A DNA stretch of 64,000 bases from Conexibacter woesei Iso977N (GTDB taxonomy: Bacteria; Actinomycetota; Thermoleophilia; Solirubrobacterales; Solirubrobacteraceae): assembly GCF_000424625.1 (NCBI RefSeq), contig NZ_AUKG01000002.1:1240001-1304000 (forward strand), in the 5' to 3' direction. The notes beneath the pieces were generated by a model, which saw only the letters and a program-made list of their open reading frames with translations, made no database searches and was not told the DNA's origin. Below are positions 1-64,000 of this stretch, piece by piece. Position 1 is the stretch's first letter. Every line of letters starts with the position of its first letter. Position numbers and translations under genes: made by a program.

Positions 1-2040
1 GCCAACGACGGCGCCTGGACGCCCGCGGCCACGTCCTACGCCTACCAGTGGCAGCGCCGCGTGAGCGGCACGTGGGCCGACATCTCCGGCGCCACGAGCA
101 GGTCCTACAGGTTGGTCGCTGCCGACGCGGGCAACAACGTGCGCGTCGAGGTCACCGCGACCAACGCGGACGGCGACGGCGTCGGCTACTCGGCGCCCGG
201 CCCGCTGGTCGTCTCGCCGCCGGTCGCGCCGACCACGATCGCCGCGCCGACCGGCACGCTGACCGACACCGGCACGCTGACGATCGACCCGGGCGTCTGG
301 ACGCCGTCGGGCACGACGCTGACCTACCAGTGGATGCGGTGCCCGTCGGGCGCGACCGCCATCGGCGGCTGCGTCACGATCGGCGCGGGGCAGACCTACA
401 CCTTGGTCGGCCCGGACGTCGGGCACGCGATCGGCGTGCGCGTGACCGGCCAGGTCGGCGGCGTCTCGACGGTCGTCAACTCGACGCTGACCGCCGACGT
501 CGCGGGCCGCGCGCTGAGCGTCGTGAGCAAGCCGACGATCAGCGGGACCGTCCAGGTCGCGCAGATCGTGAGGGCCGTCACGGCCGCGTGGAGCGTCCCG
601 ACGCAGTCCGAGCGCTGGCAGTGGCAGCGCTGCGCGGCCGACGGGACGTCGTGCACCGACATCCCGGGCGCGTCGCGCGCCGAGTACACGGTCGCGCTCG
701 CCGACAAGGGCTCCGCGCTGGTCGCGCACGAGGCCGCGGGCTCGTGGGGGCAGACGGCGACCGCCGACTCCGACCCGGTCGTCGTCGCCGACCAGCCGCT
801 CCCGGCCGCGGTGACGCTGCCGCTGGTCAGCGGCGGCGTGAAGCGGCTGAACAACCTGCAGGTCTCGACCGGCGTGTGGACCAACAACCCCAAGAAGTAC
901 GCCTACCAGTGGCAGCGCTGCGCGGCCGACAGGACCGGGTGCGCCGACATCAACGGCGAGACGCGGCCGAACCACATCCTCAACGCCGCCGACGTCGGCC
1001 ACACGATCCGCGCGACCGTGGCAGCGAGCAACACGGAGGGGTCGGTCACGGCGGCGTCGGTCCCAACCGCGGTGATCGAGGCCGTCCTGCCGGTGATGAG
1101 CGCCATCGCGCCGGTCACCGGGACGATGCAGGTCGGCTTCATGGTCCAGGCGCGCTCGTCGCTGTGGACGACGACGCCCGACACGCACTTCACCTACCAG
1201 TGGCAGCGCTGCGACGCGGCGGGCGCCAACTGCGCCGACATCGTCGGGGCCAGGTTGCAGTCCTACCGCATCCAGACGACCGACGCCCGGATGCGCCTGC
1301 GCGTCAACGAGACCGCGACGAACCCGGACGGCGCGGTCACCGCCGCGACGCCGGTGACGGCGCAGATCCTGCCGGCCGCGCCGGGGATCACGACGACCGG
1401 GCGGCTGACGGTCGTCGGCCGCGCCGACGTCGGCAAGACCGCGACGTTCACGCCCGGCAAGTGGTCGGCGACGACCGAGATCACGAGCCGGGTCATCGAG
1501 TTCTGGCGCTGCTCGCCGCGGTGCGTGTCGCTGCCGACCGGCGGCGCAGGGGCCTACGTGCTGACCGACGACGACGCGGGCGCGCTGATGCGCGCCTCCG
1601 AGACCGCGACCGGGCCGGGCGGGACGACCGTCGCCTGGGCACCGTCCTGGATCGGGCCGGTGCACTCGGCGAACGTGGCGTCCTCGTCGCTGGCCGCGGG
1701 CGGGAGCGCGTCGCTGATGGCGCACGGCGTGGTGCTGGCGCGGGCGACGGTGTCGGCGGGCGCCTCCGCTGCGAGGGCCTCGGCGTTCACGGCACGGGTG
1801 GCGGCGGCGTCGCTGGCCGCCGCCTCGACTCCGACGCGGTCCCTCCGCGTGAAGCTCCACCGCGCGAAGACCGCCGGCAAGTCCCGCCTGCGCGCCTACG
1901 CCTGCGTGACCTCGCCGGCCAAGTCGTCCGCCGCGCCCTGCACCAAGGCGGTGTGGTTGAGGACCAAGACCACCACCTTGAAGCTGACCGCGCCCAAGGG
2001 CATGCACGTGCGCGTCGTCGTGGTCCGCAAGAAGCGCTAG
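1..2040 (+). CDS. Secreted/adhesin-like protein of tandem Ig-like modules (5' partial)
   Basis: The gene runs in from the left edge, so its N-terminus and any signal peptide are missing; 679 codons are visible. It consists of repeated modules of about 95 residues, each with a core close to YQWQRC, a second Cys before a D-I-x-G-A/E stretch, a Y, and an A-D-x-G-x-x-(I/L)-R-x-x-V turn ending in (T/A)-x-N-x-x-G. Cores lie near bases 46, 325, 616, 904 and 1198, with a degraded one near 1500. The two Cys in most modules probably form a disulfide, which implies export. The last 110 residues are Ala/Ser-rich, then strongly basic. No LPXTG motif or C-terminal membrane helix is present. Similar modules occur in large secreted proteins of Solirubrobacterales. 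The ligand is unknown; adhesion or cell-surface function is inference. Confidence 0.8.
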   Translation, partial: ANDGAWTPAATSYAYQWQRRVSGTWADISGATSRSYRLVAADAGNNVRVEVTATNADGDGVGYSAPGPLVVSPPVAPTTIAAPTGTLTDTGTLTIDPGVWTPSGTTLTYQWMRCPSGATAIGGCVTIGAGQTYTLVGPDVGHAIGVRVTGQVGGVSTVVNSTLTADVAGRALSVVSKPTISGTVQVAQIVRAVTAAWSVPTQSERWQWQRCAADGTSCTDIPGASRAEYTVALADKGSALVAHEAAGSWGQTATADSDPVVVADQPLPAAVTLPLVSGGVKRLNNLQVSTGVWTNNPKKYAYQWQRCAADRTGCADINGETRPNHILNAADVGHTIRATVAASNTEGSVTAASVPTAVIEAVLPVMSAIAPVTGTMQVGFMVQARSSLWTTTPDTHFTYQWQRCDAAGANCADIVGARLQSYRIQTTDARMRLRVNETATNPDGAVTAATPVTAQILPAAPGITTTGRLTVVGRADVGKTATFTPGKWSATTEITSRVIEFWRCSPRCVSLPTGGAGAYVLTDDDAGALMRASETATGPGGTTVAWAPSWIGPVHSANVASSSLAAGGSASLMAHGVVLARATVSAGASAARASAFTARVAAASLAAASTPTRSLRVKLHRAKTAGKSRLRAYACVTSPAKSSAAPCTKAVWLRTKTTTLKLTAPKGMHVRVVVVRKKR

Positions 2041-2164
2041 CCGCTGCGTCCGCCGCGCCGTCGCTCGCGCGCTCGCGTGCCTGCGCGCGCGACTGACTTC
2101 GCCCGCCGCCCGCGTCGCCGCGAAGTCGTTGCAAACCGCGCGCCCCGTGTCGCAATTGCGGCCG

Positions 2165-2170
2165 TAGCGT
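2165..2170 (+). promoter_or_regulatory. -10 element (TAGCGT) of yifB, leaderless geometry
   Basis: TAGCGT ends 7 bases before the ATG at 2178 and no Shine-Dalgarno sequence lies between. Transcription would begin at or next to the start codon. No clear -35 was seen. Confidence 0.5.
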
Positions 2171-2177
2171 CGCGGTC

Positions 2178-3707
2178 ATGTTGGCCCACGTCACCACCTT
2201 CGCGATCCAGGGCGTCGAGAGCCGCCGCGTCAGAGTCGAGGTCGATGTCCGGACCGGGCTCCCGAACTTCCTGATCGTCGGGCTCGGCGACCGGGCGGTC
2301 CGGGAGGCGCGGGAGCGCGTCCGCTCGGCGATCCTCAACTCGGGCTTCGAGTTCCCGGCCAAGCGCATCACGGTCAACCTCGCGCCGGCGGACCTGCGCA
2401 AGGAGGGCCCCGGCTTCGACCTCGCGATCGCCTGCGGGGTCCTGGCCGCGGCGGCGCAACTGCCGGTGCAGGAGCTGGAGCGCGTCGCGGTCTTCGGCGA
2501 GCTCGCGCTCGGCGGCGAGCTCAGACCCTGCCGCGGCGTGCTCGCGGTCAGCGAGGGCGCGGTGGCGGCCGACATGAAGGGGTTGATCCTGCCCGCGCCG
2601 CACGCCCGCGAGGCCGCGCTGGTCGAGGGCCTCGGCGTCTTCGGCGCGACGACGCTCGGCGAGGTCGCGGCGATCCTGCGCGGGGAGACCGACGGCGTCA
2701 CGCCGCCGGCCGAGGCGCCGCCGGCCGTCGCTCCGCCACGCACGGCGCTCGACCTCGCCGACGTCCGCGGCCACTCGGCGCCGCTGCGCGCGCTGTCGAT
2801 CGCCGCGGCCGGCGGCCACAACCTGCTGCTCGCCGGCCCACCGGGGACCGGGAAGACGATGCTCGCCCAGCGGCTGCCCTCGATCCTGCCGCCGCTGACG
2901 CGCGGCGAGGCGATCGAGGTCACCCGGATCGCCGGCATCGCCGGCCTGCGCCCGGGCGCCGGCCTGGTCTCCGAGCGCCCGTTCCGGTCGCCGCACCACA
3001 CGATCTCGGCCTCCGGGCTGGTCGGCGGCGGCTCGACGCCGACGCCGGGCGAAGTGACGCTCGCGCATCATGGAGTCCTATTTTTGGACGAGCTGGCCGA
3101 GTTCCGCCGCTCGGCGCTGGAGGCGATGCGGCAGCCGCTGGAGGACGGCCGCGTCGCGATCGTCCGCGGCCAGAAGCGCGCGGTCTTCCCGGCGCGGTTC
3201 ATGTTGGTGGCCTCGACCAACCCGTGCCCGTGCGGCTACGCCGGGACGCCGCGCTGCCGCTGCGGCGAGGCCGAGATCGCCCGCTACCGGCGGCGGCTCA
3301 GCGGCCCGCTGCTGGACCGGATGGACCTGCTGGTCGACGTCCAGCGCCCGACGCCCGAGGACTTCGCGGCCGGCCCGGTCTGCACGTCGGAGCAGGAGCG
3401 CGAGCGGGTCGTCGCGGCGCGCGAGCGCCAGTCGGCGCGGCTGGCCGGGACCGGCGTGCCGTGCAACGCGCAGCTCGGCGCGGCCGACGTCCGGCGACAT
3501 GTAGGCCTTGACGCCGAGGGCAGGACGATCCTGCGCCGCGCCTATGACCGCGGCACGCTGAGCCCGCGCGGCCACGACCGCGTCCTGCGCGTCGCGCGGA
3601 CGATCGCCGACCTCGACGACGAGCCGACCGTCAGCGCCGCCCACCTGCTGGAGGCGCTCGGGCTGCGCCAGGACCTGTCGGACCTGACCACGGAGGAGGC
3701 GGCATGA
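2178..3707 (+). CDS. yifB: YifB/ComM family Mg-chelatase-like AAA+ ATPase
   Basis: 509 residues, the usual length of the family. The N-terminal ~170 residues are the Lon-protease-like domain (GLPNFLIVGLGDRAVREARE, then KRITVNLAPADLRKEGPGFD). The Mg-chelatase-type AAA+ domain follows, with Walker A GPPGTGKT at residues 220-227, Walker B LFLDEL near 303 and an RSPHHT motif. The NPCPCGYAGTPRCRC cysteine cluster is typical of the family, and a C-terminal Mg-chelatase domain completes it. Homologue ComM is a helicase that helps branch migration of incoming DNA during natural transformation. The stop overlaps the dprA start by 4 bases, so the two are translationally coupled. The start at 2178 is supported by the -10 just upstream. 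Confidence 0.95.
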   Translation: MLAHVTTFAIQGVESRRVRVEVDVRTGLPNFLIVGLGDRAVREARERVRSAILNSGFEFPAKRITVNLAPADLRKEGPGFDLAIACGVLAAAAQLPVQELERVAVFGELALGGELRPCRGVLAVSEGAVAADMKGLILPAPHAREAALVEGLGVFGATTLGEVAAILRGETDGVTPPAEAPPAVAPPRTALDLADVRGHSAPLRALSIAAAGGHNLLLAGPPGTGKTMLAQRLPSILPPLTRGEAIEVTRIAGIAGLRPGAGLVSERPFRSPHHTISASGLVGGGSTPTPGEVTLAHHGVLFLDELAEFRRSALEAMRQPLEDGRVAIVRGQKRAVFPARFMLVASTNPCPCGYAGTPRCRCGEAEIARYRRRLSGPLLDRMDLLVDVQRPTPEDFAAGPVCTSEQERERVVAARERQSARLAGTGVPCNAQLGAADVRRHVGLDAEGRTILRRAYDRGTLSPRGHDRVLRVARTIADLDDEPTVSAAHLLEALGLRQDLSDLTTEEAA

Positions 3708-4849
3708 GCGCGTGCGACCCGTGCCTGCGCCGGGCGCGGCTGCTCGCGCTGGTCGCGGGCGGGATCGAGATCGCGCATTCGCGTCGTCGCCCGGTCCGGG
3801 ACGTGCTGGCGCTCAACGACGATGACCTGACCGCCGCGGTCGGTGGGAGGGACGTCGACGCGCTGCGCGAGCGGTTCGCCGCCGTCGACCCGGAGGCCGA
3901 GCGCGCGGCGGCGCGGGCCGCGCGGCTCGAGGCGATCTGCCGTCACGACCCCGGCTACCCGGCGCGGCTGACCGACGACCGCTCCGCGCCCGCGGTGCTG
4001 TTCGTGCGCGGCGCGGGTGACCGCTTGGGCGCGCTGCTCGGCGACGCGCGCGGGGGAGAGCAGCCGCCCGCGGTGGCGATCGTCGGGACGCGCAAGGCGT
4101 CGCCGGACGGGCTGGAGATCGCGCAGACGCTCGGGCGCGGCATGGCGGCGTCCGGGGTGACGGTGGTGTCGGGCATGGCGCTCGGGATCGACAGCGCCGC
4201 GCACGCGGGTGCGCTGGAGGTCAACGGCCCGACGGTCGCGGTCCTGGCAGGCGGCGCCGACGTGCCCTACCCGGCGAGCAAGCGCGGGTTGTACGACAAG
4301 ATCGTCGCGCGCGGCGGGGCGGTGGTCAGCGAGCTACCACCGGGCTTCCGGGCGTTCCGCTGGAACTTCCCGGCGCGCAACCGGATCATCGCCGCGCTGG
4401 CGCCCGCGACGATCGTCGTCGAGGCCGCCGAGCGCTCGGGCTCGCTGATCACCGCGGACCTCGCGCTGGAGCTGGGGCGCGACGTCGCCGCGGTGCCCGG
4501 GACGGTCGCGAGCTGGCGCTCGCAGGGCACCAACGCGCTGCTGCGCGACGGCGCGACGCTGATCCGCGGCGTGCACGACGCGCTCGACCTCGTGCTCGGC
4601 AGCGCCGCGGCGCACGCGGTCCTGGCCCGGGCGGGTTCGACGGCGGTCCCGCCGCCGCCCGATCTCGCACCCGAGTTGATGGCCTTGCTCGCGGCCGTCG
4701 AGGACGGGCGCGACACGATCACCGCGCTGGCCCCGGACCCGCCCGGCGCGGCGACGGTCCGGGCGCACCTGATGGAGCTGGAGCTGCTGGGCCTCGTCCG
4801 CCGCGCGGGCGCGGGGCGCATCGTCCGGACACGCCCCGCGCTCACGTGA
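3704..4849 (+). CDS. dprA: DNA-processing protein DprA/Smf
   Basis: 381 residues. The Rossmann-like DprA core is clear: GTRKASPDG near residue 127, then SGMALGIDSAAHAGAL, AGGADVPYP, FPARNRIIAALA, ERSGSLITADLA and AVPG. It ends in a winged-helix-like domain (about 310-381). DprA loads RecA onto single-stranded DNA taken up by transformation and protects it. It overlaps yifB (ATGA) and forms a two-gene operon. In Streptomyces-type genomes these genes sit near a Xer recombinase and whiG; here xerD and a FliA/WhiG sigma factor are about 10 kb downstream, which suggests an older cluster opened by insertions (inference). Confidence 0.95.
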   Translation: MSACDPCLRRARLLALVAGGIEIAHSRRRPVRDVLALNDDDLTAAVGGRDVDALRERFAAVDPEAERAAARAARLEAICRHDPGYPARLTDDRSAPAVLFVRGAGDRLGALLGDARGGEQPPAVAIVGTRKASPDGLEIAQTLGRGMAASGVTVVSGMALGIDSAAHAGALEVNGPTVAVLAGGADVPYPASKRGLYDKIVARGGAVVSELPPGFRAFRWNFPARNRIIAALAPATIVVEAAERSGSLITADLALELGRDVAAVPGTVASWRSQGTNALLRDGATLIRGVHDALDLVLGSAAAHAVLARAGSTAVPPPPDLAPELMALLAAVEDGRDTITALAPDPPGAATVRAHLMELELLGLVRRAGAGRIVRTRPALT

Positions 4850-4854
4850 TGGAG

Positions 4855-5670
4855 CTACTCGGGGAGCGACACGTGCAACATGGTGGACTTGTCCTGGAAG
4901 CCCGCGCGGGCGTAGACGCGGTGGGCACCGTCGTCGCCCGGCGTCAGCCACGCCAGCTCGACGTTCCCGCTCGCGATCGCCGCCGCCGTCAGCGCGGACG
5001 TGATCGCGCCCGCGATCCCGCGGCGGCGGTGGCTGTCGAGGACGCCGATGCCGGCGATCTCGGTGACACCGCCGGCCGGGACCGTCGCGACGCCACCGCC
5101 GACGACCATGCCGGACGCCGTGTCACGGGCGAGGAACGCGAGCGCGCCCTCGCGCAGCGACGCGCGCTGGCGCTCGACCTCGGCAGCGTCGACCTCTGGC
5201 TCCTGCACGCCGAACGCCCGGTGCTGGGCGATCCGCATGCCGCGGAGGTCGTCGTCGGTGACCGGCGCCTCGATCGTCATGCCGTCCGGTGCCGCGAGCG
5301 CGACGACGTCCCGCGCGCCACACGTCATGACCGCCAACTCGGCCTCGACCGCGAACCCCGCGGCGCTCAGCGCCCCGGCGACCGCGGGCGCGACCGACGG
5401 GAAGAACTCCAGCCGCGGCACGCGCGCCCGCCCCCGGTAGGCGGCGACCAACGCCTCGACGTCCTCAGCGGTCGGGACCGCATCCGCATCCGGGAACGCG
5501 TAGCTCAGGTACGCGTTGTCCGACCGCGGATCGAACGTGGCGGTGAACGGGCCGACCCGCTCGACCTCCCGTCCCCTGACCGCAACCTGCCGGACGTACG
5601 CCTGCAACCGCCGATCCAGCGCGCCCGCGCCAGAGGTGAACTCAGAACTCACTTCGCGCGAAGCTAGCAC
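4855..5670 (-). CDS. GNAT family N-acetyltransferase
   Basis: 271 residues, convergent with dprA and 5 bases from its stop. The C-terminal half holds the GNAT fold: [11 protein letters not shown]-type strand followed by the acetyl-CoA pyrophosphate loop [10 protein letters not shown] (near 220-229), and YARAGF near the end. The N-terminal half is a less conserved, possibly degenerate GNAT-like domain ([17 protein letters not shown]), so this may be a tandem-GNAT protein with one working site. The GTG at 5670 gives the longest frame; a second GTG at 5652 is possible. The substrate cannot be told from sequence. Confidence 0.8.
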
Positions 5671-5737
5671 CGCCCCCGGAGGGAGAGGAGACGGCGGCGC
5701 GACGCGGCGCGGCGCGGCTCCGGCGGCGGGGCGTGGC

Positions 5738-5743
5738 TAGCAT
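5738..5743 (+). promoter_or_regulatory. -10 element (TAGCAT) of thiD
   Basis: TAGCAT lies 8 bases before the ATG at 5752, with no Shine-Dalgarno sequence between. No TPP riboswitch (THI box) is visible in the 80-base gap between the divergent GNAT and thiD genes. Confidence 0.45.
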
Positions 5744-5751
5744 CGCGGGCG

Positions 5752-6606
5752 ATGAACGGACAGCCGCGTGTTCCTGTGTGCCTCTCGATCGCCGGGTCCG
5801 ATTCCGGTGGAGGTGCCGGGATCCAGGCCGATCTGAAGGCCTTCGCCCGCTGCGGCGTCCACGGCACGACGGCGATCACGGCGCTGACGGCGCAGAACAC
5901 GGTCGCGGTGACGCGGGTCGCGCCGGTCGAGCCGGAGATGGTCGCCGCGCAGATCGAGGCGGTCGCGACGGACTTCTCGGTCGGCGCCGTGAAGATCGGG
6001 ATGGTCGGCGGCGCGGCGGTGATCGAGGCGGTCGCCTCCGCGCTCGACGCGTTGCTGCCCCGCGTCCCGGTCGTGCTCGACCCCGTGATGATCGCCGAGT
6101 CCGGCGCCCGGCTGCTGCCCGAGGACGCCGAGCGCGCGTTGGTCGACCTCCTCCTGCCGCGCGCGACGGTCGTCACGCCGAACGTCCCGGAGGCGCGCGT
6201 GCTCGCGGGCCCGGACGCGGCGGCGCTCGACGGGGCGGAGCTCGCGCGGGCGGTCCGGGCGGTCGGCGCCAACGACGTCGTCGTCACCGGCGGTCACCGC
6301 GAGGAGGCGACCGACGTGCTGCTCGCCGGCGATGCCGTCCACGAGATCCCGGGCGTCCGCCATCCCGACGGCGCCGCGCACGGGTCCGGCTGCACCCACT
6401 CCTCGTCGCTCGCGGCGCACCTCGCGCTCGGCTTCTCCCTGCTCGACGCCGCCCGCGCCGCCCGCGCGATCGCCGCCGACGCCGTCCTGCACGGCCACCG
6501 CGACCTCGGCGCCGGCGCCGGCCCGGTCAACGTCCTCGGCGTCGGCTACGGCGACGTCCACGCCATCGCCAACACCGGCCGCCTCGGCACGCCCGCACCC
6601 GCGTAG
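5752..6606 (+). CDS. thiD: Hydroxymethylpyrimidine/phosphomethylpyrimidine kinase
   Basis: 284 residues with the ThiD ribokinase fold: [18 protein letters not shown] at the N-terminus, [36 protein letters not shown] and the C-terminal [18 protein letters not shown] anion-hole loop with its catalytic Cys region. It phosphorylates HMP and HMP-P to HMP-PP for thiamine synthesis in the cytosol. It is a stand-alone kinase, not fused to ThiE or TenA, and no other thiamine gene is next to it, so it may act in salvage. It appears to have its own leaderless promoter. Confidence 0.93.
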
Positions 6607-6705
6607 GGCGTGCCAATCCGGCGAAGCGAGCGGCTTTGCGCCCAGACATCGGGTCCGAGACCGTGCAAGATCGCTCAGTGGCGCTCCGGACCCTGCCGCC
6701 TTTGC

Positions 6706-6711
6706 CATAAT
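6706..6711 (+). promoter_or_regulatory. -10 element (CATAAT) of the 6719 gene
   Basis: CATAAT is close to the sigma70 consensus and ends 7 bases before the GTG at 6719. This decides that start over the in-frame ATG at 6734. Confidence 0.5.
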
Positions 6712-6718
6712 CCGGGCG

Positions 6719-6967
6719 GTGAGGTTCCTGCGCATGAAGCCCGGTCATGGCGAGGTCCTCCTGGCTGAGGGTGACGTCGAGGTCGCCGCCGAGGAGCAGC
6801 TGCTCCTGGACGAGTTCCGGCGTCAGCTCGACGAGGGGATGTGGGCCGCTGTCCCGACGACCTCGTCGGCCGGCCGCCGCAAGGCCCAGATGGTCAAGTC
6901 CTTCGGCGAGGTCCCGCGCGACGCCGATCGCGTGATCTTCTTCCCGCGTGCCGCGGGCGGGCGCTAG
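6719..6967 (+). CDS. Small conserved-looking protein of unknown function (82 aa)
   Basis: Not a family I recognise. It starts at GTG 6719, 7 bases after a near-consensus -10; the ATG at 6734 is an alternative start. The protein is charged and mostly helical (EVAAEEQLLLDEFRRQLDEG), followed by a basic turn (GRRKAQMVKSF) and a hydrophobic end (DADRVIFFPRAAGG). It has no signal peptide or membrane helix. It lies 13 bases before the membrane-anchored gene at 6981 and is probably cotranscribed with it. The strong codon bias in this frame supports real coding. Confidence 0.6.
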   Translation: MRFLRMKPGHGEVLLAEGDVEVAAEEQLLLDEFRRQLDEGMWAAVPTTSSAGRRKAQMVKSFGEVPRDADRVIFFPRAAGGR

Positions 6968-6980
6968 GAGCGCGACCGCG

Positions 6981-7607
6981 ATGCTGCTCGCGCTCGGTGC
7001 CACCCTGATCGTCATCGTGGCGCTGCTGTGGGAGGTCATCACGCCGCGGATCGCCGAGACCTACCAGCGCCACAAGGCCCGCCGCGCGCGCGTCCCGATC
7101 ACGGACTACGACCCCGGCCGCGAGCGCCGCGCCGAGCAGCGCGCCCGCCAGCTCCTGCGCTCCTGCGTCAACGACGAGGAGTGGGACATGTATCGCGAGC
7201 TCGGCTTCATCCGGGTCTGGGGCGGCCTGGCCGACGGTCCCGAGCAGGGCGGCACCCAGGCGACCCGCGCCGGTGCGCCGTACGCCTACATCATCTACCC
7301 GCACAAGCCGGTCGTCGCGTTCCTGCCGCAGACCCGCGACCTGCTCGCCGAGTACTGCGTCGCCTTCCCGGACGAGACGCGCCCCTACGGCTCGGCGCGC
7401 CTGCCCGACTCCGACGACACGCTCGCCAAGTGGATGGCCCTGACCGGCGACGAGCGCCACCTGATCTCCCAGGCCAACATGCACCTGCCCGGCCGGCAGA
7501 TCGACCCCAAGCAGGTCCGCCGCGACCTCTGGCGCCTCACGCAGTGGGAGCAAGCGCGCATGCGCCGCCTCGCCCGCGAGCAGCGCGGCACGACGCCCGC
7601 CTCGTAG
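6981..7607 (+). CDS. Membrane-anchored protein of unknown function
   Basis: 208 residues from ATG 6981, preceded by GGAG about 10 bases upstream. One N-terminal transmembrane helix (MLLALGATLIVIVALLWEVI) is followed by a basic stretch (RHKARRARV) and a cytosolic domain of about 170 residues. That domain contains a DDEEWDMYRELGFIRVWG-like segment, a conserved-looking AYIIYPHKPVVAFLPQTRDL segment and a basic C-terminus. I do not recognise the fold. It follows the 82-residue gene closely, suggesting a two-gene unit with a membrane-associated role. Confidence 0.7.
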   Translation: MLLALGATLIVIVALLWEVITPRIAETYQRHKARRARVPITDYDPGRERRAEQRARQLLRSCVNDEEWDMYRELGFIRVWGGLADGPEQGGTQATRAGAPYAYIIYPHKPVVAFLPQTRDLLAEYCVAFPDETRPYGSARLPDSDDTLAKWMALTGDERHLISQANMHLPGRQIDPKQVRRDLWRLTQWEQARMRRLAREQRGTTPAS

Positions 7608-7678
7608 GACCCGCGCGGGGCGGAGGAGCACACGGCCGGGGCGAACCCGAGCCCAACGTCGCACCGCGCGGCGCGTGA

Positions 7679-7684
7679 GACACT
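7679..7684 (+). promoter_or_regulatory. -10-like element (GACACT) of gadB
   Basis: GACACT ends 7 bases before the ATG at 7692. It matches the spacing seen at other leaderless genes in the window but has a G in the first position, so it is weaker. Confidence 0.35.
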
Positions 7685-7691
7685 CGCGCGC

Positions 7692-9083
7692 ATGGCCCTC
7701 CATCACGCCGCGTCAGATCAGGGCAACACGTTGCACGTGCGCCCGCAACTCGTCAGGCCGGGGCACTCGGGGGAGGTCCCGAAGGACCGGCTGCCCGACG
7801 GCGGGATGGATCCGCAGGCCGCCTACCAGTTCGTCCACGACGAGCTGCTGCTCGACGGGCGCGCGCGGCTGAACCTCGCCACGTTCGTCACGACGTGGAT
7901 GGAGCCGCAGGCGCGCGTCCTGATCGACGAGTGCCTGTCGAAGAACATGATCGACAAGGACGAGTACCCGCAGACCGCGGAGCTCGAGCGGCGCTGCGTC
8001 GCGATCCTCGCCGGGCTCTGGGGCGCCGACGACGCCGACGGCGACGCCACCGGCTGCTCGACCACCGGCTCGTCGGAGGCCTGCATGCTCGGCGGCCTCG
8101 CGCTGAAGTGGCGCTGGCGCGAGCGGCGCAGGCAGCAAGGCAAGGCCTATGACAAGCCCAACCTCGTGATGGGCGCCAACGTCCAGGTGTGTTGGGAGAA
8201 GTTCTGCCGCTACTGGGACGTCGAGCCGCGCCTGGTCGACGTCTCCGCCGAGCACACGCACCTCACGGCGCAGACCGCCGTCGAGCACTGCGACGAGAAC
8301 ACGATCGGCGTCGTCGCGATCCTCGGCTCGACGTTCGACGGCAGCTACGAGCCCGTCGCCGACATCGCCCACGCCCTCGATCGCCTCCAACAACAAACAG
8401 GCCTCGACGTCCCAATGCACGTGGACGCGGCCTCCGGCGGCTTCATCGCGCCGTTCCTGGACCCCGACGTCGTCTGGGACTTCCGCCTCCCGCGCGTGCA
8501 GTCGATCAACGCCTCCGGCCACAAGTACGGGCTCGTCTACCCGGGCGTCGGCTGGGCGGTCTGGCGCGACAAGGAGGCGCTCCCGAGCGACCTGATCTTC
8601 GACGTCGACTACCTCGGCGGCTCGATGCCGACGTTCGCCCTCAACTTCTCCCGCGGCGGCGCGCAGGTCGCGGCGCAGTACTACAACTTGATCCGCCTCG
8701 GCCACGAGGGCTACGCGCGCGTCCAGCAGGAGTCGCGCGACACCGCCTGCTGGCTGGCCGAGCAGATCGACCAGCTCGGCCCCTACCGGCTGATCAGCGA
8801 CGGCTCCGACCTGCCGGTCTTCGCCTTCGCGGTCAAGGACCCCAACTCGCCGTACTCGGTCTACGACGTCTCCGACGCCCTCCGCACCCGCGGCTGGATC
8901 GTCCCCGCCTACAAGATGCCCCCGGCGATCGACGACCTCTCGGTCCTGCGCGTCTGCGTCCGCAACGGCTTCTCCCGCGACCTCGCCGAGATCTTCCTCA
9001 ACGACCTCGCCCGCAAGACCGAGCGCGTCGAGAAGGGCTGGGGTGAGATGCCCGACGAGGAACGCCAGGGCTTCCACCACTAG
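7692..9083 (+). CDS. gadB: Glutamate decarboxylase (PLP-dependent)
   Basis: 463 residues, the normal length for GadA/GadB. It shows the group II decarboxylase landmarks: TGCSTTGSSEACMLGGLALK for cofactor binding, HVDAASGGFIAPF with the Asp that contacts the PLP ring nitrogen, and SINASGHKYG with the Schiff-base Lys at 278. It turns glutamate into GABA and CO2, using a proton. The C-terminus ends in FHH; C-terminal His residues are part of pH gating in E. coli GadB, but whether this applies here is not known. No GABA antiporter gene is adjacent. The stop shares a CTAG with the convergent neighbour. Confidence 0.95.
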   Translation: MALHHAASDQGNTLHVRPQLVRPGHSGEVPKDRLPDGGMDPQAAYQFVHDELLLDGRARLNLATFVTTWMEPQARVLIDECLSKNMIDKDEYPQTAELERRCVAILAGLWGADDADGDATGCSTTGSSEACMLGGLALKWRWRERRRQQGKAYDKPNLVMGANVQVCWEKFCRYWDVEPRLVDVSAEHTHLTAQTAVEHCDENTIGVVAILGSTFDGSYEPVADIAHALDRLQQQTGLDVPMHVDAASGGFIAPFLDPDVVWDFRLPRVQSINASGHKYGLVYPGVGWAVWRDKEALPSDLIFDVDYLGGSMPTFALNFSRGGAQVAAQYYNLIRLGHEGYARVQQESRDTACWLAEQIDQLGPYRLISDGSDLPVFAFAVKDPNSPYSVYDVSDALRTRGWIVPAYKMPPAIDDLSVLRVCVRNGFSRDLAEIFLNDLARKTERVEKGWGEMPDEERQGFHH

Positions 9084-9481
9084 TCGCCGATGATCAGCAG
9101 CGCGTTCCCGTCGGGATCATGGAGGCGGAACATCGACGGGGTCGGGCCGGTGACGGTGGCGCCGCCGAGCTGGACGGTCACGTCCGAGCCCGGGGTCGCC
9201 AGCGGCGACGGCGAGCGACCGGCCGACGTCTGCTCCGCGTGCGCCGCCGCGATGTCGGCGACGGTGATCAACAACCCGGTGTCGACACCGACACCATCGC
9301 TGACGCCCGACAGCGCGATCCCGCACACGCCGTCCGGCGGGAACAGCTCGATCCAGCGCGAGCCGTCGCCGTACGGGAAGTCCGCGCGCTTGGCGAAGCC
9401 GAGCGACTCGTAGAACGCGATCGAGCGGTCCGGGTCCGTCGTCGGGACCAGGACGAGATGGATGCGGCCGACGGTGGTCAT
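9080..9481 (-). CDS. VOC/glyoxalase-fold protein
   Basis: 133 residues from ATG 9481. It has the two beta-alpha-beta-beta-beta units of the vicinal oxygen chelate superfamily: RIHLVLVPTTDPDRSIAFYE at the start, then WIELFPPDG, GLLITVADIAAAHAE and FRLHDPDGNALLIIGD at the end. The His, Glu and terminal DPDGN positions fit metal-binding dioxygenase or lyase relatives, but the substrate is unknown. It sits between convergent gadB, with which it shares a CTAG stop, and an alpha/beta hydrolase on the same strand 46 bases upstream. Confidence 0.85.
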   Translation of the reverse strand: MTTVGRIHLVLVPTTDPDRSIAFYESLGFAKRADFPYGDGSRWIELFPPDGVCGIALSGVSDGVGVDTGLLITVADIAAAHAEQTSAGRSPSPLATPGSDVTVQLGGATVTGPTPSMFRLHDPDGNALLIIGD

Positions 9482-9527
9482 GTCCCTCAGACGGCGCGAG
9501 CCGCCGGAACTCACCGCACCCGCAGAC

Positions 9528-10466
9528 CTACCCCTCCAGGAACTCCTCGACCAGCGCGTTGAACGCCGCCGGGCGCTCGAACATCGCGACGTGCCCCGTG
9601 TCCTCGTACACCACGACCCGCGCATTCGGGATCAGCTCGCCGAACTTCCAGGCGTCGCGCACCGGGACCAGCGGGTCGTCCTCGCCCCACACGACCAGCG
9701 TCGGTGCCGCGATCTCCTGCAGCCGCTCGCGGATCGGGTAGTCGGTCAGCGCGTCGAACGCGTCGATGAACCCCGGCTTCCCGGCACCCCGCAGCTGCTC
9801 GCTCGCCAGCGCCGCCGGCAGCCGCTCCGGGTGCGCGGCGACGACCGACAGCATCGCCTTCCGGGATCGCGGCCGCCGCGACAGCTCGTCGGACCGCGAC
9901 GCCAGCCACCCGGACGTCATCGCCAGCGCGCGACCCAGCGGCGCGACCGCGCGGTAGAGCGAGCGCTGGGACTCGATCGTCAGCCCCGCCGCGCTGACCA
10001 GCACCAGCCGGTCGATCCGCGTCCCGAACGCGAGCGCCAGCTCCAGCCCGATGAACCCGCCCATCGAGTTGCCGACGACGACCGCGCGCGACACGCCCAA
10101 CCGCGACAGCAGCTCGTCGACCGCGGCGGCATAGCCCGAGATCGTGATCCTCTCCCGCGGCATCGGCGACGCGCCGAACCCCGGCAGGTCCATCGCGATG
10201 CAGCGCCACCCGGCGGCGCTGAAGAACGGCAGGTTCTCCAGCCAGTTCTGCCACGAGCCGCTCAACCCGTGGATGAACACGATCGTCCCGCGCGCCGGCC
10301 CGGAGTCGACCCCCGGCCCGATGTCGATCACGTTCATCGGGACGCCGCCGACCTCGACCCAGCGCTGGTAGGCGCGCCAGTCGATGTCCAACCAGGCGCT
10401 CCGACCTGCCGGTCCGTATAGGTCTACTGACACGGTGGCCCGCTCGGGCGTCACTGCGCTCGCCAT
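9528..10466 (-). CDS. Alpha/beta hydrolase
   Basis: 312 residues. The alpha/beta hydrolase fold is clear: FIHGLSGSWQNW (oxyanion loop), AMDLPGFGASP, nucleophile elbow VGNSMGGFIG with Ser134, acidic residue in WGEDDPLVP and catalytic His in EDTGHVAMFE. It lacks a signal peptide and is probably cytosolic. The closest family style is the C-C bond hydrolase/esterase group (MhpC/BphD-like), but the substrate is not readable. A TTATCG hexamer 7 bases before the ATG suggests a leaderless message. It is divergent from the HAD gene at 10539. Confidence 0.85.
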   Translation of the reverse strand: MASAVTPERATVSVDLYGPAGRSAWLDIDWRAYQRWVEVGGVPMNVIDIGPGVDSGPARGTIVFIHGLSGSWQNWLENLPFFSAAGWRCIAMDLPGFGASPMPRERITISGYAAAVDELLSRLGVSRAVVVGNSMGGFIGLELALAFGTRIDRLVLVSAAGLTIESQRSLYRAVAPLGRALAMTSGWLASRSDELSRRPRSRKAMLSVVAAHPERLPAALASEQLRGAGKPGFIDAFDALTDYPIRERLQEIAAPTLVVWGEDDPLVPVRDAWKFGELIPNARVVVYEDTGHVAMFERPAAFNALVEEFLEG

Positions 10467-10471
10467 GCCCC

Positions 10472-10479
10472 TACGATAA
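10472..10479. promoter_or_regulatory. Overlapping divergent -10 elements
   Basis: On the minus strand TTATCG (10479-10474) ends 7 bases before the hydrolase ATG at 10466. On the plus strand TACGAT (10472-10477) could serve the HAD gene with a leader of about 55 bases. The two hexamers share four base pairs, so RNA polymerase could not occupy both at once. Confidence 0.35.
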
Positions 10480-10538
10480 GTCACACCGTTCGGGTCGGCA
10501 GGGGAGACGGCCGCGCGGAACCACCACCAGGGGTCACC

Positions 10539-11108
10539 ATGCGCATCGCCATCGACATCGATTCCACGCTCCACCACTACTGGGATCTGCTCTCGGACGC
10601 CGCCGTCCGCCGCTTCGGCATCGAGCTGCCCTACGAGGAGCAGTTCGACTGGGGCATCACCCGCCTCAAGCCCGAGCAGCTGAAGTGCTGCATCAACGAG
10701 ACCCACCAGGACGACGTCATCCTCGCCGGCCGCCCGTACCCGGGCGCGATCGAGGCCGTCAACGCGTGGGCCGCCGCCGGCCACTTCATCCACATCACGA
10801 GCCACCGCGCGACGACCGCCCATGACGCGACCGTCGAGTGGCTCAACGCGATCGGCCTGCGCTTCGACGAGCTCTACTGCTCCTACGACAAGGTCACGCA
10901 GTGCGAGGCGATCGGCATCGACCTGCTGATCGACGACAGCCCGACGAACATCCAGCGCGCGCTGGACGCGGGCATCGCCGTCGCCACGATCCGCCACCCG
11001 TGGAACGACGACGTGTGCGACACCGAGGACGTCGTCTCGGCCACCGATTGGCCGCAGCTGGCCCTCAAGCTGCAGCCGATCATGTCTGCGCACCACACAT
11101 TGGCGTAG
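10539..11108 (+). CDS. HAD-superfamily 5'-nucleotidase-like phosphatase
   Basis: 189 residues. HAD motif I is DIDST at residues 6-10 (nucleophile Asp6, acid/base Asp8), motif II is HITSHR and motif IV is LLIDDSPTN. A helical cap (about 15-60) lies between motifs I and II, as in the 5'(3')-deoxyribonucleotidase/YqfW group. It would remove phosphate from a nucleotide or small phosphoester; the substrate is not certain. Start ATG 10539 is preceded by CAGGGG at a plausible ribosome-binding distance. Confidence 0.8.
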   Translation: MRIAIDIDSTLHHYWDLLSDAAVRRFGIELPYEEQFDWGITRLKPEQLKCCINETHQDDVILAGRPYPGAIEAVNAWAAAGHFIHITSHRATTAHDATVEWLNAIGLRFDELYCSYDKVTQCEAIGIDLLIDDSPTNIQRALDAGIAVATIRHPWNDDVCDTEDVVSATDWPQLALKLQPIMSAHHTLA

Positions 11109-11153
11109 CCACCTTCGCTTGAAGGGCGGCCGCCTGGGAGACTTCCCCCGCGG

Positions 11154-12116
11154 ATGGCCGACACGACCCGCTCACGCAGCACCCTGCGCGCCGACGACGC
11201 CGCTCCCGCGCGGATCGACGACGACGACCGGCTCGCGCTCGCCGACGGCGACCCCACGCCGCAGGCGCCGATCCGGCGCCTCGACGGCGACGCCCAGGAC
11301 CTGCGTCCCTACCTCGCGCCGATCGAGACCGAGCGCCAGGTCACCGACTGGGGCCGCAGCGAGCGCGTCGAGGGCTTCTTCGACAGGACGCTCTACGACT
11401 TCTACTACAACTTGTGGTTCCGCTGCGAGGTCGAGGGCATCGAGCACGTCCCGGCCGAGGGCGGTGCGTTGTTGGTGTCCAACCACTCGGGCGCGCTGCC
11501 GCCCGACGCGCCGATGATCGCCAAGGCGATCAGGGAGGAGAGCGCCAACCCGCGGCCGCTGCACCTCACGATGGAGCACTTCTTCAAGGGCTATCCCGGG
11601 CTCTCGATGCTGCTGCCGAAGATCGGCGGCGTCCCCGCGCACCCGGCCAACGTCCATCGCCTGCTGGCCGACGAGCAGCAGCTCGTGCTCGTCTTCCCGG
11701 AGGGCCGCAAGGGCAGCGAGAAGCTCTACAAGGAGCGCTACCGCCTGCGCCGCTTCGGCCGCGGCGGCTTCGTCGAGGCGGCGATGCGCGCCCGCGCGCC
11801 GATCGTCCCGATCGCCCTGGTCGGCGCGGAGGAGGCGATGCCGATCTTCGCCCACGTGTCCGCCCTTCAGAAGCTGACCGGTTTGATCTACTTCCCGATC
11901 ACCCCGTTGTTCCCGCACTTCGGCCTGCTCGGGACGCTCTACCTGCCGGCCAAGTTCAAGATCCGCTTCCTGCCACCGGTCCGGACCGACGACCTCGGCG
12001 ACGAGCCCTGGGAGGACCAGGCGCTGGTCCAGACGATCGCGCACGACATCCGCGCGACGATCCAGGACGAGCTGCTCGACATGCTCGGCAGGCGCAGGTC
12101 GGTGTGGTTCGGATGA
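11154..12116 (+). CDS. Lysophospholipid acyltransferase family protein (PlsC-like)
   Basis: 320 residues. The PlsC acyltransferase motifs are visible: SNHSGALPPD (motif I, with an unusually wide His-Asp spacing of six residues rather than four), FPEGRKGSEKLYKERYRLRRF (motif III region) and IVPIALVG (motif IV). It has no obvious transmembrane helix; a peripheral membrane location is likely. The spacing NHSG-x-x-P-x-D is typical of an actinobacterial subgroup, so it need not be a classical 1-acylglycerol-3-phosphate acyltransferase. It overlaps the next gene (ATGA), and an acyltransferase-epimerase pair of this kind is common in actinobacteria. Confidence 0.83.
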   Translation: MADTTRSRSTLRADDAAPARIDDDDRLALADGDPTPQAPIRRLDGDAQDLRPYLAPIETERQVTDWGRSERVEGFFDRTLYDFYYNLWFRCEVEGIEHVPAEGGALLVSNHSGALPPDAPMIAKAIREESANPRPLHLTMEHFFKGYPGLSMLLPKIGGVPAHPANVHRLLADEQQLVLVFPEGRKGSEKLYKERYRLRRFGRGGFVEAAMRARAPIVPIALVGAEEAMPIFAHVSALQKLTGLIYFPITPLFPHFGLLGTLYLPAKFKIRFLPPVRTDDLGDEPWEDQALVQTIAHDIRATIQDELLDMLGRRRSVWFG

Positions 12117-13414
12117 CCGCCTCGCGACGCATCCTCATCACGGGCCTCTCCACCTACTGGGGCGGCCGCCTCGCGCAGGCGCTGGAGCGCAACCCGGAGA
12201 TCGAGACCGTCATCGGGATCGACCGCACGCCGCCCAAGCTCGCGCTCGAGCGCACCGAGTTCGTGCAGGTCTCCGACGCGCACTCGCTGATCCGCCGGAT
12301 CGTCGATGCGGCCGAGATCGACACGATCGTCGACACGCGCCTGGTCGTCGACTCGATCGTGACGAGCCGCTCGCGTGCCCACGAGAACAACGTCATCGGC
12401 ACGATGAACGTGCTCGCGGCGGCCGGCGGGCCGGGCAGCCCGGTCAAGAAGTTGGTGTTCAAGTCGTCGGCCCGCTACTACGGCGCCGAGCAGGACGACC
12501 CTGCGTTCTTCACCGAGGACATGCGCCGCCCGCACGCGCCGAGGACGCCGATCGAGCGCGACATCGGCGAGGCCGAGGCCAACGTCCGCGACTTCGCCCA
12601 CAAGAACCGCGACACGACCGTCACCGTCCTGCGCTTCGCCAACGCGCTCGGCCCGGACCTCAAGACGTCCTGGCAGACGTTCCTGAACCTGCCGGCGATC
12701 CCGTCGATCCTCGGCTTCGACCCGCGCATCCAGTTCATCCACGAGGACGACATGGCCAACTGCCTCGAGCACGCGGTCAAGTACGACCTGCCCGGGACGT
12801 TCAACTGCGGAGCCGACGGCGTCCTGGTCCTGAGCGAGGTCATCGACCTGCTGGGCAAGCAGAACCTCCCGATCCTGCCGCCGTGGGGGACCGGCCTGGC
12901 GACGAACATCGCCCGCCGCGCCGGGCTGCCGCTCCAGGCCGAGATGCTGCCGCAGCTGCGCTTCGGCCGCGCGGTCGACAACCGCCGCTACAAGGCGACC
13001 GGCTTCGTCTACCAGCACACGACCCGCGAGGCAGTCCTGAAGCTGCGCGAGCAGCAGCGCCTGGAGCCGATCCTGCGCGGCGTGACGGGCAGCGCCTACC
13101 GCTACGAATCGGCGGTCGAGGAGTTCCTGCGCTTCAGCCCGAGCGTCCACCAGGCCAACGCGCGGCCGCAGATCGCGCCCGCCAACAGCGCCCCGCGCGC
13201 CAAGTTGGCGACCGAGCAGCAGATCGCCGTGGCGCCGCAGGCCGACACGCCCTACGCGTCGCTGCCGGCGCGCGAGATCATCGCCGTGCTCCCGTCGCTG
13301 AGCCAAGAAGACCTGAAGAAGCTGCGCGATCACGAGGCCGCCAACGCGGCCCGGAGCACCGTGCTGGACGGGATCGACCGGCTTCTGGAGCGTCCAGCGC
13401 CGTCCGCGCGCTGA
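12113..13414 (+). CDS. NAD-dependent epimerase/dehydratase (SDR) with helical C-terminal tail
   Basis: 433 residues from ATG 12113. The N-terminal 300 residues are an extended SDR: ILITGLSTYWGGRLA (a changed GxxGxxG loop), IGIDR, KLVFKSSARYYG (Ser/Tyr region) and RFANALGP. The classic YxxxK is not clearly present, so catalysis is uncertain and a binding role is possible. The tail contains LPAREIIAVLPSLSQEDLKK and then EAANAARSTVL; such Ala-rich hairpins recur in actinobacterial proteins and may mediate protein contacts. It is translationally coupled to the acyltransferase, hinting at envelope lipid or glycolipid metabolism. Confidence 0.8.
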   Translation: MTASRRILITGLSTYWGGRLAQALERNPEIETVIGIDRTPPKLALERTEFVQVSDAHSLIRRIVDAAEIDTIVDTRLVVDSIVTSRSRAHENNVIGTMNVLAAAGGPGSPVKKLVFKSSARYYGAEQDDPAFFTEDMRRPHAPRTPIERDIGEAEANVRDFAHKNRDTTVTVLRFANALGPDLKTSWQTFLNLPAIPSILGFDPRIQFIHEDDMANCLEHAVKYDLPGTFNCGADGVLVLSEVIDLLGKQNLPILPPWGTGLATNIARRAGLPLQAEMLPQLRFGRAVDNRRYKATGFVYQHTTREAVLKLREQQRLEPILRGVTGSAYRYESAVEEFLRFSPSVHQANARPQIAPANSAPRAKLATEQQIAVAPQADTPYASLPAREIIAVLPSLSQEDLKKLRDHEAANAARSTVLDGIDRLLERPAPSAR

Positions 13415-13469
13415 CAGCGCAGCGAGAGAACCGCGCCTTGCAGGGGTTTCGGGTCGCCGGAGGACCCTC

Positions 13470-13475
13470 TACCCT
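13470..13475 (+). promoter_or_regulatory. -10 element (TACCCT) of the L,D-transpeptidase gene
   Basis: TACCCT lies 36 bases before the TTG at 13512, giving a leader of about 30 bases. The same hexamer serves as the likely -10 at 14857-14862 (minus), 18881-18886 and 27021-27026 (minus). Confidence 0.35.
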
Positions 13476-13511
13476 GACAGCGCTCCTCCGGTTCCTCCGT
13501 TCTCCTCACCG

Positions 13512-14561
13512 TTGCCCGCCAGACTCGTCATCGCTGTGACCGCCTTCGCGGCGGCCCTTGTGGCCGTTGCGGCCGCCGTCGTGATCTACGACCACGGGCA
13601 CAAGGACAGGCTCGGGAAGGGCATCACGATCGGTGGGGTGGATGTGTCCGGCCTCACCAAGCCCCAGGCCGAGGCCAAGTTGAGGGCCAACATCCTCGAC
13701 CCGCTGAACAAGACGGTGGTCGTCGACCACGGCTCGCAGCAGTGGCGCCTGACCGCGCGCGAGGCGAAGGTCGCCACCAACCTCGACGCGACCGTCGACG
13801 ACGCGATGACCCGCAGCCGCAAGGGCAACGTCCTGCAGCGCACGTACCGCGGCGTGACCGGTGAGAAGCTCAACGTGAACATCAGGCCGGAGGTCACGTA
13901 CTCCGACGCGGCGGTCATCCGCCTGCTGGACCGGGTGCGCACGTCGGTCAACCGCCCGGCGATGAACGCGACGATCAAGTACACGATCCAGGGCCCGAGG
14001 ACGACGCCGTCGCACGAGGGCCTCGCGGTCGACGCGACCGCGTTGCACAGGGCGATCAAGGCCTCGCTGGTCTCGCCGCAGTCGACGCGCCGCTTCAGCG
14101 CGAAGACCGAGCACGTGGAGCCGAGGGTCTCGACCGAGCAGATCGTCGCGCAGAACGCGACGACGCTGGTCGTCAACCGCGAGCAGTTCAAGCTGATCGT
14201 CTTCAAGAACCTCAGGCCCGTGAAGAGCTACTCGGTGGCGATCGGCGCGGTCGGCCGCGACACGCCGGCTGGGCTCTACCACATCCAGAACAAGGCGGTG
14301 AACCCCGCCTGGACCGAGCCGAACTCCGACTGGGTCGCGCCGGCCGACCGCGGCAAGGTGATCCCGGGCGGCACGGCCGAGAACCCGCTCAAGGCCCGCT
14401 GGCTGGGCATCTTCGACGGCGCGGGCATCCACGGCGTCGACCCGTCCGAGTACGGGACGATCGGGCATCAGGCCTCCCACGGCTGCGTCCGGATGCGCAT
14501 CGCCGACGTCGAGGACCTCTACCCGCGGGTCCCGGTCGGCGCGCCGATCTTCATCGCCTAG
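13512..14561 (+). CDS. L,D-transpeptidase with peptidoglycan-binding-type domain
   Basis: 349 residues. An N-terminal membrane helix (about 4-26) acts as signal anchor. A PG_binding_4-like domain follows (GGVDVSGLTKPQAEAKLRAN and a second unit to about 215). The C-terminal YkuD domain contains GIHGVDPSEYGTIG and SHGCVRM, with catalytic Cys325 and its partner His. It makes 3-3 (L,D) cross-links or anchors proteins to peptidoglycan outside the membrane. The TTG start at 13512 puts an Arg before the helix; GTG 13536 would cut into it. No good Shine-Dalgarno sequence is seen. Its stop shares CTAG with the convergent 14558 gene. Confidence 0.92.
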   Translation: MPARLVIAVTAFAAALVAVAAAVVIYDHGHKDRLGKGITIGGVDVSGLTKPQAEAKLRANILDPLNKTVVVDHGSQQWRLTAREAKVATNLDATVDDAMTRSRKGNVLQRTYRGVTGEKLNVNIRPEVTYSDAAVIRLLDRVRTSVNRPAMNATIKYTIQGPRTTPSHEGLAVDATALHRAIKASLVSPQSTRRFSAKTEHVEPRVSTEQIVAQNATTLVVNREQFKLIVFKNLRPVKSYSVAIGAVGRDTPAGLYHIQNKAVNPAWTEPNSDWVAPADRGKVIPGGTAENPLKARWLGIFDGAGIHGVDPSEYGTIGHQASHGCVRMRIADVEDLYPRVPVGAPIFIA

Positions 14562-14848
14562 CCGGCGTGAAGGTCGACTTCGCGGATCGCCTCGACCGGG
14601 ACGTCCTCCCAGCCTTCGGCGAGCAGGGAGGCATGGTGGTCGGAGTGGCGAAAGACCAACGTGCCGATGAAGATCCCGTGCGTCTGCTTCCGCATCGCCG
14701 CGTACCACATGGTGGACGCGTCGACGTCGCCCCTCATCCGGTGCCAGGGCTTGGGCGGGTCGTCGTGACGCGGCGCGATGCCTGCCTCGACGAGCTGCTG
14801 CAGCGTCGCGACGCGGCCGTTGTCGGTGTCGATGAAGAAGAGGCCCAC
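14558..14848 (-). CDS. Unknown 96-residue protein, back-to-back with xerD
   Basis: I do not recognise this family. The GTG at 14848 is 8 bases after a TACCCT hexamer, so the message is probably leaderless. The protein looks real by composition: GLFFIDTDNGRVATLQQLVE, PWHRMRGDVD, WYAAMRKQTHGIFIGTLVF and a final acidic stretch. Three Trp, several His and even hydrophobic spacing suggest a small folded cytosolic domain. Its start codon is separated from the xerD ATG on the other strand by one base, and its -10 lies inside xerD. Its stop shares CTAG with the transpeptidase. Confidence 0.6.
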   Translation of the reverse strand: MGLFFIDTDNGRVATLQQLVEAGIAPRHDDPPKPWHRMRGDVDASTMWYAAMRKQTHGIFIGTLVFRHSDHHASLLAEGWEDVPVEAIREVDLHAG

Positions 14849-14849
14849 G

Positions 14850-15833
14850 ATGTCCGAGGGTAGTGCCGCGACCGCCGCGCCGCCGTCGCCCCTGAGCGAC
14901 TCCGCCGAGTCGCCAACGGCTGCGCCGCCGCGCTCGCCCCTGAGCGACTCGTGGACAGAAGCGCTGCGCCTCTTCGAGGCCGACCTGGTCCGCCGCGGCG
15001 CCGCCGTCCGGACGCGGCGCGCCTACGGCTTCGACTGCACGCAGTTCGCGCTCTGGTGCACGCAGTCGGGCTTCGAGCCGACCGACGTCACGACGAAGGT
15101 CCTGCGCCGCTACGCCGCCGCGCTCGGCGAGCGCGACGTCGTCCCGGCCACGGTCGCCCGCAAGCTTGCGGCACTGCGCGCGCTCTACCGGACGCTGCGC
15201 GAGCACGGCCTGATGCCGGCCAACCCGGCCGACCTGGTCCCGGCGCCCAAGAAGCCGAGCAAGCTGCCGCGCGTCCTGAAGGCCGACGAGGTCGCCGCGC
15301 TGCTGGACCGGATCCCGCAGACGACGCCGCTCGACGTCCGCGACCGCGCGCTGTTCGAGCTGGCCTACGCCTGCGGCCTGCGCGCGGAGGAGCTCGTCAA
15401 CCTCGAGGTGCACTCGATGGACTTCGACGCCGAGGAGGTCCGGGTCGAGGGCAAGGGCGGCAAGACCCGCATCGTCCCCGTGGGCGAGGCCGCGGTCCGG
15501 GCGCTGACGCGCTATGTGGAACGGGCGCGCCCCGCGTTGCAGACTGACCGCACCGAGCCGGCTCTGTTCCTGTCGAAGTCCGGCCGGCGCCTGTCGACGA
15601 GCGACGTCCGGCGGCGCCTGCGCGTGTGGTCCCGGCGCGCCGCGCTGCAGGGCGGAGCCCATCCGCACGCGCTCCGGCACTCGTTCGCGACGCACCTCCT
15701 GGACGGTGGCGCGGACCTGCGCGCGATCCAGGAGATGCTCGGTCACAGCAGCATCTCCACGACCCAGATCTACACTCGGGTAGAGTCCGCCAGGCTCAAG
15801 TCCGCGTATGCGGCCGCGCACCCGCGGGCATGA
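14850..15833 (+). CDS. xerD: XerD/XerC-type tyrosine recombinase
   Basis: 327 residues from ATG 14850. All catalytic residues are present: Arg178 (ACGLRAEEL), a Lys in GKGGKTR (201-207), His273 and Arg276 (HALRHSFATHLLDGG), His299 (LGHSS) and Tyr308 (TTQIYT). The SAM-like N-terminal core-binding domain spans about 34-122. It resolves chromosome dimers at dif together with FtsK. The first ~33 residues are an extra Ser/Pro/Ala tail holding a duplicated SPLSDS segment, encoded by a near-identical DNA repeat at about 14887 and 14935. An internal start at GTG/ATG codons further down cannot be excluded. It is followed 15 bases later by a sigma factor gene; no phage genes are nearby, so a housekeeping role fits. 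Confidence 0.9.
   Translation: MSEGSAATAAPPSPLSDSAESPTAAPPRSPLSDSWTEALRLFEADLVRRGAAVRTRRAYGFDCTQFALWCTQSGFEPTDVTTKVLRRYAAALGERDVVPATVARKLAALRALYRTLREHGLMPANPADLVPAPKKPSKLPRVLKADEVAALLDRIPQTTPLDVRDRALFELAYACGLRAEELVNLEVHSMDFDAEEVRVEGKGGKTRIVPVGEAAVRALTRYVERARPALQTDRTEPALFLSKSGRRLSTSDVRRRLRVWSRRAALQGGAHPHALRHSFATHLLDGGADLRAIQEMLGHSSISTTQIYTRVESARLKSAYAAAHPRA
14857..14862 (-). promoter_or_regulatory. -10 element (TACCCT) of the 14848 gene, inside xerD
   Basis: On the minus strand TACCCT ends 8 bases before GTG 14848. It lies within codons 3-5 of xerD, so the two genes should interfere at transcription. Confidence 0.4.
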
Positions 15834-15848
15834 GAGACGGGAACAGGG

Positions 15849-16625
15849 ATGGAGACCAACGTCAAGGCGATCGAGCTTCGCGACCTCTGGAAGCGCTACA
15901 AGGGGACCGGTGACACGCATGCGCGTGAACGGCTCGTCGTGGCGTACTCCCCGCTGGTCAAGTACGTCGCGGGCCGGATGGCCTCCGGCCTGCCCGCGCA
16001 CGTCGAGGAAGCGGACCTCATCTCCTACGGCCTCGTCGGCCTGATCAGCGCGATCGAGCGCTTCGACATGGAGCGCGAGATCAAGTTCGAGACGTACGCG
16101 ATCACGCGCATCCGCGGCGCCATCATCGACGAGCTGCGCTCGCTGGACTGGGTCCCGCGCTCGGTCCGCGCCAAGGCGCGCGAGATCGAGAAGGCCAACA
16201 CGAAGCTCGAGCACCAGCTGCAGCGCGCGCCGACCGACGAGGAGATGGCCAAGGAGCTCGGCGTCGACGTCGACGGCTTCCAGGAGTCGCTGCTGCAGAT
16301 CTCCAACTCGTCGGTCGCCGCCCTGGACGAGCTGTGGACGGTCGGCGACTCGTCCGGCGACGCCGTCTCGTTGCTGGACACCCTGACCGACGAGAACGCG
16401 CCGGACCCGGCCGCGGTCATGGACCAGACGGACCTCAAGGACCGCGTCGCCGACGCGATCGCCCGTCTGCCCGAGCGCGAGAAGCTCGTCGTCGCGCTCT
16501 ACTACTACGAGAACCTCACGCTGCGCGAGATCGGCGAGGTCCTCGGCGTCACCGAGTCACGCATCTCCCAGCTGCACACGAAGGCCGTGCTGCGCCTTCG
16601 CGCTCGCCTCATAGAGACGGAGTAG
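15849..16625 (+). CDS. whiG: RNA polymerase sigma factor, FliA/WhiG type
   Basis: 258 residues. Region 2 (LVKYVAGRMASGLPAHVEEA, then DLISYGLVGLISAIERFD and KFETYAITRIRGAIIDELR), region 3 (RAPTDEEMAKELG) and region 4 (LPEREKLVVALYYYENLTLR, then IGEVLGVTESRISQLHTKA) are all present, as in sigma-28. In Streptomyces the orthologue WhiG controls sporulation; elsewhere FliA controls flagella. Neither function can be chosen from this window, as no flagellar or whi genes are seen. It is 15 bases after xerD, with AGGG before the ATG, and likely shares its transcript. Confidence 0.9.
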   Translation: METNVKAIELRDLWKRYKGTGDTHARERLVVAYSPLVKYVAGRMASGLPAHVEEADLISYGLVGLISAIERFDMEREIKFETYAITRIRGAIIDELRSLDWVPRSVRAKAREIEKANTKLEHQLQRAPTDEEMAKELGVDVDGFQESLLQISNSSVAALDELWTVGDSSGDAVSLLDTLTDENAPDPAAVMDQTDLKDRVADAIARLPEREKLVVALYYYENLTLREIGEVLGVTESRISQLHTKAVLRLRARLIETE

Positions 16626-16637
16626 CCGCCGCCCGGA

Positions 16638-16659
16638 GCCGCCCGCGCGGACGGGCGGC
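16638..16659 (+). terminator. GC-rich hairpin after the sigma factor gene
   Basis: GCCGCCCG and CGGGCGGC form a perfect 8-bp stem with a 6-base loop, 12 bases after the stop. There is no T-tract, which is common in actinobacterial terminators. Confidence 0.5.
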
Positions 16660-16766
16660 ACACCTACGCCTTGCTCCCTTGTGCGGTTTGCCGCTAGGGT
16701 CGCGCCATTCCACACATCAGGCTGCGTGCCTGGGCTGGACGCGGTCCCGAGGAAAGGAGCCTGGGC

Positions 16767-18848
16767 ATGCACAAGGCTGCGGACCGCATCCGCAACGTGG
16801 CCCTCGTGGGTCACCGCGGCAGTGGGAAGACCTCGCTGTTCGAGGCGCTGCTCTTCCAGGCGGGGGCGACGAACCGCCTGGGAAGCGTCGCGGACGGCAC
16901 ATCGCTCAGCGATGCCGAACCCGACGAGCAGGCACGCGGCATGTCGATCAGCGCCGCGCTGAACTCGTTCGAGTGGCAGGACCGGCGCATCAACCTGCTC
17001 GACACGCCGGGTGAGCCGTCGTTCGTCGCCGACGCGCTGGGGGCGCTGCGCGTCTGCGAGTCGGCGGTGTTCGTCGTCAACGCGGTGATGGGCGCCGAGG
17101 TCTCGACGATCCGCCTGTGGGAACGGGCGAGCGAGCTGGACCTGGCGCGCATGGTGTACGTGAACATGCTCGACCGCGAGCGCGCGGACTTCTTCCGCTC
17201 GCTGGAGTCCCTGAAGGCCGCGTTCGGCCCCCACGTCGTGGCGGTCGAGATCCCGATCGGGTCGGAGCACGAGGTCCGGGGCGTCGTCGACCTCGTCGAC
17301 ATGAAGGCCTATGAGTACGCCGAGGGCGAGACCGGGCGGGACAACTGCAGGGAGATCCCGATCCCCGACGAGGTCAGGGCGCAGGTCGAGGAGTACCGCG
17401 AGAGGCTGATGGACGAGGTCGCCGAGGTCAGCGACACGCTGATGGAGCGCTACCTCGAGGGCGATGAGATCTCCCACGAGGAGATCGTCACCGCGCTGAA
17501 GGACGGCACCAACCACGGCGGGATCTTCCCGGTCGTGTGCGGCGTGGCGACGCGCAACCTCGGGACCAACCGGCTGCTGGACGCGATCGTCGAGGACCTG
17601 CCCTCGCCGGTCAAGCACGGCGTGATGGAGGTCACCGACCACGTGGCGCTGGAGCCGTCCGAGGACAAGGAGCTGTTCGCCTACGTCTTCAAGACGCGCG
17701 CCGACGCGTTCACCGGGCGCATCAACCTGTTCCGGGTCTACCAGGGCGTGTTGGCGCACGATTCCCATGTGCTCAACACCCGTGCGCATGGCAAGGAGCG
17801 GATCGGCCAGCTGATCCGGTTCACCGGCAAGGAGACCGAGCAGGCCGACGAGTTCGGCCCCGGCGACATCGGCGCGGTCGCCAAGCTGAAGGAGACGCGC
17901 GCGGGCGACTGGCTGGCCGACCGCGACGAGGCGATCTCGATGCCGTCGATCAGGCTGCCGGCGCCGGTGATGGCGTTCGCGATCGAGCCCAAGAACAAGG
18001 GCGACGAGGAGAAGGTCTTCACCGCGCTGCGCCGTCTGCAGGAGGAGGACCCGACGATCGACCTGCACCGCGACCCGCAGACCGGTGAGGAGATCGTCGC
18101 GGGGCTGACGCAGATCCACGTCGAGATCGTCGTGGACCGGCTGAGGTCGCGCTTCGGCGTCGAGGTGGCGCTGAAGCCGCCGCGCGTGCCCTACCAGGAG
18201 TCGATCCGCAGGCCCGCCAAGGCGCACGGGCGCCACAAGAAGCAGACCGGCGGGCGCGGGCAGTTCGGCGACTGCCACATCACGATCGAGCCGCACCCGG
18301 ACGGCGTCTCGTTCGAGTTCGTCAACGCGATCAAGGGCGGCGTGATCCCACAGGGCTTCATCCCGGCCGTGCAGAAGGGCGTCGTGGACGCGATGGGGCA
18401 GGGGCCGATCGCCGGCTATCCGCTGAAGGGCGTCCGGGTGACGCTGTTCGACGGCAGCTACCACACGGTCGACTCGTCCGAGCAGGCGTTCAAGACCGCC
18501 GGCTCGATCGCGATGCGCCAGGCGATGGAGGACGCGGGCGCGGTCCTGCTGGAGCCGATCATGATCGTGACGCTCAGCGTCCCGGAGGACTCGGTCGGCG
18601 ACGTCATCGGCGACCTCAACTCCCGCCGTGGCCGGCCCCAGGGGATGGAGCCGAGCGCGCTCGGGATGACCGAGGTCAAGGCCGAGGTCCCGATGGCGGA
18701 GATGCTCACCTACGCGCCCGACCTGCGGTCGCTGACCGGCGGCCAGGGCGACTACACGATGGAGTTCGTCCGTTACGAGGAGGTCCCGGGCCACCTCGCG
18801 GCCAGGGTCGTCGAGGCCGCGTCGGACGAGGAGGCCGCGCACGCGTAG
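16767..18848 (+). CDS. Elongation factor G-like GTPase (EF-G paralogue)
   Basis: 693 residues with all EF-G domains. G1 is GHRGSGKT (15-22), the switch I region is ARGMSISAA, G3 is DTPG, and G4 is NMLD in place of NKxD, which keeps the Asn and Asp. Domains II-V follow, including GGRGQFGDCHI in domain IV and the C-terminal RSLTGGQGDYTMEF-like segment. It belongs to the EF-G2-like group, whose members often have weak or no translocase activity and unclear function. The canonical fusA beside rpsG/tuf is not in this window. AAAGGAG lies a good distance before the ATG. Confidence 0.88.
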   Translation: MHKAADRIRNVALVGHRGSGKTSLFEALLFQAGATNRLGSVADGTSLSDAEPDEQARGMSISAALNSFEWQDRRINLLDTPGEPSFVADALGALRVCESAVFVVNAVMGAEVSTIRLWERASELDLARMVYVNMLDRERADFFRSLESLKAAFGPHVVAVEIPIGSEHEVRGVVDLVDMKAYEYAEGETGRDNCREIPIPDEVRAQVEEYRERLMDEVAEVSDTLMERYLEGDEISHEEIVTALKDGTNHGGIFPVVCGVATRNLGTNRLLDAIVEDLPSPVKHGVMEVTDHVALEPSEDKELFAYVFKTRADAFTGRINLFRVYQGVLAHDSHVLNTRAHGKERIGQLIRFTGKETEQADEFGPGDIGAVAKLKETRAGDWLADRDEAISMPSIRLPAPVMAFAIEPKNKGDEEKVFTALRRLQEEDPTIDLHRDPQTGEEIVAGLTQIHVEIVVDRLRSRFGVEVALKPPRVPYQESIRRPAKAHGRHKKQTGGRGQFGDCHITIEPHPDGVSFEFVNAIKGGVIPQGFIPAVQKGVVDAMGQGPIAGYPLKGVRVTLFDGSYHTVDSSEQAFKTAGSIAMRQAMEDAGAVLLEPIMIVTLSVPEDSVGDVIGDLNSRRGRPQGMEPSALGMTEVKAEVPMAEMLTYAPDLRSLTGGQGDYTMEFVRYEEVPGHLAARVVEAASDEEAAHA

Positions 18849-18880
18849 TTGCGGCGGGTCGTCGCCGGGGGACGGTTCGC

Positions 18881-18886
18881 TACCCT
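18881..18886 (+). promoter_or_regulatory. -10 element (TACCCT) before the 18897 gene
   Basis: TACCCT ends 10 bases before TTG 18897. It places transcription start downstream of the alternative TTG at 18849 and so argues for the shorter protein. Confidence 0.4.
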
Positions 18887-18896
18887 CGGCGACGGC

Positions 18897-19739
18897 TTGA
18901 CCCGCAAGTCGATCTCGACCAACCCCGCCGTCGTGACCTGCGACGTCTGTGGCCGCACGTTGCTGCGCGGCGAGCATCACGACGTCTTCATCGCCGGTGG
19001 GCAGCGGCGCAGCGTCTGCGAGCTGTGCACCGGGCGCGCCGTGCACGAGGGCTGGATCCGCGAGGGGCTGGACGACGTCGTCGCCCGCAAGCGCGACGGC
19101 CGTGGCCGCCGCGGGCCGTCGCTGCTGTCGCGGCTGAGGACGCGCCGCGAGGCGCCGCCCGGCCAGCGCGAGCTGACGCCCGACGAGCTGCCCTACGCGC
19201 GGCCGCGCCGCAACGTGGAGCGGATCGAGGAGGACGTCTTCCCGGAGGACGACGGCTACGACGCGCCGCCGCGCGAGCGCGTCGAGCCCGCGCACGCCGA
19301 GTTCTTCGACGCGCCGGAGCCCGCCGAGCCGGCGCCCGCCGCGCCGGCCGCGTCCGCGCACGGCGAGCCGCTGGACCACACGCTCTACGAGTCCCGCTCG
19401 GTGCACGGCGTCCCGACCAACGCGGACCTGAAGGTCGTCCGCGCGATGGAGCTCTTCAACCAGTCGCCACAGGTCCGGACCGTCTCGGGGGTCGCCAGGT
19501 CGCTGGGCGCGCCGATCGTGTCCGCGCGCCCGTCGCGGACCGAGGGCAGCGTCGTCACGATCGTCGTGGCGTGGGAGCTGTCCTGGTACCGCTTCGAGGT
19601 CGACCTCGGCAACGAGGCGGCCGGCGTCCGGGTCGCTGCCCAGGGCTCGGAGCTCTCCGAGCTGGACACGATCGACCAGACCCCGAACGCGGCGGCCGAC
19701 GACGGTGGCCGTTTGCACCCGGCGGCCTCGCTGGCCTAG
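18897..19739 (+). CDS. Zinc-ribbon-like protein with basic linker and C-terminal alpha/beta domain
   Basis: 280 residues from TTG 18897 (296 if TTG 18849 is used). A four-Cys cluster near the N-terminus (TCDVCGR near 15-18, then CELCTGR near 41-44) looks like a treble-clef or zinc ribbon. A long Arg-rich and then Pro/Ala/Glu-rich linker follows (about 60-160). The C-terminal domain (about 170-260) includes LKVVRAMELFNQSPQVRTVS, VVTIVVAWELSWYRFEVDL and EAAGVRVAAQGSEL. I do not recognise a named family; comparable proteins seem restricted to Thermoleophilia. A nucleic-acid-binding role is possible but not shown. Confidence 0.65.
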   Translation: MTRKSISTNPAVVTCDVCGRTLLRGEHHDVFIAGGQRRSVCELCTGRAVHEGWIREGLDDVVARKRDGRGRRGPSLLSRLRTRREAPPGQRELTPDELPYARPRRNVERIEEDVFPEDDGYDAPPRERVEPAHAEFFDAPEPAEPAPAAPAASAHGEPLDHTLYESRSVHGVPTNADLKVVRAMELFNQSPQVRTVSGVARSLGAPIVSARPSRTEGSVVTIVVAWELSWYRFEVDLGNEAAGVRVAAQGSELSELDTIDQTPNAAADDGGRLHPAASLA

Positions 19740-19742
19740 GGT
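19737..19742 (+). promoter_or_regulatory. -10 element (TAGGGT) that includes the upstream stop codon
   Basis: The TAG stop of the zinc-ribbon gene is the first half of TAGGGT, which lies 12 bases before the ATG at 19755. CAAGG between them could serve as a ribosome-binding site. Confidence 0.35.
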
Positions 19743-19754
19743 GCCACCAAGGTC

Positions 19755-19970
19755 ATGATCTACTGCGTCGTCCCAGAGGAACTCGCGCCGGAGCTGTTCG
19801 ACCGGATGCAGACCTACTACGCCGATGACCCGAACGTCGAGGTCATCATCGACCGGCGCAAGTCCGAGCGCCGCGACAACAACGGCAACGACGGCACGCA
19901 CCGGCGCGAGCTGCGCGACCGGCGCCGTGCGCGCGTGCCGGGCGAGTTCCCGCCGATCGACCCGGCGTAG
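19755..19970 (+). CDS. Small basic protein of unknown function (71 aa)
   Basis: The N-terminal half forms a short alpha/beta unit (MIYCVVPEELAPELFDRMQT, then DDPNVEVIIDRR). The second half is rich in Arg and Glu (RRELRDRRRARV), ending in EFPPIDPA. The VEVIIDRRKSERR pattern recurs in small actinobacterial proteins of unknown role. It has no membrane helix. It is 3 bases before the RNase HI gene and probably cotranscribed with it. Confidence 0.65.
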   Translation: MIYCVVPEELAPELFDRMQTYYADDPNVEVIIDRRKSERRDNNGNDGTHRRELRDRRRARVPGEFPPIDPA

Positions 19971-19973
19971 GCC

Positions 19974-20384
19974 GTGAGGGTCGTCGTCCACGTGGATGGC
20001 GGCGCGCGGGGCAACCCGGGGCCGGCGGCTGCGGCCGCGGTGGTGACGGATGCCGCGTCGGGCGCGGAGCTGGACGAGGCGACGCGCTACCTCGGCGACA
20101 GCGTCACCAACAACGTCGCGGAGTACCACGGGCTGCTGCTCGGCCTGGAGCGCGCTCGCGCGGTCGGTGCCGACGAGGTCGAGGTCGTCAACGACTCCGA
20201 GCTGATCGCCAAGCAGGTCAACGGCGAGTACAAGGTCAAGCACCCCGACATGAAGGCCTTGCACGCGGAGGCGCTGGCCGCGCTGTCGTCGTTCTCCTCG
20301 TGGTCGATCCGCTCGGTCCCGCGTGCGAAGAACGCGGACGCCGACGCGCTGGTCAACCAGGCGCTGGACGCCGCCGCGCTCTAG
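19974..20384 (+). CDS. rnhA: Ribonuclease HI family protein
   Basis: 136 residues, GTG start at 19974. The RNase H fold is complete: VDGGARGNPGP with Asp8, NNVAEYHGLLLGL with Glu50, VVNDSEL with Asp74, and NADADALVN with Asp124. This covers the DEDD metal site. The HVDGGARGNPGPAAAA start and short length match the bacterial and archaeal type lacking the basic handle of E. coli RNase HI, as in Rv2228c N-domains. It removes RNA from RNA-DNA hybrids. Its stop shares CTAG with the convergent secreted-protein gene. Confidence 0.9.
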   Translation: MRVVVHVDGGARGNPGPAAAAAVVTDAASGAELDEATRYLGDSVTNNVAEYHGLLLGLERARAVGADEVEVVNDSELIAKQVNGEYKVKHPDMKALHAEALAALSSFSSWSIRSVPRAKNADADALVNQALDAAAL

Positions 20385-21181
20385 CGCAGCGGCGTGGAGG
20401 TCTGCCGGCCGCCCGGCGTCATCGTGCCGGACGGGGCGGTGGTGCTCGGCGGGGTCGTGTCGGAGGGGCCGGCGTCGTGGTGGCCCGGGAAGCGGAACTC
20501 GCCCTTGAAGGCCCTGATGTCGCAGGAGCTCGGGTCGTCGAAGCAGGCCAGCGCGAGGTCGTGGCCCTTCTGGGTCAGCCAGCCGGCGGTGACGGCCTGG
20601 GTCAGGCGGGCGTCGAGCTCGGCGCGGACGGCGGCGATGACGTCGTCCGGGGTCTTGCCGAGCTTCTGGGCCAGGCCGGCGGCGAGATCGCTCTTGATGG
20701 TGTTGTAGTCCGGCTTCGGCGCGGCCTTGAGCTTGGCCCGCGCGGACTTCAGCGCGGTGGCGTCGCAGCCGGCCGCGGCGCGCGTGTGGTGCGCGGTGCG
20801 GGCGACGCCGCGGCGGCCCTTCTTGCCGCCACGCGCGGTGCGCTCCGGGAAGCGGGCGCCGCGGCAGGCCTTCAGCGCGGCGGTCTCCTGCGGCGTCAGG
20901 CCGGCGGCCGTGAGCTGCCTGGCCCGCTCGTCGGCGAGCGTCTGCTTGATCGCGGTGCGCAGGTCGGCGGGGTCGACGCTCAGGCGCTGCGCGAGGCTGT
21001 TGACCGACGCGCCGAGCAGCCCAGCGCCGAGGAAGCCCGCGGGCTTGACGGTCCGGTGGACCGTGCCGTGGCGGGCGTCCCTGTGGTGCCTGCCGCCTCC
21101 GGAGTGGGCGAACGCGACCGCGCTGGCGCTCAACGCGACGATGAGGCATGCGGTCAGGACGGCGAGCAGACGACGGGACAT
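20381..21181 (-). CDS. Secreted helical protein of unknown function
   Basis: 266 residues. A clear Sec signal peptide (about 1-25, LLAVLTACLIVALSASAVAFA) is followed by a His-rich stretch (HSGGGRHHRDARHG). Two helical units follow, resembling small clay-like repeats: NSLAQRLSVDPADLRTAIKQ and GLAQKLGKTPDDVIAAVRAE. Two Cys pairs (KACRGA and GCDAT; ACFDDPSSCD) could form disulfides outside the cell. The C-terminus is a Ser/Thr/Pro-rich tail. Proteins with this helical-unit style are common in Solirubrobacterales; the role is unknown. Confidence 0.7.
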   Translation of the reverse strand: MSRRLLAVLTACLIVALSASAVAFAHSGGGRHHRDARHGTVHRTVKPAGFLGAGLLGASVNSLAQRLSVDPADLRTAIKQTLADERARQLTAAGLTPQETAALKACRGARFPERTARGGKKGRRGVARTAHHTRAAAGCDATALKSARAKLKAAPKPDYNTIKSDLAAGLAQKLGKTPDDVIAAVRAELDARLTQAVTAGWLTQKGHDLALACFDDPSSCDIRAFKGEFRFPGHHDAGPSDTTPPSTTAPSGTMTPGGRQTSTPLR

Positions 21182-21224
21182 GGTGCTGGTTTAGCACCGC
21201 TCCGGACGCGCCAAACCCCGCGCG

Positions 21225-22067
21225 TCAGGCCGTCGCCGGCGCGGCGGTCAGCGCGATGACCTCGACGCCGGCCGCGTCGAGGACGTCCTGGCCGTCGAGG
21301 ACCGCGTAGCCGCGGCGGTAGTACAGGCGCCTGATGCCCGCGCCGGCGATCAGCTTCGCGCACGGCGGGCAGGGGAAGTCGGTGACGTAGATCTCGCCGC
21401 CGGCGGTGGCGCGGCCGTCCCGGGCGGCCTGCGCGATCAGCGCGGCCTCGGCGTGCGTGGCGGTCGACAGCTCCAGCTCGACGCCCCTGCTGAAGTTCGC
21501 GCGCGGGTCGCCCGCGGCGTAGGGCGCGTGGGGGTGGGGGTGGTGCTCGTTGTGGGCGGCGGCGACGGTGCCGTCGGCGAAGCGCAGCGCGGCGCCGACC
21601 TGGCGCCACCAGTCGATCGAGCGCGCGGCCTCGTCCTCGGCGGCGCGCGCAAGCTCGGCGAGCGCTTCGTCTTCGTGTGCGGTTCGGTCCGGGCGCGGGT
21701 CGAGCAGCTGCACCGTCCTGGTCTTGTCCCAGCGCAGGAACGCCGGGTCGTAGCGGACCGCGGCGCGCGGGAAGAAGCGCTCGACGACCGCGTAGCTGAC
21801 GTCCTCGGCCGGGAGGATCAGGTCCTCGCCGACGAGCGCCTCCGCACCGCGCGCGTCGAGCACCGCGACACTCTCCGCGATGCCCAGCGCGCCGAGCGCG
21901 CGCGCCGCGTCCTCCGGCTCCAGCGCGCGCACGTCCCTGGCGAGCGGCCGGGAGTCGCTGTGCAGGTCCCGGCCCATCACGTACACCTTGCGGCCGGCCG
22001 CGTGGCGCTCCAGGAAGCGCCGGTAGCCCTCGTGCACCACGGGCACGTAGGCGACGACGACCGTCAT
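21225..22067 (-). CDS. dCMP deaminase-like protein with N-terminal nucleotidyltransferase-like domain
   Basis: 280 residues. The C-terminal domain is a zinc cytidine/deoxycytidylate deaminase: ATHAEAALIAQA (His205, catalytic Glu207) and FPCPPCAKLI (Cys233, Cys236). Such enzymes turn dCMP into dUMP. The first ~120 residues are an extra domain beginning VVAYVPVVHEGYRRFLERH. It resembles the first strand-loop-helix of HIGH-type nucleotidyltransferases, with HEGY where HxGH is expected, so it is probably not catalytic. The gene follows the nucleotidyltransferase gene by 6 bases on the same strand, and thyA and folA are just beyond, which supports a role in thymidylate supply or nucleotide modification. 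Confidence 0.78.
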   Translation of the reverse strand: MTVVVAYVPVVHEGYRRFLERHAAGRKVYVMGRDLHSDSRPLARDVRALEPEDAARALGALGIAESVAVLDARGAEALVGEDLILPAEDVSYAVVERFFPRAAVRYDPAFLRWDKTRTVQLLDPRPDRTAHEDEALAELARAAEDEAARSIDWWRQVGAALRFADGTVAAAHNEHHPHPHAPYAAGDPRANFSRGVELELSTATHAEAALIAQAARDGRATAGGEIYVTDFPCPPCAKLIAGAGIRRLYYRRGYAVLDGQDVLDAAGVEVIALTAAPATA

Positions 22068-22073
22068 CCGCGC

Positions 22074-22661
22074 TCAGCCCCGCCGCAGCGTCTCGTCGAT
22101 CAGGCCCGGGAGGACCTGCGCGAGCTTGGGCCCGAGCTTGTCGCCCAGGTTCATGTACATCTGCCGGATTCGCTCGGAGGTCGTGACGGACGCCTGGCGC
22201 TCGATGACCTCGATCTCGCCGACGACCTCGCGCAGCTCGGTGAGCTGCTGGGGCGAGTAGGAGTGGTCGGCGGTGAGGACCAGGACGTCGGGCTCGACGG
22301 CCTTGATCAGGCCCCACGTCGGGTCCCCCTCGTCCTTGAGGTAGATCAGGTCGACCGGCCGCTGGTGGGCGAGCAGCTCGAGGCGCTCGTTCTCCGGGAC
22401 CATCGGCCGGTCCTCGCCCTTGCGGCGGCGGATCTTGGCGTCGGAGTCGACGCCGACGACCAGGATGTCGCCCTGCTCCTTCGCGCGCGCGAGGTACTTG
22501 ACGTGTCCGAGGTGGATGAGGTCGAACGAGCCCGAGGTCAGCACGATGCTGTATCCCAGACCCTTGAGGTGGGACACGGTCCGCGTCATCTCCTCCAGGG
22601 AGGGGACGAGGCGGTCGCTGAAGTTGACGCCCGGGCTCAGGACGCCGCTGGTCACGGCCAT
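22074..22661 (-). CDS. Cytidylyltransferase-like (RfaE2/HldE-C type) nucleotidyltransferase
   Basis: 195 residues from ATG 22661. HIGH motif is present as SGSFDLIHLGHVKYL (His50-His53), then GDILVVGVDSDAKIRRRKG, RPMVPENERLELLA, and a TTSERI segment (160-165) in place of ISSTxxR. This matches the ADP/CDP-sugar or RfaE2-like group, which joins a nucleotide to a phosphorylated small molecule. No heptose genes are present and the organism probably has no LPS, so the substrate is open. The start is chosen because TATATC lies 9 bases upstream. It heads a two-gene operon with the deaminase fusion and is divergent from thyA. Confidence 0.82.
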   Translation of the reverse strand: MAVTSGVLSPGVNFSDRLVPSLEEMTRTVSHLKGLGYSIVLTSGSFDLIHLGHVKYLARAKEQGDILVVGVDSDAKIRRRKGEDRPMVPENERLELLAHQRPVDLIYLKDEGDPTWGLIKAVEPDVLVLTADHSYSPQQLTELREVVGEIEVIERQASVTTSERIRQMYMNLGDKLGPKLAQVLPGLIDETLRRG

Positions 22662-22670
22662 GGCGGGAAC

Positions 22671-22678
22671 GATATAGA
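22671..22678. promoter_or_regulatory. Overlapping divergent -10 elements between nucleotidyltransferase and thyA
   Basis: TATATC on the minus strand (22676-22671) ends 9 bases before the nucleotidyltransferase ATG. TATAGA on the plus strand (22673-22678) would give thyA a leader of about 55 bases. Four base pairs are shared, so the two operons may be expressed in opposition or through one open complex. Confidence 0.45.
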
Positions 22679-22740
22679 CGTCGGAGGCGGATTCGTTCGG
22701 GACCGTTCCGTCTGAGGTCCGCGCCATCATGGAGAAGCCG

Positions 22741-23652
22741 ATGCCGAACTACCTGCCCTTCGAAGAGCGCCGCCCCAGCACCCAGTACCAGGACATGCTG
22801 CGCACCATCCGTGAGCAGGGCGTCCAGGTCGAGACCAAGCAGGGGCAGGACGCGCTCGCGGTCGCCGGCTGCCAGATGCGGTTCCCGATGGCGCAGGGCG
22901 CGGCGGTCATCACCGAGCGCTCGATCAGGGGCTTCGTCACGAAGGCGATCGGCGAGCTGTGCGCGTTCATCAACGGCGCCCGGACGCTCGACGAGCTCGA
23001 GGCGTTCGGCTGCGACTGGTGGGACGCGTGGGCGACCCCGGCCAAGAGCAACTCGCGCGGGCTCGAGGCCGGCGACCTCGGCCCCGGCTCCTACGGCCAC
23101 GCCTTCCGGAACTTCACGACGAACCTCGACGATCCGAGCGAAGAGGGCTACGACCAGCTCGCCGGCATCATCACCAAGCTGACCGAGCTGCCGCTGGACC
23201 GGACCGCGGTGATGAGCCCGTGGATCCCGCAGGCCAACCACCGCACGGCGGACACGAAGTCGCGCAACACGATCGCGCCCTGCCACGGGTGGATCCACGC
23301 GCTGGTCTTCAACGACAAGCTGCATCTGATCCACAACCAGCGCTCGGGCGACACGCCGATCGGCGTCCCGTCCAACATGGCGCAGTACACGGCGCTCGGG
23401 CTGATGATCGAGCAGCTCACGGGCTACGAGTTCGTGGAGTACGTGCACTGGATCCAGTACGCGCACATCTACGTCAACCAGCTCGACCGGGTCGACGAGA
23501 TGCTCGCACGGGAGCCGCTGCCGCTGCCGACGCTGGAGCTCACCGAGGCCGGCAGGCGGGTGACCGACATCCACGACTTCCGCGCGGAGCACTTCGCGCT
23601 CTCGGACTACCATCCGCATCCGAGCATCCGTGACATCCCCGTCCTGACCTGA
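22741..23652 (+). CDS. thyA: Divergent ThyA-type thymidylate synthase
   Basis: 303 residues from ATG 22741, chosen because GGAG sits 6 bases before it; ATG 22729 is in frame upstream. ThyA landmarks are the catalytic Cys181 in NTIAPCHGWIH, NQRSGDTPIGVPSNMAQYT with the dUMP-contacting Asp and Asn, and QYAHIYVNQLDRVDEML. By alignment with E. coli ThyA, the Arg of the N-terminal phosphate loop is Lys33 and the Arg-Arg pair is Arg-Thr, while the QRS Arg is kept. It should methylate dUMP with methylene-THF, and adjacent folA fits this. Because of the altered phosphate site a related hydroxymethylase or modified-nucleotide role should be kept in mind. Confidence 0.85.
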   Translation: MPNYLPFEERRPSTQYQDMLRTIREQGVQVETKQGQDALAVAGCQMRFPMAQGAAVITERSIRGFVTKAIGELCAFINGARTLDELEAFGCDWWDAWATPAKSNSRGLEAGDLGPGSYGHAFRNFTTNLDDPSEEGYDQLAGIITKLTELPLDRTAVMSPWIPQANHRTADTKSRNTIAPCHGWIHALVFNDKLHLIHNQRSGDTPIGVPSNMAQYTALGLMIEQLTGYEFVEYVHWIQYAHIYVNQLDRVDEMLAREPLPLPTLELTEAGRRVTDIHDFRAEHFALSDYHPHPSIRDIPVLT

Positions 23653-24125
23653 TGCTGACGCTCGTCGTCGCCTACGCGCGCAACGGAGTCATCGGGCGCG
23701 ATGGCGGGCTGCCGTGGCACCTGCCGGGCGACATGAAGCACTTCCGCGAGGTGACCGGCGGTGGGACGGTCCTGATGGGTCGCAAGACCTACATGTCGAT
23801 CCCGGAGAAGTTCCGGCCGCTGCCCGGGCGGCGCAACGTCGTGCTCTCGGCTTCGGGGGCCTCGGCGCCCGGGGCGGAGGTCTTCTCGGGCCTGGAGAGC
23901 GCGCTGGTCGCGGCGCCCGACGCGTTCGTGATCGGCGGCGGGACGGTCTACGAGGAGATCCTGCCGCTCGCCGACGCCGTCTGGGCGACCGAGATCGACG
24001 CCGACGTCGAGGGGGACACGTTCTTCCCGGCGCTCGAGGCCGCCGACTGGGTTGCGGCGTCGTCCTCGGAGCCGGTGTCGGAGAACGGGTTCACCTACAG
24101 GTTCGTGCGCTATGAGCGCTCCTGA
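23652..24125 (+). CDS. folA: Dihydrofolate reductase
   Basis: 157 residues, normal length. It shows the DHFR motifs: NGVIGRDGGLPWHLPGDMKH with the catalytic Asp, VLMGRKTYMSIP, PLPGRRNVVLS, FVIGGGTVYEEILP and a C-terminal FFPALEAADW strand. It regenerates tetrahydrofolate, which ThyA turns to dihydrofolate. It is coupled to thyA by a TGATG overlap, and the following HIT gene starts 14 bases before its stop, so these genes are one operon. Confidence 0.94.
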   Translation: MLTLVVAYARNGVIGRDGGLPWHLPGDMKHFREVTGGGTVLMGRKTYMSIPEKFRPLPGRRNVVLSASGASAPGAEVFSGLESALVAAPDAFVIGGGTVYEEILPLADAVWATEIDADVEGDTFFPALEAADWVAASSSEPVSENGFTYRFVRYERS

Positions 24126-24573
24126 GGGCCCGCTCTACTACCTGGAGTCCTCGCGCTCGTCCGAGCAGCGCGAGTACATGGAGTCCTTGGAGTCGCGCGG
24201 GATCTGCGTGTTCTGCCCGGAGAACGTGGAGGAGCACCACGGGCGGCCGATCGAGCACCGCGGCGAGCACTGGTACGTCACGCAGAACGCGTTCCCGTAC
24301 GAGGGGACCGAGGCGCACTACCTGATCGTGCCGGTCAAGCACGTGACCTCGTTCGAGGAGCTGCCCGACGAGGCCGGGGCGGAGCTGTGGGCGATCAAGC
24401 GCATGCTGCGGGAGCGGCTGGCGCCGCTGGCGACCGCGACGGTGGAGCGCAGCGGCGACATGAAGTACAACGGCGGCTCGGTGGCGCACCTCCACACGCA
24501 CTTCGTGGCGCTGTCGCGCGAGCCGACGAGGACGATCCGCTTCAAGGTGTCGGCGAAAGGCACGGAGGAATGA
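24112..24573 (+). CDS. HIT-family hydrolase/transferase
   Basis: 153 residues from ATG 24112, overlapping folA by 14 bases. The HIT motif is HLHTHF near residue 130, and NAFPYEGTEAHYLIVPVKHV is the typical HIT strand region. A Cys pair (GICVFCPENVEEHH) near residue 33 may bind zinc with nearby His, as in several HIT subfamilies. HIT enzymes cleave or transfer nucleotides from dinucleotides or nucleotide-linked compounds. Its location between folA and a dioxygenase, in an operon for nucleotide metabolism, suggests a nucleotide substrate. Confidence 0.82.
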   Translation: MSAPEGPLYYLESSRSSEQREYMESLESRGICVFCPENVEEHHGRPIEHRGEHWYVTQNAFPYEGTEAHYLIVPVKHVTSFEELPDEAGAELWAIKRMLRERLAPLATATVERSGDMKYNGGSVAHLHTHFVALSREPTRTIRFKVSAKGTEE

Positions 24574-25358
24574 TCAGCGCTGAAGATGTGGACGCGTTCC
24601 AGAGCGACGGCGTCGTGATCCTGCGCGGGGTGCTGGGCGACGACGAGGTCGCGACGCTCGCGGCGGGCGTCGAGAAGAACCTCGGCGCGCTGAGCCCGCT
24701 GGGGATGAACGCGACCGCCGACGGCGCGCCCGGGGCGTTCATCGAGGACTTCCGCAACTGGGACCGGATCGGCGAGTACGAGTCGATCATCCGGTCCTCG
24801 GCGCTCGCGCCGATCGCGGGGGAGCTGCTGGGGGCCGACAGCGTCCGGCTGTTCCACGACCACCTGCTGGTCAAGGAGCCCGGGACGCTCGACCGCTCGC
24901 CATGGCATCAGGACCAGCCGTACTACTCGATCGACGGCGCGCAGACGGTGTCGTTCTGGATCCCGCTCGACCCGGTGGCGCGCGAGTCGACGCTGGAGTT
25001 CGTCGCCGGCTCGCACACGGGCAAGTGGTACATGCCGCGCTCGTTCGTGAAGAAGACGGCGATGGTGTTCGAGGAGGGCGCGCTCGAAGAGGTGCCCGAC
25101 GTCGACGCCGACCGCGACGCCTTCTCGATCCTCGGCTGGGCGATGCAGCCCGGCGACGCCGTCGCCTTCAACATGCTCACGCTCCACGCCGCAGCCGGGT
25201 CGCCCACACGCCGCCGCGCCTTCTCGCTGCGCCTGCTCGGCGACGACGTCACCTGGGCGCCGCGCCCGCACCGCACGTCGCCGCCGTTTGACGACGTGTC
25301 GCTCGATCCGGGCGCGCCGCTGGACCACCCGCAGTTCCCCATCCTATGGCGGCGATGA
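24570..25358 (+). CDS. Phytanoyl-CoA dioxygenase (PhyH) family protein
   Basis: 262 residues from ATG 24570 (ATGA overlap with the HIT gene, AGGAA just before). The double-stranded beta-helix iron site is present: WHQDQPYY with His113 and Asp115, and distal His206 in TLHAAAGS. Arg216 or a neighbour in RRRAFSLR would hold 2-oxoglutarate. It is therefore a probable Fe(II)/2-oxoglutarate oxygenase. Substrates in this family vary widely (lipids, amino acids, nucleosides, natural products). Being last in a thyA-folA-HIT operon is unusual and is the reason it appears among the findings. Confidence 0.85.
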   Translation: MISAEDVDAFQSDGVVILRGVLGDDEVATLAAGVEKNLGALSPLGMNATADGAPGAFIEDFRNWDRIGEYESIIRSSALAPIAGELLGADSVRLFHDHLLVKEPGTLDRSPWHQDQPYYSIDGAQTVSFWIPLDPVARESTLEFVAGSHTGKWYMPRSFVKKTAMVFEEGALEEVPDVDADRDAFSILGWAMQPGDAVAFNMLTLHAAAGSPTRRRAFSLRLLGDDVTWAPRPHRTSPPFDDVSLDPGAPLDHPQFPILWRR

Positions 25359-25387
25359 GTTCGCGGCGTCCGCCGGGTCTGTAGGCC

Positions 25388-26032
25388 ATGACGATCACCA
25401 TCACCGCCTACGACAGGTCGCCCGACGGCGGCAAGGGCCTGGCCCGCGACACGCGCGTGCGCTGGGCGCTCGAAGAGGTCGGCGAGCCGTACGACGTCAC
25501 GTTCGTGTCGATGGCCGGCAAGCAGGAGCCCGAGCACGTCGCGCGTCATCCGTTCGGCCTGATCCCGACCTACGAGGACGGCGACGTCGAGCTGTTCGAG
25601 AGCGGCGCGATCATCCAGCACATCGCCGAGCAGCACCCCGGGACGTTGTTCCCGGCCGACCCCGCCGCACGGGCCCGCGCGATCACGTGGATGTTCGCCG
25701 CGGTCAACACCGTCGAGCCGCCGATCCTCGAGCTCGTCACCGTCAGGATCCTCGAAGGCGACCGGCCCTGGGCCGCCGAGCGCACACCGCTGGTCCTCGA
25801 CCGCATCCGGGCGCGCCTCTCTCGACTCTCAGACCACCTCGCCACCTCCGACTGGCTCGAAGCCACCTTCACCGCCGGCGACCTCATGATGATCTCCGTC
25901 CTCCTCCGAGCCCGCCCCTCCGGCCTCCTCGACGAGTTCCCAACTCTCGCCACCTACGTCACCCGCGGCGAATCCCGCCCCGCCTACGAACGCGCCTTCG
26001 CGGCGCAGTACGCGGTCAACGCGCGGCCGTAG
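25388..26032 (+). CDS. Glutathione S-transferase-like protein
   Basis: 214 residues. The N-terminal thioredoxin-like domain (TITAYDRSPDGGKGLARDTR, then HPFGLIPTYEDGDVELFESG) has the cis-Pro and the ES pair used for thiol binding. The C-terminal all-helical domain contains FTAGDLMMISVLLR, the N-capping motif. The Ser in the first helix may be catalytic. Many actinobacteria lack glutathione and use mycothiol, so the true thiol is unclear. Its stop is one base from the stop of the convergent transporter. Confidence 0.85.
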   Translation: MTITITAYDRSPDGGKGLARDTRVRWALEEVGEPYDVTFVSMAGKQEPEHVARHPFGLIPTYEDGDVELFESGAIIQHIAEQHPGTLFPADPAARARAITWMFAAVNTVEPPILELVTVRILEGDRPWAAERTPLVLDRIRARLSRLSDHLATSDWLEATFTAGDLMMISVLLRARPSGLLDEFPTLATYVTRGESRPAYERAFAAQYAVNARP

Positions 26033-26033
26033 C

Positions 26034-26930
26034 TCAGACGGTCAGCGGCTCGGGCTCGGGAGGAGCCACGGGTGTCTCCTCCGCCGGCCCCGGCGTCACG
26101 ACCGCGCCCGCCACGACGAGCGCGAAGCCGACGAGGCGCGCGATCAGCGGCAGCGTCCCGTCCGGCAGCGGCTCGGAGAACACCAGCGGCCCCGCCGCGA
26201 TCGTCACGACGTTGGCCGCCGCGCTGGTGATCGCGATCACGGCAACGGCCGGCCCGAGCTGCAGCGAGCGGGCCGAGACCACGAGGCCGATGAGCGACAG
26301 CACGGTGATCGTCGCAGCCTCGGGCGTCAGCAGCGCCCACAGCCCGTGGTGGACGAGGTCGCCGCTGGCGGCCTTGATCGTCACGTCGCTGCCGCCCCAC
26401 AGCAGGCCGGCGCTCACCGCCAGCACCGGCCCGGCGCGCCGCGTGTCGCCCACCACCGCGAACGCGCAGGCGGCCGCGCCGAGCGTCAGCACCGTCACGT
26501 ACACGATCAACGTCGTGCCGTCGAAGTCCCGGTGCGCGGAGTCCGCGGACCTCCCCAGCGTCGTCGCCAGCAGCGTCAGCCCGGCCGCGGTGATCGCCAC
26601 GCCCACCCAGTCGCGCCGCGTCACGTCGATGTGGAACACGCGGTTGGCCAGCGGCGTCAGCAGGACCAGGCCGCCGGCGATCACCGACTGCACCAGCGAG
26701 ATCGGCGCGAACGCCAGCGCCGCGACGTGGAAGAACCAGCCGCCGGTGGCGACGATGATCCCGAGCGTCCACCAGCGGTTGGCGAACAGCGCGCCCGTCG
26801 AGCGGACCGGGTGCCGCCAGGACACCGCCGGCGCGCCGACCGCGCCCCGCTGCTTGAAGAGGAACCCGAGCAGCGCGACCACCGCCGTGGCGAGCGCGAG
26901 CAGGAGTCCGAAGGCGACGGAGAACGACAG
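26034..26930 (-). CDS. DMT/EamA-type membrane transporter, start codon unusual
   Basis: About 298 residues with some nine or ten hydrophobic helices (for example FGLLLALATAVVALLGFLF, WTLGIIVATGGWFFHVAALA, FAPISLVQSVIAGGLVLLTP and LIARLVGFALVVAGAVVTPG). This is the drug/metabolite transporter fold, of the group with FKQRGA after the first helix. No ATG, GTG or TTG lies in frame at the N-terminus before the first helix: the frame stays open back through tRNA-Cys. CTG at 26930, 4 bases after the tRNA's discriminator base, is the best candidate; GTG at 26882 would delete most of helix 1. The substrate is unknown. Confidence 0.75.
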   Translation of the reverse strand: MSFSVAFGLLLALATAVVALLGFLFKQRGAVGAPAVSWRHPVRSTGALFANRWWTLGIIVATGGWFFHVAALAFAPISLVQSVIAGGLVLLTPLANRVFHIDVTRRDWVGVAITAAGLTLLATTLGRSADSAHRDFDGTTLIVYVTVLTLGAAACAFAVVGDTRRAGPVLAVSAGLLWGGSDVTIKAASGDLVHHGLWALLTPEAATITVLSLIGLVVSARSLQLGPAVAVIAITSAAANVVTIAAGPLVFSEPLPDGTLPLIARLVGFALVVAGAVVTPGPAEETPVAPPEPEPLTV

Positions 26931-26934
26931 AGAG

Positions 26935-27005
26935 AGGCGCCCACCGGAATCGAACCGGTGTAAACGGCTTTGCAGGCCGCTGCGTAGCCACTCCGCCAGG
27001 GCGCC
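26935..27005 (-). tRNA. tRNA-Cys(GCA)
   Basis: A full cloverleaf on the minus strand: acceptor GGCGCCC pairs with GGGCGCC, the anticodon loop reads CTGCAAA with anticodon GCA, and the T loop is TTCGATT. The discriminator is U, the identity base for Cys. CCA is not encoded. The transporter gene begins directly after it. Confidence 0.95.
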
Positions 27006-27020
27006 GGGGTAGCCCGCGGA

Positions 27021-27026
27021 AGGGTA
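27021..27026 (-). promoter_or_regulatory. -10 element (TACCCT) of tRNA-Cys
   Basis: TACCCT on the minus strand is 15 bases before the mature tRNA 5' end, which fits a short 5' leader cut by RNase P. Confidence 0.4.
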
Positions 27027-27188
27027 GCCCAGCGCACGGCGGTTTGCCCGGCGGGGCCGTGCCGGACCGTCACCGCCCCACTTCCGCCAGGTTTCCGGAA
27101 CCCTGGACCATTCGCCAGTGGTTCGCACAGCAGGCCTCAGCGATGATCGGACCGTACGAACACCCAAGGTCCAAGAGGTCCCTCTCCC

Positions 27189-30047
27189 ATGGTCTTCCGT
27201 TCCCTCCGCGGTCGCGCGCGGCAGCTGCTGCTGCTCGCGCTCTCGTCCGCGGCTGCCGTGCTCCTGCTCTGCTCGCCCGCGCTGGCCGACACCATCCTCG
27301 GCACGCCGACGCCGGGCACGTCGCTCGACGACGACGCCGCCGGCACCGCCGAGGCCTTCAGGGTCTCCGCGTCGGCGTCCGGCACGGTGGACCACCTCAG
27401 CTTCTACATCGACTCCACCAACAGGGCGACGAGGCTCTCGCTCGGGATCTACGCCGCGTCCGGCACGCACCCGGGCACGCTGCTGACGTCCGGCTCCAGC
27501 AGCGCGGTCGCGCCCGGCTGGAACACGATCGCCGTCAACGGCGCGCCGCTGACCTCCGGTACCGCCTACTGGGTCGCGGCCCTCGGCACGGGCGGCAAGC
27601 TCGTCTTCCACGTGGGCTCCGGCAACGGCACGGCGGCGGAGAACAACAGGACCACCTCGCTGACCGCGCTGCCCGCCACGTGGACGGCCGGCCCGGCCTG
27701 GACCGGCGGCGCGCCGTCGTTCTACGCGTCCTCGGCCGTCACCGTGCCGCCCGATCCGCCGGACCAGGTCGGCCAGTGGGGCGACGTCATGGACTGGCCG
27801 ATCGTCGCGGCGCACGCCGTCCTGATGACCTCCGGCAAGACGCTGGAGATCGACGGCTGGACCGCGCCGAGCCCGTCGATCGTCTACGACCAGAGCCTCG
27901 GCGGCGTCGCCGGCGGCGGCTTCACGAGGATCGACAACCCGCTCGGCCTCGACGTGTTCTGCGCCGGCAACGTGACGCTGCCCGACGGCCGCATCCTGCT
28001 GGTCGGCGGCCACGGCTTCACGGCCACGCTCGGGCTGCAGGAGACGACGATCTACGACCCGTCCAACGACACCTGGGTCGCCGGCCCGAAGATGCAGTAC
28101 GCGCGCTGGTACCCGACGGCGACCGAGCTCGGCGACGGGCGGATCGTCACGATCAGCGGCAACATCACCAACACGAGCTGGGCCGACACGCCCGAGATCT
28201 ACGACCCGGTCACCAACAGGTGGTCGACGATGACGGGGATCAACACCTCGGGCGTGCACGAGGAGGAGTACCCCCTCACCTACCTGCTGCCCAACGGCAA
28301 GATCATCACGATCGCGACGTCGGCCGGCCGGACCTACATGATGGACCCGCAGACGCCGTCCTGGACGCAGGTCCCCGGGACGACCGCGACCCGCAACGCC
28401 AGCGGCATCATGTACCGCCCGGGCAAGATCCTGCTCACCGGCGGCGGCACGCCGTTGAACACCAACAACGCGGCCCAGACCGGCGCCGAGACGATGGACA
28501 CCACCGTCGCGAACCCGACCTGGACGCCCGCGGCGCCGATGCTGAAGGCGCGCTACGCGCACACGCTCACCAACACGCCGGACGGCAAGGTGCTGGCGAT
28601 CGGCGGTGGCGGCGACATGAACCAGGAGGACCTCGCGTCCGGGGAGCTCTCGGCCGAGTCGTGGGACCCGGACACCGGCGCCTGGACCAGGTTGTCGTCG
28701 ATGCCGGTGCCGCGCCTGTACCACTCGACGTCGATGCTGATGCCCGACGGCCGGATCCTCGTGACCGGTGGCGGCCACGCCAACGGCCCGCAGTCGCCGT
28801 CGGAGTACAACGCGGAGTTCTACTCGCCGCCGTACCTGTTCAAGGGCGCGCGCCCGTCGATCAGCTCGGTGCCGTCCTCGGCGACCTACGGGTCCTCGAT
28901 CGAGGTCAGGACGCCGGACGCGGACTCGATCAGGTCGGTGTCCTTGATCAACCTGGCGGCCGACACGCACACGCTGGACATGAACCAGCACTTCGTCCCG
29001 CTGACGTTCACCAAGCACTCGGGCGGGCTGTCGGTCGACATGCCGGCCTCGCCGAACCTCGCGCCGCCGAACACGTACATGTTGTTCATCGTCAACGACA
29101 GGGGCGTCCCGTCGATCGCGCCGTTCATCAAGGTGGCGCCGACGACGGTCGCGCCGAACGTGAGCGTCACGACGCCGGCCGCGGGCGCCACGGTCAACGG
29201 CACGGTGCCGCTGACGGCGACCGCGACCGACACGACCGGCATCACCTCGCTGCAGTTCACGGTCGACGGCACCGCGGTCGGGCCGAGGCTGACGTCCGCG
29301 CCGTACACCTACAACTGGGATTCGACGACGGTGGCCAATGGGCCGCACACGATCGGCGCGGTGGCGGTCAACGGCGTCGGGACCAGGGGCACGGCGAACC
29401 CCGTGAGCGTGACCGCCAACAACGCGGGGCTGATGTCGCCGACGCAGGACGGGGTCGTCTCGGCGGAGGGCAACGGCACCATCAACAGCCCGGCGCTGAC
29501 GACCACCGGGGCCTCCGACGTGGTGCTCGCGTTCGCGACCTCCGACGGGCCGGCGACCGGGCAGACGCTGACGGTGTCCGGCGGCGGGCTGACGTGGTCG
29601 CTCGTCAAGCGCGTCAACGCGCGCGGCGGGACGACCGAGATCTGGAAGGCCAAGGCGACGTCCGCGCTGAACGGCGCGGTCGTCAGGGTCGCCCAGGGCA
29701 GGCCGGGCTACAACCAGTCGCTGACGGTGGCCGCGTTCGCAGGCGCCAGCGACGTGGGCGCCTCGGCGACGGCCAACGCCGCGACCGGCGCGCCGACCGT
29801 GTCGGTGACGCCGACGAAGGTCGGGTCGCTGATCTGGGGCGCGGGCAACGACTACGACCGCGCGGTCGTGCGGACGCCGTCGTCCGGGCAGGCGATCGTG
29901 CACCAGTGGCTGGACACGGCGATCGGGGACTCGTACTGGGTCCAGAACCGGACGACGCCGACGTCGAGCCTCGGGAGCGCGGCGATCAGCGACACCGCGC
30001 CGGCGAACGACTCCTACAACCTGGCCGCGGTGGAGGTCATGCCGTAG
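27189..30047 (+). CDS. Secreted galactose-oxidase-like copper radical oxidase with accessory domains
   Basis: 952 residues. A signal peptide ends near ALA-DT (about 33). An N-terminal beta-sandwich of the DUF4082-like type (35-187) follows. The kelch-propeller oxidase spans about 195-560, then an Ig-like DUF1929 domain to 650. The C-terminus holds a Big-type Ig domain (PNVSVTTPAAGATVNG) and another beta domain. All residues of the copper site align with galactose oxidase: Cys258 in DVFCAGN and Tyr308 in RWYPT for the Cys-Tyr cofactor, Tyr511 and His512 in RLYHST, and His594 in DTHTLD. It should oxidise a primary alcohol or aldehyde to aldehyde or acid plus H2O2 outside the cell. The substrate is unknown. 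No maturation gene is adjacent. Confidence 0.88.
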   Translation: MVFRSLRGRARQLLLLALSSAAAVLLLCSPALADTILGTPTPGTSLDDDAAGTAEAFRVSASASGTVDHLSFYIDSTNRATRLSLGIYAASGTHPGTLLTSGSSSAVAPGWNTIAVNGAPLTSGTAYWVAALGTGGKLVFHVGSGNGTAAENNRTTSLTALPATWTAGPAWTGGAPSFYASSAVTVPPDPPDQVGQWGDVMDWPIVAAHAVLMTSGKTLEIDGWTAPSPSIVYDQSLGGVAGGGFTRIDNPLGLDVFCAGNVTLPDGRILLVGGHGFTATLGLQETTIYDPSNDTWVAGPKMQYARWYPTATELGDGRIVTISGNITNTSWADTPEIYDPVTNRWSTMTGINTSGVHEEEYPLTYLLPNGKIITIATSAGRTYMMDPQTPSWTQVPGTTATRNASGIMYRPGKILLTGGGTPLNTNNAAQTGAETMDTTVANPTWTPAAPMLKARYAHTLTNTPDGKVLAIGGGGDMNQEDLASGELSAESWDPDTGAWTRLSSMPVPRLYHSTSMLMPDGRILVTGGGHANGPQSPSEYNAEFYSPPYLFKGARPSISSVPSSATYGSSIEVRTPDADSIRSVSLINLAADTHTLDMNQHFVPLTFTKHSGGLSVDMPASPNLAPPNTYMLFIVNDRGVPSIAPFIKVAPTTVAPNVSVTTPAAGATVNGTVPLTATATDTTGITSLQFTVDGTAVGPRLTSAPYTYNWDSTTVANGPHTIGAVAVNGVGTRGTANPVSVTANNAGLMSPTQDGVVSAEGNGTINSPALTTTGASDVVLAFATSDGPATGQTLTVSGGGLTWSLVKRVNARGGTTEIWKAKATSALNGAVVRVAQGRPGYNQSLTVAAFAGASDVGASATANAATGAPTVSVTPTKVGSLIWGAGNDYDRAVVRTPSSGQAIVHQWLDTAIGDSYWVQNRTTPTSSLGSAAISDTAPANDSYNLAAVEVMP

Positions 30048-30055
30048 GGGTCTGC

Positions 30056-30084
30056 GCGGCGGCCACTGTCCGGTTGGCCGCCGC
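30056..30084 (+). terminator. Hairpin after the copper oxidase gene
   Basis: GCGGCGGCC and GGCCGCCGC form a perfect 9-bp stem with an 11-base loop, 8 bases after the stop codon. No T-tract follows. Confidence 0.5.
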
Positions 30085-30104
30085 CGGTTCGTCATGGTTG
30101 GCAC

Positions 30105-30572
30105 ATGACGAACGTGTACGAGCCGGAGTTCGAGGTCCAGCGCGACGAGCCGCCCTACGTCTGGAGGCGCGCCCGCGTGGGCGCGGCGGCGGGCGCGCGG
30201 GCGCTGGGCGCGTCCGTGTTCGCGGTGCCGCCGGGCGCGACGACGTTCCCGCTGCACGCGCACCTGCACAACGAGGAGCTGTTGGTGGTGTTGGCCGGCG
30301 AGCCGACGCTGCGGGTCGGCGGCGACGTGCCGGATCGCGTCCTGGCCGCGGGCGAGGTCGTCGCGTTCGTCGCGGGTGTGGACGGCGCGCACCAGCTCCG
30401 GAACGACAGCGCCGCGGAGGTCCGGCTGCTGATCGTCTCGACGATGGTCGCGCCCGAGGTCAACGTGTTCCCCGACACCGGCGAGCTGTGGGTGCGCGAT
30501 TACATCCCGGGAACCGAGGCGCCCGCCGGCGCGTTCGACGTCCGCGCGCCGCTCCCGGACGCCGATCGCTAG
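30105..30572 (+). CDS. Cupin-domain protein
   Basis: 155 residues forming a single cupin barrel. Motif 1 is HAHLHNEELLVVLAGEPTLR (two His and Glu for metal) and motif 2 is AGEVVAFVAGVDGAHQLRND (His). The metal site is complete. Similar small cupins act as isomerases, dioxygenases or sugar/metabolite sensors; the role is not readable. It lies between the copper oxidase and tRNA-Val and its stop codon doubles as part of the tRNA promoter. Confidence 0.85.
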   Translation: MTNVYEPEFEVQRDEPPYVWRRARVGAAAGARALGASVFAVPPGATTFPLHAHLHNEELLVVLAGEPTLRVGGDVPDRVLAAGEVVAFVAGVDGAHQLRNDSAAEVRLLIVSTMVAPEVNVFPDTGELWVRDYIPGTEAPAGAFDVRAPLPDADR

Positions 30573-30575
30573 TAT
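30570..30575 (+). promoter_or_regulatory. -10 element (TAGTAT) of tRNA-Val, including the cupin stop codon
   Basis: TAGTAT is 11 bases before the mature tRNA. Its TAG is the cupin stop codon at 30570-30572. Confidence 0.45.
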
Positions 30576-30586
30576 TTCCGGTCCCG

Positions 30587-30659
30587 GGGCCGTTAGCTCA
30601 GCTGGGAGAGCACCTGCTCGACAAGCAGGGGGTCGCTGGTTCGAGCCCAGCACGGCCCA
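30587..30659 (+). tRNA. tRNA-Val(GAC)
   Basis: The acceptor GGGCCGT pairs with ACGGCCC, the D arm is GCTCAGCTGGGAGAGC, the anticodon loop reads TCGACAA with anticodon GAC, and the T loop is TTCGAGC. The discriminator is A. CCA is not encoded. Confidence 0.96.
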
Positions 30660-30664
30660 CTCGG

Positions 30665-30697
30665 AAAGGCCCGCGAACAGCGGGCCTTTCTTTTTGC
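30665..30697 (+). terminator. Rho-independent terminator of tRNA-Val
   Basis: AAAGGCCCGC and GCGGGCCTTT form a 10-bp stem with loop GAACA, followed by CTTTTTG. It is one of the few classic terminators with a T-tract in the window and also faces the convergent acyltransferase gene. Confidence 0.85.
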
Positions 30698-30703
30698 CCG
30701 CGA

Positions 30704-31900
30704 TCAGGCGGTGGCGAGCGCGCGCTCGTCGTCTGGGGCGTCGTGCTCCGGCGCCACGGCCCCGCCCTCCGGACGGCGCGAGCCGACCCGCCGGCGCAGC
30801 CGTTCGACCGGCCGCTCGACGAGGTGCAGCACCACGACCGCGATCGCGATCGACACGGCGATCGTGGCCAGGCGGAACACCAGCAGGCTGGTGTCGAAGC
30901 TGCCGAACGTCGGCACCGTGGCGATCGCTTTGTGGTGCTCGGCCGCGTAGTGCGCCGCGGGCAGCCGCAGCAGCGTGATCGCCACGAAGTGGCTGATGTA
31001 GATGCCGTAGCTGAGGTCGCCGAGGTAGCGGTCGACGTGGGTGAAGCGCCGCGGGACCGGCGCGCACAGCACGATCGGCACGAGCGCCAGGATCGTGAAG
31101 ATGTGCCAGAACTGGTTGGAGAGGATCCACGTGTGCGCGAACGAGTCGCGCGCGTACCAGGCGCCGCCGATGGCGAGCAGGTAGACGACGGCGACGGCCA
31201 TCGCCACCTTCAGCGGGAACCGCCACGTCGTCCGGCGGCTGATCGCGTACAGCCCGGCGCCCCAGAAGAAGAACACGAACATGCTCAGGCCGTTGCGGTA
31301 GATCAGGATGTCGTCGAGGCCGGGGACGCCCCACGCCTTCGCGGTCGCCCAGATGTAGAACGCGAGCGCGACGGCGAACGCGGCGGCGAAGACCCAGCGC
31401 CCGGACTTGATCGTCAGGAGGATCAGCAGGGGCGCGATGGCGTAGAACATGGCCTCGAACGCGACGGTCCAGTACTGCGGGATCCAGACGAAGCCGGCGA
31501 AGATGTGCGGCACCGGCGACCAGCCCGCGGCGAAGTGGGGTTCCACGCCGTTGATGTAGGTGTGCAGCGCGTGGCCGTCGTACTGGATCGAGCTCGCGTA
31601 CTCCGGCAGTTGGGCCGGTGTGAGGTCCAGCGCGTGCTGGGCGCCGACGCAGACGATCATCATCGCGAGCGAGACGGCCAGGAAGGCGGGCGCCAGCCGC
31701 AGCAGGCGGTTGGCGTAGAAGCGCCCGGCGCCCGACCAGGCGCCGTCGGTGCGCACGAGGTAGTTCTCGGTGAGCACGCGGGCGATCAGGAAGCCGCTGA
31801 GGACGAAGAACGCGATGACCGCGACCGGGCCGGCGATCGGGCCCATCCCGGTGTGGAAGCACACGACCTCGATCGCCAGGGCGAAACGGAACCAAGCCAT
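30704..31900 (-). CDS. Acyltransferase family 3 membrane protein (OafA/YrhL type)
   Basis: 398 residues and about ten transmembrane helices. Family landmarks are FRFALAIEVVCFH with the catalytic His near residue 16, FFVLSGFLIARVL, RLLRLAPAFLAV, LSYGIYISHFVAI and ERPVERLRRR at the end. It O-acylates surface glycans, peptidoglycan or lipids across the membrane. The second part of the usual RxxR motif is seen as RLLR. There is no SGNH domain fused at the C-terminus. It stands alone between a tRNA terminator and a divergent membrane-protein gene. Confidence 0.9.
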   Translation of the reverse strand: MAWFRFALAIEVVCFHTGMGPIAGPVAVIAFFVLSGFLIARVLTENYLVRTDGAWSGAGRFYANRLLRLAPAFLAVSLAMMIVCVGAQHALDLTPAQLPEYASSIQYDGHALHTYINGVEPHFAAGWSPVPHIFAGFVWIPQYWTVAFEAMFYAIAPLLILLTIKSGRWVFAAAFAVALAFYIWATAKAWGVPGLDDILIYRNGLSMFVFFFWGAGLYAISRRTTWRFPLKVAMAVAVVYLLAIGGAWYARDSFAHTWILSNQFWHIFTILALVPIVLCAPVPRRFTHVDRYLGDLSYGIYISHFVAITLLRLPAAHYAAEHHKAIATVPTFGSFDTSLLVFRLATIAVSIAIAVVVLHLVERPVERLRRRVGSRRPEGGAVAPEHDAPDDERALATA

Positions 31901-31977
31901 CGGGCGCGGAGTCTTGCAAAGCGTGGCTTGGCCGCGCGGCGGCGCGTCCGCCCGACCCGCTTAAATGACGTGCGCGT

Positions 31978-32439
31978 ATGCGGATGCCGTCTCCCCTCAA
32001 GGCCCTGGGCTTCGTCGTGGCCTATGCCGTGGCGGTGGGTGGCGTGGGCGTCGCGCTGGTCGCGACCGCCGACGACTCCGCGACGCCCTGGTTGGCGCTG
32101 CTCGCCGCGATGGCGATCGTCCATCTTGGGTTCGGGATCCTCGTCGGGCGCTGGACCGCTGCGTTGCTGCCGCTGGTCGTCTGCATCGTCGCGTTCGTCC
32201 TGGACCTCGGCGACTTCTCGATCACCGCGCTGCTGGTGGGGATCCCGTGCGCGATGCTGCTGGCCGCCGGTGTCGCGCTGCGCGTCGGCTGGGACGGCGG
32301 CCCGAAGGCCCGCGCCGTCGAGGACGCACCCCCCTCCCAAGTCGCCGAGATCCGCGCCGAGCGGCTGCGAGCCGCCCGCGCCGCAGGCGAACCCGACCCG
32401 GACTTCACCAGCGAATCACCCGACGCACTCTTTCGCTAG
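31978..32439 (+). CDS. Four-helix membrane protein of unknown function
   Basis: 153 residues with about four hydrophobic helices (GFVVAYAVAVGGVGVALVAT, WLALLAAMAIVHLGFGILVG, ALLPLVVCIVAFVLDL, LVGIPCAMLLAAGVALRVG) and a polar, Arg/Glu-rich C-terminal tail of about 40 residues in the cytosol. I do not recognise a named family. ATG 31978 is followed by a second ATG at 31984. Its stop codon is part of the tRNA-Gly promoter. Confidence 0.75.
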   Translation: MRMPSPLKALGFVVAYAVAVGGVGVALVATADDSATPWLALLAAMAIVHLGFGILVGRWTAALLPLVVCIVAFVLDLGDFSITALLVGIPCAMLLAAGVALRVGWDGGPKARAVEDAPPSQVAEIRAERLRAARAAGEPDPDFTSESPDALFR

Positions 32440-32442
32440 ACT
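32437..32442 (+). promoter_or_regulatory. -10 element (TAGACT) of tRNA-Gly, including the upstream stop codon
   Basis: TAGACT is 16 bases before the mature tRNA. Its TAG is the stop codon of the membrane protein at 31978-32439. Confidence 0.45.
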
Positions 32443-32458
32443 TCCGCTCTCTGAGCAC

Positions 32459-32532
32459 GCGGCTGTAGCTCAGTTGGCTAGAGCGTCTGCTTGCCATGCA
32501 GAAGGTCGAGAGTTCGAGTCTCTTCAGCCGCT
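32459..32532 (+). tRNA. tRNA-Gly(GCC)
   Basis: The acceptor GCGGCTG pairs with CAGCCGC, the D arm is GCTCAGTTGGCTAGAGC, the anticodon loop reads TTGCCAT with anticodon GCC, and the T loop is TTCGAGT. The discriminator is U, as expected for bacterial tRNA-Gly. CCA is not encoded. Confidence 0.96.
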
Positions 32533-32534
32533 TC

Positions 32535-32573
32535 GGAACGAAGGCCCCGCCCCGGCGGGGCCTTCGCCGTTCC
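32535..32573. terminator. Long hairpin between tRNA-Gly and the Mrr-like gene
   Basis: GGAACG, then AAGGCCCCGCC pairing with GGCGGGGCCTT around a CC loop, then a matching CGTTCC with two unpaired bases. It is about 17 bp in all and has no T-tract. It lies between two convergent transcripts and could stop both. Confidence 0.7.
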
Positions 32574-32578
32574 AGGCC

Positions 32579-33499
32579 CTAAGCGCCGAGCACGTCGAGA
32601 TCGAGGAAGTGGACGGGCTTGATCGGAAGCAGGCCGCGTCCTTCTTCATCGACTTGGCCGTAGTGCTCGACCCAGAGGTCGAGGAAGGCTTCCCCATCGA
32701 TCAAGGTGATCCGTCGGGAGCTGCGGCGCGCGGCGGCCTGGGTGTCCCTGGTGAACCCGCCGAGCGAGATGTAGACGCCCACGTCGCCCGACTCCAGCAG
32801 AGACAGGAACGAGCGGAGCTCTTCCTCCGTCGTCTTGTCGTCCGGCCGGCGCTTGACCTGACCCTTGATGCGCGGCCCGCGCACTCCCAGAGGATCGCTC
32901 TGCGCCAAGAGGTCGAGACCTCCGTCCTTGCCCTTGGGTGCGATCCAGACGACGTGGTAGTCCATCGCCTCCAACAACTTGCCGACGAGATCTTGGAAGC
33001 TGTAGGGGTTGATCTGAGCGAGGTAATCGAGGATGGCCTGGCGCGCGGCCTCTTCGGCTTCCTCGAGGCTCGTCGCAGCAAGCACGCTGGAGTCCCCGGC
33101 TTCGCGCGCGTCGTCGGACGACGCATCCGTCGGCGCGTCGTCCTCAGGCTGACTTGCCTTCCATTGCTTGTACAGTCGCAGCGATTCCTTGAACAGCGCC
33201 TCGGGGTCCTGGAACGCGTGCAGCGCCGCCTTTCCTTCGTCCGTCAGGAGCCAGATTCCGCTCCTCTTTCGGAGCCACCCTGCCTTGACCGAGCTGATGG
33301 TCGCGAAGCGCAGGATCTTCGGGAAGCGGACGGAGTCGGGGTTCTTCGGAAAGGTCGCCTTCTCGAATGGGGTGAGCTCCAGCTCGCTCTCCACGCGTGC
33401 GATCGCGTCCTTGGCCTGCAGACCGTCCGGCTCAGATTCGAGGATCCGGAAGAGCGCCTGGATCATCTGGCCTTGGCGATGTGCAGTGATCTCAGCCAT
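32579..33499 (-). CDS. mrr: Mrr-type (type IV) restriction endonuclease
   Basis: 306 residues from ATG 33499, set by TACGCT six bases upstream. The N-terminal winged-helix Mrr_N domain spans about 1-110, then an acidic linker. The C-terminal Mrr_cat domain has LVGKLLEAMDY, then GKDGGLDLLAQ (Asp192) and KGQVKRR (Gln214, Lys216), a D...QxK version of the PD-(D/E)xK nuclease site. Mrr enzymes cut DNA carrying foreign methylation. No methyltransferase is adjacent, which fits a type IV system. Codon use and GC (about 60% by eye) are clearly lower than in neighbours, suggesting horizontal gain next to tRNA-Gly. Confidence 0.88.
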   Translation of the reverse strand: MAEITAHRQGQMIQALFRILESEPDGLQAKDAIARVESELELTPFEKATFPKNPDSVRFPKILRFATISSVKAGWLRKRSGIWLLTDEGKAALHAFQDPEALFKESLRLYKQWKASQPEDDAPTDASSDDAREAGDSSVLAATSLEEAEEAARQAILDYLAQINPYSFQDLVGKLLEAMDYHVVWIAPKGKDGGLDLLAQSDPLGVRGPRIKGQVKRRPDDKTTEEELRSFLSLLESGDVGVYISLGGFTRDTQAAARRSSRRITLIDGEAFLDLWVEHYGQVDEEGRGLLPIKPVHFLDLDVLGA

Positions 33500-33505
33500 C
33501 GTCGG

Positions 33506-33511
33506 AGCGTA
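33506..33511 (-). promoter_or_regulatory. -10 element (TACGCT) of the Mrr-like gene
   Basis: On the minus strand TACGCT ends 6 bases before ATG 33499, the leaderless spacing. It rules out the longer in-frame start further upstream. Confidence 0.5.
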
Positions 33512-33617
33512 GTGCCGCGTCGCCGACGGCCGTCGCACCACCGTTGACCGTCAGACGCAGCGGCGAACGTCCGGCGCGGCGAGGTCGGCTGGAAGACCGC
33601 CTGAGCAGCTCGGCGGG

Positions 33618-33653
33618 AGGGCCGGCTTCCCGTGCTCTGTCAGGAAGCCGGCC
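33618..33653. repeat. 12-bp perfect inverted repeat
   Basis: The arms GGGCCGGCTTCC and GGAAGCCGGCCC are separated by 12 bases. There is no T-tract on either side. It could be a terminator, a mobile-element end or an RNA hairpin. Confidence 0.7.
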
Positions 33654-34045
33654 CCATGGTGCCCCGTGGGTGTTGCCTACTCCAGGCGGCGCGCGTCCGC
33701 ACCCGCGCCGCCGTCCTTGCCGGGGTGGCAAGCGGAGCGAAGGTCAGACTGCTCAGCAATGCTGACCTGCTCTGGATCTGACGGTAAGGGACATAACGGG
33801 TGGGGCGCCATCCCCAGATGTGTGCGCTGACATCGTTCGAACGTCCAGTCAGAGGGCGGACCGCCTTGCTGGCGCTGTAGCTGTGGCACGCTGAGCAGTC
33901 CGGAAAGCGGAGCCCGCGAGGGTGCCAACCCGGCAAGCGGCGCCTCCCGTCGCACCACGAGCCGGTCGATGGCGGATGAGCGGGCGGCGGCGCCTCTGCT
34001 CGGCGGCGGTCCAGGCCACGGAAGCGCCGCCGCTTCCGCGCTGCC

Positions 34046-35455
34046 TCAGCCGCGGGCGGCGAGCAGCACGGCGCGGGCGCCGGCGAGGTCGTCCGGTGCG
34101 AACCAGGGCGTGCCGTCGATGGGGCGGCGGGTGCCGACCCGGACCGTCAGGCCCGCGCGCAGCCGCGCGGCGCCGAGCTCGTCCAGCGGCCCGACGACCA
34201 GCGCGAGGTCGAGGCGGGGGTCGTCGGCGAAGCCCTGCTCGTCGGCCAGCGCGCTGATCCGGGCGGCGGCCTCGGACGCGTCGAACTCGACGGCGTCGAC
34301 GGCGAGCGTGACGTCCTCGAGGTCGCCGAGCGTGTCGGCCAGCCCGCGCAGCAGCGCGGGGTCGCGAAGGAGGTCGTCGGCGGCGACGCAGGCGACGAGC
34401 GGGCGGGCTCCGCGCAACGGCTGGGGACCCACGGCGTCCGGCCCGAGCTGCGCCCGGACCTCCAGCAGCGCGCCGCGGGCGTCGTCGCTCGGCGGGTCGG
34501 CCGCGGCGGCACGCGTCGCGACCGCGAGTGCTTCGTGAAGCTGATCACTGCTCAGCAGCTCGCGGGCGGACGCCACCAGCGATGCCGCCTCCGCGCGGTC
34601 CTCGTCGCTCACGCAGACCAGCTCCACGAACGGCGTCCCCGCGACGCTCAGCGCCTCGGCGGCGACGCGGGCGAACGCGTCCCACGCGCGCTCCAGCTCC
34701 TCGACCGGCACCGCGGCAGCGTCGACCCGCCGCAGGAACCAGCGCTGCAGCCGCAGCCCGCGCCGCAGCTCGCGCAGCCGCGCCGCGCCCTGCGCGCCGA
34801 GCGACATGTTGGTCCCGTGGAACCGGTACAGCGTCCGGGGGATCGGCAGGTAGGCGATCTCGGCGAACTGCGATGCCCGCACCGCCAGCCACCAGTCCGC
34901 CCACGCCATGTCGTCGGGGATCGGGAACAGCACGTCGCGCAGCCCGCCGCGCACGACGATCGACGAGCCCGTCACGAGGTTCTCGCGCAGGAACGTCGAG
35001 AACGAGCGCCCCGACGGCGGCCGCGCGTCGGCCAGCCACGACTCCTGGACCACCTGCCCGGCCCCGTCGATCACGCGCATGTCGCCGTACACGAGCCCGA
35101 CCTCGGGCCGGGACGCCAGCAGCGCGATCTGCGCGGTCAGCTTGTTGGCGGGCCAGGCGTCGTCGGCGTCGAGGATCGCGAGGAAGTCGGCGCGCAGCGC
35201 CGCGTCCTGCTCGGCGCAGCGGTTGACCGCGCCGACGCTGCCCCGGTTCTCCTGGCGCACGAGCGTGACGCGCCCCGGGAAGTCCTCAGCGATCCCCGCA
35301 ACGACGTCGCCGGTCCCGTCGGTCGACCCGTCGTCGACGACGACGACATGCACGTCGCCCGCGTAGTCCTGGGCCAGCGCGCTGCGGACCGCCTGCCCGA
35401 CGTACGGCGCCGCCTCGTAGGCGGCGACGAGCACCGCGACCGACGGTGCGGTCAT
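34046..35455 (-). CDS. Family 2 glycosyltransferase with C-terminal extension
   Basis: 469 residues from ATG 35455. The first ~260 residues are a GT-A family 2 domain: VAVLVAAYEAAPYVGQAVRS, VVVVDDGSTDGTGDVV, FLAILDADDAWPANKL (DXD-type metal site) and WADWWLAVRASQFAE. The remaining ~200 residues are helical, ending in a second alpha/beta part (RPLVACVAADDLLRDPALLR, DLALVVGPLDELGAARLR) that I cannot name. Inverting transfer of a sugar from a nucleotide-sugar is expected, probably for a surface polymer. It overlaps the upstream aminotransferase gene by 4 bases, so the two are coupled. Confidence 0.86.
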   Translation of the reverse strand: MTAPSVAVLVAAYEAAPYVGQAVRSALAQDYAGDVHVVVVDDGSTDGTGDVVAGIAEDFPGRVTLVRQENRGSVGAVNRCAEQDAALRADFLAILDADDAWPANKLTAQIALLASRPEVGLVYGDMRVIDGAGQVVQESWLADARPPSGRSFSTFLRENLVTGSSIVVRGGLRDVLFPIPDDMAWADWWLAVRASQFAEIAYLPIPRTLYRFHGTNMSLGAQGAARLRELRRGLRLQRWFLRRVDAAAVPVEELERAWDAFARVAAEALSVAGTPFVELVCVSDEDRAEAASLVASARELLSSDQLHEALAVATRAAAADPPSDDARGALLEVRAQLGPDAVGPQPLRGARPLVACVAADDLLRDPALLRGLADTLGDLEDVTLAVDAVEFDASEAAARISALADEQGFADDPRLDLALVVGPLDELGAARLRAGLTVRVGTRRPIDGTPWFAPDDLAGARAVLLAARG

Positions 35456-36558
35456 GCGGCGAGCGCGGTCAGCAGCCGCTCGGCGTCGTCGGCGTCGTTC
35501 CAGCCGCCGAACGACGCGCGCAGCCGCGCCGCGCCCGGCAGGTCGCGGATCGTGATCCCGGACTCCTGCAGCCGGTCGCGCGTCGCGATCGCGACGTCGT
35601 CGGACGCCACGCGCCACGACACCAGCGTGGACTCGCCACGGGCCACCACGTCGAACCCCGCGGCCGTGAGGCCCTCCGCCAGCGACGCCGCGCCACCCAC
35701 CGCGCGCGCCTGCAGCTCGGCGAACCCGGCCTCGGCCAGGACGTCGTACGCCGCGACCGCGCCCGCGACCTGCGCGAGGTCGCGCAGCGGCGTGTCGTGG
35801 CGCCGCGCGTTGTCCACCAACTCGGTCTCGAACCCCGCGTTGGGGTCGACCAGCCCGCCGTAGGACGGCGCGGGGGAGCCGAGGCGCTCGATCCACTCCG
35901 GCTCGATCCACAGCATCCCGCAGCCGACCGGCCCGCACAGCCACTTCTGACCGGAGCCCGCGTAGAACTGGACGCCCAGCGCGCTCACGTCGACCGGCAC
36001 CGCGCCCACGCCCTGCGCGCCGTCGAGCAGCACCGGGATGTTGTAGGCCTTGGCCCGCGCGACGATCTCCGCCACCGGCGCGACCGTCCCGCTGTGCCAG
36101 GACACGTGCGAGACCGCGACCAACTTGGTGTTCTCGGTGATCGCCTCGGCGACCTCCGCGGCAGGGACGATCTTCAGCACCACGCCGCGCTGCTCACGCG
36201 CCGCGATCAGCGGCCCGGTCACGCCCGGGTGCTCGTCGTCGGCGGTCACGACCTCGTCGCCGGCGCCCAGCCCGAGGTTGGCGATCACGTGCGCGCAGCC
36301 GTCGCTGGTCCCGGCCGTCAGCGCGACGTGGTCCGGCGCGGCCGCGCCCAGCAGCGTCGCGTACCGCGCGCGCAGCTCCTCGGACAGCGGCACGAGCCGC
36401 CCGTAGAAGTCGCCCGAGCGGCCGTTCGCCGTCGACCAGCGCCAGGCGTCGAGCGCCGCGTGCTCGGCCGCGGCCGGCAGCGGGCCGCAGGTCCCGGCGT
36501 TGAGGTAGGCGGTCTCGGCGAGGACGGGGAAGGCGGCACGCAGGCGGGCGGCATCCAT
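35452..36558 (-). CDS. Class V aminotransferase/cysteine desulfurase-like PLP enzyme
   Basis: 368 residues. The fold-type I landmarks are AYLNAGTCGPLP at the N-terminus, LTAGTSDGCAHVIANLGLG, DDEHPGVTGPL, LLDGAQGVG with Asp179 and Gln182, and YAGSGQKWLCGP with the PLP Lys205. The flexible active-site Cys loop of true cysteine desulfurases is not evident, so a C-S lyase, epimerase or aminotransferase role (EgtE-like) is equally possible. TAAGGT 8 bases before ATG suggests a leaderless message. It is the first gene of an operon with the glycosyltransferase. Confidence 0.87.
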   Translation of the reverse strand: MDAARLRAAFPVLAETAYLNAGTCGPLPAAAEHAALDAWRWSTANGRSGDFYGRLVPLSEELRARYATLLGAAAPDHVALTAGTSDGCAHVIANLGLGAGDEVVTADDEHPGVTGPLIAAREQRGVVLKIVPAAEVAEAITENTKLVAVSHVSWHSGTVAPVAEIVARAKAYNIPVLLDGAQGVGAVPVDVSALGVQFYAGSGQKWLCGPVGCGMLWIEPEWIERLGSPAPSYGGLVDPNAGFETELVDNARRHDTPLRDLAQVAGAVAAYDVLAEAGFAELQARAVGGAASLAEGLTAAGFDVVARGESTLVSWRVASDDVAIATRDRLQESGITIRDLPGAARLRASFGGWNDADDAERLLTALAA

Positions 36559-36566
36559 GCCACCGC

Positions 36567-36572
36567 ACCTTA
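36567..36572 (-). promoter_or_regulatory. -10 element (TAAGGT) of the class V aminotransferase gene
   Basis: On the minus strand TAAGGT ends 8 bases before ATG 36558. Confidence 0.4.
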
Positions 36573-36585
36573 CGCCGGGAGTCGG

Positions 36586-37149
36586 TCAGCGGCCGCAGAC
36601 CGGCCACTGCCCCGGACCGGCCGAGGCGTACAACATCGCCGCGCGGCGGTCCTGCTCGCCCTCGGAGGCCTGCGCGGGGTTGCCGGAACCGCCGACCGCC
36701 TGCCAGGTGGCAAGGGTGAACTGGTACTTGCCGTAGAAGCCGTTGCCGGTGTCGGTCGACGGGTTGCCGCCGGACTCGCAGGCGGCGATCGCCTGCAGCG
36801 CGGGGGAGGCGTTGGGCGCGGCGGCCTTCGCCTTCGCGGCGCGGGCGTGGCGCAGCGCGCGCCTGAGGTGCGTGTGGTGACGGGTCAGCTTCGCCAGCGA
36901 CCAGGCCCTGATCGTGTGCGAGTAGGACCGCTTGAGCTTCGTGCCCTTCACGTGCGCGAGCGTGCGCGCGAGCCGGACGTCGCGCCGGACCAGCGGGGTC
37001 TTGGCGACGCTGATGATCGACGCCAGGCCGGCGCCGGTGCCCTGTCCGGGCAGCTGCGGGGCGCTCATGGCGCCGGCGGTTCCTGCGGGCGCTGCGACGG
37101 CGAGGGCGGTGCCGGCCAGCGTGAATCGGGTGAGCGTGCGAGATCGCAT
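36586..37149 (-). CDS. Secreted resuscitation-promoting-factor-like transglycosylase
   Basis: 187 residues from ATG 37149, with a strong ribosome-binding site (AAGGAGGGA). A signal peptide (about 1-26) is followed by a basic helical region (RALRHARAAKAKAAA). The C-terminal Rpf domain runs from LQAIAACESGGNP to QWPVCGR, with catalytic Glu125, GFYGKYQFTLATWQAVGG and the Cys124-Cys185 disulfide. It cleaves peptidoglycan outside the cell and in actinobacteria helps dormant cells regrow. Its leader, from a possible TACGGT near 37310 down to the ATG, is about 150 bases long; I could not recognise a c-di-AMP riboswitch in it. Confidence 0.88.
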   Translation of the reverse strand: MRSRTLTRFTLAGTALAVAAPAGTAGAMSAPQLPGQGTGAGLASIISVAKTPLVRRDVRLARTLAHVKGTKLKRSYSHTIRAWSLAKLTRHHTHLRRALRHARAAKAKAAAPNASPALQAIAACESGGNPSTDTGNGFYGKYQFTLATWQAVGGSGNPAQASEGEQDRRAAMLYASAGPGQWPVCGR

Positions 37150-37344
37150 CGGTGCGGTCCCTCCTTGGCGGGCGCGACGTCGAACGCCCGTGGTGGCGCA
37201 CGCGTCCTGGCCGCGTCGTTGTGGTGCTCGTGTTGCGGTCCCGGGGCGCGCGAGATGTTGCGAAACAGCTACGCCCTGCGCAGGACCGACGACAACACCG
37301 TAGCGAGATCGCCCAACTTGCCGAGTCGGCAGCGCGCTCTGGCC

Positions 37345-37350
37345 TAGGAT
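37345..37350 (+). promoter_or_regulatory. -10 element (TAGGAT) of thrS, leaderless geometry
   Basis: TAGGAT ends 7 bases before ATG 37358. The upstream in-frame ATG at 37349 overlaps this hexamer and so cannot be the start of a transcript made from it. Confidence 0.55.
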
Positions 37351-37357
37351 GCGACGC

Positions 37358-39316
37358 ATGAAGGTCACCCTCCCTGACGGCAAGGAGCTCGAGCTCGCCG
37401 ACGGCGCTTCAGGCGCCGACGCGGCGGCCGCGATCGGTCCAGGACTCGCGAAGGCGGCCCTGGCCATCAAGGTCGACGGGCGAACGCAGGACCTCGCGCT
37501 TCCGCTGCCCGAGGGCACGGGCATCGACATCATCACCGACCGGTCCGGCGCCGACGCGCTGGAGCTGATCCGGCACGACACCGCGCACGTGCTCGCGGCC
37601 GCGATGCTGGAGCTCTACCCGGGCGTGAAGATCTCGATCGGCCCCGCTATCGAGAACGGGTTCTACTACGACTTCGAGTTCCCGGAGGGCGTGTCGTTCA
37701 GCGATGCGGACTTCGAGAAGGTCGAGGCCAAGATGCGCGAGCACGTCGCCGCCGACGAGGCGTTCACGCGAGAGGTCGTGTCGGTCGACGACGCGCTGGC
37801 GCGCTTCCGGGCCGAGGGCCAGGACTACAAGGTCGAGCTGATCGAGGACCTCGTCAAGAACGAGGGCGTCGACACGGTGTCGCTGTACACCAACGGCCCG
37901 TTCACCGACCTCTGCCGCGGGCCGCACGCGCCGACCACGAAGCGGATCGGCGCGTTCAAGCTGCAGTCGACGGCGGGCGCCTACTGGCGCGGCGATTCCA
38001 ACCGCACCATGTTGACCCGCGTCTACGGGACCGCGTTCTTCAAGCAGAAGGAGCTGGACGCCCACCTGCACATGCTGGAGGAGGCGCGTGCGCGCGACCA
38101 CCGCCGGCTGGGCAAGGACCTGGGGTTGTTCACGTTCTCGGAGCTGGCGCCGGGCATGCCGCTGTGGCAGCCGCCGGGGATGGCGATCTGGAACCAGCTG
38201 ACCGAGCTGTGGCGGTCCGAGAACCGCAGGCGCGGCTACGACGAGGTCAAGACGCCGATCCTGTGGGACGTCGAGCTGTTCAAGGCCAGCGGCCACTGGC
38301 AGAACTACCGCGACAACATGTACTTCACGGACATCGAGGACCGGCCGATGGGCCTCAAGCCCATGAACTGCCCGGGCCACGTCCAGCTGTTCAAGGACGT
38401 CCGGCGGTCTTACCGCGATCTGCCGATGCGGTTCTCCGAGCAGGGGCTCGTCCACCGGCACGAGCCGTCCGGGACGTTGCACGGGCTGATGCGGGTCCGG
38501 CACATCACGCAGGACGACGCCCACATCTTCTGCACCGAGGAGCAGATCGAGGACGAGGTCGTCGGCTGCCTGGACTTCGGGTTCGACATCTACAGGCTGT
38601 TCGGCTTCGAGCCCAAGCTCGAGCTCTCGACGCGCCCCGAGAAGCGGCTGGGTGCCGAGGAGGTCTGGGACCACGCCGAGGCGGCGCTGGAGAACGCGCT
38701 CAAGCGGCAGGGTCTCGACTACGAGATCAACCCGGGCGACGGCGCGTTCTACGGGCCGAAGATCGACCTGCACATGAGGGACTCGCTCGGCCGCTCGTGG
38801 CAGCTGGGCACCGTGCAGCTGGACTATCAGATGCCCGAGCGCCTGGACGCGACCTACACCGGCGCCGACAACGCCGAGCACCGCCCGGTGATGATCCACC
38901 GCGCGTTGTTGGGGTCCTTCGAGCGCTTCATCGGGATCCTCATCGAGCACTACGCCGGCGAGTTCCCGCTCTGGCTGTCCCCGACCCAGGCCGTTCTGCT
39001 GACGATCGCTGATCGCCACAACGACGCTGCGCATCAGTTCGCCGCGCAGCTGCGCGACGCCGGCGTCCGCGTCAAGGTCGACGACCGCACCGAGTCCGTC
39101 GGCCGCAAGATCCGCGAAGCCGAGTTGTCGAAGACGCCCTACATGTTGGTCATCGGCGACGCCGAAGTCGACTCCGGCTCGGTGGCCGTCCGCCGCCACA
39201 AGGAAGGCGACATCGGCACCTTCACCATCACCGACTTCGCCCAGAAGATTCAGGACGAGGTCGCGGACGCACGCTCCTTGGAGGCACCGGTCGCCGCGGC
39301 GGCGACGACCGACTGA
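37358..39316 (+). CDS. thrS: Threonyl-tRNA synthetase
   Basis: 652 residues. It has an N-terminal TGS domain (about 1-60, MKVTLPDGKELELADGASG), an editing domain with RHDTAHVLAAAML, YPGVKISIGP and CRGPHAP, and a class II core with LKPMNCPGHVQLF (zinc ligand Cys338), RFSEQGLVHRHEPSGTLHG and QDDAHIFC. The C-terminal anticodon-binding domain has QAVLLTIADRHNDAAHQFAA. It charges tRNA-Thr. It begins the ancestral thrS-infC-rpmI-rplT-pheST series, but 3.4 kb of other genes now separate it from infC. Confidence 0.97.
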   Translation: MKVTLPDGKELELADGASGADAAAAIGPGLAKAALAIKVDGRTQDLALPLPEGTGIDIITDRSGADALELIRHDTAHVLAAAMLELYPGVKISIGPAIENGFYYDFEFPEGVSFSDADFEKVEAKMREHVAADEAFTREVVSVDDALARFRAEGQDYKVELIEDLVKNEGVDTVSLYTNGPFTDLCRGPHAPTTKRIGAFKLQSTAGAYWRGDSNRTMLTRVYGTAFFKQKELDAHLHMLEEARARDHRRLGKDLGLFTFSELAPGMPLWQPPGMAIWNQLTELWRSENRRRGYDEVKTPILWDVELFKASGHWQNYRDNMYFTDIEDRPMGLKPMNCPGHVQLFKDVRRSYRDLPMRFSEQGLVHRHEPSGTLHGLMRVRHITQDDAHIFCTEEQIEDEVVGCLDFGFDIYRLFGFEPKLELSTRPEKRLGAEEVWDHAEAALENALKRQGLDYEINPGDGAFYGPKIDLHMRDSLGRSWQLGTVQLDYQMPERLDATYTGADNAEHRPVMIHRALLGSFERFIGILIEHYAGEFPLWLSPTQAVLLTIADRHNDAAHQFAAQLRDAGVRVKVDDRTESVGRKIREAELSKTPYMLVIGDAEVDSGSVAVRRHKEGDIGTFTITDFAQKIQDEVADARSLEAPVAAAATTD

Positions 39317-39318
39317 CG

Positions 39319-39353
39319 CTCAGGCTCGGCGCCGCCACTCGGCGGCGCTGAGC
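39319..39353 (+). terminator. Terminator hairpin after thrS
   Basis: GCGCCGCC and GGCGGCGC pair around ACTC, with an outer GCTCA/TGAGC stem separated by an internal loop. It starts just after the thrS stop. Confidence 0.65.
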
Positions 39354-39399
39354 ACGTTGCACTCTTGCGCGCCGCGGCGTCGATGGGCATGCTGCGCGC

Positions 39400-40344
39400 G
39401 TGCCACGTGCCCGCCGCAGCCGCGCCTCGTCCGGGGAGGACGCGCGCTCCGAGGACGAACGTCCCGCCGCCGCGCCCGCCGCGGTGTCGCCGGGCGCGTC
39501 CGTAACGGAGCCGGATGGGGGCGAGGGGACGAGGTGGAGGGCGCTGGCCCTCGCCGTGCCTGCGGTGACGGCGCTCGTCGTGGCGATCATCACGGTCGGC
39601 GGACCGCACCTGTGGGGCGGCGGCACGCAGCAGGCCGCCGGCGGCGTGGTGACGCAAGCTCCGACGCCGGCGCCGGGTGGCGACGCCCTGGTCCTGACGG
39701 TCGCGACCACCACCTTCACCCCCACCGGGGCCGGCGGCTTCCGGATCTCGGTGCACGGCAGCGCCGCGGCGCTGAGGAGCGGGGAGGCGGTCGTGGCGAT
39801 CGTGAAGGTCGGCGCGTCGAAGCGGAACTGGATCGTGTCCGGCGCGGTCAAGCCGGACGCCGCGGGCCGCTGGCACGCGGTGATCGCCGTCGGGCACAGG
39901 GTCGTGGGCACGATGACCGTGACAGCGGTGTGCGTCGGTCTGCCGACCGAGGTGACGACGCACTCGGAGAACAGCTCGAGCATGCCGAACCCTCGGCCGT
40001 CTCGTTCGCCCGCCGTCCCGGCCAGCTCCAGCGGGGGCCCGACTCCGAAGTCGTCGCGTCCGGCGCACCACCATTCCTCCGCGAGCGAGACATCGGCAGA
40101 CGGTGAGGGGCCGTACGTGGACCCCGGCGGAGAGGACGACTCCGGTGGGGATGACGACCCTGGCGAGATCTCCGGCTCGGGGGATTCGGATGCCGGGTCG
40201 TCCGGCACGTCGGGCAGCGAGGTGACGGTGCCGCTGTCGCGCGCCGAGGCGGCTGTCGCCGTCCGGCGCCGGCTCGAGGCGCGGGGTCCGAACGCTCACG
40301 GCGTCCGGGCGCGGTCGAGGGCCGTCGTGGTGGTCGTGCCGTAG
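39400..40344 (+). CDS. Single-pass membrane protein with acidic Ser/Gly tail
   Basis: 314 residues from GTG 39400. The cytosolic N-terminus (about 48 residues) is charged, followed by one transmembrane helix (ALALAVPAVTALVVAIITVG). A predicted extracytoplasmic beta-rich domain follows (about 95-185: ALVLTVATTTFTPTGAGGF, EAVVAIVKVG, RVVGTMTVTAVCVG). The rest is low-complexity, with GGEDDSGGDDDPGEISGSGD and then a basic end. I do not recognise the family. High third-position GC supports this frame over the long antisense frames. It is one of the insertions between thrS and infC. Confidence 0.6.
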   Translation: MPRARRSRASSGEDARSEDERPAAAPAAVSPGASVTEPDGGEGTRWRALALAVPAVTALVVAIITVGGPHLWGGGTQQAAGGVVTQAPTPAPGGDALVLTVATTTFTPTGAGGFRISVHGSAAALRSGEAVVAIVKVGASKRNWIVSGAVKPDAAGRWHAVIAVGHRVVGTMTVTAVCVGLPTEVTTHSENSSSMPNPRPSRSPAVPASSSGGPTPKSSRPAHHHSSASETSADGEGPYVDPGGEDDSGGDDDPGEISGSGDSDAGSSGTSGSEVTVPLSRAEAAVAVRRRLEARGPNAHGVRARSRAVVVVVP

Positions 40345-40354
40345 CGGCGGAGGC

Positions 40355-41206
40355 TCAGAGGAGCTGGGTGCCCTCGCGCCGGAGGGTGCGGGCGCGGAGG
40401 GCGGTGATGGTGAGCAGGGCCGGCGTCGCGGCGAGGAGCAGGATGGCCGGCGGGGTGAGCGCCGCCGGGTGCGCCGCGTCGCGGGCGATGATCGAGGTGA
40501 GGGTGATCGTGCCCGCGAGGGCGAGGCGGGGGTCGCTGCCCACCGCGGCGAGTGCGGAGATCGCGACCGCGACGGCGAGCACGGCCACGAGCGCGACGAG
40601 GACCGCGTCGTGCTCCCACGGCGGTGGGCCGAGGATCGCGGCGAGGGCGAGCGGGATCGCCAGCCAGGCGAGCCGGCGCGGGTCGGTCGCGCGGCGGCGC
40701 GGACGGACCACCATGGTGGTGAAGACCAGGACGGGGAGGACCGCCGTCGTGAGCAGCTCGCCCGTGGCGATGCCGTCGCCGTGCAGGGCGGGGACGCGGC
40801 TCGCGGTCCAGGCCAGCGCCACGGCGCCAGCGAGCCGGTCGAAGCCCACCAGCGCGACGGCCAGCGTCAGCGCGAGCGCGGCGATCGACCACCAGGCCAG
40901 CAGCGCGTCGTGCTCGCCGCGCACGTGCTGGCCGAGCAGCGTGGCGAGGTCGAGCGTGAGGATCCAGACGCCGGCGCTGCAGACGCCGTCGGCGACCAGC
41001 CGCTCCGGTGCCCGCCGCGCCGCCTGGCCGGCCCGGAGCCCGAGCCCGGCGTGGACCAGCCCGAGCAGCTCGGCGGCCACGCGCCGCCGCGGCGCGCCCG
41101 CGGTGGCGTCGCGCAGCGCCCCGGCCATCTCCTCGCCGTGCAGCGCCCGCGTCCCTGCCGGGAAGGCGAGCAGCGCCAGCCGCGCGAGCTCGTCGCGGCG
41201 CGTCAT
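40355..41206 (-). CDS. Multi-pass membrane protein encoded with a PadR regulator
   Basis: 283 residues from ATG 41206. The N-terminal ~60 residues are cytosolic and resemble the helical segment found before membrane domains in PadR-linked proteins (TRRDELARLALLAFPAGTRA). About seven or eight hydrophobic helices follow, ending in a basic tail. The pairing of a PadR-family regulator with a DUF1048/DUF1700-like membrane protein is common and often controls envelope stress or drug response; the family assignment here is inference. The start overlaps the PadR stop (ATGA). Confidence 0.7.
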   Translation of the reverse strand: MTRRDELARLALLAFPAGTRALHGEEMAGALRDATAGAPRRRVAAELLGLVHAGLGLRAGQAARRAPERLVADGVCSAGVWILTLDLATLLGQHVRGEHDALLAWWSIAALALTLAVALVGFDRLAGAVALAWTASRVPALHGDGIATGELLTTAVLPVLVFTTMVVRPRRRATDPRRLAWLAIPLALAAILGPPPWEHDAVLVALVAVLAVAVAISALAAVGSDPRLALAGTITLTSIIARDAAHPAALTPPAILLLAATPALLTITALRARTLRREGTQLL

Positions 41207-41532
41207 GCCGTCGCCTCGGTCGCCGTGGCGCGCAGGCGGTGGCTGACCGTGCGGGCGGCACGCGCGAGGCGCTCGGCCTCGGCCTGGAGGAGGAGACGGC
41301 CGGCCGGGGTGAGCGTGTAGTCGCGCCGCGGCCGGCCGGAGTGGGTGTAGGGCTCGCCGGCGGTCACCAGGCCGGCGGCGGTCGCGCGGTCCAGGAGCGC
41401 GTAGAGGGTCCCGGTCGAGAGCGACACCGTGTCGCCGGACAGTTCGGCCGCGCGCTGGATGATCGCGTAGCCGTGCAGCGGCCCGTCGATCAGCGCGGCG
41501 AGGGCGAAGTAGCTCGGGGTGCGCAGCTCCAT
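41203..41532 (-). CDS. PadR-family transcriptional regulator
   Basis: 109 residues. The winged-helix domain is typical of PadR: YFALAALIDGPLHGYAIIQR, LSTGTLYALLDRATAAGLVT, HSGRPRRDYTLTPAGRLLLQ, followed by a short helix for dimerisation. PadR proteins repress their own operon and release DNA on binding a small ligand. Two palindromes overlap and precede its -10, fitting autorepression. It is coupled to the membrane protein gene downstream. Confidence 0.9.
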   Translation of the reverse strand: MELRTPSYFALAALIDGPLHGYAIIQRAAELSGDTVSLSTGTLYALLDRATAAGLVTAGEPYTHSGRPRRDYTLTPAGRLLLQAEAERLARAARTVSHRLRATATEATA

Positions 41533-41538
41533 GCGACG

Positions 41539-41564
41539 ACGATAGATCGATCATCGACCGGTCG
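41539..41564 (-). promoter_or_regulatory. PadR promoter with likely operator palindromes
   Basis: TATCGT (41544-41539) ends 6 bases before the PadR ATG. Immediately upstream lie GATCGATC (41545-41552) and CGACCGGTCG (41555-41564), both perfect palindromes. Their position against the -10 is where a repressor would block polymerase. Confidence 0.45.
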
Positions 41565-41597
41565 TCAAGCGACGTATGCCGGTCGCGGCGGCCGCGC

Positions 41598-42716
41598 TCA
41601 GGCGGTGCGGGCGGCGGACTTCGCTGCCAGCAGCGCCGCGTCGGCGATCGTCAGCAGGCGGGACGGCGGTTGGCCGGCGATGTGCTCGGCGGTGCCGAAG
41701 GTGACGCCGAGGGCGGTGGCGTCGGGGGTCGCACAGCGGGCGGCGATCGTCGAGGTGATGCGGGTGGCGATCTCCTCGGCGGTGGCCAGCGGCGTGTCGG
41801 ACAGCAGCACGACGAACTCGTCGCCGCCCCAGCGGAAGCAGGAGTCGGGCGCGCGAACGACGTCGCGCATCGTGAAGGCGATCTCGGTCAGCAGCCGGTC
41901 GCCTTCGCCGTGGCCGAAGCGGTCGTTGACGCCCTTGAAGCCGTCGACGTCGCCGACCAGGGCGCACAAGGGACGGCCGGAGCGCGTGGCCGCCGCGACC
42001 CGCGACACCAGCTCGTCGTCCAGCGCGCGGCGGTTGCCCAGCCCGGTCAGCGCGTCGATGCGCGCCAGCTCGTCGGCCGAGGCGGCCTCGGCCCTCAGCG
42101 AGCGGCGGACGTTGCGCATCCGCGTGGCGTGGACGAGGCAGACGAACGCCAGCGCCCACATGATCCCCAACGTGGCCAGCCGCTCGGGCAGCATCTCGCG
42201 GGTGAAGTCGCCGGTCGCCACAGGCAGGAACACGACGAGCGTGTCGGCGGCGACGCAGATCGCCAGCTTGCGCGCCGGCAGCACGACGCCGCACCACACG
42301 ATGCTCAGGATCAGCAGCTGCGTGTACGCGCTCTCGCGCCCCGACAGCCACTGCAGCAGCCCCAGCATCACCGGCCCGCTCAGCGCGACGCCGAACAGCA
42401 GCACCGGCGGCAGCGGGCGCGTGTTGACGACCATCCCACCGCCGAAGACGAACGCCAGCGCCACGGTCACCGCGGCCGGGATCCAGCCCATGCCGCCGAT
42501 CACACCGGTCGGCGGATCGAGCGCCAGGAGCACCGTCGCGATCGCACCGGCGCAGCAGAACAGGAACCCCGCGAGCCGCCCGACGAGGCGCGTGTCGAGC
42601 AGCTCGTGATGGTCCGGAGCCTCGCGAACGGCGTCGCGAAGGCGCGCGCGTGCGGACGGCGGTTCCACGTCTCGGATGGTCGGCTCCAGGCCGCCGTCCT
42701 GAAGCTCGTCGAACAT
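41598..42716 (-). CDS. Membrane-bound diguanylate cyclase (GGDEF)
   Basis: 372 residues. About six transmembrane helices (45-200) are followed by a GGDEF domain with IDALTGLGNRRALDDEL and RWGGDEFVVLL (GGDEF at 297-301). An RAPD sequence at 288-291, exactly five residues before GGDEF, is the product-inhibition I-site, so it should be an active cyclase with feedback control. It makes c-di-GMP from two GTP. The membrane part resembles MASE-type sensors, but no ligand can be named. It is divergent from infC and shares an overlapping promoter with it. Confidence 0.9.
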   Translation of the reverse strand: MFDELQDGGLEPTIRDVEPPSARARLRDAVREAPDHHELLDTRLVGRLAGFLFCCAGAIATVLLALDPPTGVIGGMGWIPAAVTVALAFVFGGGMVVNTRPLPPVLLFGVALSGPVMLGLLQWLSGRESAYTQLLILSIVWCGVVLPARKLAICVAADTLVVFLPVATGDFTREMLPERLATLGIMWALAFVCLVHATRMRNVRRSLRAEAASADELARIDALTGLGNRRALDDELVSRVAAATRSGRPLCALVGDVDGFKGVNDRFGHGEGDRLLTEIAFTMRDVVRAPDSCFRWGGDEFVVLLSDTPLATAEEIATRITSTIAARCATPDATALGVTFGTAEHIAGQPPSRLLTIADAALLAAKSAARTA

Positions 42717-42741
42717 CGCTGGTGCGGAAGTGGACGATCCG

Positions 42742-42749
42742 TCTATACT
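42742..42749. promoter_or_regulatory. Overlapping divergent -10 elements of infC and the GGDEF gene
   Basis: TATACT on the plus strand (42744-42749) would give infC a leader of about 63 bases. TATAGA on the minus strand (42747-42742) would give the GGDEF gene a leader of about 20 bases. Four base pairs are shared. Confidence 0.45.
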
Positions 42750-42818
42750 TCGCAGCGTTGACTTGCATCACGACACGGTTGGCGCCCTGCTCTTGAAGCC
42801 GCGCCACCAGAACAGCTA

Positions 42819-43601
42819 GTGCCGGTTCCGCGTAGGTTCGACCGGCGGCCGCCCGAGCGGGACACCACCCGCGTCAACGAGCGCATCCGCGTGCCCGAAG
42901 TGCGCGTCATCGGCGACGATGGCCAGCAGGTCGGTGTCATGAGGACCGATGCCGCACTGCGCATGGCGCAGGACCGCGATCTCGACCTCGTGGAGGTCGC
43001 GCCCGAGGCGCGCCCGCCCGTCGTCCGCATCCTGGACTACTCGAAGTACAAGTACGAGCAGGCCCAGAAGGTCAAGCAGGCGAAGAAGCATCAGCAGCAG
43101 ATCGTCATCCGGGAGATCAAGTTCCGGCCGAAGATCGCGCAGCACGACTACGACACCAAGAAGGGTCACGTCGAGCGCTTCCTGCGGCACAAGGACAAGG
43201 TCAAGATCACGATCATGTTCCGCGGACGCGAGGTGACGCACCCGGAGCGCGGGCGCATGATCCTCGACCGTCTGGCCGAGGAGCTGCAGGAGCTCGCGAT
43301 CATCGAGCAGCGGCCCAACCTCGACGGCCGCAACATGACGATGATGCTCGGCCCGTCCAGGGCCGTGCTCGCCGGGACGCTCGACGAGGACAAGGCGGAG
43401 GACGGCGAGACGCCGGCCGAGGCCGAGGCCCCCGAGACGACCGACGCTGAGACGACTGCCGCCGACGGCGACGAGGCCCCTGAGGCCGAGCCGACCGACG
43501 CCGACACGACTGCCGCCGACGGCGACGAGGCCCCTGAGGCCGAGACCGCTGCGGCCACCGCCGAGGCTCCGGCGCCCGACGCCGAGCCCGCGGCGGAGTA
43601 A
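42819..43601 (+). CDS. infC: Translation initiation factor IF-3 with acidic C-terminal tail
   Basis: 260 residues, GTG start at 42819. The core IF-3 (about 15-182) is complete: [79 protein letters not shown] and [10 protein letters not shown]-3 keeps ribosomal subunits apart and checks the start codon. The extra ~78 residues are rich in Glu, Asp, Ala, Thr and Pro, with a directly repeated [13 protein letters not shown] unit; most IF-3 proteins end near residue 180. rpmI and rplT, usually directly downstream, are 3 kb away. Confidence 0.96.
43452..43544 (+). repeat. Tandem DNA repeat inside infC tail
   Basis: A 39-base identical block occurs at 43452-43490 and again at 43506-43544 (period 54). 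It encodes the repeated acidic unit [13 protein letters not shown]. The perfect identity suggests a recent duplication. Confidence 0.85.
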
Positions 43602-43623
43602 CAACCCTCGAAGCATCTGCCGG

Positions 43624-43656
43624 ACGGCGGCGCGCCTCGCGTAGGCGTGCCGCCGT
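43624..43656. terminator. Hairpin between convergent infC and the LuxR-type regulator
   Basis: ACGGCGGCGCGCCT and AGGCGTGCCGCCGT form a 14-bp stem with one G-T pair and loop CGCGT. It lies 22 bases after the infC stop and 14 bases beyond the regulator stop, so it may serve both. Confidence 0.65.
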
Positions 43657-43670
43657 TGGCATGCCCGCGC

Positions 43671-46661
43671 TCAGTCCGCGACGAGGCCGAGGCGGTGGGC
43701 GACAGCGGCGGCCTCGGTGCGGGAGCGCACGTCGAGCTTCGCCAGGATGCGGGAGACGTGGACGCTGGCCGTCTTCTCGGCCATGAACAGCTCCGCGCCG
43801 ATCTCGCGGTTGGTCGCGCCGCGGGCGACGAGCGCCAGGACCTGGCGTTCCCGCGGCGTCAGCCCGAAGGGATCGTCGTCCTCCGCGGCAGCGCCGTCAC
43901 CAAGAGCCGCCCCGTCGTCCGACGACGGGGCGGACGCCGCGTCGACCGTCAGCCGCGCCCGCGCGATCAGGCCCTCCAGCTCCCGGACCAGCCACTCCGC
44001 GCCCAGCTCGCGCGCCTCGCCTAGCGCGCGCCCCGCGGCCATGGCCGCCTCGTCGCGCCGCCCGCGCGCCAGGCACGCCTCGGCGCCGCGCCACAGCGCG
44101 TCGGCCGCCTGCAGCCGCCGGCCCAGCACGCGCCACGCCTCGGACGCGACGATCCACGCCTGCCCGGGATCCTCGCCGCACGCCCGCAGCATGTGCGCCC
44201 GCGCGGCGGCGTGGTAGGCGGTCTCCAGCGGCCGGCCCGCTGCCGCGGCCGCCTCGGCGCGCGACAGCATCACGCCCGCCCGCGCCACCGCGTCGGTCCC
44301 GCCCGGCTCGTCGCCGAGGTCCCGCGCGCGCTGCGCGATGTCGGCCTCGACGGCGACCCCGGTCAGCGCCAGGCGCCCCAGCCGGACCGTGTCGTCGGAG
44401 CAGAACTCCAGCCGCTCCAGCGCGCTCTCGACCGCCTCGCGTGCGCCCATCGGATGCCCGCCGCGCCGGTCCAGCTCGGCGCGCAGCACGCCCGCGACCG
44501 CGACGAACTGCGGCTCCAAAGAATCCACGAGCAGCGCCTCGGCCTCCTCCAGCGACGCGCGCGCCGCCGCGTCGTCGCCGCGGCACAGCGCCAGCTCGGC
44601 GCGCCGCAGCTCGACGTTGACGCGCGTGTTCCCGGTCGTCCGGCCGGTCCGCCGCAGCTGCGTCTCGGCCTCGGCGTAGTCCCCGCGGTCGATCGCCAGC
44701 TCGGCCGCCATCGTCGGCAGCCACGCCGCGCCCGGCACGCCCTCGTCGACCTCGGCCAGCCCCTCCTCGGTGACCGTCCGCGCCTCGCCGGCCAGCCCGG
44801 ACAGCTGCAGCGCGTCGGCGAGGTTGACGTAGGCGATCCCGAGCAACACGTAGTCCTCGCTGCGCCGCGCCAGCTCGGCGGACTCGCGCAGCGCCGCGAC
44901 GCCCTCGGCGTGGCGGTCGGTCATGATCAGCGCGAGCCCGAAGTTGTTGTAGGTCTCGCTCCGGAGCAGCTCGCCGTCGCGCCCCTCGGGCAGCTGCGAC
45001 AGGATCTCCTCGGCCAGCGCGATCGTCTCGGCGTAGCGCGACTGCAGCGTCGCGAGCTTCATGCGCGAGATCGTCAGCGAGATCCGCTCCGCGACCGGCG
45101 CGTCGTCGGCCAGCAGCCGCCGCGCGAGGTCCAGCGACGCGCGCGACGCCTCGCCGCGCCCGAGGCCCCACTCGGCCATCGCGCGCTGCTGCAGCAGCAT
45201 CGGGACGCGCGGGTCGTCGGCGTCGGCCCCGCGCGCCTCGCGCAGCGCGTGGTTGATCAGCGTCGCGCGCCGCTGGTCGTCGCTGTTGCGGTGCGCGCGC
45301 GAGGTCCGGACCAGCAGGTCGACGTGGTCCAGCCCCGCGATCGCGACCGGGTCGGCGACGCGCTCCCACAGCTCCAGCGCACGCTCCAGGAACTGCGCGG
45401 CGTCGGCCTCGGCGTGCGCGGCGGCCGCCGCGTCGGCGGCCAGGATCGCGGAGCGCAGCGCCTGCGGCTGGTCGCCGGCGCGGTGGTAGTGGTGGGCGAT
45501 CGCGGCGGCCAGGCCCGGCCCGCCGTCGCCCGGCAGCTTGCGCTCCAGCGCCCGCGCCACGCTCAGGTGCAGGTCCGAGCGCTCGCCCGGCAGCAGGTCG
45601 TCGTAGACCACCTCGCGCAGCAGCACGTGGCGGAAGACGTAGCGGTCGCTGCCGTCGACCGCGACGACGTGGCCCGCGATCGCGTCGCGCAGCGCCGCCC
45701 GCAGCGCGGCGTCGTCGCGCACGACGTCCAACCCCTCCAACAACGGGTGATCCGCGGGCTGGGCGACCGACAGCACCCGGACGACCTCCTGGGCACCCGC
45801 GGGCAGCCGCTCGACCCGGACCATCAGCGCGTCGGCCAGCGACGGCGGCAGCGGTCCCGGCCCGGCGGCCAGCAGCTCCTCGACGAACAGCGCGTTGCCG
45901 TCGGAGCGCCGCACGAGCCGCTCGACCTGCTCGGCCGGCGGCTCGACGCCGGTCAGCTCGACCGCCATCGCCCGCACGTCGGTGGCGTCGAGCCCGCCCA
46001 GCTCGATCCGCCGCGCGTGCGGCGTGCGCTCCAGGACCGCCAGCAGCGGGCGCAGCGGGTGGCGGCGGTGCAGCTCGTCCGGACGGTAGGACAGCGCGAC
46101 CAGCATGCGCTCGTCGGCGAGGTTGCGCCCCAGGAACGACAGGAAGTCGCGCGTCGAGCGGTCGGCCCAATGGACGTCCTCGACGATCAGCACGACCGGC
46201 GCGTCGCGCGACATCCGGTCGAACGCCGCCAGCAGCGCCTCGAACAGCCGTCCCTGCGCGCCCGAGCGCCGCTCGCTCTCGGTCTGCGGATGGCCGCCGG
46301 GCCCGCCGACGTCGGCCAGCCCCGGCAGCAGCGCAGCGAGTTCGAACCGGGCAGCTGCGGGCAGCTCGAGCAGTCCTGGGTCGCCGGCCCGGACGAGCGG
46401 TCGCAGCGCGGACACCAGCGGCGCGTAGGGCAGCTCGCCGTCGCCCAGCTCCACGCACTCGCCCGACAGCACCTTCGCGCCCAGCTCAGCCCGCGCGCGG
46501 CGCGTCAGCTCGCTCAGCAGACGGGACTTCCCGACCCCGGATTCCCCGGCGACAAAGGCCAGAGCGGGCTGTCCGCCGTCTGCGGCGACGACCGCCTGCA
46601 GCAGCGCGGCCAGCTCCGCATCGCGGCCGATCAGGGAGCTGCTGATGGTCGTGGCGGCCAC
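43671..46661 (-). CDS. LuxR-type AAA ATPase transcriptional regulator (LAL/MalT-like)
   Basis: 996 residues from GTG 46661. An N-terminal STAND/AAA module has Walker A GESGVGKS (39-46) and a Walker B region [13 protein letters not shown] long helical TPR-like region follows (about 400-900), with many Ala/Leu-rich hairpins. The C-terminal LuxR helix-turn-helix (about 932-996) starts at [20 protein letters not shown]. Such large ATP-dependent activators respond to unknown ligands. It lies antisense between infC and rpmI, breaking the usual infC-rpmI-rplT operon. TAGGCT 6 bases before the GTG suggests a leaderless message. Confidence 0.92.
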
Positions 46662-46667
46662 TCCGCT

Positions 46668-46673
46668 AGCCTA
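46668..46673 (-). promoter_or_regulatory. -10 element (TAGGCT) of the LuxR-type regulator
   Basis: On the minus strand TAGGCT ends 6 bases before GTG 46661 and decides this start. Confidence 0.45.
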
Positions 46674-46763
46674 CGGGTCGGTCCAGACCGCGCAACCGCG
46701 CGTCAAGGTGCCATACTGGCCTCGAGCCAGTCGCCGCGATTCTGCGGGCAATTACAGACTTCC

Positions 46764-46769
46764 TACACT
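46764..46769 (+). promoter_or_regulatory. -10 element (TACACT) of rpmI-rplT
   Basis: TACACT is 15 bases before the rpmI ATG, giving a short leader of about 9 bases. The leader is too short to hold an L20-binding regulatory structure. Confidence 0.4.
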
Positions 46770-46784
46770 GGCTCGCCTCCGCAC

Positions 46785-46988
46785 ATGCCGAAGATGAAGA
46801 CCCACTCAGGCGCGAAGAAGCGCTTCAAGCTGACCGCCAAGGGCAAGGTCAAGGCTCGCCACGCCTTCACGAGCCACATCCTCGAGAAGAAGTCGCCGAA
46901 GATCAAGCGGCATCGCTCGAAGGACTTCGTCCTTTCTGATCACGATCAGCCGCGCGTCAAGACCCTCTTGGGAGCGAAGAAGAAGTGA
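46785..46988 (+). CDS. rpmI: 50S ribosomal protein L35
   Basis: 67 residues, normal length. The sequence is typical: [20 protein letters not shown] at the start, then [19 protein letters not shown]. It binds 23S rRNA and is strongly basic. It is coupled to rplT by a 4-base GTGA overlap. It has its own promoter because infC is now distant. Confidence 0.96.
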
Positions 46989-47356
46989 CCCGCGTCAAGC
47001 GCTCCGTCAACGCCAAGAAGAAGCGCCGCAAGACCCTTGAGCTGACCAAGGGCTTCCGCGGCGAGGCGAACTCGAACTACAAGCGCGCGAAGGAGGCCTT
47101 GACCAAGGCCGACACCTACGCGTACCGCGACCGCCGCAACCGCAAGCGCGACTTCCGTCGCCTGTGGATCACGCGCATCAACGCCGCGGCGAGGCTGAAC
47201 GGCCTGTCCTACGGCCAGTTCATCCACGGCCTCAAGCTGGCCGGCATCGACCTGGACCGCAAGGTCCTGGCCGACATCGCCGTGCGCGATCCCGAGACGT
47301 TCCGACGCTTTGCCGAGGCCGCCCGTGAGGCGTCGGCAACTGCAGCCGCTAGCTAG
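46985..47356 (+). CDS. rplT: 50S ribosomal protein L20
   Basis: 123 residues, GTG start at 46985. Typical L20 features are a long basic N-terminal helix ([20 protein letters not shown]) and [20 protein letters not shown], then [20 protein letters not shown]. It is an early assembly protein of the large subunit. In other bacteria L20 represses infC-rpmI-rplT by binding the leader RNA; the insertion between infC and rpmI and the short rpmI leader make that control unlikely here. A short Ala/Ser tail ends the protein. Confidence 0.96.
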
Positions 47357-47391
47357 CGCACGCAGCCGACACCAAGCTCACAAAGGGCGCC

Positions 47392-47424
47392 GCTTCCACT
47401 CTTGGAACGGCGCCCTTTCTTTTG
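47392..47424 (+). terminator. Rho-independent terminator after rplT
   Basis: AAAGGGCGCCG and CGGCGCCCTTT form an 11-bp stem with an inner TTCCA/TGGAA stem and a CTCT loop, followed by CTTTTG. It is a clear classic terminator, which separates the ribosomal genes from the methyltransferase. Confidence 0.85.
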
Positions 47425-47444
47425 CCCCGAGCAACACCACCAAC

Positions 47445-48131
47445 TTGATCACCTCTCACCACAACCCGCTCCTCAAGGACATCCGGCGCATCGGCGCCCG
47501 GAAGGACCGTGGGCGCTTCGTGGCCGAGGGGGAGGACCTGCTGGCCGCCGCCGACGGCGCGGGTTGGAACCCCGTCCACCGGCTGGTCGCCGGGGTCGAC
47601 GTGACCGAGGAGGCGCTGGCGAGGGTCTCCGGGCTGGGCTCCGGAACGCGTGAGCTGGCCGTCTACGAGGAGCGCTGGGCGGACGCGCCCGCCGGCCCGC
47701 TCGTCCTCGCGCTGTGGGGCGTCAAGGACCCCGGCAACGTCGGGACCGTCCTGCGCGCCGCACACGCCTTCGGCGCCTCGTGCGTCGCGCTCGGCCCCGA
47801 GACCGCCGACCCCTACGGGCCCAAGGCGGTCCGGGCGTCGATGGGCGCGATCTTCGTCGTCCCCGTCGCGCGCGTGACGTCGGTCGACGAGCTGCCCGGC
47901 ACCACGATCGCCCTCGACGCCCGCCGCGGCGAGCCGCTCAGCGGTCCTGCACGGGGCGACGTCAGCATCGTCGTCGGCGCCGAGCGCGCAGGGCTGCCGC
48001 CGTCCGTCGTCGAAGCCTGCGACCGCGCCGCCCACATCCCGATCCGCAACGAATCGTTGAACGCCGCCATGGCCGCCACGCTCGCGGCCTATGAGCTGAG
48101 TAGGGTCACGAACCCGGAGGCCCCGTGCTAG
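47445..48131 (+). CDS. SpoU/TrmH-family RNA methyltransferase (TsnR-like)
   Basis: 228 residues from TTG 47445, giving the family-typical start LITSHHNPLLKDIRRI. The N-terminal substrate-binding domain (about 1-75) is followed by the SPOUT knot: PGNVGTVLRAAHAFGA (motif 1), IVVGAERAGLPPSV (motif 2) and IPIRNESLNAAMAATLAAYE (motif 3). It methylates a ribose 2'-OH in rRNA or tRNA. The neighbours rplT and pheS match the tsnR position in other actinobacteria, so a 23S rRNA target is likely. No good ribosome-binding site is seen. It overlaps pheS by 7 bases. Confidence 0.9.
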   Translation: MITSHHNPLLKDIRRIGARKDRGRFVAEGEDLLAAADGAGWNPVHRLVAGVDVTEEALARVSGLGSGTRELAVYEERWADAPAGPLVLALWGVKDPGNVGTVLRAAHAFGASCVALGPETADPYGPKAVRASMGAIFVVPVARVTSVDELPGTTIALDARRGEPLSGPARGDVSIVVGAERAGLPPSVVEACDRAAHIPIRNESLNAAMAATLAAYELSRVTNPEAPC

Positions 48132-49177
48132 AGCGCATCGAAGAGATCCACGACGAGGGGCTGACGGCGATCGACGCCGCCGGCTCGACCGAGGCGCTGG
48201 AGGAGCTGCGCGTCCGGCTGCTGGGCCGCAAGGCCGAGCTGCCGAACATGCTGCGCGGCGTGGGCGACCTGCCGCCGCAGGAGCGCGGCCAGGTCGGCAA
48301 GCGCGCCAACGAGGTGCGCAAGGCGCTGGAGGCGAAGCTGACCGCCGCCGTCGAGCGCCTCGACGCGTCGGAGCTCGACGCCAAGCTGGCCGCCGACCGC
48401 GTGGACGTCACGCTGCCCGGCGACCCGCTGCAGCCCGTCGGGCGCCTGCACCTCATCACCCAGACCTGGCGCGAGCTCGAGGACGTCTTCGTCGGCCTCG
48501 GCTTCACGGTCATGGAGGGCAACGAGGTCGAGACCGTCCACTACAACTTCGACGCGCTCAACCACGACCCGACGCACCCGGCGCGCGGGCTCAGCGACAC
48601 GTTCTACGTGGACTCCAACACGGTGCTACGCACGCACACCTCGCCGATGCAGGTCCGGGCGATGGAGCAGCACCCGCCGCCGCTGTACGTCGTGATCCCC
48701 GGCCGGGTCTACCGCCGCGACAACGACGCGACCCACACGCCGCAGTTCCACCAGGTTGAAGGCCTTGCGGTCGACGAGGACATCACGCTCGCCGACCTCA
48801 AGGGCACGCTGCTGGAGTTCTCCCGCGCGATCTTCGGCGACGAGCGCGACGTGCGCCTGCGCGGCCACTTCTTCCCGTTCACCGAGCCGTCGGTCGAGGT
48901 CGACGTCTCCTGCTTCAACTGCAACGGCACCGGCTGGCTCAGGGACGGCTCGCGCTGCCCGCTCTGCAAGGGCGAGGGTTGGATCGAGATCCTCGGCGCC
49001 GGTGAGGTGGACCCCAACGTGTACTCCTACGTCAACGACGACCGCTACGACCCCGAGAAGGTCCAGGGCTTCGCCTGGGGCATGGGCATCGAGCGGATCG
49101 CGTTCCTCAAGCACGGCGTCAGCGACCTGCGGTTGTTCTATGAGAACGACCTGCGCTTCCTGGAGCAGTTCGGATGA
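48125..49177 (+). CDS. pheS: Phenylalanyl-tRNA synthetase alpha subunit
   Basis: 350 residues, GTG start at 48125. The N-terminal coiled coil (about 1-95) binds tRNA. The class II core has the motifs PVGRLHLITQTWRELEDVFV, VLRTHTSPMQVRAM, GRVYRRDNDATHTPQFHQVE and FAWGMGIERIAFLKHG. A zinc-finger-like insert (CFNCNGTGWLRDGSRCPLC) is present, as in several bacterial PheS proteins. It works as an alpha2-beta2 enzyme with PheT and is coupled to pheT by ATGA. Confidence 0.97.
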   Translation: MLERIEEIHDEGLTAIDAAGSTEALEELRVRLLGRKAELPNMLRGVGDLPPQERGQVGKRANEVRKALEAKLTAAVERLDASELDAKLAADRVDVTLPGDPLQPVGRLHLITQTWRELEDVFVGLGFTVMEGNEVETVHYNFDALNHDPTHPARGLSDTFYVDSNTVLRTHTSPMQVRAMEQHPPPLYVVIPGRVYRRDNDATHTPQFHQVEGLAVDEDITLADLKGTLLEFSRAIFGDERDVRLRGHFFPFTEPSVEVDVSCFNCNGTGWLRDGSRCPLCKGEGWIEILGAGEVDPNVYSYVNDDRYDPEKVQGFAWGMGIERIAFLKHGVSDLRLFYENDLRFLEQFG

Positions 49178-51615
49178 AGTCCGCCTACAGCTGGCTGCGC
49201 GAGTACTCCGCGCCGGACATCACGCTCGACGAGTTCGAGGAGCGCCTCACGCTCACCGGCACCAAGGTCGAGGCGATCACGAGGTTCGGCGTCCCGGCGC
49301 CGGACGGGCTGGTCGTCGGCAAGGTCCTGACGTGCGGCAAGCACCCGGACGCCGATCGCCTCAACGTCACCACCGTCGATGTCGGCGATGGCGGCGAGCC
49401 GCAGCAGATCGTCTGCGGCGCGCCGAACGTCGCGGCGGGTCAGACGGTCGCGGTCGCGCGGCCCGGCTCGGTCCTGCCCGACGGCACGAGGCTCAAGAAG
49501 GCCAAGCTGCGCGGCGTCGAGTCCAACGGGATGATCCTGTCCGAGGACGAGGTCGGCCTCGCGTCGGACCGCGCGGGCGGGATCATGGTCCTCGACGATG
49601 CGCTGACCGCGGGCACGCCGCTGGTCGACGTGCTGCCGATCATGGACGACGTGATCGAGTTCGAGATCACGCCGAATCGCCCGGACTGCCTCGGCGTCTA
49701 CGGCCTCGCGCGGGAGATCCACGCCGCGACCGGCGCGCCGCTGGCGCCGGCGCCGTGGGCCGACGACCCGGGCTCCGCGGGCTACGTGCCCGGCGCGCAC
49801 GTCCGGATCGACGCGCCGGACCTGTGCCCGCGCTTCACCGCGCGCGTGTTCGAGAACGTGACGATCGGCCCGTCGCCGCGCTGGCTCAAGCAGCGCCTGC
49901 TGGCCGCGGGGATCCGCCCGATCTCCAACGTCGTCGACATCACCAACTACGCGATGCTCCTCAGCGGGCATCCGCTGCACGCCTTCGACCTCGACAAGGT
50001 CGCCGGCGGCGAGCTGACGATCCGGCGCGCCAGGGACGGCGAGCAGGTCGAGACGCTCGACGGCCAGACCCGGACGCTCGACAGCGACATGCTGGTCATC
50101 GACGACGCCGACGGCCCGACGTCGATCGCCGGCGTCATGGGCGGTGCGCGCTCCGAGGTCGGCGACGACACGACACGCGTCCTGATGGAGGCCGCGACCT
50201 GGATCGGGCCGAACATCCACCGCACGTCGAACCTGCTGCAGCTGCGGTCGGAGGCGTCGTCGCGCTTCGGCGACGGCCTCGCGCCCGAGCAGGCGATGGA
50301 GGCGCAGATCGTCGCCACCAAGCTGATGCTGGAGCTGACCGGCGCGCAGCTGGTCGGCGGGACGATCGACGTCGGCCCGTTCGCCAAGGAGCCGTGGCCG
50401 GACGCGACGCTCCGCCTCCGCGCGGCGCGCGTGGCCGGGTTGTTGGGGTTGTCGATCTCGCGCGAGCGCCAGACCGAGACGCTGACCGCTCTGGGCTTCG
50501 GCGTGGCCGCGGCCGATGACGGGCTCGACGTGACCGTGCCGGGCTTCCGGCGCTACGACGTCACGCGCGAGGCCGACCTCGTCGAGGAGGTCGGTCGCTT
50601 CGACCTCGACAAGCTCCCGGCGACGCTGCCCAAGCGGCGCGGCACCGCGGGGCGGATGTCGCTGGAGCAGCGCCTGCGCCGCCGCGCGGTCGACGCGCTG
50701 ATCGGCCGCGGCGCCTACGAGATCGTGGGCTGGTCGTTCACCGACCGCGGCGTCGCCGACCGTCTGCGGCTGCCCGAGGGCGACCCGCGCCGCAGGTTCG
50801 TGGCCCTGCAGAACCCGATGAGCGAGGACCACTCGGTCCTGCGCACGACCGTGCTCGGCTCGCTGCTGGACGCCGCGCGCCACAACATCGCGCGCGGCAA
50901 CGCCGACCTGAGGCTGATCGAGCAGGGCGCGATCTACGTCGCGCAGGAGGGCGAGACGCTGCCGCACGAGCACCGCGCGCTCGGCGCCGTCCTGACCGGC
51001 CGGCTCGTCGCGCCGTCGTGGGGTGACGCGGGCGCGCCGAAGACGGCGGACTTCTTCGCCGCCAAGGGCCTGCTCGCCGCGACGCTCGACACGCTGCGCG
51101 TCGACTGGTCGGTGCGCGAGAAGGCCGAGCCGTTCCTGCACCCGGGCCGCAGCGCCGAGGTGCTCGTGCACGCGGGCACCGAGGACGAGCAGCTCGTCGG
51201 CTGGGTCGGCGAGATCCACCCGCTCGTCGCTCGTGAGTGGGAGATCGAGGGGACGGTCGCGGCGTTCGAGGTCGACCTCGACGCGGTCGTCGCCCACGCC
51301 GTCGGCGTGCCGTACTTCCAGGACCTGACGACGTTCCCGCCGGTCCGCCAGGACCTCGCGGTGATCGTGGAGGACGCGGTCGCGGCCGACGACGTCCTCG
51401 CCGCCGTGCGCGGCGCGGGCGGCAAGCTGCTGCGCGGCGTGCGCGTCTTCGACGTCTACCGGGGCGCGCAGGTCGGCGAGGGGCGCAAGTCGCTCGCGCT
51501 GGCGCTCACGTTCCAGGCCCCCGACCGCACGCTCTCCGACGAGGACGTCGCGCCCGCGCGCGGCAAGATCGTCGACGCGCTCGCCTCCCAGGTGGGAGGT
51601 GAGCTCCGTGGCTGA
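49174..51615 (+). CDS. pheT: Phenylalanyl-tRNA synthetase beta subunit
   Basis: 813 residues. It has an N-terminal OB-fold tRNA-binding domain (about 40-150, VVGKVLTCGKHPDADRLNVT), a B3/B4 editing domain, a B5 domain (PDATLRLRAARVAGLLGLSI), a catalytic-like core (DLRLIEQGAIYVAQEGE), and a C-terminal ferredoxin-like anticodon-binding domain (TTFPPVRQDLAVIVEDAVAA). It is complete. It overlaps argC by a few bases, linking translation to the arginine operon. Confidence 0.97.
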   Translation: MKSAYSWLREYSAPDITLDEFEERLTLTGTKVEAITRFGVPAPDGLVVGKVLTCGKHPDADRLNVTTVDVGDGGEPQQIVCGAPNVAAGQTVAVARPGSVLPDGTRLKKAKLRGVESNGMILSEDEVGLASDRAGGIMVLDDALTAGTPLVDVLPIMDDVIEFEITPNRPDCLGVYGLAREIHAATGAPLAPAPWADDPGSAGYVPGAHVRIDAPDLCPRFTARVFENVTIGPSPRWLKQRLLAAGIRPISNVVDITNYAMLLSGHPLHAFDLDKVAGGELTIRRARDGEQVETLDGQTRTLDSDMLVIDDADGPTSIAGVMGGARSEVGDDTTRVLMEAATWIGPNIHRTSNLLQLRSEASSRFGDGLAPEQAMEAQIVATKLMLELTGAQLVGGTIDVGPFAKEPWPDATLRLRAARVAGLLGLSISRERQTETLTALGFGVAAADDGLDVTVPGFRRYDVTREADLVEEVGRFDLDKLPATLPKRRGTAGRMSLEQRLRRRAVDALIGRGAYEIVGWSFTDRGVADRLRLPEGDPRRRFVALQNPMSEDHSVLRTTVLGSLLDAARHNIARGNADLRLIEQGAIYVAQEGETLPHEHRALGAVLTGRLVAPSWGDAGAPKTADFFAAKGLLAATLDTLRVDWSVREKAEPFLHPGRSAEVLVHAGTEDEQLVGWVGEIHPLVAREWEIEGTVAAFEVDLDAVVAHAVGVPYFQDLTTFPPVRQDLAVIVEDAVAADDVLAAVRGAGGKLLRGVRVFDVYRGAQVGEGRKSLALALTFQAPDRTLSDEDVAPARGKIVDALASQVGGELRG

Positions 51616-52660
51616 CCAGGCCGGCAACGACGAGTTCGACGACGACCTCGAACGGCCGCGGGTGCTGGTCGCGGGTGCGTCCGGCTTCGCGGGCGCGCTC
51701 GCCGCGCGGCTGATCGACCGCCACCCGAGGTTCCGGCTGTCGGCGATCACGTCGCGGTCGGACGCGGGCACGCCGCTCAACGCGCTGTACCCGCACCACC
51801 GCGTCCCGCTGGTCCTGGAGGAGCTGAACCTCGACCTCGAGCACCAGGGCGAGGTCGACGCCGCGATCGTCGCCTACCCGCACGGCGCGTCGGCCCCGCT
51901 GGTCGCAGAGCTGTTGGAGGGCGGAGTCAAGGTCATTGACTTGTCCGCCGACTTCCGGCTGCGCGACCTGAGCGTGTACGAGGAGTACTACGTCAGGCAC
52001 CCGCACCCCGAGTTGTTGGAGGAGTCGGTCTACGGGCTGCCGGAGCTGTACCGCTCGGCGATCGCCGAGACCATGCTCGTTGCCGGCCCGGGCTGCTATC
52101 CGACCGCCGCGATCCTGACGCTGGCGCCGCTGGCGCGGGCGGGGCTGCTGGGCGACGTGATCATCGACGCCAAGTCGGGGGTCAGCGGCGCGGGGCGCGC
52201 GGCGACGCAGAGGACGCACTTCGTGACGGTCGACGAGAACGTCACGCCCTACGGCGTCGGCACCCACCGCCACGCGCCGGAGATCGACCAGGAGCTGGTG
52301 GCGCTCGGCGCGCGCGAGGACCTCAAGGTCACGTTCACGCCGCACCTGCTGCCGCTCGACCAGGGCGAGCTGGTGTCCTGCTACGTGACGGTCAGCGACG
52401 ACGCGTCCGTTGATGATGTCGTCGAGTTGTATGAGAACGCGTACGCGGGCGAGCCGTTCGTGGACGTCGTGACGCGCCCGCCGGGCGTCCGCGACGTGCG
52501 CGAGACCAACATCTGCTCGATCAACGTGCAGGTCGACCCGCGGACCGGCAAGGTGCTGGCCTTCGGCGCGATCGACAACCTGTGGAAGGGGACCTCGTCG
52601 CAGGCGCTGCAGTCCCTGAACCTGATGTTCGGCTTCGATGAGACGGAGGGGCTGCTTTGA
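51608..52660 (+). CDS. argC: N-acetyl-gamma-glutamyl-phosphate reductase
   Basis: 350 residues from GTG 51608, chosen because GGAGGTGA lies 5 bases upstream; GTG 51599 is in frame but inside this site. NADP-binding loop GASGFAGAL is at the N-terminus, the catalytic Cys163 in GPGCYPTAA, and the C-terminal dimer motif is GKVLAFGAIDNLWKGTSSQA. It reduces N-acetylglutamyl phosphate to the semialdehyde, step three of arginine synthesis. It is the first gene of argC-J-B-D-G, overlapping pheT. Confidence 0.96.
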   Translation: MADQAGNDEFDDDLERPRVLVAGASGFAGALAARLIDRHPRFRLSAITSRSDAGTPLNALYPHHRVPLVLEELNLDLEHQGEVDAAIVAYPHGASAPLVAELLEGGVKVIDLSADFRLRDLSVYEEYYVRHPHPELLEESVYGLPELYRSAIAETMLVAGPGCYPTAAILTLAPLARAGLLGDVIIDAKSGVSGAGRAATQRTHFVTVDENVTPYGVGTHRHAPEIDQELVALGAREDLKVTFTPHLLPLDQGELVSCYVTVSDDASVDDVVELYENAYAGEPFVDVVTRPPGVRDVRETNICSINVQVDPRTGKVLAFGAIDNLWKGTSSQALQSLNLMFGFDETEGLL

Positions 52661-53928
52661 GCGATCCAGGTGGGGTGGGTGGGCCCGCATTCCCGTTCTT
52701 CCGCTCGCGCTGGGTCGACGTCCCGGACTCGGTGACCGAGGTCGAGGGTGCGCCGCTGCCCAACGGGTTCCGGGCGGGTGGCGCGGCGGCCGGGATCAAG
52801 CCGAGCGGTGGGCTCGATGTCGGACTTCTCGTCTCCGACGCCGAGGACACGACGAGCGCCGCGCGCTTCACCCGGTCCGGCACCGCGGCGCCGCCGGTCC
52901 TGGTCACGCGTGAGCGCGCGCGGCTCGACGCGCTGAAGGCCGTCGCGGTCAACTCCGGCAACGCCAACGCGGCGACCGGCCGGCCGGGCATGGACGAGGC
53001 CGCGCGGATGCAGGGCTCCGGCGCGATGATGGCCCGGACGACCGAGGACCGCGTCGCGGTCTGCTCGACCGGCGTCATCGGCGTCCAGCTCGACGGCAGC
53101 AAGACCGTCCGCGGGCTGCTGGAGGCCGGCAAGTCGCTCAGCGCCGACGGCGTCCAGGACTTCCAGCGCGCGATCATGACGACCGACCTGTTCGAGAAGC
53201 GCGCGACGATCGACGTGCAGCTGCCGGGCGGAGTTGTACGCCTTGCTGCGCAGGCCAAGGGCGCAGGGATGATCCAGCCCTCGTTCGCCACGATGTTGTG
53301 CTTCGTCGAGACCGACGCGGTCGTCCCGGCCGAGACCGCCGACCTGCTGCTCGGCGTGACCGTCAAGCGCTCGTTCGACCGCATCACGGTCGACGGCCAG
53401 CTCTCGACCAACGACACGGCGATCCTGCTCTGCGGCGGCGCGTCCGGCGTGGTCGTCGAGCCCGAGTCCGAGGCCGAGCTGATCTTCGGCCAGGCGCTCG
53501 ACGCGCTCCTGCGCCAGCTGGCGATCGACATCGCCCGCGACGGCGAGGGCGCGCGGCGCGTCGGCCGCGTCGTCGTCCGCGGCGGCAACGGGCCGGGCGT
53601 CGAGCGCGTCGCGCGGGCGATCGGCAACTCGCCGCTGGTCAAGACCGCGCTCTACGGCGGCGACCCCAACTGGGGCCGGATCGCCCAGGCGGTCGGCGCG
53701 GCGCTGGCCGACACCGCGCCGCTGGCGGTCGACATCGAGATCGAGGACGTCCAGGTCTGCGTCGCGGGCAACGCGATCCCGCACGACGAGGCCGACCTGA
53801 CCCAGCGCGTCGCCCGCGACGAGGTCGAGTACGTGATCGGCCTGCCGGGCGACGGCTTCGAGACCGAGGTCTTCTTCTCCGACCTCGGCCACGAGTACAT
53901 CAAGATCAACGCCGAGTACACCACCTAG
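52657..53928 (+). CDS. argJ: Bifunctional ornithine acetyltransferase/N-acetylglutamate synthase
   Basis: 423 residues, TTG start at 52657 overlapping the argC stop (TTGA). Typical ArgJ features are AVAVNSGNANAATG, VCSTGVIGVQL, the self-cleavage and nucleophile site KGAGMIQPSFATML with Thr212, VDGQLSTNDTAILL and YGGDPNWGRI. The proenzyme cleaves itself before Thr212. It recycles the acetyl group from N-acetylornithine to glutamate. The residues just before the cleavage site (QPSF) differ from the usual xPNM. Confidence 0.95.
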   Translation: MSDPGGVGGPAFPFFRSRWVDVPDSVTEVEGAPLPNGFRAGGAAAGIKPSGGLDVGLLVSDAEDTTSAARFTRSGTAAPPVLVTRERARLDALKAVAVNSGNANAATGRPGMDEAARMQGSGAMMARTTEDRVAVCSTGVIGVQLDGSKTVRGLLEAGKSLSADGVQDFQRAIMTTDLFEKRATIDVQLPGGVVRLAAQAKGAGMIQPSFATMLCFVETDAVVPAETADLLLGVTVKRSFDRITVDGQLSTNDTAILLCGGASGVVVEPESEAELIFGQALDALLRQLAIDIARDGEGARRVGRVVVRGGNGPGVERVARAIGNSPLVKTALYGGDPNWGRIAQAVGAALADTAPLAVDIEIEDVQVCVAGNAIPHDEADLTQRVARDEVEYVIGLPGDGFETEVFFSDLGHEYIKINAEYTT

Positions 53929-53941
53929 GCCGGGACCCCGC

Positions 53942-54790
53942 ATGCGCGACGTCAGCACCCTCCTGGAAGCGCTCCCGTACATCCGGGAGTTCCACGGCAG
54001 GACCGTGGTCATCAAGTACGGCGGCGCGGCGATGGAGGACCCGGCGCTGCGCGAGGACTTCGCGCGCGACGTCGTGTTGTTGAAGTACGTGGGGATGAAC
54101 CCCGTCGTCGTGCACGGCGGCGGGCCCGACATCACGGCCTACATGAACCGGCTGTCGATCCCGGTGGAGTTCGTCGGCGGGCTGCGCGTGTCGAGCGCCG
54201 AGACCGTCGAGGTCGCCAAGATGGTGTTGATCGGCAAGGTCAACAAGGACATCGTGTCGCGGCTGAACCGCCACGGGCAGTACTCGATCGGGCTGTCGGG
54301 CGACGACGGGCGCCTGTTCCTGTGCGAGCGCACGTCCGCGCCGGGTGGGGAGGACGTCGGGTTCGTCGGGCGGATCACGCGTGTCAACGTGGACGTCCTC
54401 AAGCACGTCGCCAACGACTACATCCCGGTGATCGCGTCGGTCGGCACCGACCGCGAGGGCAACTCCTACAACATCAACGCGGACGAGGCGGCGGGCGCGG
54501 TCGCGCGGGCGCTGCGCGCCTACAAGGTGATCTTCCTGACGGACGTGTCCGGCTGGCTGAGGGATCCGAGCAACCCGCTGTCGCGGATCTCGCAGGCGTC
54601 GGCCGAGGAGGTCGAGGAGGGGCTGCGGCAGATCGAGGGCGGGATGCGCCCGAAGCTGCAGGCCTGCGTCGACGCGATCCACGGCGGCGTGACCGCGGCC
54701 CACATCGTCGACGGCCGCGTGCCGCACTCGATCATGCTGGAGCTGTTCACCGACGAGGGGATCGGGACCAAGATCAGGGCGGCGTCGTGA
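53942..54790 (+). CDS. argB: Acetylglutamate kinase
   Basis: 282 residues. The amino-acid kinase fold is clear: VVIKYGGAAMEDPAL, VVVHGGGPDITAYM, GKVNKDIVSRLNRHG, SVGTDREGNSYNINADEAA and FLTDVSGWLRDPSN. The N-terminal helix (RDVSTLLEALPYIREFHGR) is the one that forms the arginine-sensitive hexamer in feedback-inhibited enzymes, so feedback control by arginine is likely. It phosphorylates N-acetylglutamate. Its stop overlaps the argD start (GTGA). Confidence 0.96.
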   Translation: MRDVSTLLEALPYIREFHGRTVVIKYGGAAMEDPALREDFARDVVLLKYVGMNPVVVHGGGPDITAYMNRLSIPVEFVGGLRVSSAETVEVAKMVLIGKVNKDIVSRLNRHGQYSIGLSGDDGRLFLCERTSAPGGEDVGFVGRITRVNVDVLKHVANDYIPVIASVGTDREGNSYNINADEAAGAVARALRAYKVIFLTDVSGWLRDPSNPLSRISQASAEEVEEGLRQIEGGMRPKLQACVDAIHGGVTAAHIVDGRVPHSIMLELFTDEGIGTKIRAAS

Positions 54791-55956
54791 CCAAGTTCGT
54801 CCGGGCCTTCGACGACTCCGGGCTCGTCCCGGCCTACGCGCGGCAGCCGGTCGAGTTCGTCCGGGGCCTGGGGTCGGCGCTGTGGGATGTCGATGGCATT
54901 GAGTACCTCGACCTGCAGACCGGCCTGGCCGTCAACTCGGTCGGCCACTGCCACCCGCGCGTCGTCGAGGCGATCCGCCACCAGGCCGCGCAGCTGATCC
55001 ACGTCGGCAACCTCTTCCACACCGGACCCGGCCCGCTGCTGGCCAGGCGGCTGGCGGAGTCGTCGCTCGGCGGGCGCGTGCACTTCGCGAACTCCGGGAC
55101 CGAGGCCAACGAGGCCGCGATCAAGATGGCGCGCAAGGCCAAGCAGGGCGGCGACGTGATCTCGGTGCACCGCGGCTTCCACGGCCGGACCTACGGGTCG
55201 CTGAGCGCGACGCCGCAGGAGGCCAAGCAGGCGCCGTTCGCGCCGCTGGTCCCGGGCTTCTTCGCGGTCGCGCCGACGGCCGAGGCGCTGACCGCCGCGA
55301 TCGACGAGCGCACCGCGGCGGTGATCCTGGAGCCGATCCAGGGCGAGTCGGGCGTCTACGAGCTCGATGCCGACGTCCTGCGCGCGGCGCGCGAGGCGTG
55401 CGACCGCGTCGGCGCGGCGCTGATCTTCGACGAGGTCCAGGTCGGCCTCGGCCGGACCGGGACGCTCTGGGCCTACGAGCACTCCGGCGTCGTGCCCGAT
55501 CTGATGACGGTCGCCAAGGCGCTCGGCGGCGGGCTGCCGATCGGCGCGGTCATCACCAACGAGCGCTTCGCCGCCGGCTTCGAGGCCGGCGACCACGGCT
55601 CGACGTTCGCCGGCGGGCCGGTGCCGTGCGCGGCGGGGCTCGCGGTGCTCGACGTCGTGAGCGACCCCACCATGTTGACCCGCGTCCGCGACCGCGGCGC
55701 GCAGCTGCGCGAGCAGCTCGCCGAGCTGCCCGGCGTCGTGGAGGTCCGCGGCCGCGGGTTCATGCTGGCCGTCGAGCTGGACCCGTCCCGCGCCGAGCCC
55801 GCGACCGCGCTGGTCGGCCGCGCGCTGAGCGAGGAGCGACTGGTGTTGAATGCCACCGGACCCACGACGCTCCGGATCCTTCCTGCCTTGACCATCACCG
55901 ACGCCGAGCTGGACGAGGGCATCGCCCGGCTCGCGCGCCTTCTCGACCCCAAGTGA
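54787..55956 (+). CDS. argD: Acetylornithine aminotransferase
   Basis: 389 residues, GTG start at 54787. Class III aminotransferase features are FANSGTEANEAAIKMARK, FHGRTYGSLSAT, EPIQGESGVY, IFDEVQVGLGRTG and the PLP Lys244 in TVAKALGGGLPIGA, then STFAGGPVPCAAGLA. It makes N-acetylornithine from the semialdehyde with glutamate. In most actinobacteria argF and argR follow; here argG comes 11 bases after the argD stop. Confidence 0.96.
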   Translation: MTKFVRAFDDSGLVPAYARQPVEFVRGLGSALWDVDGIEYLDLQTGLAVNSVGHCHPRVVEAIRHQAAQLIHVGNLFHTGPGPLLARRLAESSLGGRVHFANSGTEANEAAIKMARKAKQGGDVISVHRGFHGRTYGSLSATPQEAKQAPFAPLVPGFFAVAPTAEALTAAIDERTAAVILEPIQGESGVYELDADVLRAAREACDRVGAALIFDEVQVGLGRTGTLWAYEHSGVVPDLMTVAKALGGGLPIGAVITNERFAAGFEAGDHGSTFAGGPVPCAAGLAVLDVVSDPTMLTRVRDRGAQLREQLAELPGVVEVRGRGFMLAVELDPSRAEPATALVGRALSEERLVLNATGPTTLRILPALTITDAELDEGIARLARLLDPK

Positions 55957-55967
55957 GCACGCACCCC

Positions 55968-57242
55968 ATGTCTGACGATCAGCTCCTCCAGCCCCACGAA
56001 CCCGCCGCGTCCTACCTGGCCCGTCCCGAAGAGGTCGGCCGCGTGTGCCTGCTGTACTCCGGCGGCCTCGACACGAGCGTCATGCTCAAGTGGATCCAGG
56101 ACCAGTACAGGGCCGAGGTCGTGGCGTTGACCATCAACTTGGGTCAGCCCGGCGAGGACTACGACGTCGTGCGCGAGAAGGCGCTGCGCCTGGGCGCGAT
56201 CGACGCGCGCGTGATCGACGCGCGCGAGGAGTTCGCCGCCGAGTACATCGTCCCGGCGATCAAGGCCAATGCCATCTACGGCCTCAACTACCCGTTGTTC
56301 ACCGCGCTGGGCCGACCGCTGCTGGGCAAGATCGCGGTGCAGATCGCGCGCGAGACCGGCTGCGACACGATCGCCCACGGCTGCACGGGCAAGGGCAACG
56401 ACCAGGTCCGGCTCGACGGCACGGTCGCGACGCTCGCGCCCGAGCTGAAGGTGATCGCGCCGGTGCGCGACTGGAAGATGGGCCGCGACGAGGAGATCGC
56501 CTACGCGCGCGAGCACGGGATCCCGGTCAAGGGCGGCACGGAGACCGCGCCGTACTCGATCGACGACAACATCTGGGGCCGGTCGTCGGAGGGCAAGTGG
56601 ATCGAGGAGCTCGACCACGCGCCGGACGACGACGTCTTCCAGCTCGTGACGCGCCCGGAGGAGGCGCCGGACGAGTCCGAGGTCGTGGAGATCGAGTTCG
56701 AGGCCGGCGTCCCGGTCGGGCTGAACGGCGAGAGGCTGCCGCTCGTCGAGCTGCTGGACCGCGTCGGCGCGCTGGGCATGAAGCACGGCGTCGGGATCGT
56801 CGACCACATCGAGGACCGGATCGTCGGCCTGAAGGTGCGCGACATCTACGAGGTGCCGGCGGCGGCGATCCTGCTGCCCGCGCACGCGGAGCTGGAGCGG
56901 CTGGTCGGCACGATCCACCAGAACCGCTTCAAGAGCAGCCTGGACCAGCAGTGGGCGTACCTCGTCTACGCGGGCCTGTGGTGGGAGCCGCTGCGGACCG
57001 ACATCGACGCGTACATGAACGAGGTCAACCGGTACGTGACGGGCAAGATCGGCATGAAGCTCTACAAGGGCATGGCGCGCGTCGTCACCCGCGAGTCCCC
57101 GAACGCCGTCTACGACGCGCAGCTCGCGACGTTCAGCGAGTCCGGCGGGCTGTTCTCGCAGCAGGCGTCGCCGGGCTTCATCGAGCTGTGGTCGCTGCAG
57201 TCGCGGCTGGCCTGGCGTCTGCGCAACGAGGACCGCGGGTAG
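55968..57242 (+). CDS. argG: Argininosuccinate synthase
   Basis: 424 residues. ATP-pyrophosphatase P-loop YSGGLDTSVML near residue 29 is followed by ALTINLGQPGEDYD, HGCTGKGNDQVR, PVKGGTETAPYSIDDNIWGR and an extended C-terminal domain (GLWWEPLRTDIDAYMNEVNR). It joins citrulline and aspartate using ATP. The extra ~25 N-terminal residues and C-terminal length place it in the longer ArgG group. argF (which makes citrulline) and argH (next step) are not in this window. A short membrane-protein gene begins 11 bases after its stop. Confidence 0.96.
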   Translation: MSDDQLLQPHEPAASYLARPEEVGRVCLLYSGGLDTSVMLKWIQDQYRAEVVALTINLGQPGEDYDVVREKALRLGAIDARVIDAREEFAAEYIVPAIKANAIYGLNYPLFTALGRPLLGKIAVQIARETGCDTIAHGCTGKGNDQVRLDGTVATLAPELKVIAPVRDWKMGRDEEIAYAREHGIPVKGGTETAPYSIDDNIWGRSSEGKWIEELDHAPDDDVFQLVTRPEEAPDESEVVEIEFEAGVPVGLNGERLPLVELLDRVGALGMKHGVGIVDHIEDRIVGLKVRDIYEVPAAAILLPAHAELERLVGTIHQNRFKSSLDQQWAYLVYAGLWWEPLRTDIDAYMNEVNRYVTGKIGMKLYKGMARVVTRESPNAVYDAQLATFSESGGLFSQQASPGFIELWSLQSRLAWRLRNEDRG

Positions 57243-57253
57243 GTAGGTAGCCG

Positions 57254-57424
57254 ATGGGCTACAAGATCCTGGGATACGCCGTCTGGAACGGCGCCAAGTG
57301 GTACGTCAAGCAGCGCTATGGCGGGGGTGGCTCCTCCACCAGGCGCTACGTGGCGCTCGGCGTGCTGGCGGTCGGCGTCGGCGCGCTGGTCGTCAAGGGC
57401 ACGTCGCACCGCAACGCGAGCTAG
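57254..57424 (+). CDS. 56-residue membrane protein, unknown
   Basis: ATG 57254 to TAG 57424. The product starts MGYKILGYAVWNGAKWYVKQ, then a Gly-Ser linker (GGGGSS), a basic TRR, and one transmembrane helix (YVALGVLAVGVGALVV) ending in a basic tail. AGGTAG-type repeats lie just before the ATG as a possible ribosome-binding site. It is translationally close to argG (11 bases) and probably on its transcript. The family is not known to me; small proteins with this WxxAKWYVKxRYG pattern seem confined to related actinobacteria. It is easily missed because of its length. Confidence 0.7.
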   Translation: MGYKILGYAVWNGAKWYVKQRYGGGGSSTRRYVALGVLAVGVGALVVKGTSHRNAS

Positions 57425-57428
57425 CCGC

Positions 57429-57459
57429 CTTCCCGCAGATCCTCGCGATTTGCGGGAAG
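57429..57459 (+). terminator. Inverted repeat at the end of the arginine operon
   Basis: CTTCCCGCAGAT and ATTTGCGGGAAG pair over 12 bp with one G-T wobble around a 7-base loop. It starts 4 bases after the 56-residue gene's stop. No T-tract follows. It is the probable end of the pheST-arg transcript. Confidence 0.6.
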
Positions 57460-57497
57460 AGCGGTCGTTCGGCGGCGAATCCATCCGGTGCGAGACC

Positions 57498-57503
57498 TAG
57501 TCT
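57498..57503 (+). promoter_or_regulatory. -10 element (TAGTCT) of the coiled-coil gene
   Basis: TAGTCT ends 9 bases before ATG 57513, which would leave a leader of two or three bases. Confidence 0.4.
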
Positions 57504-57512
57504 TGCGCGTGC

Positions 57513-59948
57513 ATGACCCAGCCTCCGTCCGAGAGCGGCAACGTCGTCGACCCCGAGGTGCTCGCCTCGCGGCGGGCGCGCCGTGCCGAGGTGTCCGAGG
57601 ACGCGACGCTGGAGCTGAGGCTGCTGGAGGCCGAGCGGCGGCTGGGCGAGGTCGCGGCCGAGCGCGACGCGCTGCGCGGCCAGGTCGCGCGGCTGGAGTC
57701 CGAGGTCACCGGGACGCGCCAGCGCGAGTGGGCCGAGCAGCAGCAGCGGCTGGAGGCCCAGGGCGAGGCCGCGGCGGCGCGGGAGCTGGCGGGCTCGCAG
57801 CTCGCGGCGCTGCGCGAGCGGCTGGCCGCGGCCGAGGCGGAGGTCGCCGTGGTGGCGGCCGAGCGCGACAGGGCGCGGCGCGCGCTGGAGGACGAGCGGC
57901 TGCGCACGACCGCCGAGCGCGAGCGGCGCGAGGCGCTGGAGCGCGAGGGCCTGCTGCTGCGCGCCGAGCTGGCGCGGCGGCCGGAGCCGGCGGCTGCGCC
58001 TGTGCCTGCGCGAGACCATCAACTTGAAGCGCGGATCGCCGCCGAGCGCGCGGCGCTGTCGCAGCGCGTGCAGGCGGTCGAGGCGGCGGTGTCGGCGGTC
58101 CGGGATCGCCTGGGCGTCGCGGCGCGCGGGCTGCGCGAGCAGCTCGAGGCCGCCGAGTCTGCCCTCGGCGCCGAGCGCAGCGCGCGGCTGCGCGCCGATG
58201 GCGAGCTCGCCGAGCTGCGCGGCGAGCTCGACACCGCGCGCGGGCGCGTCACCGACCTGGAGCGCGAGCGCGCCGGCCTCGAGTCCGTCCTCGGCGCCGA
58301 GCGCGTCCGGACGATCGCGCTGGAGCGCGAGCTGGGGGAGGCCCGTGAGCGCGTCGGCTCGCTGGGTCACGAGGTCGCGGAGGCGCAGGCCCGTGCGGCT
58401 TCGCGCGGTGAGGTCGAGGCGCTGCGGGCCGAGCTGGCGCGGCGCGACGCGGCGCTGGCCGCGGTCACGCAGGAGCTGGACGCGGTCCGGGCCGGGGACG
58501 GCGAGCGCATCGCGCAGCTGCAGGCGCGCGTGGAGTCCGTCATCGCGTTGGCCTCCGGGCAGGACGAGTTGTTGTCGTCCTTGGCCGCGATGCGCGAGCG
58601 CGTCGCGGAGCTGCAGGAGGGTGTCGCGCAGCTCGAAGCCGAGCGCGCGGCCCGCTGGGTCGCCGAGTCCGAGCTGGACGCGGAGCGCCGCCGCGGCGAC
58701 GCCGACCGCGCCCGCCTCGCCGACGTCGAGGCCGAGCTGACCGACCTCCGCTCCCGCTTCACCCCGCCCACGCCGACGAGCCCCTCGACGCTCGCCTCCC
58801 TCCGCTCCGCCCTCGACGCCCTCCAAGCAGCAACCCCTACAACAACTTCGCCGGCCCTCAGCCTCGACCTCTCCGCAGCAGCCGCTCGCCTCCGCGCCGC
58901 CACCACCATCGACGAAGAGACCCCTGAGCCTCCCGCCGTCGAGGAGCCTCCGGCCGTCGTCGCTCCCGAGCCGCCCGCCGTCGAGGAACCTCCGGCCGCC
59001 ATCGCTCCCGAGCCGCCCGCGGCGGAGGAGCCCGCCCTCGCCGATCCTCCGCCCGCCGCCGAGGCGCCTCTGCCCGCGGTCGATCCTTGGGCCGCCGTCG
59101 CTCCCGAGCCGCTCATCGCGGAGGAGCCCGCCCTCGCCGATCCCCCGCCCGCCGCCGTCGCTCCCGAGCCGCCCGCCGCCGAGGCGCCTCCGGCCGCCGA
59201 TGCTTCGCCCGCGCGGCAGCTGCTGCCCGCGCGGTCGCCGGTCCAGAAGCCGGGGCCGTGGCTGCGGGATGCGCTGGTCGCGCTCGCCAGGGACGAGCCG
59301 GAGATCGCGGAGCTGGTCGTCGTCGGGCTGCTGCCGCTGCAGGCGGAGCTGGTCCCGGCGCCGTTCGCCTACATCTTGGATGTCGACGCCGGCGGCACCC
59401 ACCGGGTCGCGATCGGCGACGGTGAGATCCGGGTGGGCCTGCCGTCGGGCAGCCAGACGATCGGCGCCGAGCCGCGCGCGGCCGGGCCGCTGGAGAAGCT
59501 CGTCCCGCTGGCGACCGGCGGCACGTCGTGGCGCCTGCCGGGCGCGCGCGTCTCCCAGCGCCGTCAGCTCAAGAAGCTGATCAAGGCCCGCCGCCGCCCG
59601 GTCGGCCTGCAGGAGCTGGCGGAGACCGGCATCGCGCCGTCGCCGGGCCTGCTGCTGACCGTCCTGGCCCGCGCGGTCGACCCCGCGTGGACCAAGGGCC
59701 TGACCGTCGACATCGCCCCCGAGCAGGCCGACCGCTGGCGCGTCGCCGCCTCCGGCATCGGCCCGCTGGCGATCCTCCCGGCCGACGGCGCGCCGCCCGC
59801 GCCGGCGACGCTGCACGTGTCCGCCGGGCGACTCGCCGCCGTCCTCGCGGGGACCGCCGACCCGTCCGACGCGCACGTCGAGGGCGATCTCGCCGCTGTC
59901 CGCACGCTCCTGCACTGGTTCGACCGCGCCCAGCGCGGCGGCCGCTAG
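57513..59948 (+). CDS. Coiled-coil protein with Pro-rich repeats and SCP2-like C-terminus
   Basis: 811 residues, no signal peptide or membrane helix. A long coiled coil runs from about 25 to 430, with heptads rich in Ala, Glu, Arg and Leu. A Pro/Ala/Glu-rich repeat region (about 470-566) with units like VAPEPPAVEEPPA follows. The conserved C-terminal part includes LRDALVALARDEPEIAELVV, a winged-helix-like segment (RRRPVGLQELAETGIAPSPG) and a final SCP2-like domain (near 725-805, ATLHVSAGRLAAVLAGTADP). SCP2 domains bind lipids. The combination is not one I know; a scaffold at a membrane or polar site is possible. It lies between the arg operon and dnaE. Confidence 0.75.
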   Translation: MTQPPSESGNVVDPEVLASRRARRAEVSEDATLELRLLEAERRLGEVAAERDALRGQVARLESEVTGTRQREWAEQQQRLEAQGEAAAARELAGSQLAALRERLAAAEAEVAVVAAERDRARRALEDERLRTTAERERREALEREGLLLRAELARRPEPAAAPVPARDHQLEARIAAERAALSQRVQAVEAAVSAVRDRLGVAARGLREQLEAAESALGAERSARLRADGELAELRGELDTARGRVTDLERERAGLESVLGAERVRTIALERELGEARERVGSLGHEVAEAQARAASRGEVEALRAELARRDAALAAVTQELDAVRAGDGERIAQLQARVESVIALASGQDELLSSLAAMRERVAELQEGVAQLEAERAARWVAESELDAERRRGDADRARLADVEAELTDLRSRFTPPTPTSPSTLASLRSALDALQAATPTTTSPALSLDLSAAAARLRAATTIDEETPEPPAVEEPPAVVAPEPPAVEEPPAAIAPEPPAAEEPALADPPPAAEAPLPAVDPWAAVAPEPLIAEEPALADPPPAAVAPEPPAAEAPPAADASPARQLLPARSPVQKPGPWLRDALVALARDEPEIAELVVVGLLPLQAELVPAPFAYILDVDAGGTHRVAIGDGEIRVGLPSGSQTIGAEPRAAGPLEKLVPLATGGTSWRLPGARVSQRRQLKKLIKARRRPVGLQELAETGIAPSPGLLLTVLARAVDPAWTKGLTVDIAPEQADRWRVAASGIGPLAILPADGAPPAPATLHVSAGRLAAVLAGTADPSDAHVEGDLAAVRTLLHWFDRAQRGGR
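58925..59212 (+). repeat. Pro/Glu/Ala-encoding tandem repeats in the coiled-coil gene
   Basis: Imperfect copies of a unit encoding EPPAVEEPPA or EEPALADPPPA recur about eight times. The DNA is highly similar between copies (GAGCCGCCCGCC core), so the number of copies is likely to vary between strains. Confidence 0.75.
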
Positions 59949-59988
59949 CCCCGACCCATCCGAACCGCCCCCTAACCTCGATCCAGCC

Positions 59989-62900
59989 GTGAGCCAGTCC
60001 GCCGCCGTCCACCTGCACGTCCACTCCGAGTACTCGCTGCTGGATGGCGCGTGCAACATCAAGGCGCTTGCCAAGCGCGCCGCCGAGTTCGGCCAGCCCG
60101 CGCTCGGACTCACCGACCACGGGGTGATGAACGGCGCGGTCGAGATGTACAAGGCCGCCAAGGACGAGGGCGTCAAGCCGATCCTCGGCTGCGAGATCTA
60201 CCTCGTCGACGACCACGCCAACCGCGCGCCCGGCCGCGTCGAGCGCAACCACCTCACGCTGCTGGCCGAGAACGAGGCCGGCTACCGCAACCTCGTCAAG
60301 CTCAGCTCGATGGGCTTCCTCGAGGGCCTGCACCGCGGCAAGCCGTCGCTCGACATGGCGCAGCTCGCGGCGCACGCCGAGGGCGTCATCGCGCTCACCG
60401 GCTGCCTCGCCGGCCGCTTCTGCCAGCGCCTGATCGCCGACAACGAGGCGGAGGCCCGCGGCCACATCGACGACCTCGTCCAGGTCTTCGGCCCCGAGGA
60501 CGTCTACTTCGAGGTCCAGAAGAACGGCATCGCCGACCAGGACAAGGCGAACCTCGGGATCGTCAGGATCGCGCGGGAGACGGGCGGCAAGCTCGTCGGC
60601 ACCGGCGACGTCCACTACCTCAAGCGCGAGGACTACCACCACCACACGGCGCTGCTGTGCGTGCAGACGAAGTCGACGCTCGCCGCGCCGAAGATGACCT
60701 TCGACACCAACGAGTTCTACCTGCGCTCGTCGGAGGAGATGCACGAGAAGTTCGCGGAGTGGCCCGACGCCGTCGCGAACACGCTCGAGGTCGCCGACCG
60801 CTGCAACGTGGAGATCTCGCTCGGCGAGCAGCTGATCCCGCGCTTCCTGCCCGAGGGCCAGGACGAGAAGCAGTACCTGCGCGACCGCGTCATGGAGGGC
60901 ATGCGCGCGCGCTACGGCGACCCGATCCCGGCCGCCGCGATGGAGCGCATGGAGTTCGAGCTGGCGACGATCGACAAGATGGGCTTCAACGCCTACTTCT
61001 TGATCGTGTGGGACTTCGTCAAGTGGGCGAAGGAGAACGGCATCGCGGTCGGCCCGGGCCGTGGCTCGGCCGCCGGGTCGATCATCGCCTACACGTTGAG
61101 GATCACCGACCTCGACCCGCTGCGCTACGACCTGCTCTTCGAGCGCTTCCTGAACCCCGAGCGCGTGTCGATGCCGGATATCGACATCGACTTCTCCGTC
61201 CGCGGCCGCGAGCGCGTCATGGCCTACGTGGTGGAGAAGTACGGCCGCGAGTCGGTCGCCCAGATCATCACCTTCGGCCGCATGTTCCCGCGCGCGGCCA
61301 CGCGCGACGCGGCACGCGTCCTCGGCCATCCCGCCAGCCAGGGCGACCAGCTCGCGAAGCTGATCCCGGACCCGATCATGGGCCGCCCGCCGTCCTTCGA
61401 CGACTGCCTCGCCGAGGGCGAGCCGCTGCGCGCCGAGTACGACAAGGACCCGATCGCCAAGCAGATCGTCGACGTCGCCAAGGGCCTCGAGGGGATCGTC
61501 CGCAACAACTCGATCCACGCGGCGGCGGTCGTGATCGCGGGCATGCCGCTGACCGACGTCGTGCCGCTGCAGCTCGCCGACGCCAACGAGACCGACGCGT
61601 CCGGCAACAGGGTCTACCGCCAGGTCACCCAGTTCTCGATGAAGCCCGTGGAGGAGCTCGGGCTGCTCAAGATGGACTTCCTGGGCCTGCGCAACCTCGA
61701 CGTCATCGAGGACGCGCTGGACATCATCGCGCGCTCGACCGGCGAGCGGCCGGACATGGCGCGGCTGCCGCTCGACGACCAGAAGACCTACGACATGCTC
61801 GCGGCCGGCGACTCGGTCGGCGTGTTCCAGTTCGAGTCCGACGGCATGCAGGAGGCCTTGAAGAAGGTCAGGCCGTCCGAGTTCGACGACCTCGTCGCGC
61901 TGGTGTCGCTCTACCGCCCGGGCGCGATGGAGCAGATCCCGACCTACGCGCGCGGCAAGCGCAACCCGGACCTGGTCTCGATCGCCGACGAGCGCCTGGA
62001 GCCGATCATCGGCCCGACGTACGGGGTGATCCTGTACCAGGAGCAGTCGATGCTCATCTCCAAGGAGCTCGCGGGCTTCACGGGGGCGCAGGCCGACGAC
62101 CTCCGCAAGGCGATCGGCAAGAAGAACCGCGCGGCGATGGCCAAGCTGGAGCCGATGTTCCGCGAGGGCGCCGCCAGGAACGGCGTGGCGCAGTCGACGA
62201 TCGACTGGCTCTGGGCGACCAACGAGAAGTCCGCCGACTACTCCTTCAACAAGTCCCACGCGGCGTGCTACGCGCTGATCTCCTACCGGACGGCGTGGCT
62301 GAAGGCCAACTACTGCGCGGAGTACATGGCCGCGCTGATCTCGTCGGTCATGGACACCAAGGACAAGGTGCCCTTCTTCGCCGCGCGCTGCGACGAGATG
62401 GGGATCGAGATCCTGCCCCCGGACGTCAACCTGTCCGACCACGAGTTCGTCGTCGTGGATGGCAACATCCGCTTCGGGCTGGACGCCGTCAAGGGCGTCG
62501 GCTACGCGGCGGTCGAGGCGATGAAGCGCGCCCGCGAGGATGGCGGCAACTTCACGTCGATCTGGGACTTCTGCGAGCGCGTCGACCCCAAGGCCGTCAA
62601 CAAGCGGTCGATCGAGGCGCTGATCAAGTGCGGGGCCTTCGGCTCGACGGGCGCGTCGCGCAAGGGCATGTTGTCGGTCCTGGAGCAGGCCCAAGGCGCC
62701 GGCCAGAAGGTCCAGCAGGACGCCGAGATCGGGCAGGGGTCGATCTTCGACCTGTTCGACACCGGCGGCGGTGGGGGCGGCGACAACGGTGCCGCGGCCG
62801 CGTTCGCCGGGCCGACGCACCCGCCGATCCCGGAGGAGGAGTTCGAGAAGAACGAGCTGCTCGCCCACGAGAAGGACGCGATCGGGCTGTTCCTGTCGAT

Positions 62901-63546
62901 GCACCCCCTCAAGGAGGTGCGCGAGGCGCTGATGGAGGCGGTCGACAAGCCGCTGTCGGAGCTGCCGAGGACCAAGGACGGCGAGTGGACGACGGTCGGC
63001 GGGATCATCACCGCCGCGCGCAAGCTCAAGACGCGGACGGGCAACATGATGATGTTCGCGACGCTCGACGACCTCGAGGGCTCGGTCGAGCTGATCTTCT
63101 TCGGCGACCAGCTCGCCGAGTACGAGCACGTCGCGCAGATCGACTCGATCATCACCGTCCGCGGCCGCGTCGGCAACGACGACCGCGGGCTGACGATCAA
63201 GGTCCAGGCGTGCGAGAAGTTCGAGCCGACCGAGGCCGAGGTCGAGATCGCCCGCGCCAAGGCGGTCGAGGTCGCCAAGGGCCCCGAGGCCCTGACGCTG
63301 CTGCTCGACGCCAACAGCCTGCCGGCCTCGATCATCCAGACGCTCAAGGACATCTTCGAGAACCACGTCGGCGAGTCCGACGTCGTCCTCGACGTCAAGA
63401 CCTCCGCCGGCGGCCGCCTGCTCAAGCTGGGCTCCGACTACCGCGTCAACCCGACACCATCACTGCGCGCCGAGCTGGCCCGCATCCTCGGCCCCCAGGC
63501 GCTCCCGGCGCCGGCCGCCGCCGAGGCCACACCGGCGCCGGTCTGA
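59989..63546 (+). CDS. dnaE: DNA polymerase III alpha subunit (DnaE)
   Basis: 1185 residues, GTG start at 59989, with TAACCT 10 bases before. An N-terminal PHP domain begins VHLHVHSEYSLLDGA. The polymerase palm has MPDIDIDFSVRGRERV with Asp397 and Asp399, and KMDFLGLRNLDV with Asp563. It continues with NKSHAACYALISYRTAW, a helix-hairpin-helix region and a C-terminal OB fold (EWTTVGGIITAARKLKTRTG). A GGGGGGDNG linker separates polymerase and OB parts (near 925). It is the main replicative polymerase. It retains the metal-binding PHP residues, so built-in proofreading is possible, as proposed for mycobacterial DnaE1. Confidence 0.97.
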   Translation: MSQSAAVHLHVHSEYSLLDGACNIKALAKRAAEFGQPALGLTDHGVMNGAVEMYKAAKDEGVKPILGCEIYLVDDHANRAPGRVERNHLTLLAENEAGYRNLVKLSSMGFLEGLHRGKPSLDMAQLAAHAEGVIALTGCLAGRFCQRLIADNEAEARGHIDDLVQVFGPEDVYFEVQKNGIADQDKANLGIVRIARETGGKLVGTGDVHYLKREDYHHHTALLCVQTKSTLAAPKMTFDTNEFYLRSSEEMHEKFAEWPDAVANTLEVADRCNVEISLGEQLIPRFLPEGQDEKQYLRDRVMEGMRARYGDPIPAAAMERMEFELATIDKMGFNAYFLIVWDFVKWAKENGIAVGPGRGSAAGSIIAYTLRITDLDPLRYDLLFERFLNPERVSMPDIDIDFSVRGRERVMAYVVEKYGRESVAQIITFGRMFPRAATRDAARVLGHPASQGDQLAKLIPDPIMGRPPSFDDCLAEGEPLRAEYDKDPIAKQIVDVAKGLEGIVRNNSIHAAAVVIAGMPLTDVVPLQLADANETDASGNRVYRQVTQFSMKPVEELGLLKMDFLGLRNLDVIEDALDIIARSTGERPDMARLPLDDQKTYDMLAAGDSVGVFQFESDGMQEALKKVRPSEFDDLVALVSLYRPGAMEQIPTYARGKRNPDLVSIADERLEPIIGPTYGVILYQEQSMLISKELAGFTGAQADDLRKAIGKKNRAAMAKLEPMFREGAARNGVAQSTIDWLWATNEKSADYSFNKSHAACYALISYRTAWLKANYCAEYMAALISSVMDTKDKVPFFAARCDEMGIEILPPDVNLSDHEFVVVDGNIRFGLDAVKGVGYAAVEAMKRAREDGGNFTSIWDFCERVDPKAVNKRSIEALIKCGAFGSTGASRKGMLSVLEQAQGAGQKVQQDAEIGQGSIFDLFDTGGGGGGDNGAAAAFAGPTHPPIPEEEFEKNELLAHEKDAIGLFLSMHPLKEVREALMEAVDKPLSELPRTKDGEWTTVGGIITAARKLKTRTGNMMMFATLDDLEGSVELIFFGDQLAEYEHVAQIDSIITVRGRVGNDDRGLTIKVQACEKFEPTEAEVEIARAKAVEVAKGPEALTLLLDANSLPASIIQTLKDIFENHVGESDVVLDVKTSAGGRLLKLGSDYRVNPTPSLRAELARILGPQALPAPAAAEATPAPV

Positions 63547-63556
63547 GCCGCGCGCG

Positions 63557-63922
63557 ATGCCGGCCGTAGGGGCCCCGGCCGGTCATCGCTGGCGCTGGCT
63601 CGTGCTGCCGGCGGCCACCGCGGTGGCCGCTGGCGGGTTCTGGGGCGCGGGGGATGCAGACGGCGACCTCGGGATCGTCGGCTTCCTCGCGGTGCCGCTC
63701 TTCTGGGCGGCCGGCTACCTCACGCGGTGGTGGGCGTTGCCGGCGCCGCCGCTCGCGCTGGTCGTCGGCGTGGAGCTCGGCTCCAGCGACAACGAGTACG
63801 CGTGGATGAGCTACGCCGCCGGGCTGGTGCTCTGCCAGACAGCCGTCGTCTGGGGCCTGCTGCAGCGCTGGCGGGAGATCCGGTCGCGGTCGGTTGGCGT
63901 TCGCCCCGAGCGCCCCGGCTGA
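63557..63922 (+). CDS. Small membrane protein of unknown function
   Basis: 121 residues from ATG 63557. About four hydrophobic helices are seen (WLVLPAATAVAAGGFWGAG, GIVGFLAVPLFWAAGYL, WWALPAPPLALVVGVELG, YAAGLVLCQTAVVWGLLQ) and a basic C-terminal tail. I do not recognise the family. It begins 10 bases after dnaE. The first codons form a hairpin (CCGGCC/GGCCGG) that could weaken initiation or act as a dnaE terminator. Confidence 0.6.
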   Translation: MPAVGAPAGHRWRWLVLPAATAVAAGGFWGAGDADGDLGIVGFLAVPLFWAAGYLTRWWALPAPPLALVVGVELGSSDNEYAWMSYAAGLVLCQTAVVWGLLQRWREIRSRSVGVRPERPG

Positions 63923-64000
63923 TCGTCGGCGGGCCGGCGCCCGCCGCGTCGAGCAGGGGTGACGACGCGACGGGGTGGCCGTGCCGCGGCGGCAGCGAAG

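What the first reader, a model, noticed from the sequence alone, without database searches (positions are those of the whole stretch)
21225..22067. dCMP-deaminase domain fused to a degenerate nucleotidyltransferase-like domain, next to a complete nucleotidyltransferase
The N-terminal ~120 residues begin with a strand-loop-helix like the HIGH superfamily but with HEGY instead of HxGH. The neighbouring gene has the intact HLGH. This suggests a pseudo-enzyme/enzyme pair, possibly a heteromer in which the deaminase acts on a nucleotide held or made by the partner.
Basis: inference. Interest (0 to 1): 0.5.

Follow-up and report, generated by a model that had tools for sequence, protein, structure and literature searches.

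The report
Deaminase–nucleotidyltransferase pair in thymidylate cassette
Two adjacent bacterial genes, a deaminase with an altered nucleotidyltransferase domain and a normal nucleotidyltransferase, belong to a conserved five-gene set that probably makes the DNA building block thymidylate by a variant route.

Summary
The minus-strand gene 21225-22067 encodes 280 residues: ~130-270 are a dCMP-deaminase domain; residues 1-122 fold confidently (pLDDT 89.9) as a nucleotidyltransferase (NT) domain (13 of the 14 PDB entries at Z ≥ 8 are NT-family). HxGH reads HEGY. Sequence profiles alone do not show the kinship. HxGY is invariant in 50 rows, so the domain is conserved, not decaying.

Of 49 relatives, 48 have the intact NT upstream, 47 a ThyA, 46 an HIT protein, 43 a DHFR, in Solirubrobacterales and Patescibacteria. 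Five encode DHFR-HIT fusions. Carriers mostly lack dCTP deaminase and often ThyX. A second patescibacterial cassette has two NT domains in one protein, the first altered in 7 of 9, with HIT directly after it in those 7.

Best reading: a self-contained dCMP→dUMP→dTMP cassette in which NT and HIT make and break a transient nucleotidyl conjugate docked by the altered domain. The cassette function is well supported; the conjugate step is inference; complex formation was not testable here. Paper searches found no description (open-access library, one search listed 20 of 301).

The parts
21225..22067 (-). two-domain deaminase gene (280 aa)
   Evidence: ORF; PF00383; full-length relatives
21702..22067 (-). 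N-terminal NT-like domain (residues 1-122)
   Evidence: AF2 pLDDT 89.9; 14 PDB entries at Z 8 or more, 13 of them NT-family by title or (8 of these are one protein, P. falciparum CCT), the other (3do8) of unstated function; Foldseek best HldC E 4.4e-3
22023..22034 (-). HEGY (residues 12-15), in place of HxGH
   Evidence: H12, G14, Y15 invariant in 50 of 50 rows
21723..21740 (-). FLRWDK motif (residues 110-115), conserved end of the NT-like domain
   Evidence: F, L, R, W each in 90% or more of 50 rows
21225..21674 (-). dCMP-deaminase domain (residues ~132-280)
   Evidence: PF00383; dCMP deaminases fill the first 8 rows by VIA-align, Z 15.9-17.7
21447..21455 (-). HAE (residues 205-207), zinc ligand and proton shuttle
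   Evidence: H205 and E207 in 56 of 56 rows; role recalled
21360..21374 (-). PCPPC (residues 232-236), zinc cysteines
   Evidence: C233 and C236 each in 55 of 56 rows; role recalled
22074..22730 (-). intact nucleotidyltransferase gene; likely true start near 22661
   Evidence: PF01467; rfaE_dom_II E 8e-33, 113.3 bits, under its cut-off of 181.5
22503..22514 (-). HLGH (residues 73-76)
   Evidence: H73, G75, H76 invariant in 44 of 44 rows
22729..23652 (+). divergent ThyA-type thymidylate synthase; possible start 22741
   Evidence: PF00303 E 1.9e-59; Cys185 and Asn216 invariant in 36 of 36 rows
23652..24125 (+). dihydrofolate reductase
   Evidence: PF00186 E 1.1e-47; fused to HIT in 5 of 49 relatives
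24112..24573 (+). HIT-family hydrolase/transferase
   Evidence: PF01230 E 7.6e-6 (given as ORF 24052-24573); H126 and H128 invariant in 32 of 32 rows

Best explanation
The gene belongs to a self-contained thymidylate cassette: NT + [NT-like]-deaminase + HIT + ThyA + DHFR. It turns a deoxycytidine nucleotide into dUMP (deaminase) and dTMP (ThyA, with DHFR recycling folate), standing in for dCTP deaminase and often for ThyX. The intact NT joins the deoxynucleotide to a partner through a phosphoanhydride (for example ATP + dCMP giving App-dC, or dCTP + X-P giving dCDP-X). The HxGY domain of the deaminase binds that conjugate and presents the cytosine to the zinc site. The HIT protein later cleaves the anhydride and frees dUMP or dTMP. 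Shown by computation: fold, linkage, intact catalytic motifs, co-occurrence with lack of Dcd/ThyX. Inferred: substrates, the conjugate, and complex formation.
For: Five-gene linkage in two phyla: of 49 loci, NT in 48, ThyA 47, HIT 46, DHFR 43; L010 and L038, which lack most, are cut by contig ends near the deaminase. The deaminase gene directly follows NT: -4 to +6 bases in 41 of 54 junctions. DHFR-HIT fusions in 5 of 49, plus L077. NT-superfamily fold of residues 1-122. Full-length dCTP deaminase in 1 of 7 carriers versus 47 of 54 non-carriers among relatives (Fisher 2e-4), in good genomes 1 of 4 versus 40 of 42 (0.0025), and in 2 of 41 patescibacterial (or untitled) carriers versus 90 of 148 sampled non-carriers (Fisher values). 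The 4 of 61 relatives without ThyX are all carriers. A second cassette has NT-NT proteins (first HxGH altered in 7 of 9), HIT directly after them in those 7, a single-domain deaminase in 5 and a ThyA-like protein. NT and HIT have opposite chemistry (recalled) and intact motifs. In cassette ThyAs the counterparts of two phosphate-binding arginines read K or Q, and T, in nearly all rows (my reading, roles recalled), compatible with a less charged substrate.
Against: No substrate is known and no complex was modelled. A plain dCMP deaminase would also explain lack of Dcd. dUMP can also come from UDP reduction plus dUTPase (recalled), and 4 of 7 carriers among relatives have a strong dUTPase match. 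Three of the four ThyX-less carriers are incomplete bins (65-79%); only G017 is over 90% complete. ThyX background in Patescibacteria was not measured. Of 20 other patescibacterial deaminase loci read (of 53 with a deaminase-only match) none has NT or HIT in the stretch, while 4 lie beside thyA-dhfr, so NT and HIT are not needed for ordinary dCMP deamination. G012 keeps Dcd and ThyX, G000 and G001 a single ThyX, G061 the double ThyX. Altered phosphate arginines also occur in 3 of 5 non-cassette ThyAs aligned. In two type II genomes both NT domains are intact and lie apart from HIT.
Confidence: 0.38

Rival explanations
1. Same thymidylate cassette, but NT, the HxGY domain and HIT form a control circuit: NT makes a small nucleotidyl signal, HIT destroys it, and the HxGY domain of the deaminase senses it, replacing the dCTP/dTTP control of ordinary dCMP deaminases.
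For: Writer/eraser chemistry in one cassette (recalled); a conserved but altered domain fused to the deaminase suits a sensor; intact NT and HIT motifs. That ordinary dCMP deaminases are allosteric is recalled; a dTTP complex is in the PDB list (5c2o).
Against: In the second cassette the altered domain is fused to the NT, not to the deaminase. HIT is fused to DHFR, not to the deaminase.
Confidence: 0.27
2. Ordinary dCMP deaminase in a thymidylate gene cluster; the N-terminal domain is only a structural or oligomerisation part, and NT and HIT serve another pathway.
For: Deaminase domain is closest to dCMP deaminases. Patescibacteria have thyA-dhfr-deaminase clusters without NT or HIT (4 of 20 regions).
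Against: NT in 48 of 49 and HIT in 46 of 49 loci, DHFR-HIT fusions, invariant HxGY and near-invariant FLRW, NT plus altered NT pairing again in a second cassette.
Confidence: 0.2
3. NT, HIT and the deaminase make a special pterin- or flavin-like cofactor used by the ThyA of the cassette, rather than dUMP.
For: Type II ThyA-like proteins carry MtrA and PterinBD-DUF4346 matches. NT shows a weak FAD-synthetase match under cut-off. RibD-type deaminases share the fold.
Against: Best structural matches of the deaminase are dCMP deaminases rather than RibD; carriers mostly lack dCTP deaminase; type I ThyA is a plain ThyA with a nearby DHFR.
Confidence: 0.08

Closest known systems
dCMP deaminase (cyanophage S-TIM5, T4, Streptococcus mutans, human; PF00383)
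   Same: Zinc deaminase domain with HAE and PCxxC; best PDB matches by sequence and structure
   Different: 122-residue NT-like domain at the N terminus; conserved GDPRxNF stretch before HAE; NT gene directly upstream
HldE C-domain / HldC / TagD nucleotidyltransferases (PF01467)
   Same: Partner NT matches rfaE_dom_II and HldC; the NT-like domain matches TagD and HldC folds
   Different: rfaE_dom_II cut-off not reached (113.3 of 181.5 bits); genomic setting is thymidylate synthesis; second His of HxGH is Tyr in the fused domain
Ethanolamine-phosphate cytidylyltransferase (two NT domains in one protein)
   Same: Pair of one active and one inactive NT domain: the title of a 2013 Plasmodium ECT paper, seen only in the reference list of PMC6060094, says only one of the two domains is active
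   Different: Lipid synthesis (recalled). Here the altered domain is fused to a deaminase (type I)
Dcd + dUTPase + ThyX/ThyA routes to dTMP (PMC10733785: listing, abstract start and one passage seen)
   Same: Same end product expected
   Different: Cassette carriers mostly lack Dcd and often ThyX; extra NT and HIT parts
Anti-phage dCTP deaminase (NF041025; PADLOC dCTPase)
   Same: Deaminase domain scores E 6.4e-16 and 7e-19
   Different: 58.2 of 400 bits needed; chromosomal metabolic cassette; no relative confirmed in viral contigs

Membership tests
dCMP/cytidine deaminase superfamily (PF00383) | Zn site HxE + PCxxC in the deaminase fold | tested here: met
dCMP deaminase (by function) | Deaminates dCMP | not testable with these tools
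   only similarity and co-occurrence with lack of Dcd
HxGH nucleotidyltransferase superfamily: partner gene | PF01467 above cut-off, intact HxGH | tested here: met
HldE-type heptose-1-phosphate adenylyltransferase: partner gene | TIGR02199 score at or above its cut-off | tested here: not met
   113.3 bits against 181.5
NT superfamily: N-terminal domain | NT alpha/beta fold | tested here: met
   13 of 14 entries at Z 8 or more are NT-family, the other (3do8) of unstated function; best 2b7l Z 9.2, rmsd 3.4, 104 aligned. On a predicted model; Foldseek best E 4.4e-3
NT superfamily: N-terminal domain | Intact HxGH | tested here: not met
   HxGY in 50 of 50 rows
NT superfamily: N-terminal domain | Significant sequence-profile match to an NT | tested here: not met
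   no NT family among Pfam matches of 50 members; hhalign score 20.2 versus 18.4 for HIT and 17.8 for DHFR, 1 of 60 shuffles as high
ThyA thymidylate synthase | PF00303 above cut-off, catalytic Cys | tested here: met
   E 1.9e-59; C185 in 36 of 36 rows; which Cys is catalytic is recalled
HIT superfamily | HxHx(H/Q) motif | tested here: met
   H126, H128 in 32 of 32; third position H 24, Q 8
Anti-phage dCTP deaminase | NF041025 cut-off | tested here: not met
   58.2 of 400 bits

The most novel reading that the evidence does not exclude
A categorically new way to thymidylate: the C to U (and perhaps U to T) changes are made while the deoxynucleotide is tied to a carrier by a nucleotidyltransferase, docked by an altered NT domain, and released by an HIT hydrolase, so that free deoxyuridine nucleotides are kept low. 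Two cassettes of this logic exist in Patescibacteria, and one of them also in Solirubrobacterales.
Probability: 0.28. Interest if true: 0.85.

Novelty: new variant of a known kind. Interest (0 to 1): 0.6.

Why it matters
Thymidylate synthesis is a core pathway with few known variants. A conserved cassette in small-genome Patescibacteria and in soil Actinomycetota that stands in for dCTP deaminase and often ThyX, and brings a nucleotidyltransferase pair and an HIT enzyme, suggests an undescribed step or control between dCMP and dTMP. It also gives five co-occurring proteins that can be expressed and assayed together.

Tried and rejected
Rejected: defence gene. Only a generic deaminase-domain match in PADLOC; no relative confirmed in viral contigs (43 pattern stretches, none confirmed); the listed phage hits (15 of 17) cover the deaminase domain only, and 0 of 17 records reach 80% coverage.

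Weak or useless: profile-profile comparison of the N-terminal domain with NT is not significant on its own. Score 20.2 versus 18.4 (HIT) and 17.8 (DHFR), one of 60 column shuffles as high; 17.3 and 24.7 against the first and second domain of type II proteins; all three NT alignments start at the HxG motif. The same domain gave no NT family in Pfam and no PDB sequence match below E 0.36. Full-length fold searches were filled by the deaminase domain, so the N-terminal domain was predicted alone. Foldseek on that model had no match at E 0.001 or better; its best three rows are HldC chains, later rows mix dehydrogenases and others. In one search, 47 of 50 rows are NT-family by title or; the others are 3do8 (unstated function), 1efp and 8q3y.

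Altered phosphate-binding arginines in ThyA were considered as proof of a conjugated substrate and kept only as a hint: the counterpart of R21 is K in 3 Actinomycetota rows and Q in 11 of 13 patescibacterial rows, that of R127 is T in 15 of 16, but 3 of 5 non-cassette ThyAs vary there too (my reading). Residue roles in ThyA and HIT are recalled. The ThyA tree puts the Actinomycetota cassette clade inside the patescibacterial cassette clade, with modest support (93/77) at a key fork and long-branch warnings; one cassette ThyA (L086) falls with the outgroup. It hints at transfer but does not show it.

Caveats on counts: Fisher values ignore shared ancestry and genome completeness except where stated. 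Completeness of genomes reached through loci is not given. Nine of the 37 non-actinobacterial loci are titled only 'bacterium' or 'uncultured bacterium'. Partial DCD matches (profile positions ~60-152) were counted as dUTPase-like, not as Dcd; the weak match in G008/G067 (1.2e-4) was counted as absent; split or shorter DCD matches in G007, G011, G019, G025 and G033 were counted as present. One search used E 1e-12, E 1e-3 (both Dcd-positive carriers there pass 1e-12). One search also matched 5 relatives in the deaminase domain only; these are counted as non-carriers. The 45 genomes include G067, which shares a match place with relative G008, and G062 (L003), whose cassette scores match relative G005. 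L052-L055 look like repeats of L003, L011, L015 and L004, so the 54 junctions count them twice; the 49-locus counts do not. Of the three junction gaps over 140 bases, two (L007, L008) come from my start-codon choice, one (L019) is real. In one search, 20 of the 53 deaminase-only genomes were read besides L085; two others read later (L140, L147) do have HIT beside the deaminase. Alignments A1-A5 use 50, 44, 36, 32 and 50 rows, chosen from up to 56 by length and start quality.

Full report
What is there. The gene 21225-22067 (-) encodes 280 residues. Pfam finds only deaminase families (PF00383, residues 133-250, E 1.8e-10). Residues 1-122 have no Pfam match in the window protein and no consistent one among 50 homologues. 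Six bases upstream lies an intact nucleotidyltransferase (NT) gene, 22074-22730 (-), PF01467 with HLGH. Divergently, on the + strand, follow a ThyA-type thymidylate synthase (22729-23652), DHFR (23652-24125) and an HIT protein (24112-24573).

The N-terminal domain. AlphaFold2 with 50 homologues gives pLDDT 90.3 for the whole protein and 89.9 for residues 1-122 alone, an alternating strand-helix fold with H12 just before the first helix. VIA-align puts CTP:glycerol-3-phosphate cytidylyltransferase first (2b7l, Z 9.2, rmsd 3.4, 104 aligned). Of the 14 entries at Z 8 or more, 13 are NT-family by title or (8 of them one protein, P. falciparum CCT) and one, 3do8, is of unstated function; of the 50 rows, 47 are NT-family. 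Foldseek ranks HldC first but only at E 4.4e-3. Sequence profiles are not significant, although the alignments start at the HxG motif. P9, H12, G14, Y15 and R47 are invariant in 50 rows, and F110-W113 nearly so. A decaying domain would not look like this; it probably binds a ligand. Whether it is catalytically dead is unknown.

Linkage. A genome scan found 49 loci: 12 Actinomycetota (Solirubrobacterales and similar, including two Conexibacter isolates and Solirubrobacter soli DSM 22325, and one Microthrixaceae MAG) and 37 Patescibacteria or records titled only 'bacterium'. Of the 49: NT in 48, ThyA 47, HIT 46, DHFR 43. L010 and L038, which lack most parts, are cut by contig ends near the deaminase. 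The deaminase gene directly follows NT, within -4 to +6 bases in 41 of 54 junctions. In 5 of 49 loci, and in L077, DHFR and HIT are one protein; 20 of 49 have a second HIT frame. Among 61 genomes of the source's kin (itself included), 7 carry the full-length protein and 5 more match the deaminase domain only. In an even sample of 153 genomes of the phylum of a patescibacterial carrier (L016), 5 including that centre genome carry it, of 58 with any match.

Function of the cassette. ThyX is missing from only 4 of 61 relatives, and all 4 are carriers; three of them are 65-79% complete, G017 is 96%. The only strong ThyA matches among these relatives are those of the 7 cassettes. Full-length dCTP deaminase is present in 1 of 7 carriers and 47 of 54 non-carriers (Fisher 2e-4), or in 1 of 4 against 40 of 42 among genomes at least 90% complete and at most 5% contaminated (0.0025). 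Of 45 carrier genomes reached through loci, 1 has ThyX over the cut-off and 2 have full-length Dcd. In the patescibacterial sample Dcd matches at E 1e-12 in 90 of 153 genomes, but in 0 of the 5 carriers (Fisher 0.011). Pooled, 2 of 41 carriers against 90 of 148 (shared ancestry not corrected). The ThyX background of Patescibacteria was not measured. Exceptions: G012 keeps Dcd and ThyX, G000 and G001 keep a single ThyX, G061 keeps a double ThyX. The cassette therefore very likely supplies dTMP from deoxycytidine nucleotides.

A second cassette. Of the 53 patescibacterial genomes with a deaminase-only match I read 21 regions: only L085 has NT and HIT; four others lie beside thyA and dhfr. L085 encodes a 408-residue protein with two NT domains, then HIT, deaminase, and a 521-residue protein with MtrA, ThyA and PterinBD-DUF4346 matches. 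A search of 286 genomes found 9 with such NT-NT proteins. The second domain has an intact HxGH in all 9. The first is altered (HCDH, NPGH, NPDH, HSGQ) in 7, and these are the 7 where HIT follows directly. The deaminase follows HIT in 5 of these; in L142 the contig ends after HIT, and in L139 a frame resembling the ThyA-like protein follows instead. The ThyA-like protein was checked by Pfam in L085, L144, L145 and L146 (in L145 the MtrA and ThyA scores are just under cut-off). In L140 and L141 both domains are intact and the gene lies apart from HIT and deaminase, which are adjacent to each other elsewhere in the same genomes (L140, L147). So an intact NT plus an altered NT domain, with HIT, a deaminase and a ThyA-like enzyme, occurs in two separate architectures.

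Mechanism. NT enzymes make, and HIT enzymes break, nucleotidyl phosphoanhydrides (recalled). Both keep their motifs here: HxGH in 44 of 44 rows; H126 and H128 in 32 of 32 rows. The simplest use is a transient conjugate of the deoxynucleotide: made by NT, held by the HxGY domain, deaminated, and released by HIT before or after ThyA. The NT resembles the adenylyltransferase domain of HldE most closely (below cut-off), which slightly favours an adenylyl handle. In cassette ThyAs the counterparts of two phosphate-binding arginines read K or Q, and T, in nearly all rows (my reading, roles recalled), which would suit a less charged substrate, but 3 of 5 other CPR ThyAs vary there too. A control circuit is the main rival.

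Literature. Searches combining Patescibacteria/CPR, thymidylate synthase, dCMP/dCTP deaminase, nucleotidyltransferase, HIT/histidine triad, ThyX and DUF4346 listed no paper whose title or abstract start describes this cassette; searches returned none, one search listed 20 of 301. The library is open-access only. Papers: PMC10733785 seen as listing, abstract start and one passage; PMC6060094 as listing and passages, including reference titles on two-domain cytidylyltransferases; others as listings only.

Noticed in passing
L085:3279-7226; also L139, L142-L146: Second patescibacterial cassette: tandem NT-NT protein with the first HxGH altered, HIT, single-domain deaminase (not seen in L139 and L142), and an MtrA-ThyA-PterinBD protein (not seen in L142, where the contig ends).
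   Followed up: partly
L072:1135-2706 (-), source genome G000 contig C2 near 897 kb: A 523-residue ThyA + PterinBD-DUF4346 protein also lies in the source genome, with no match to the cassette profiles in the 18 kb around it.
   Followed up: partly
42 of 54 non-carrier relatives, e.g. G002:C1:1292312-1293577: Most relatives without the cassette have two ThyX matches, in one open frame of about 530-950 residues in the rows I looked at (a tandem ThyX); none of the 7 carriers among these relatives does, but carrier G061 does.
   Followed up: no
L012, L033, L040, L043, L049, L077: DHFR-HIT fusion proteins of about 307-326 residues.
   Followed up: partly
window 20381-21181 (-): 266-residue protein with a signal-peptide-like start (by eye) and no Pfam match above cut-off, starting 43 bases after the deaminase gene on the same strand.
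   Followed up: no
L119:616-2064 (+): NT of the cassette carries about 275 extra N-terminal residues in an open frame (482 aa); function unknown.
   Followed up: no
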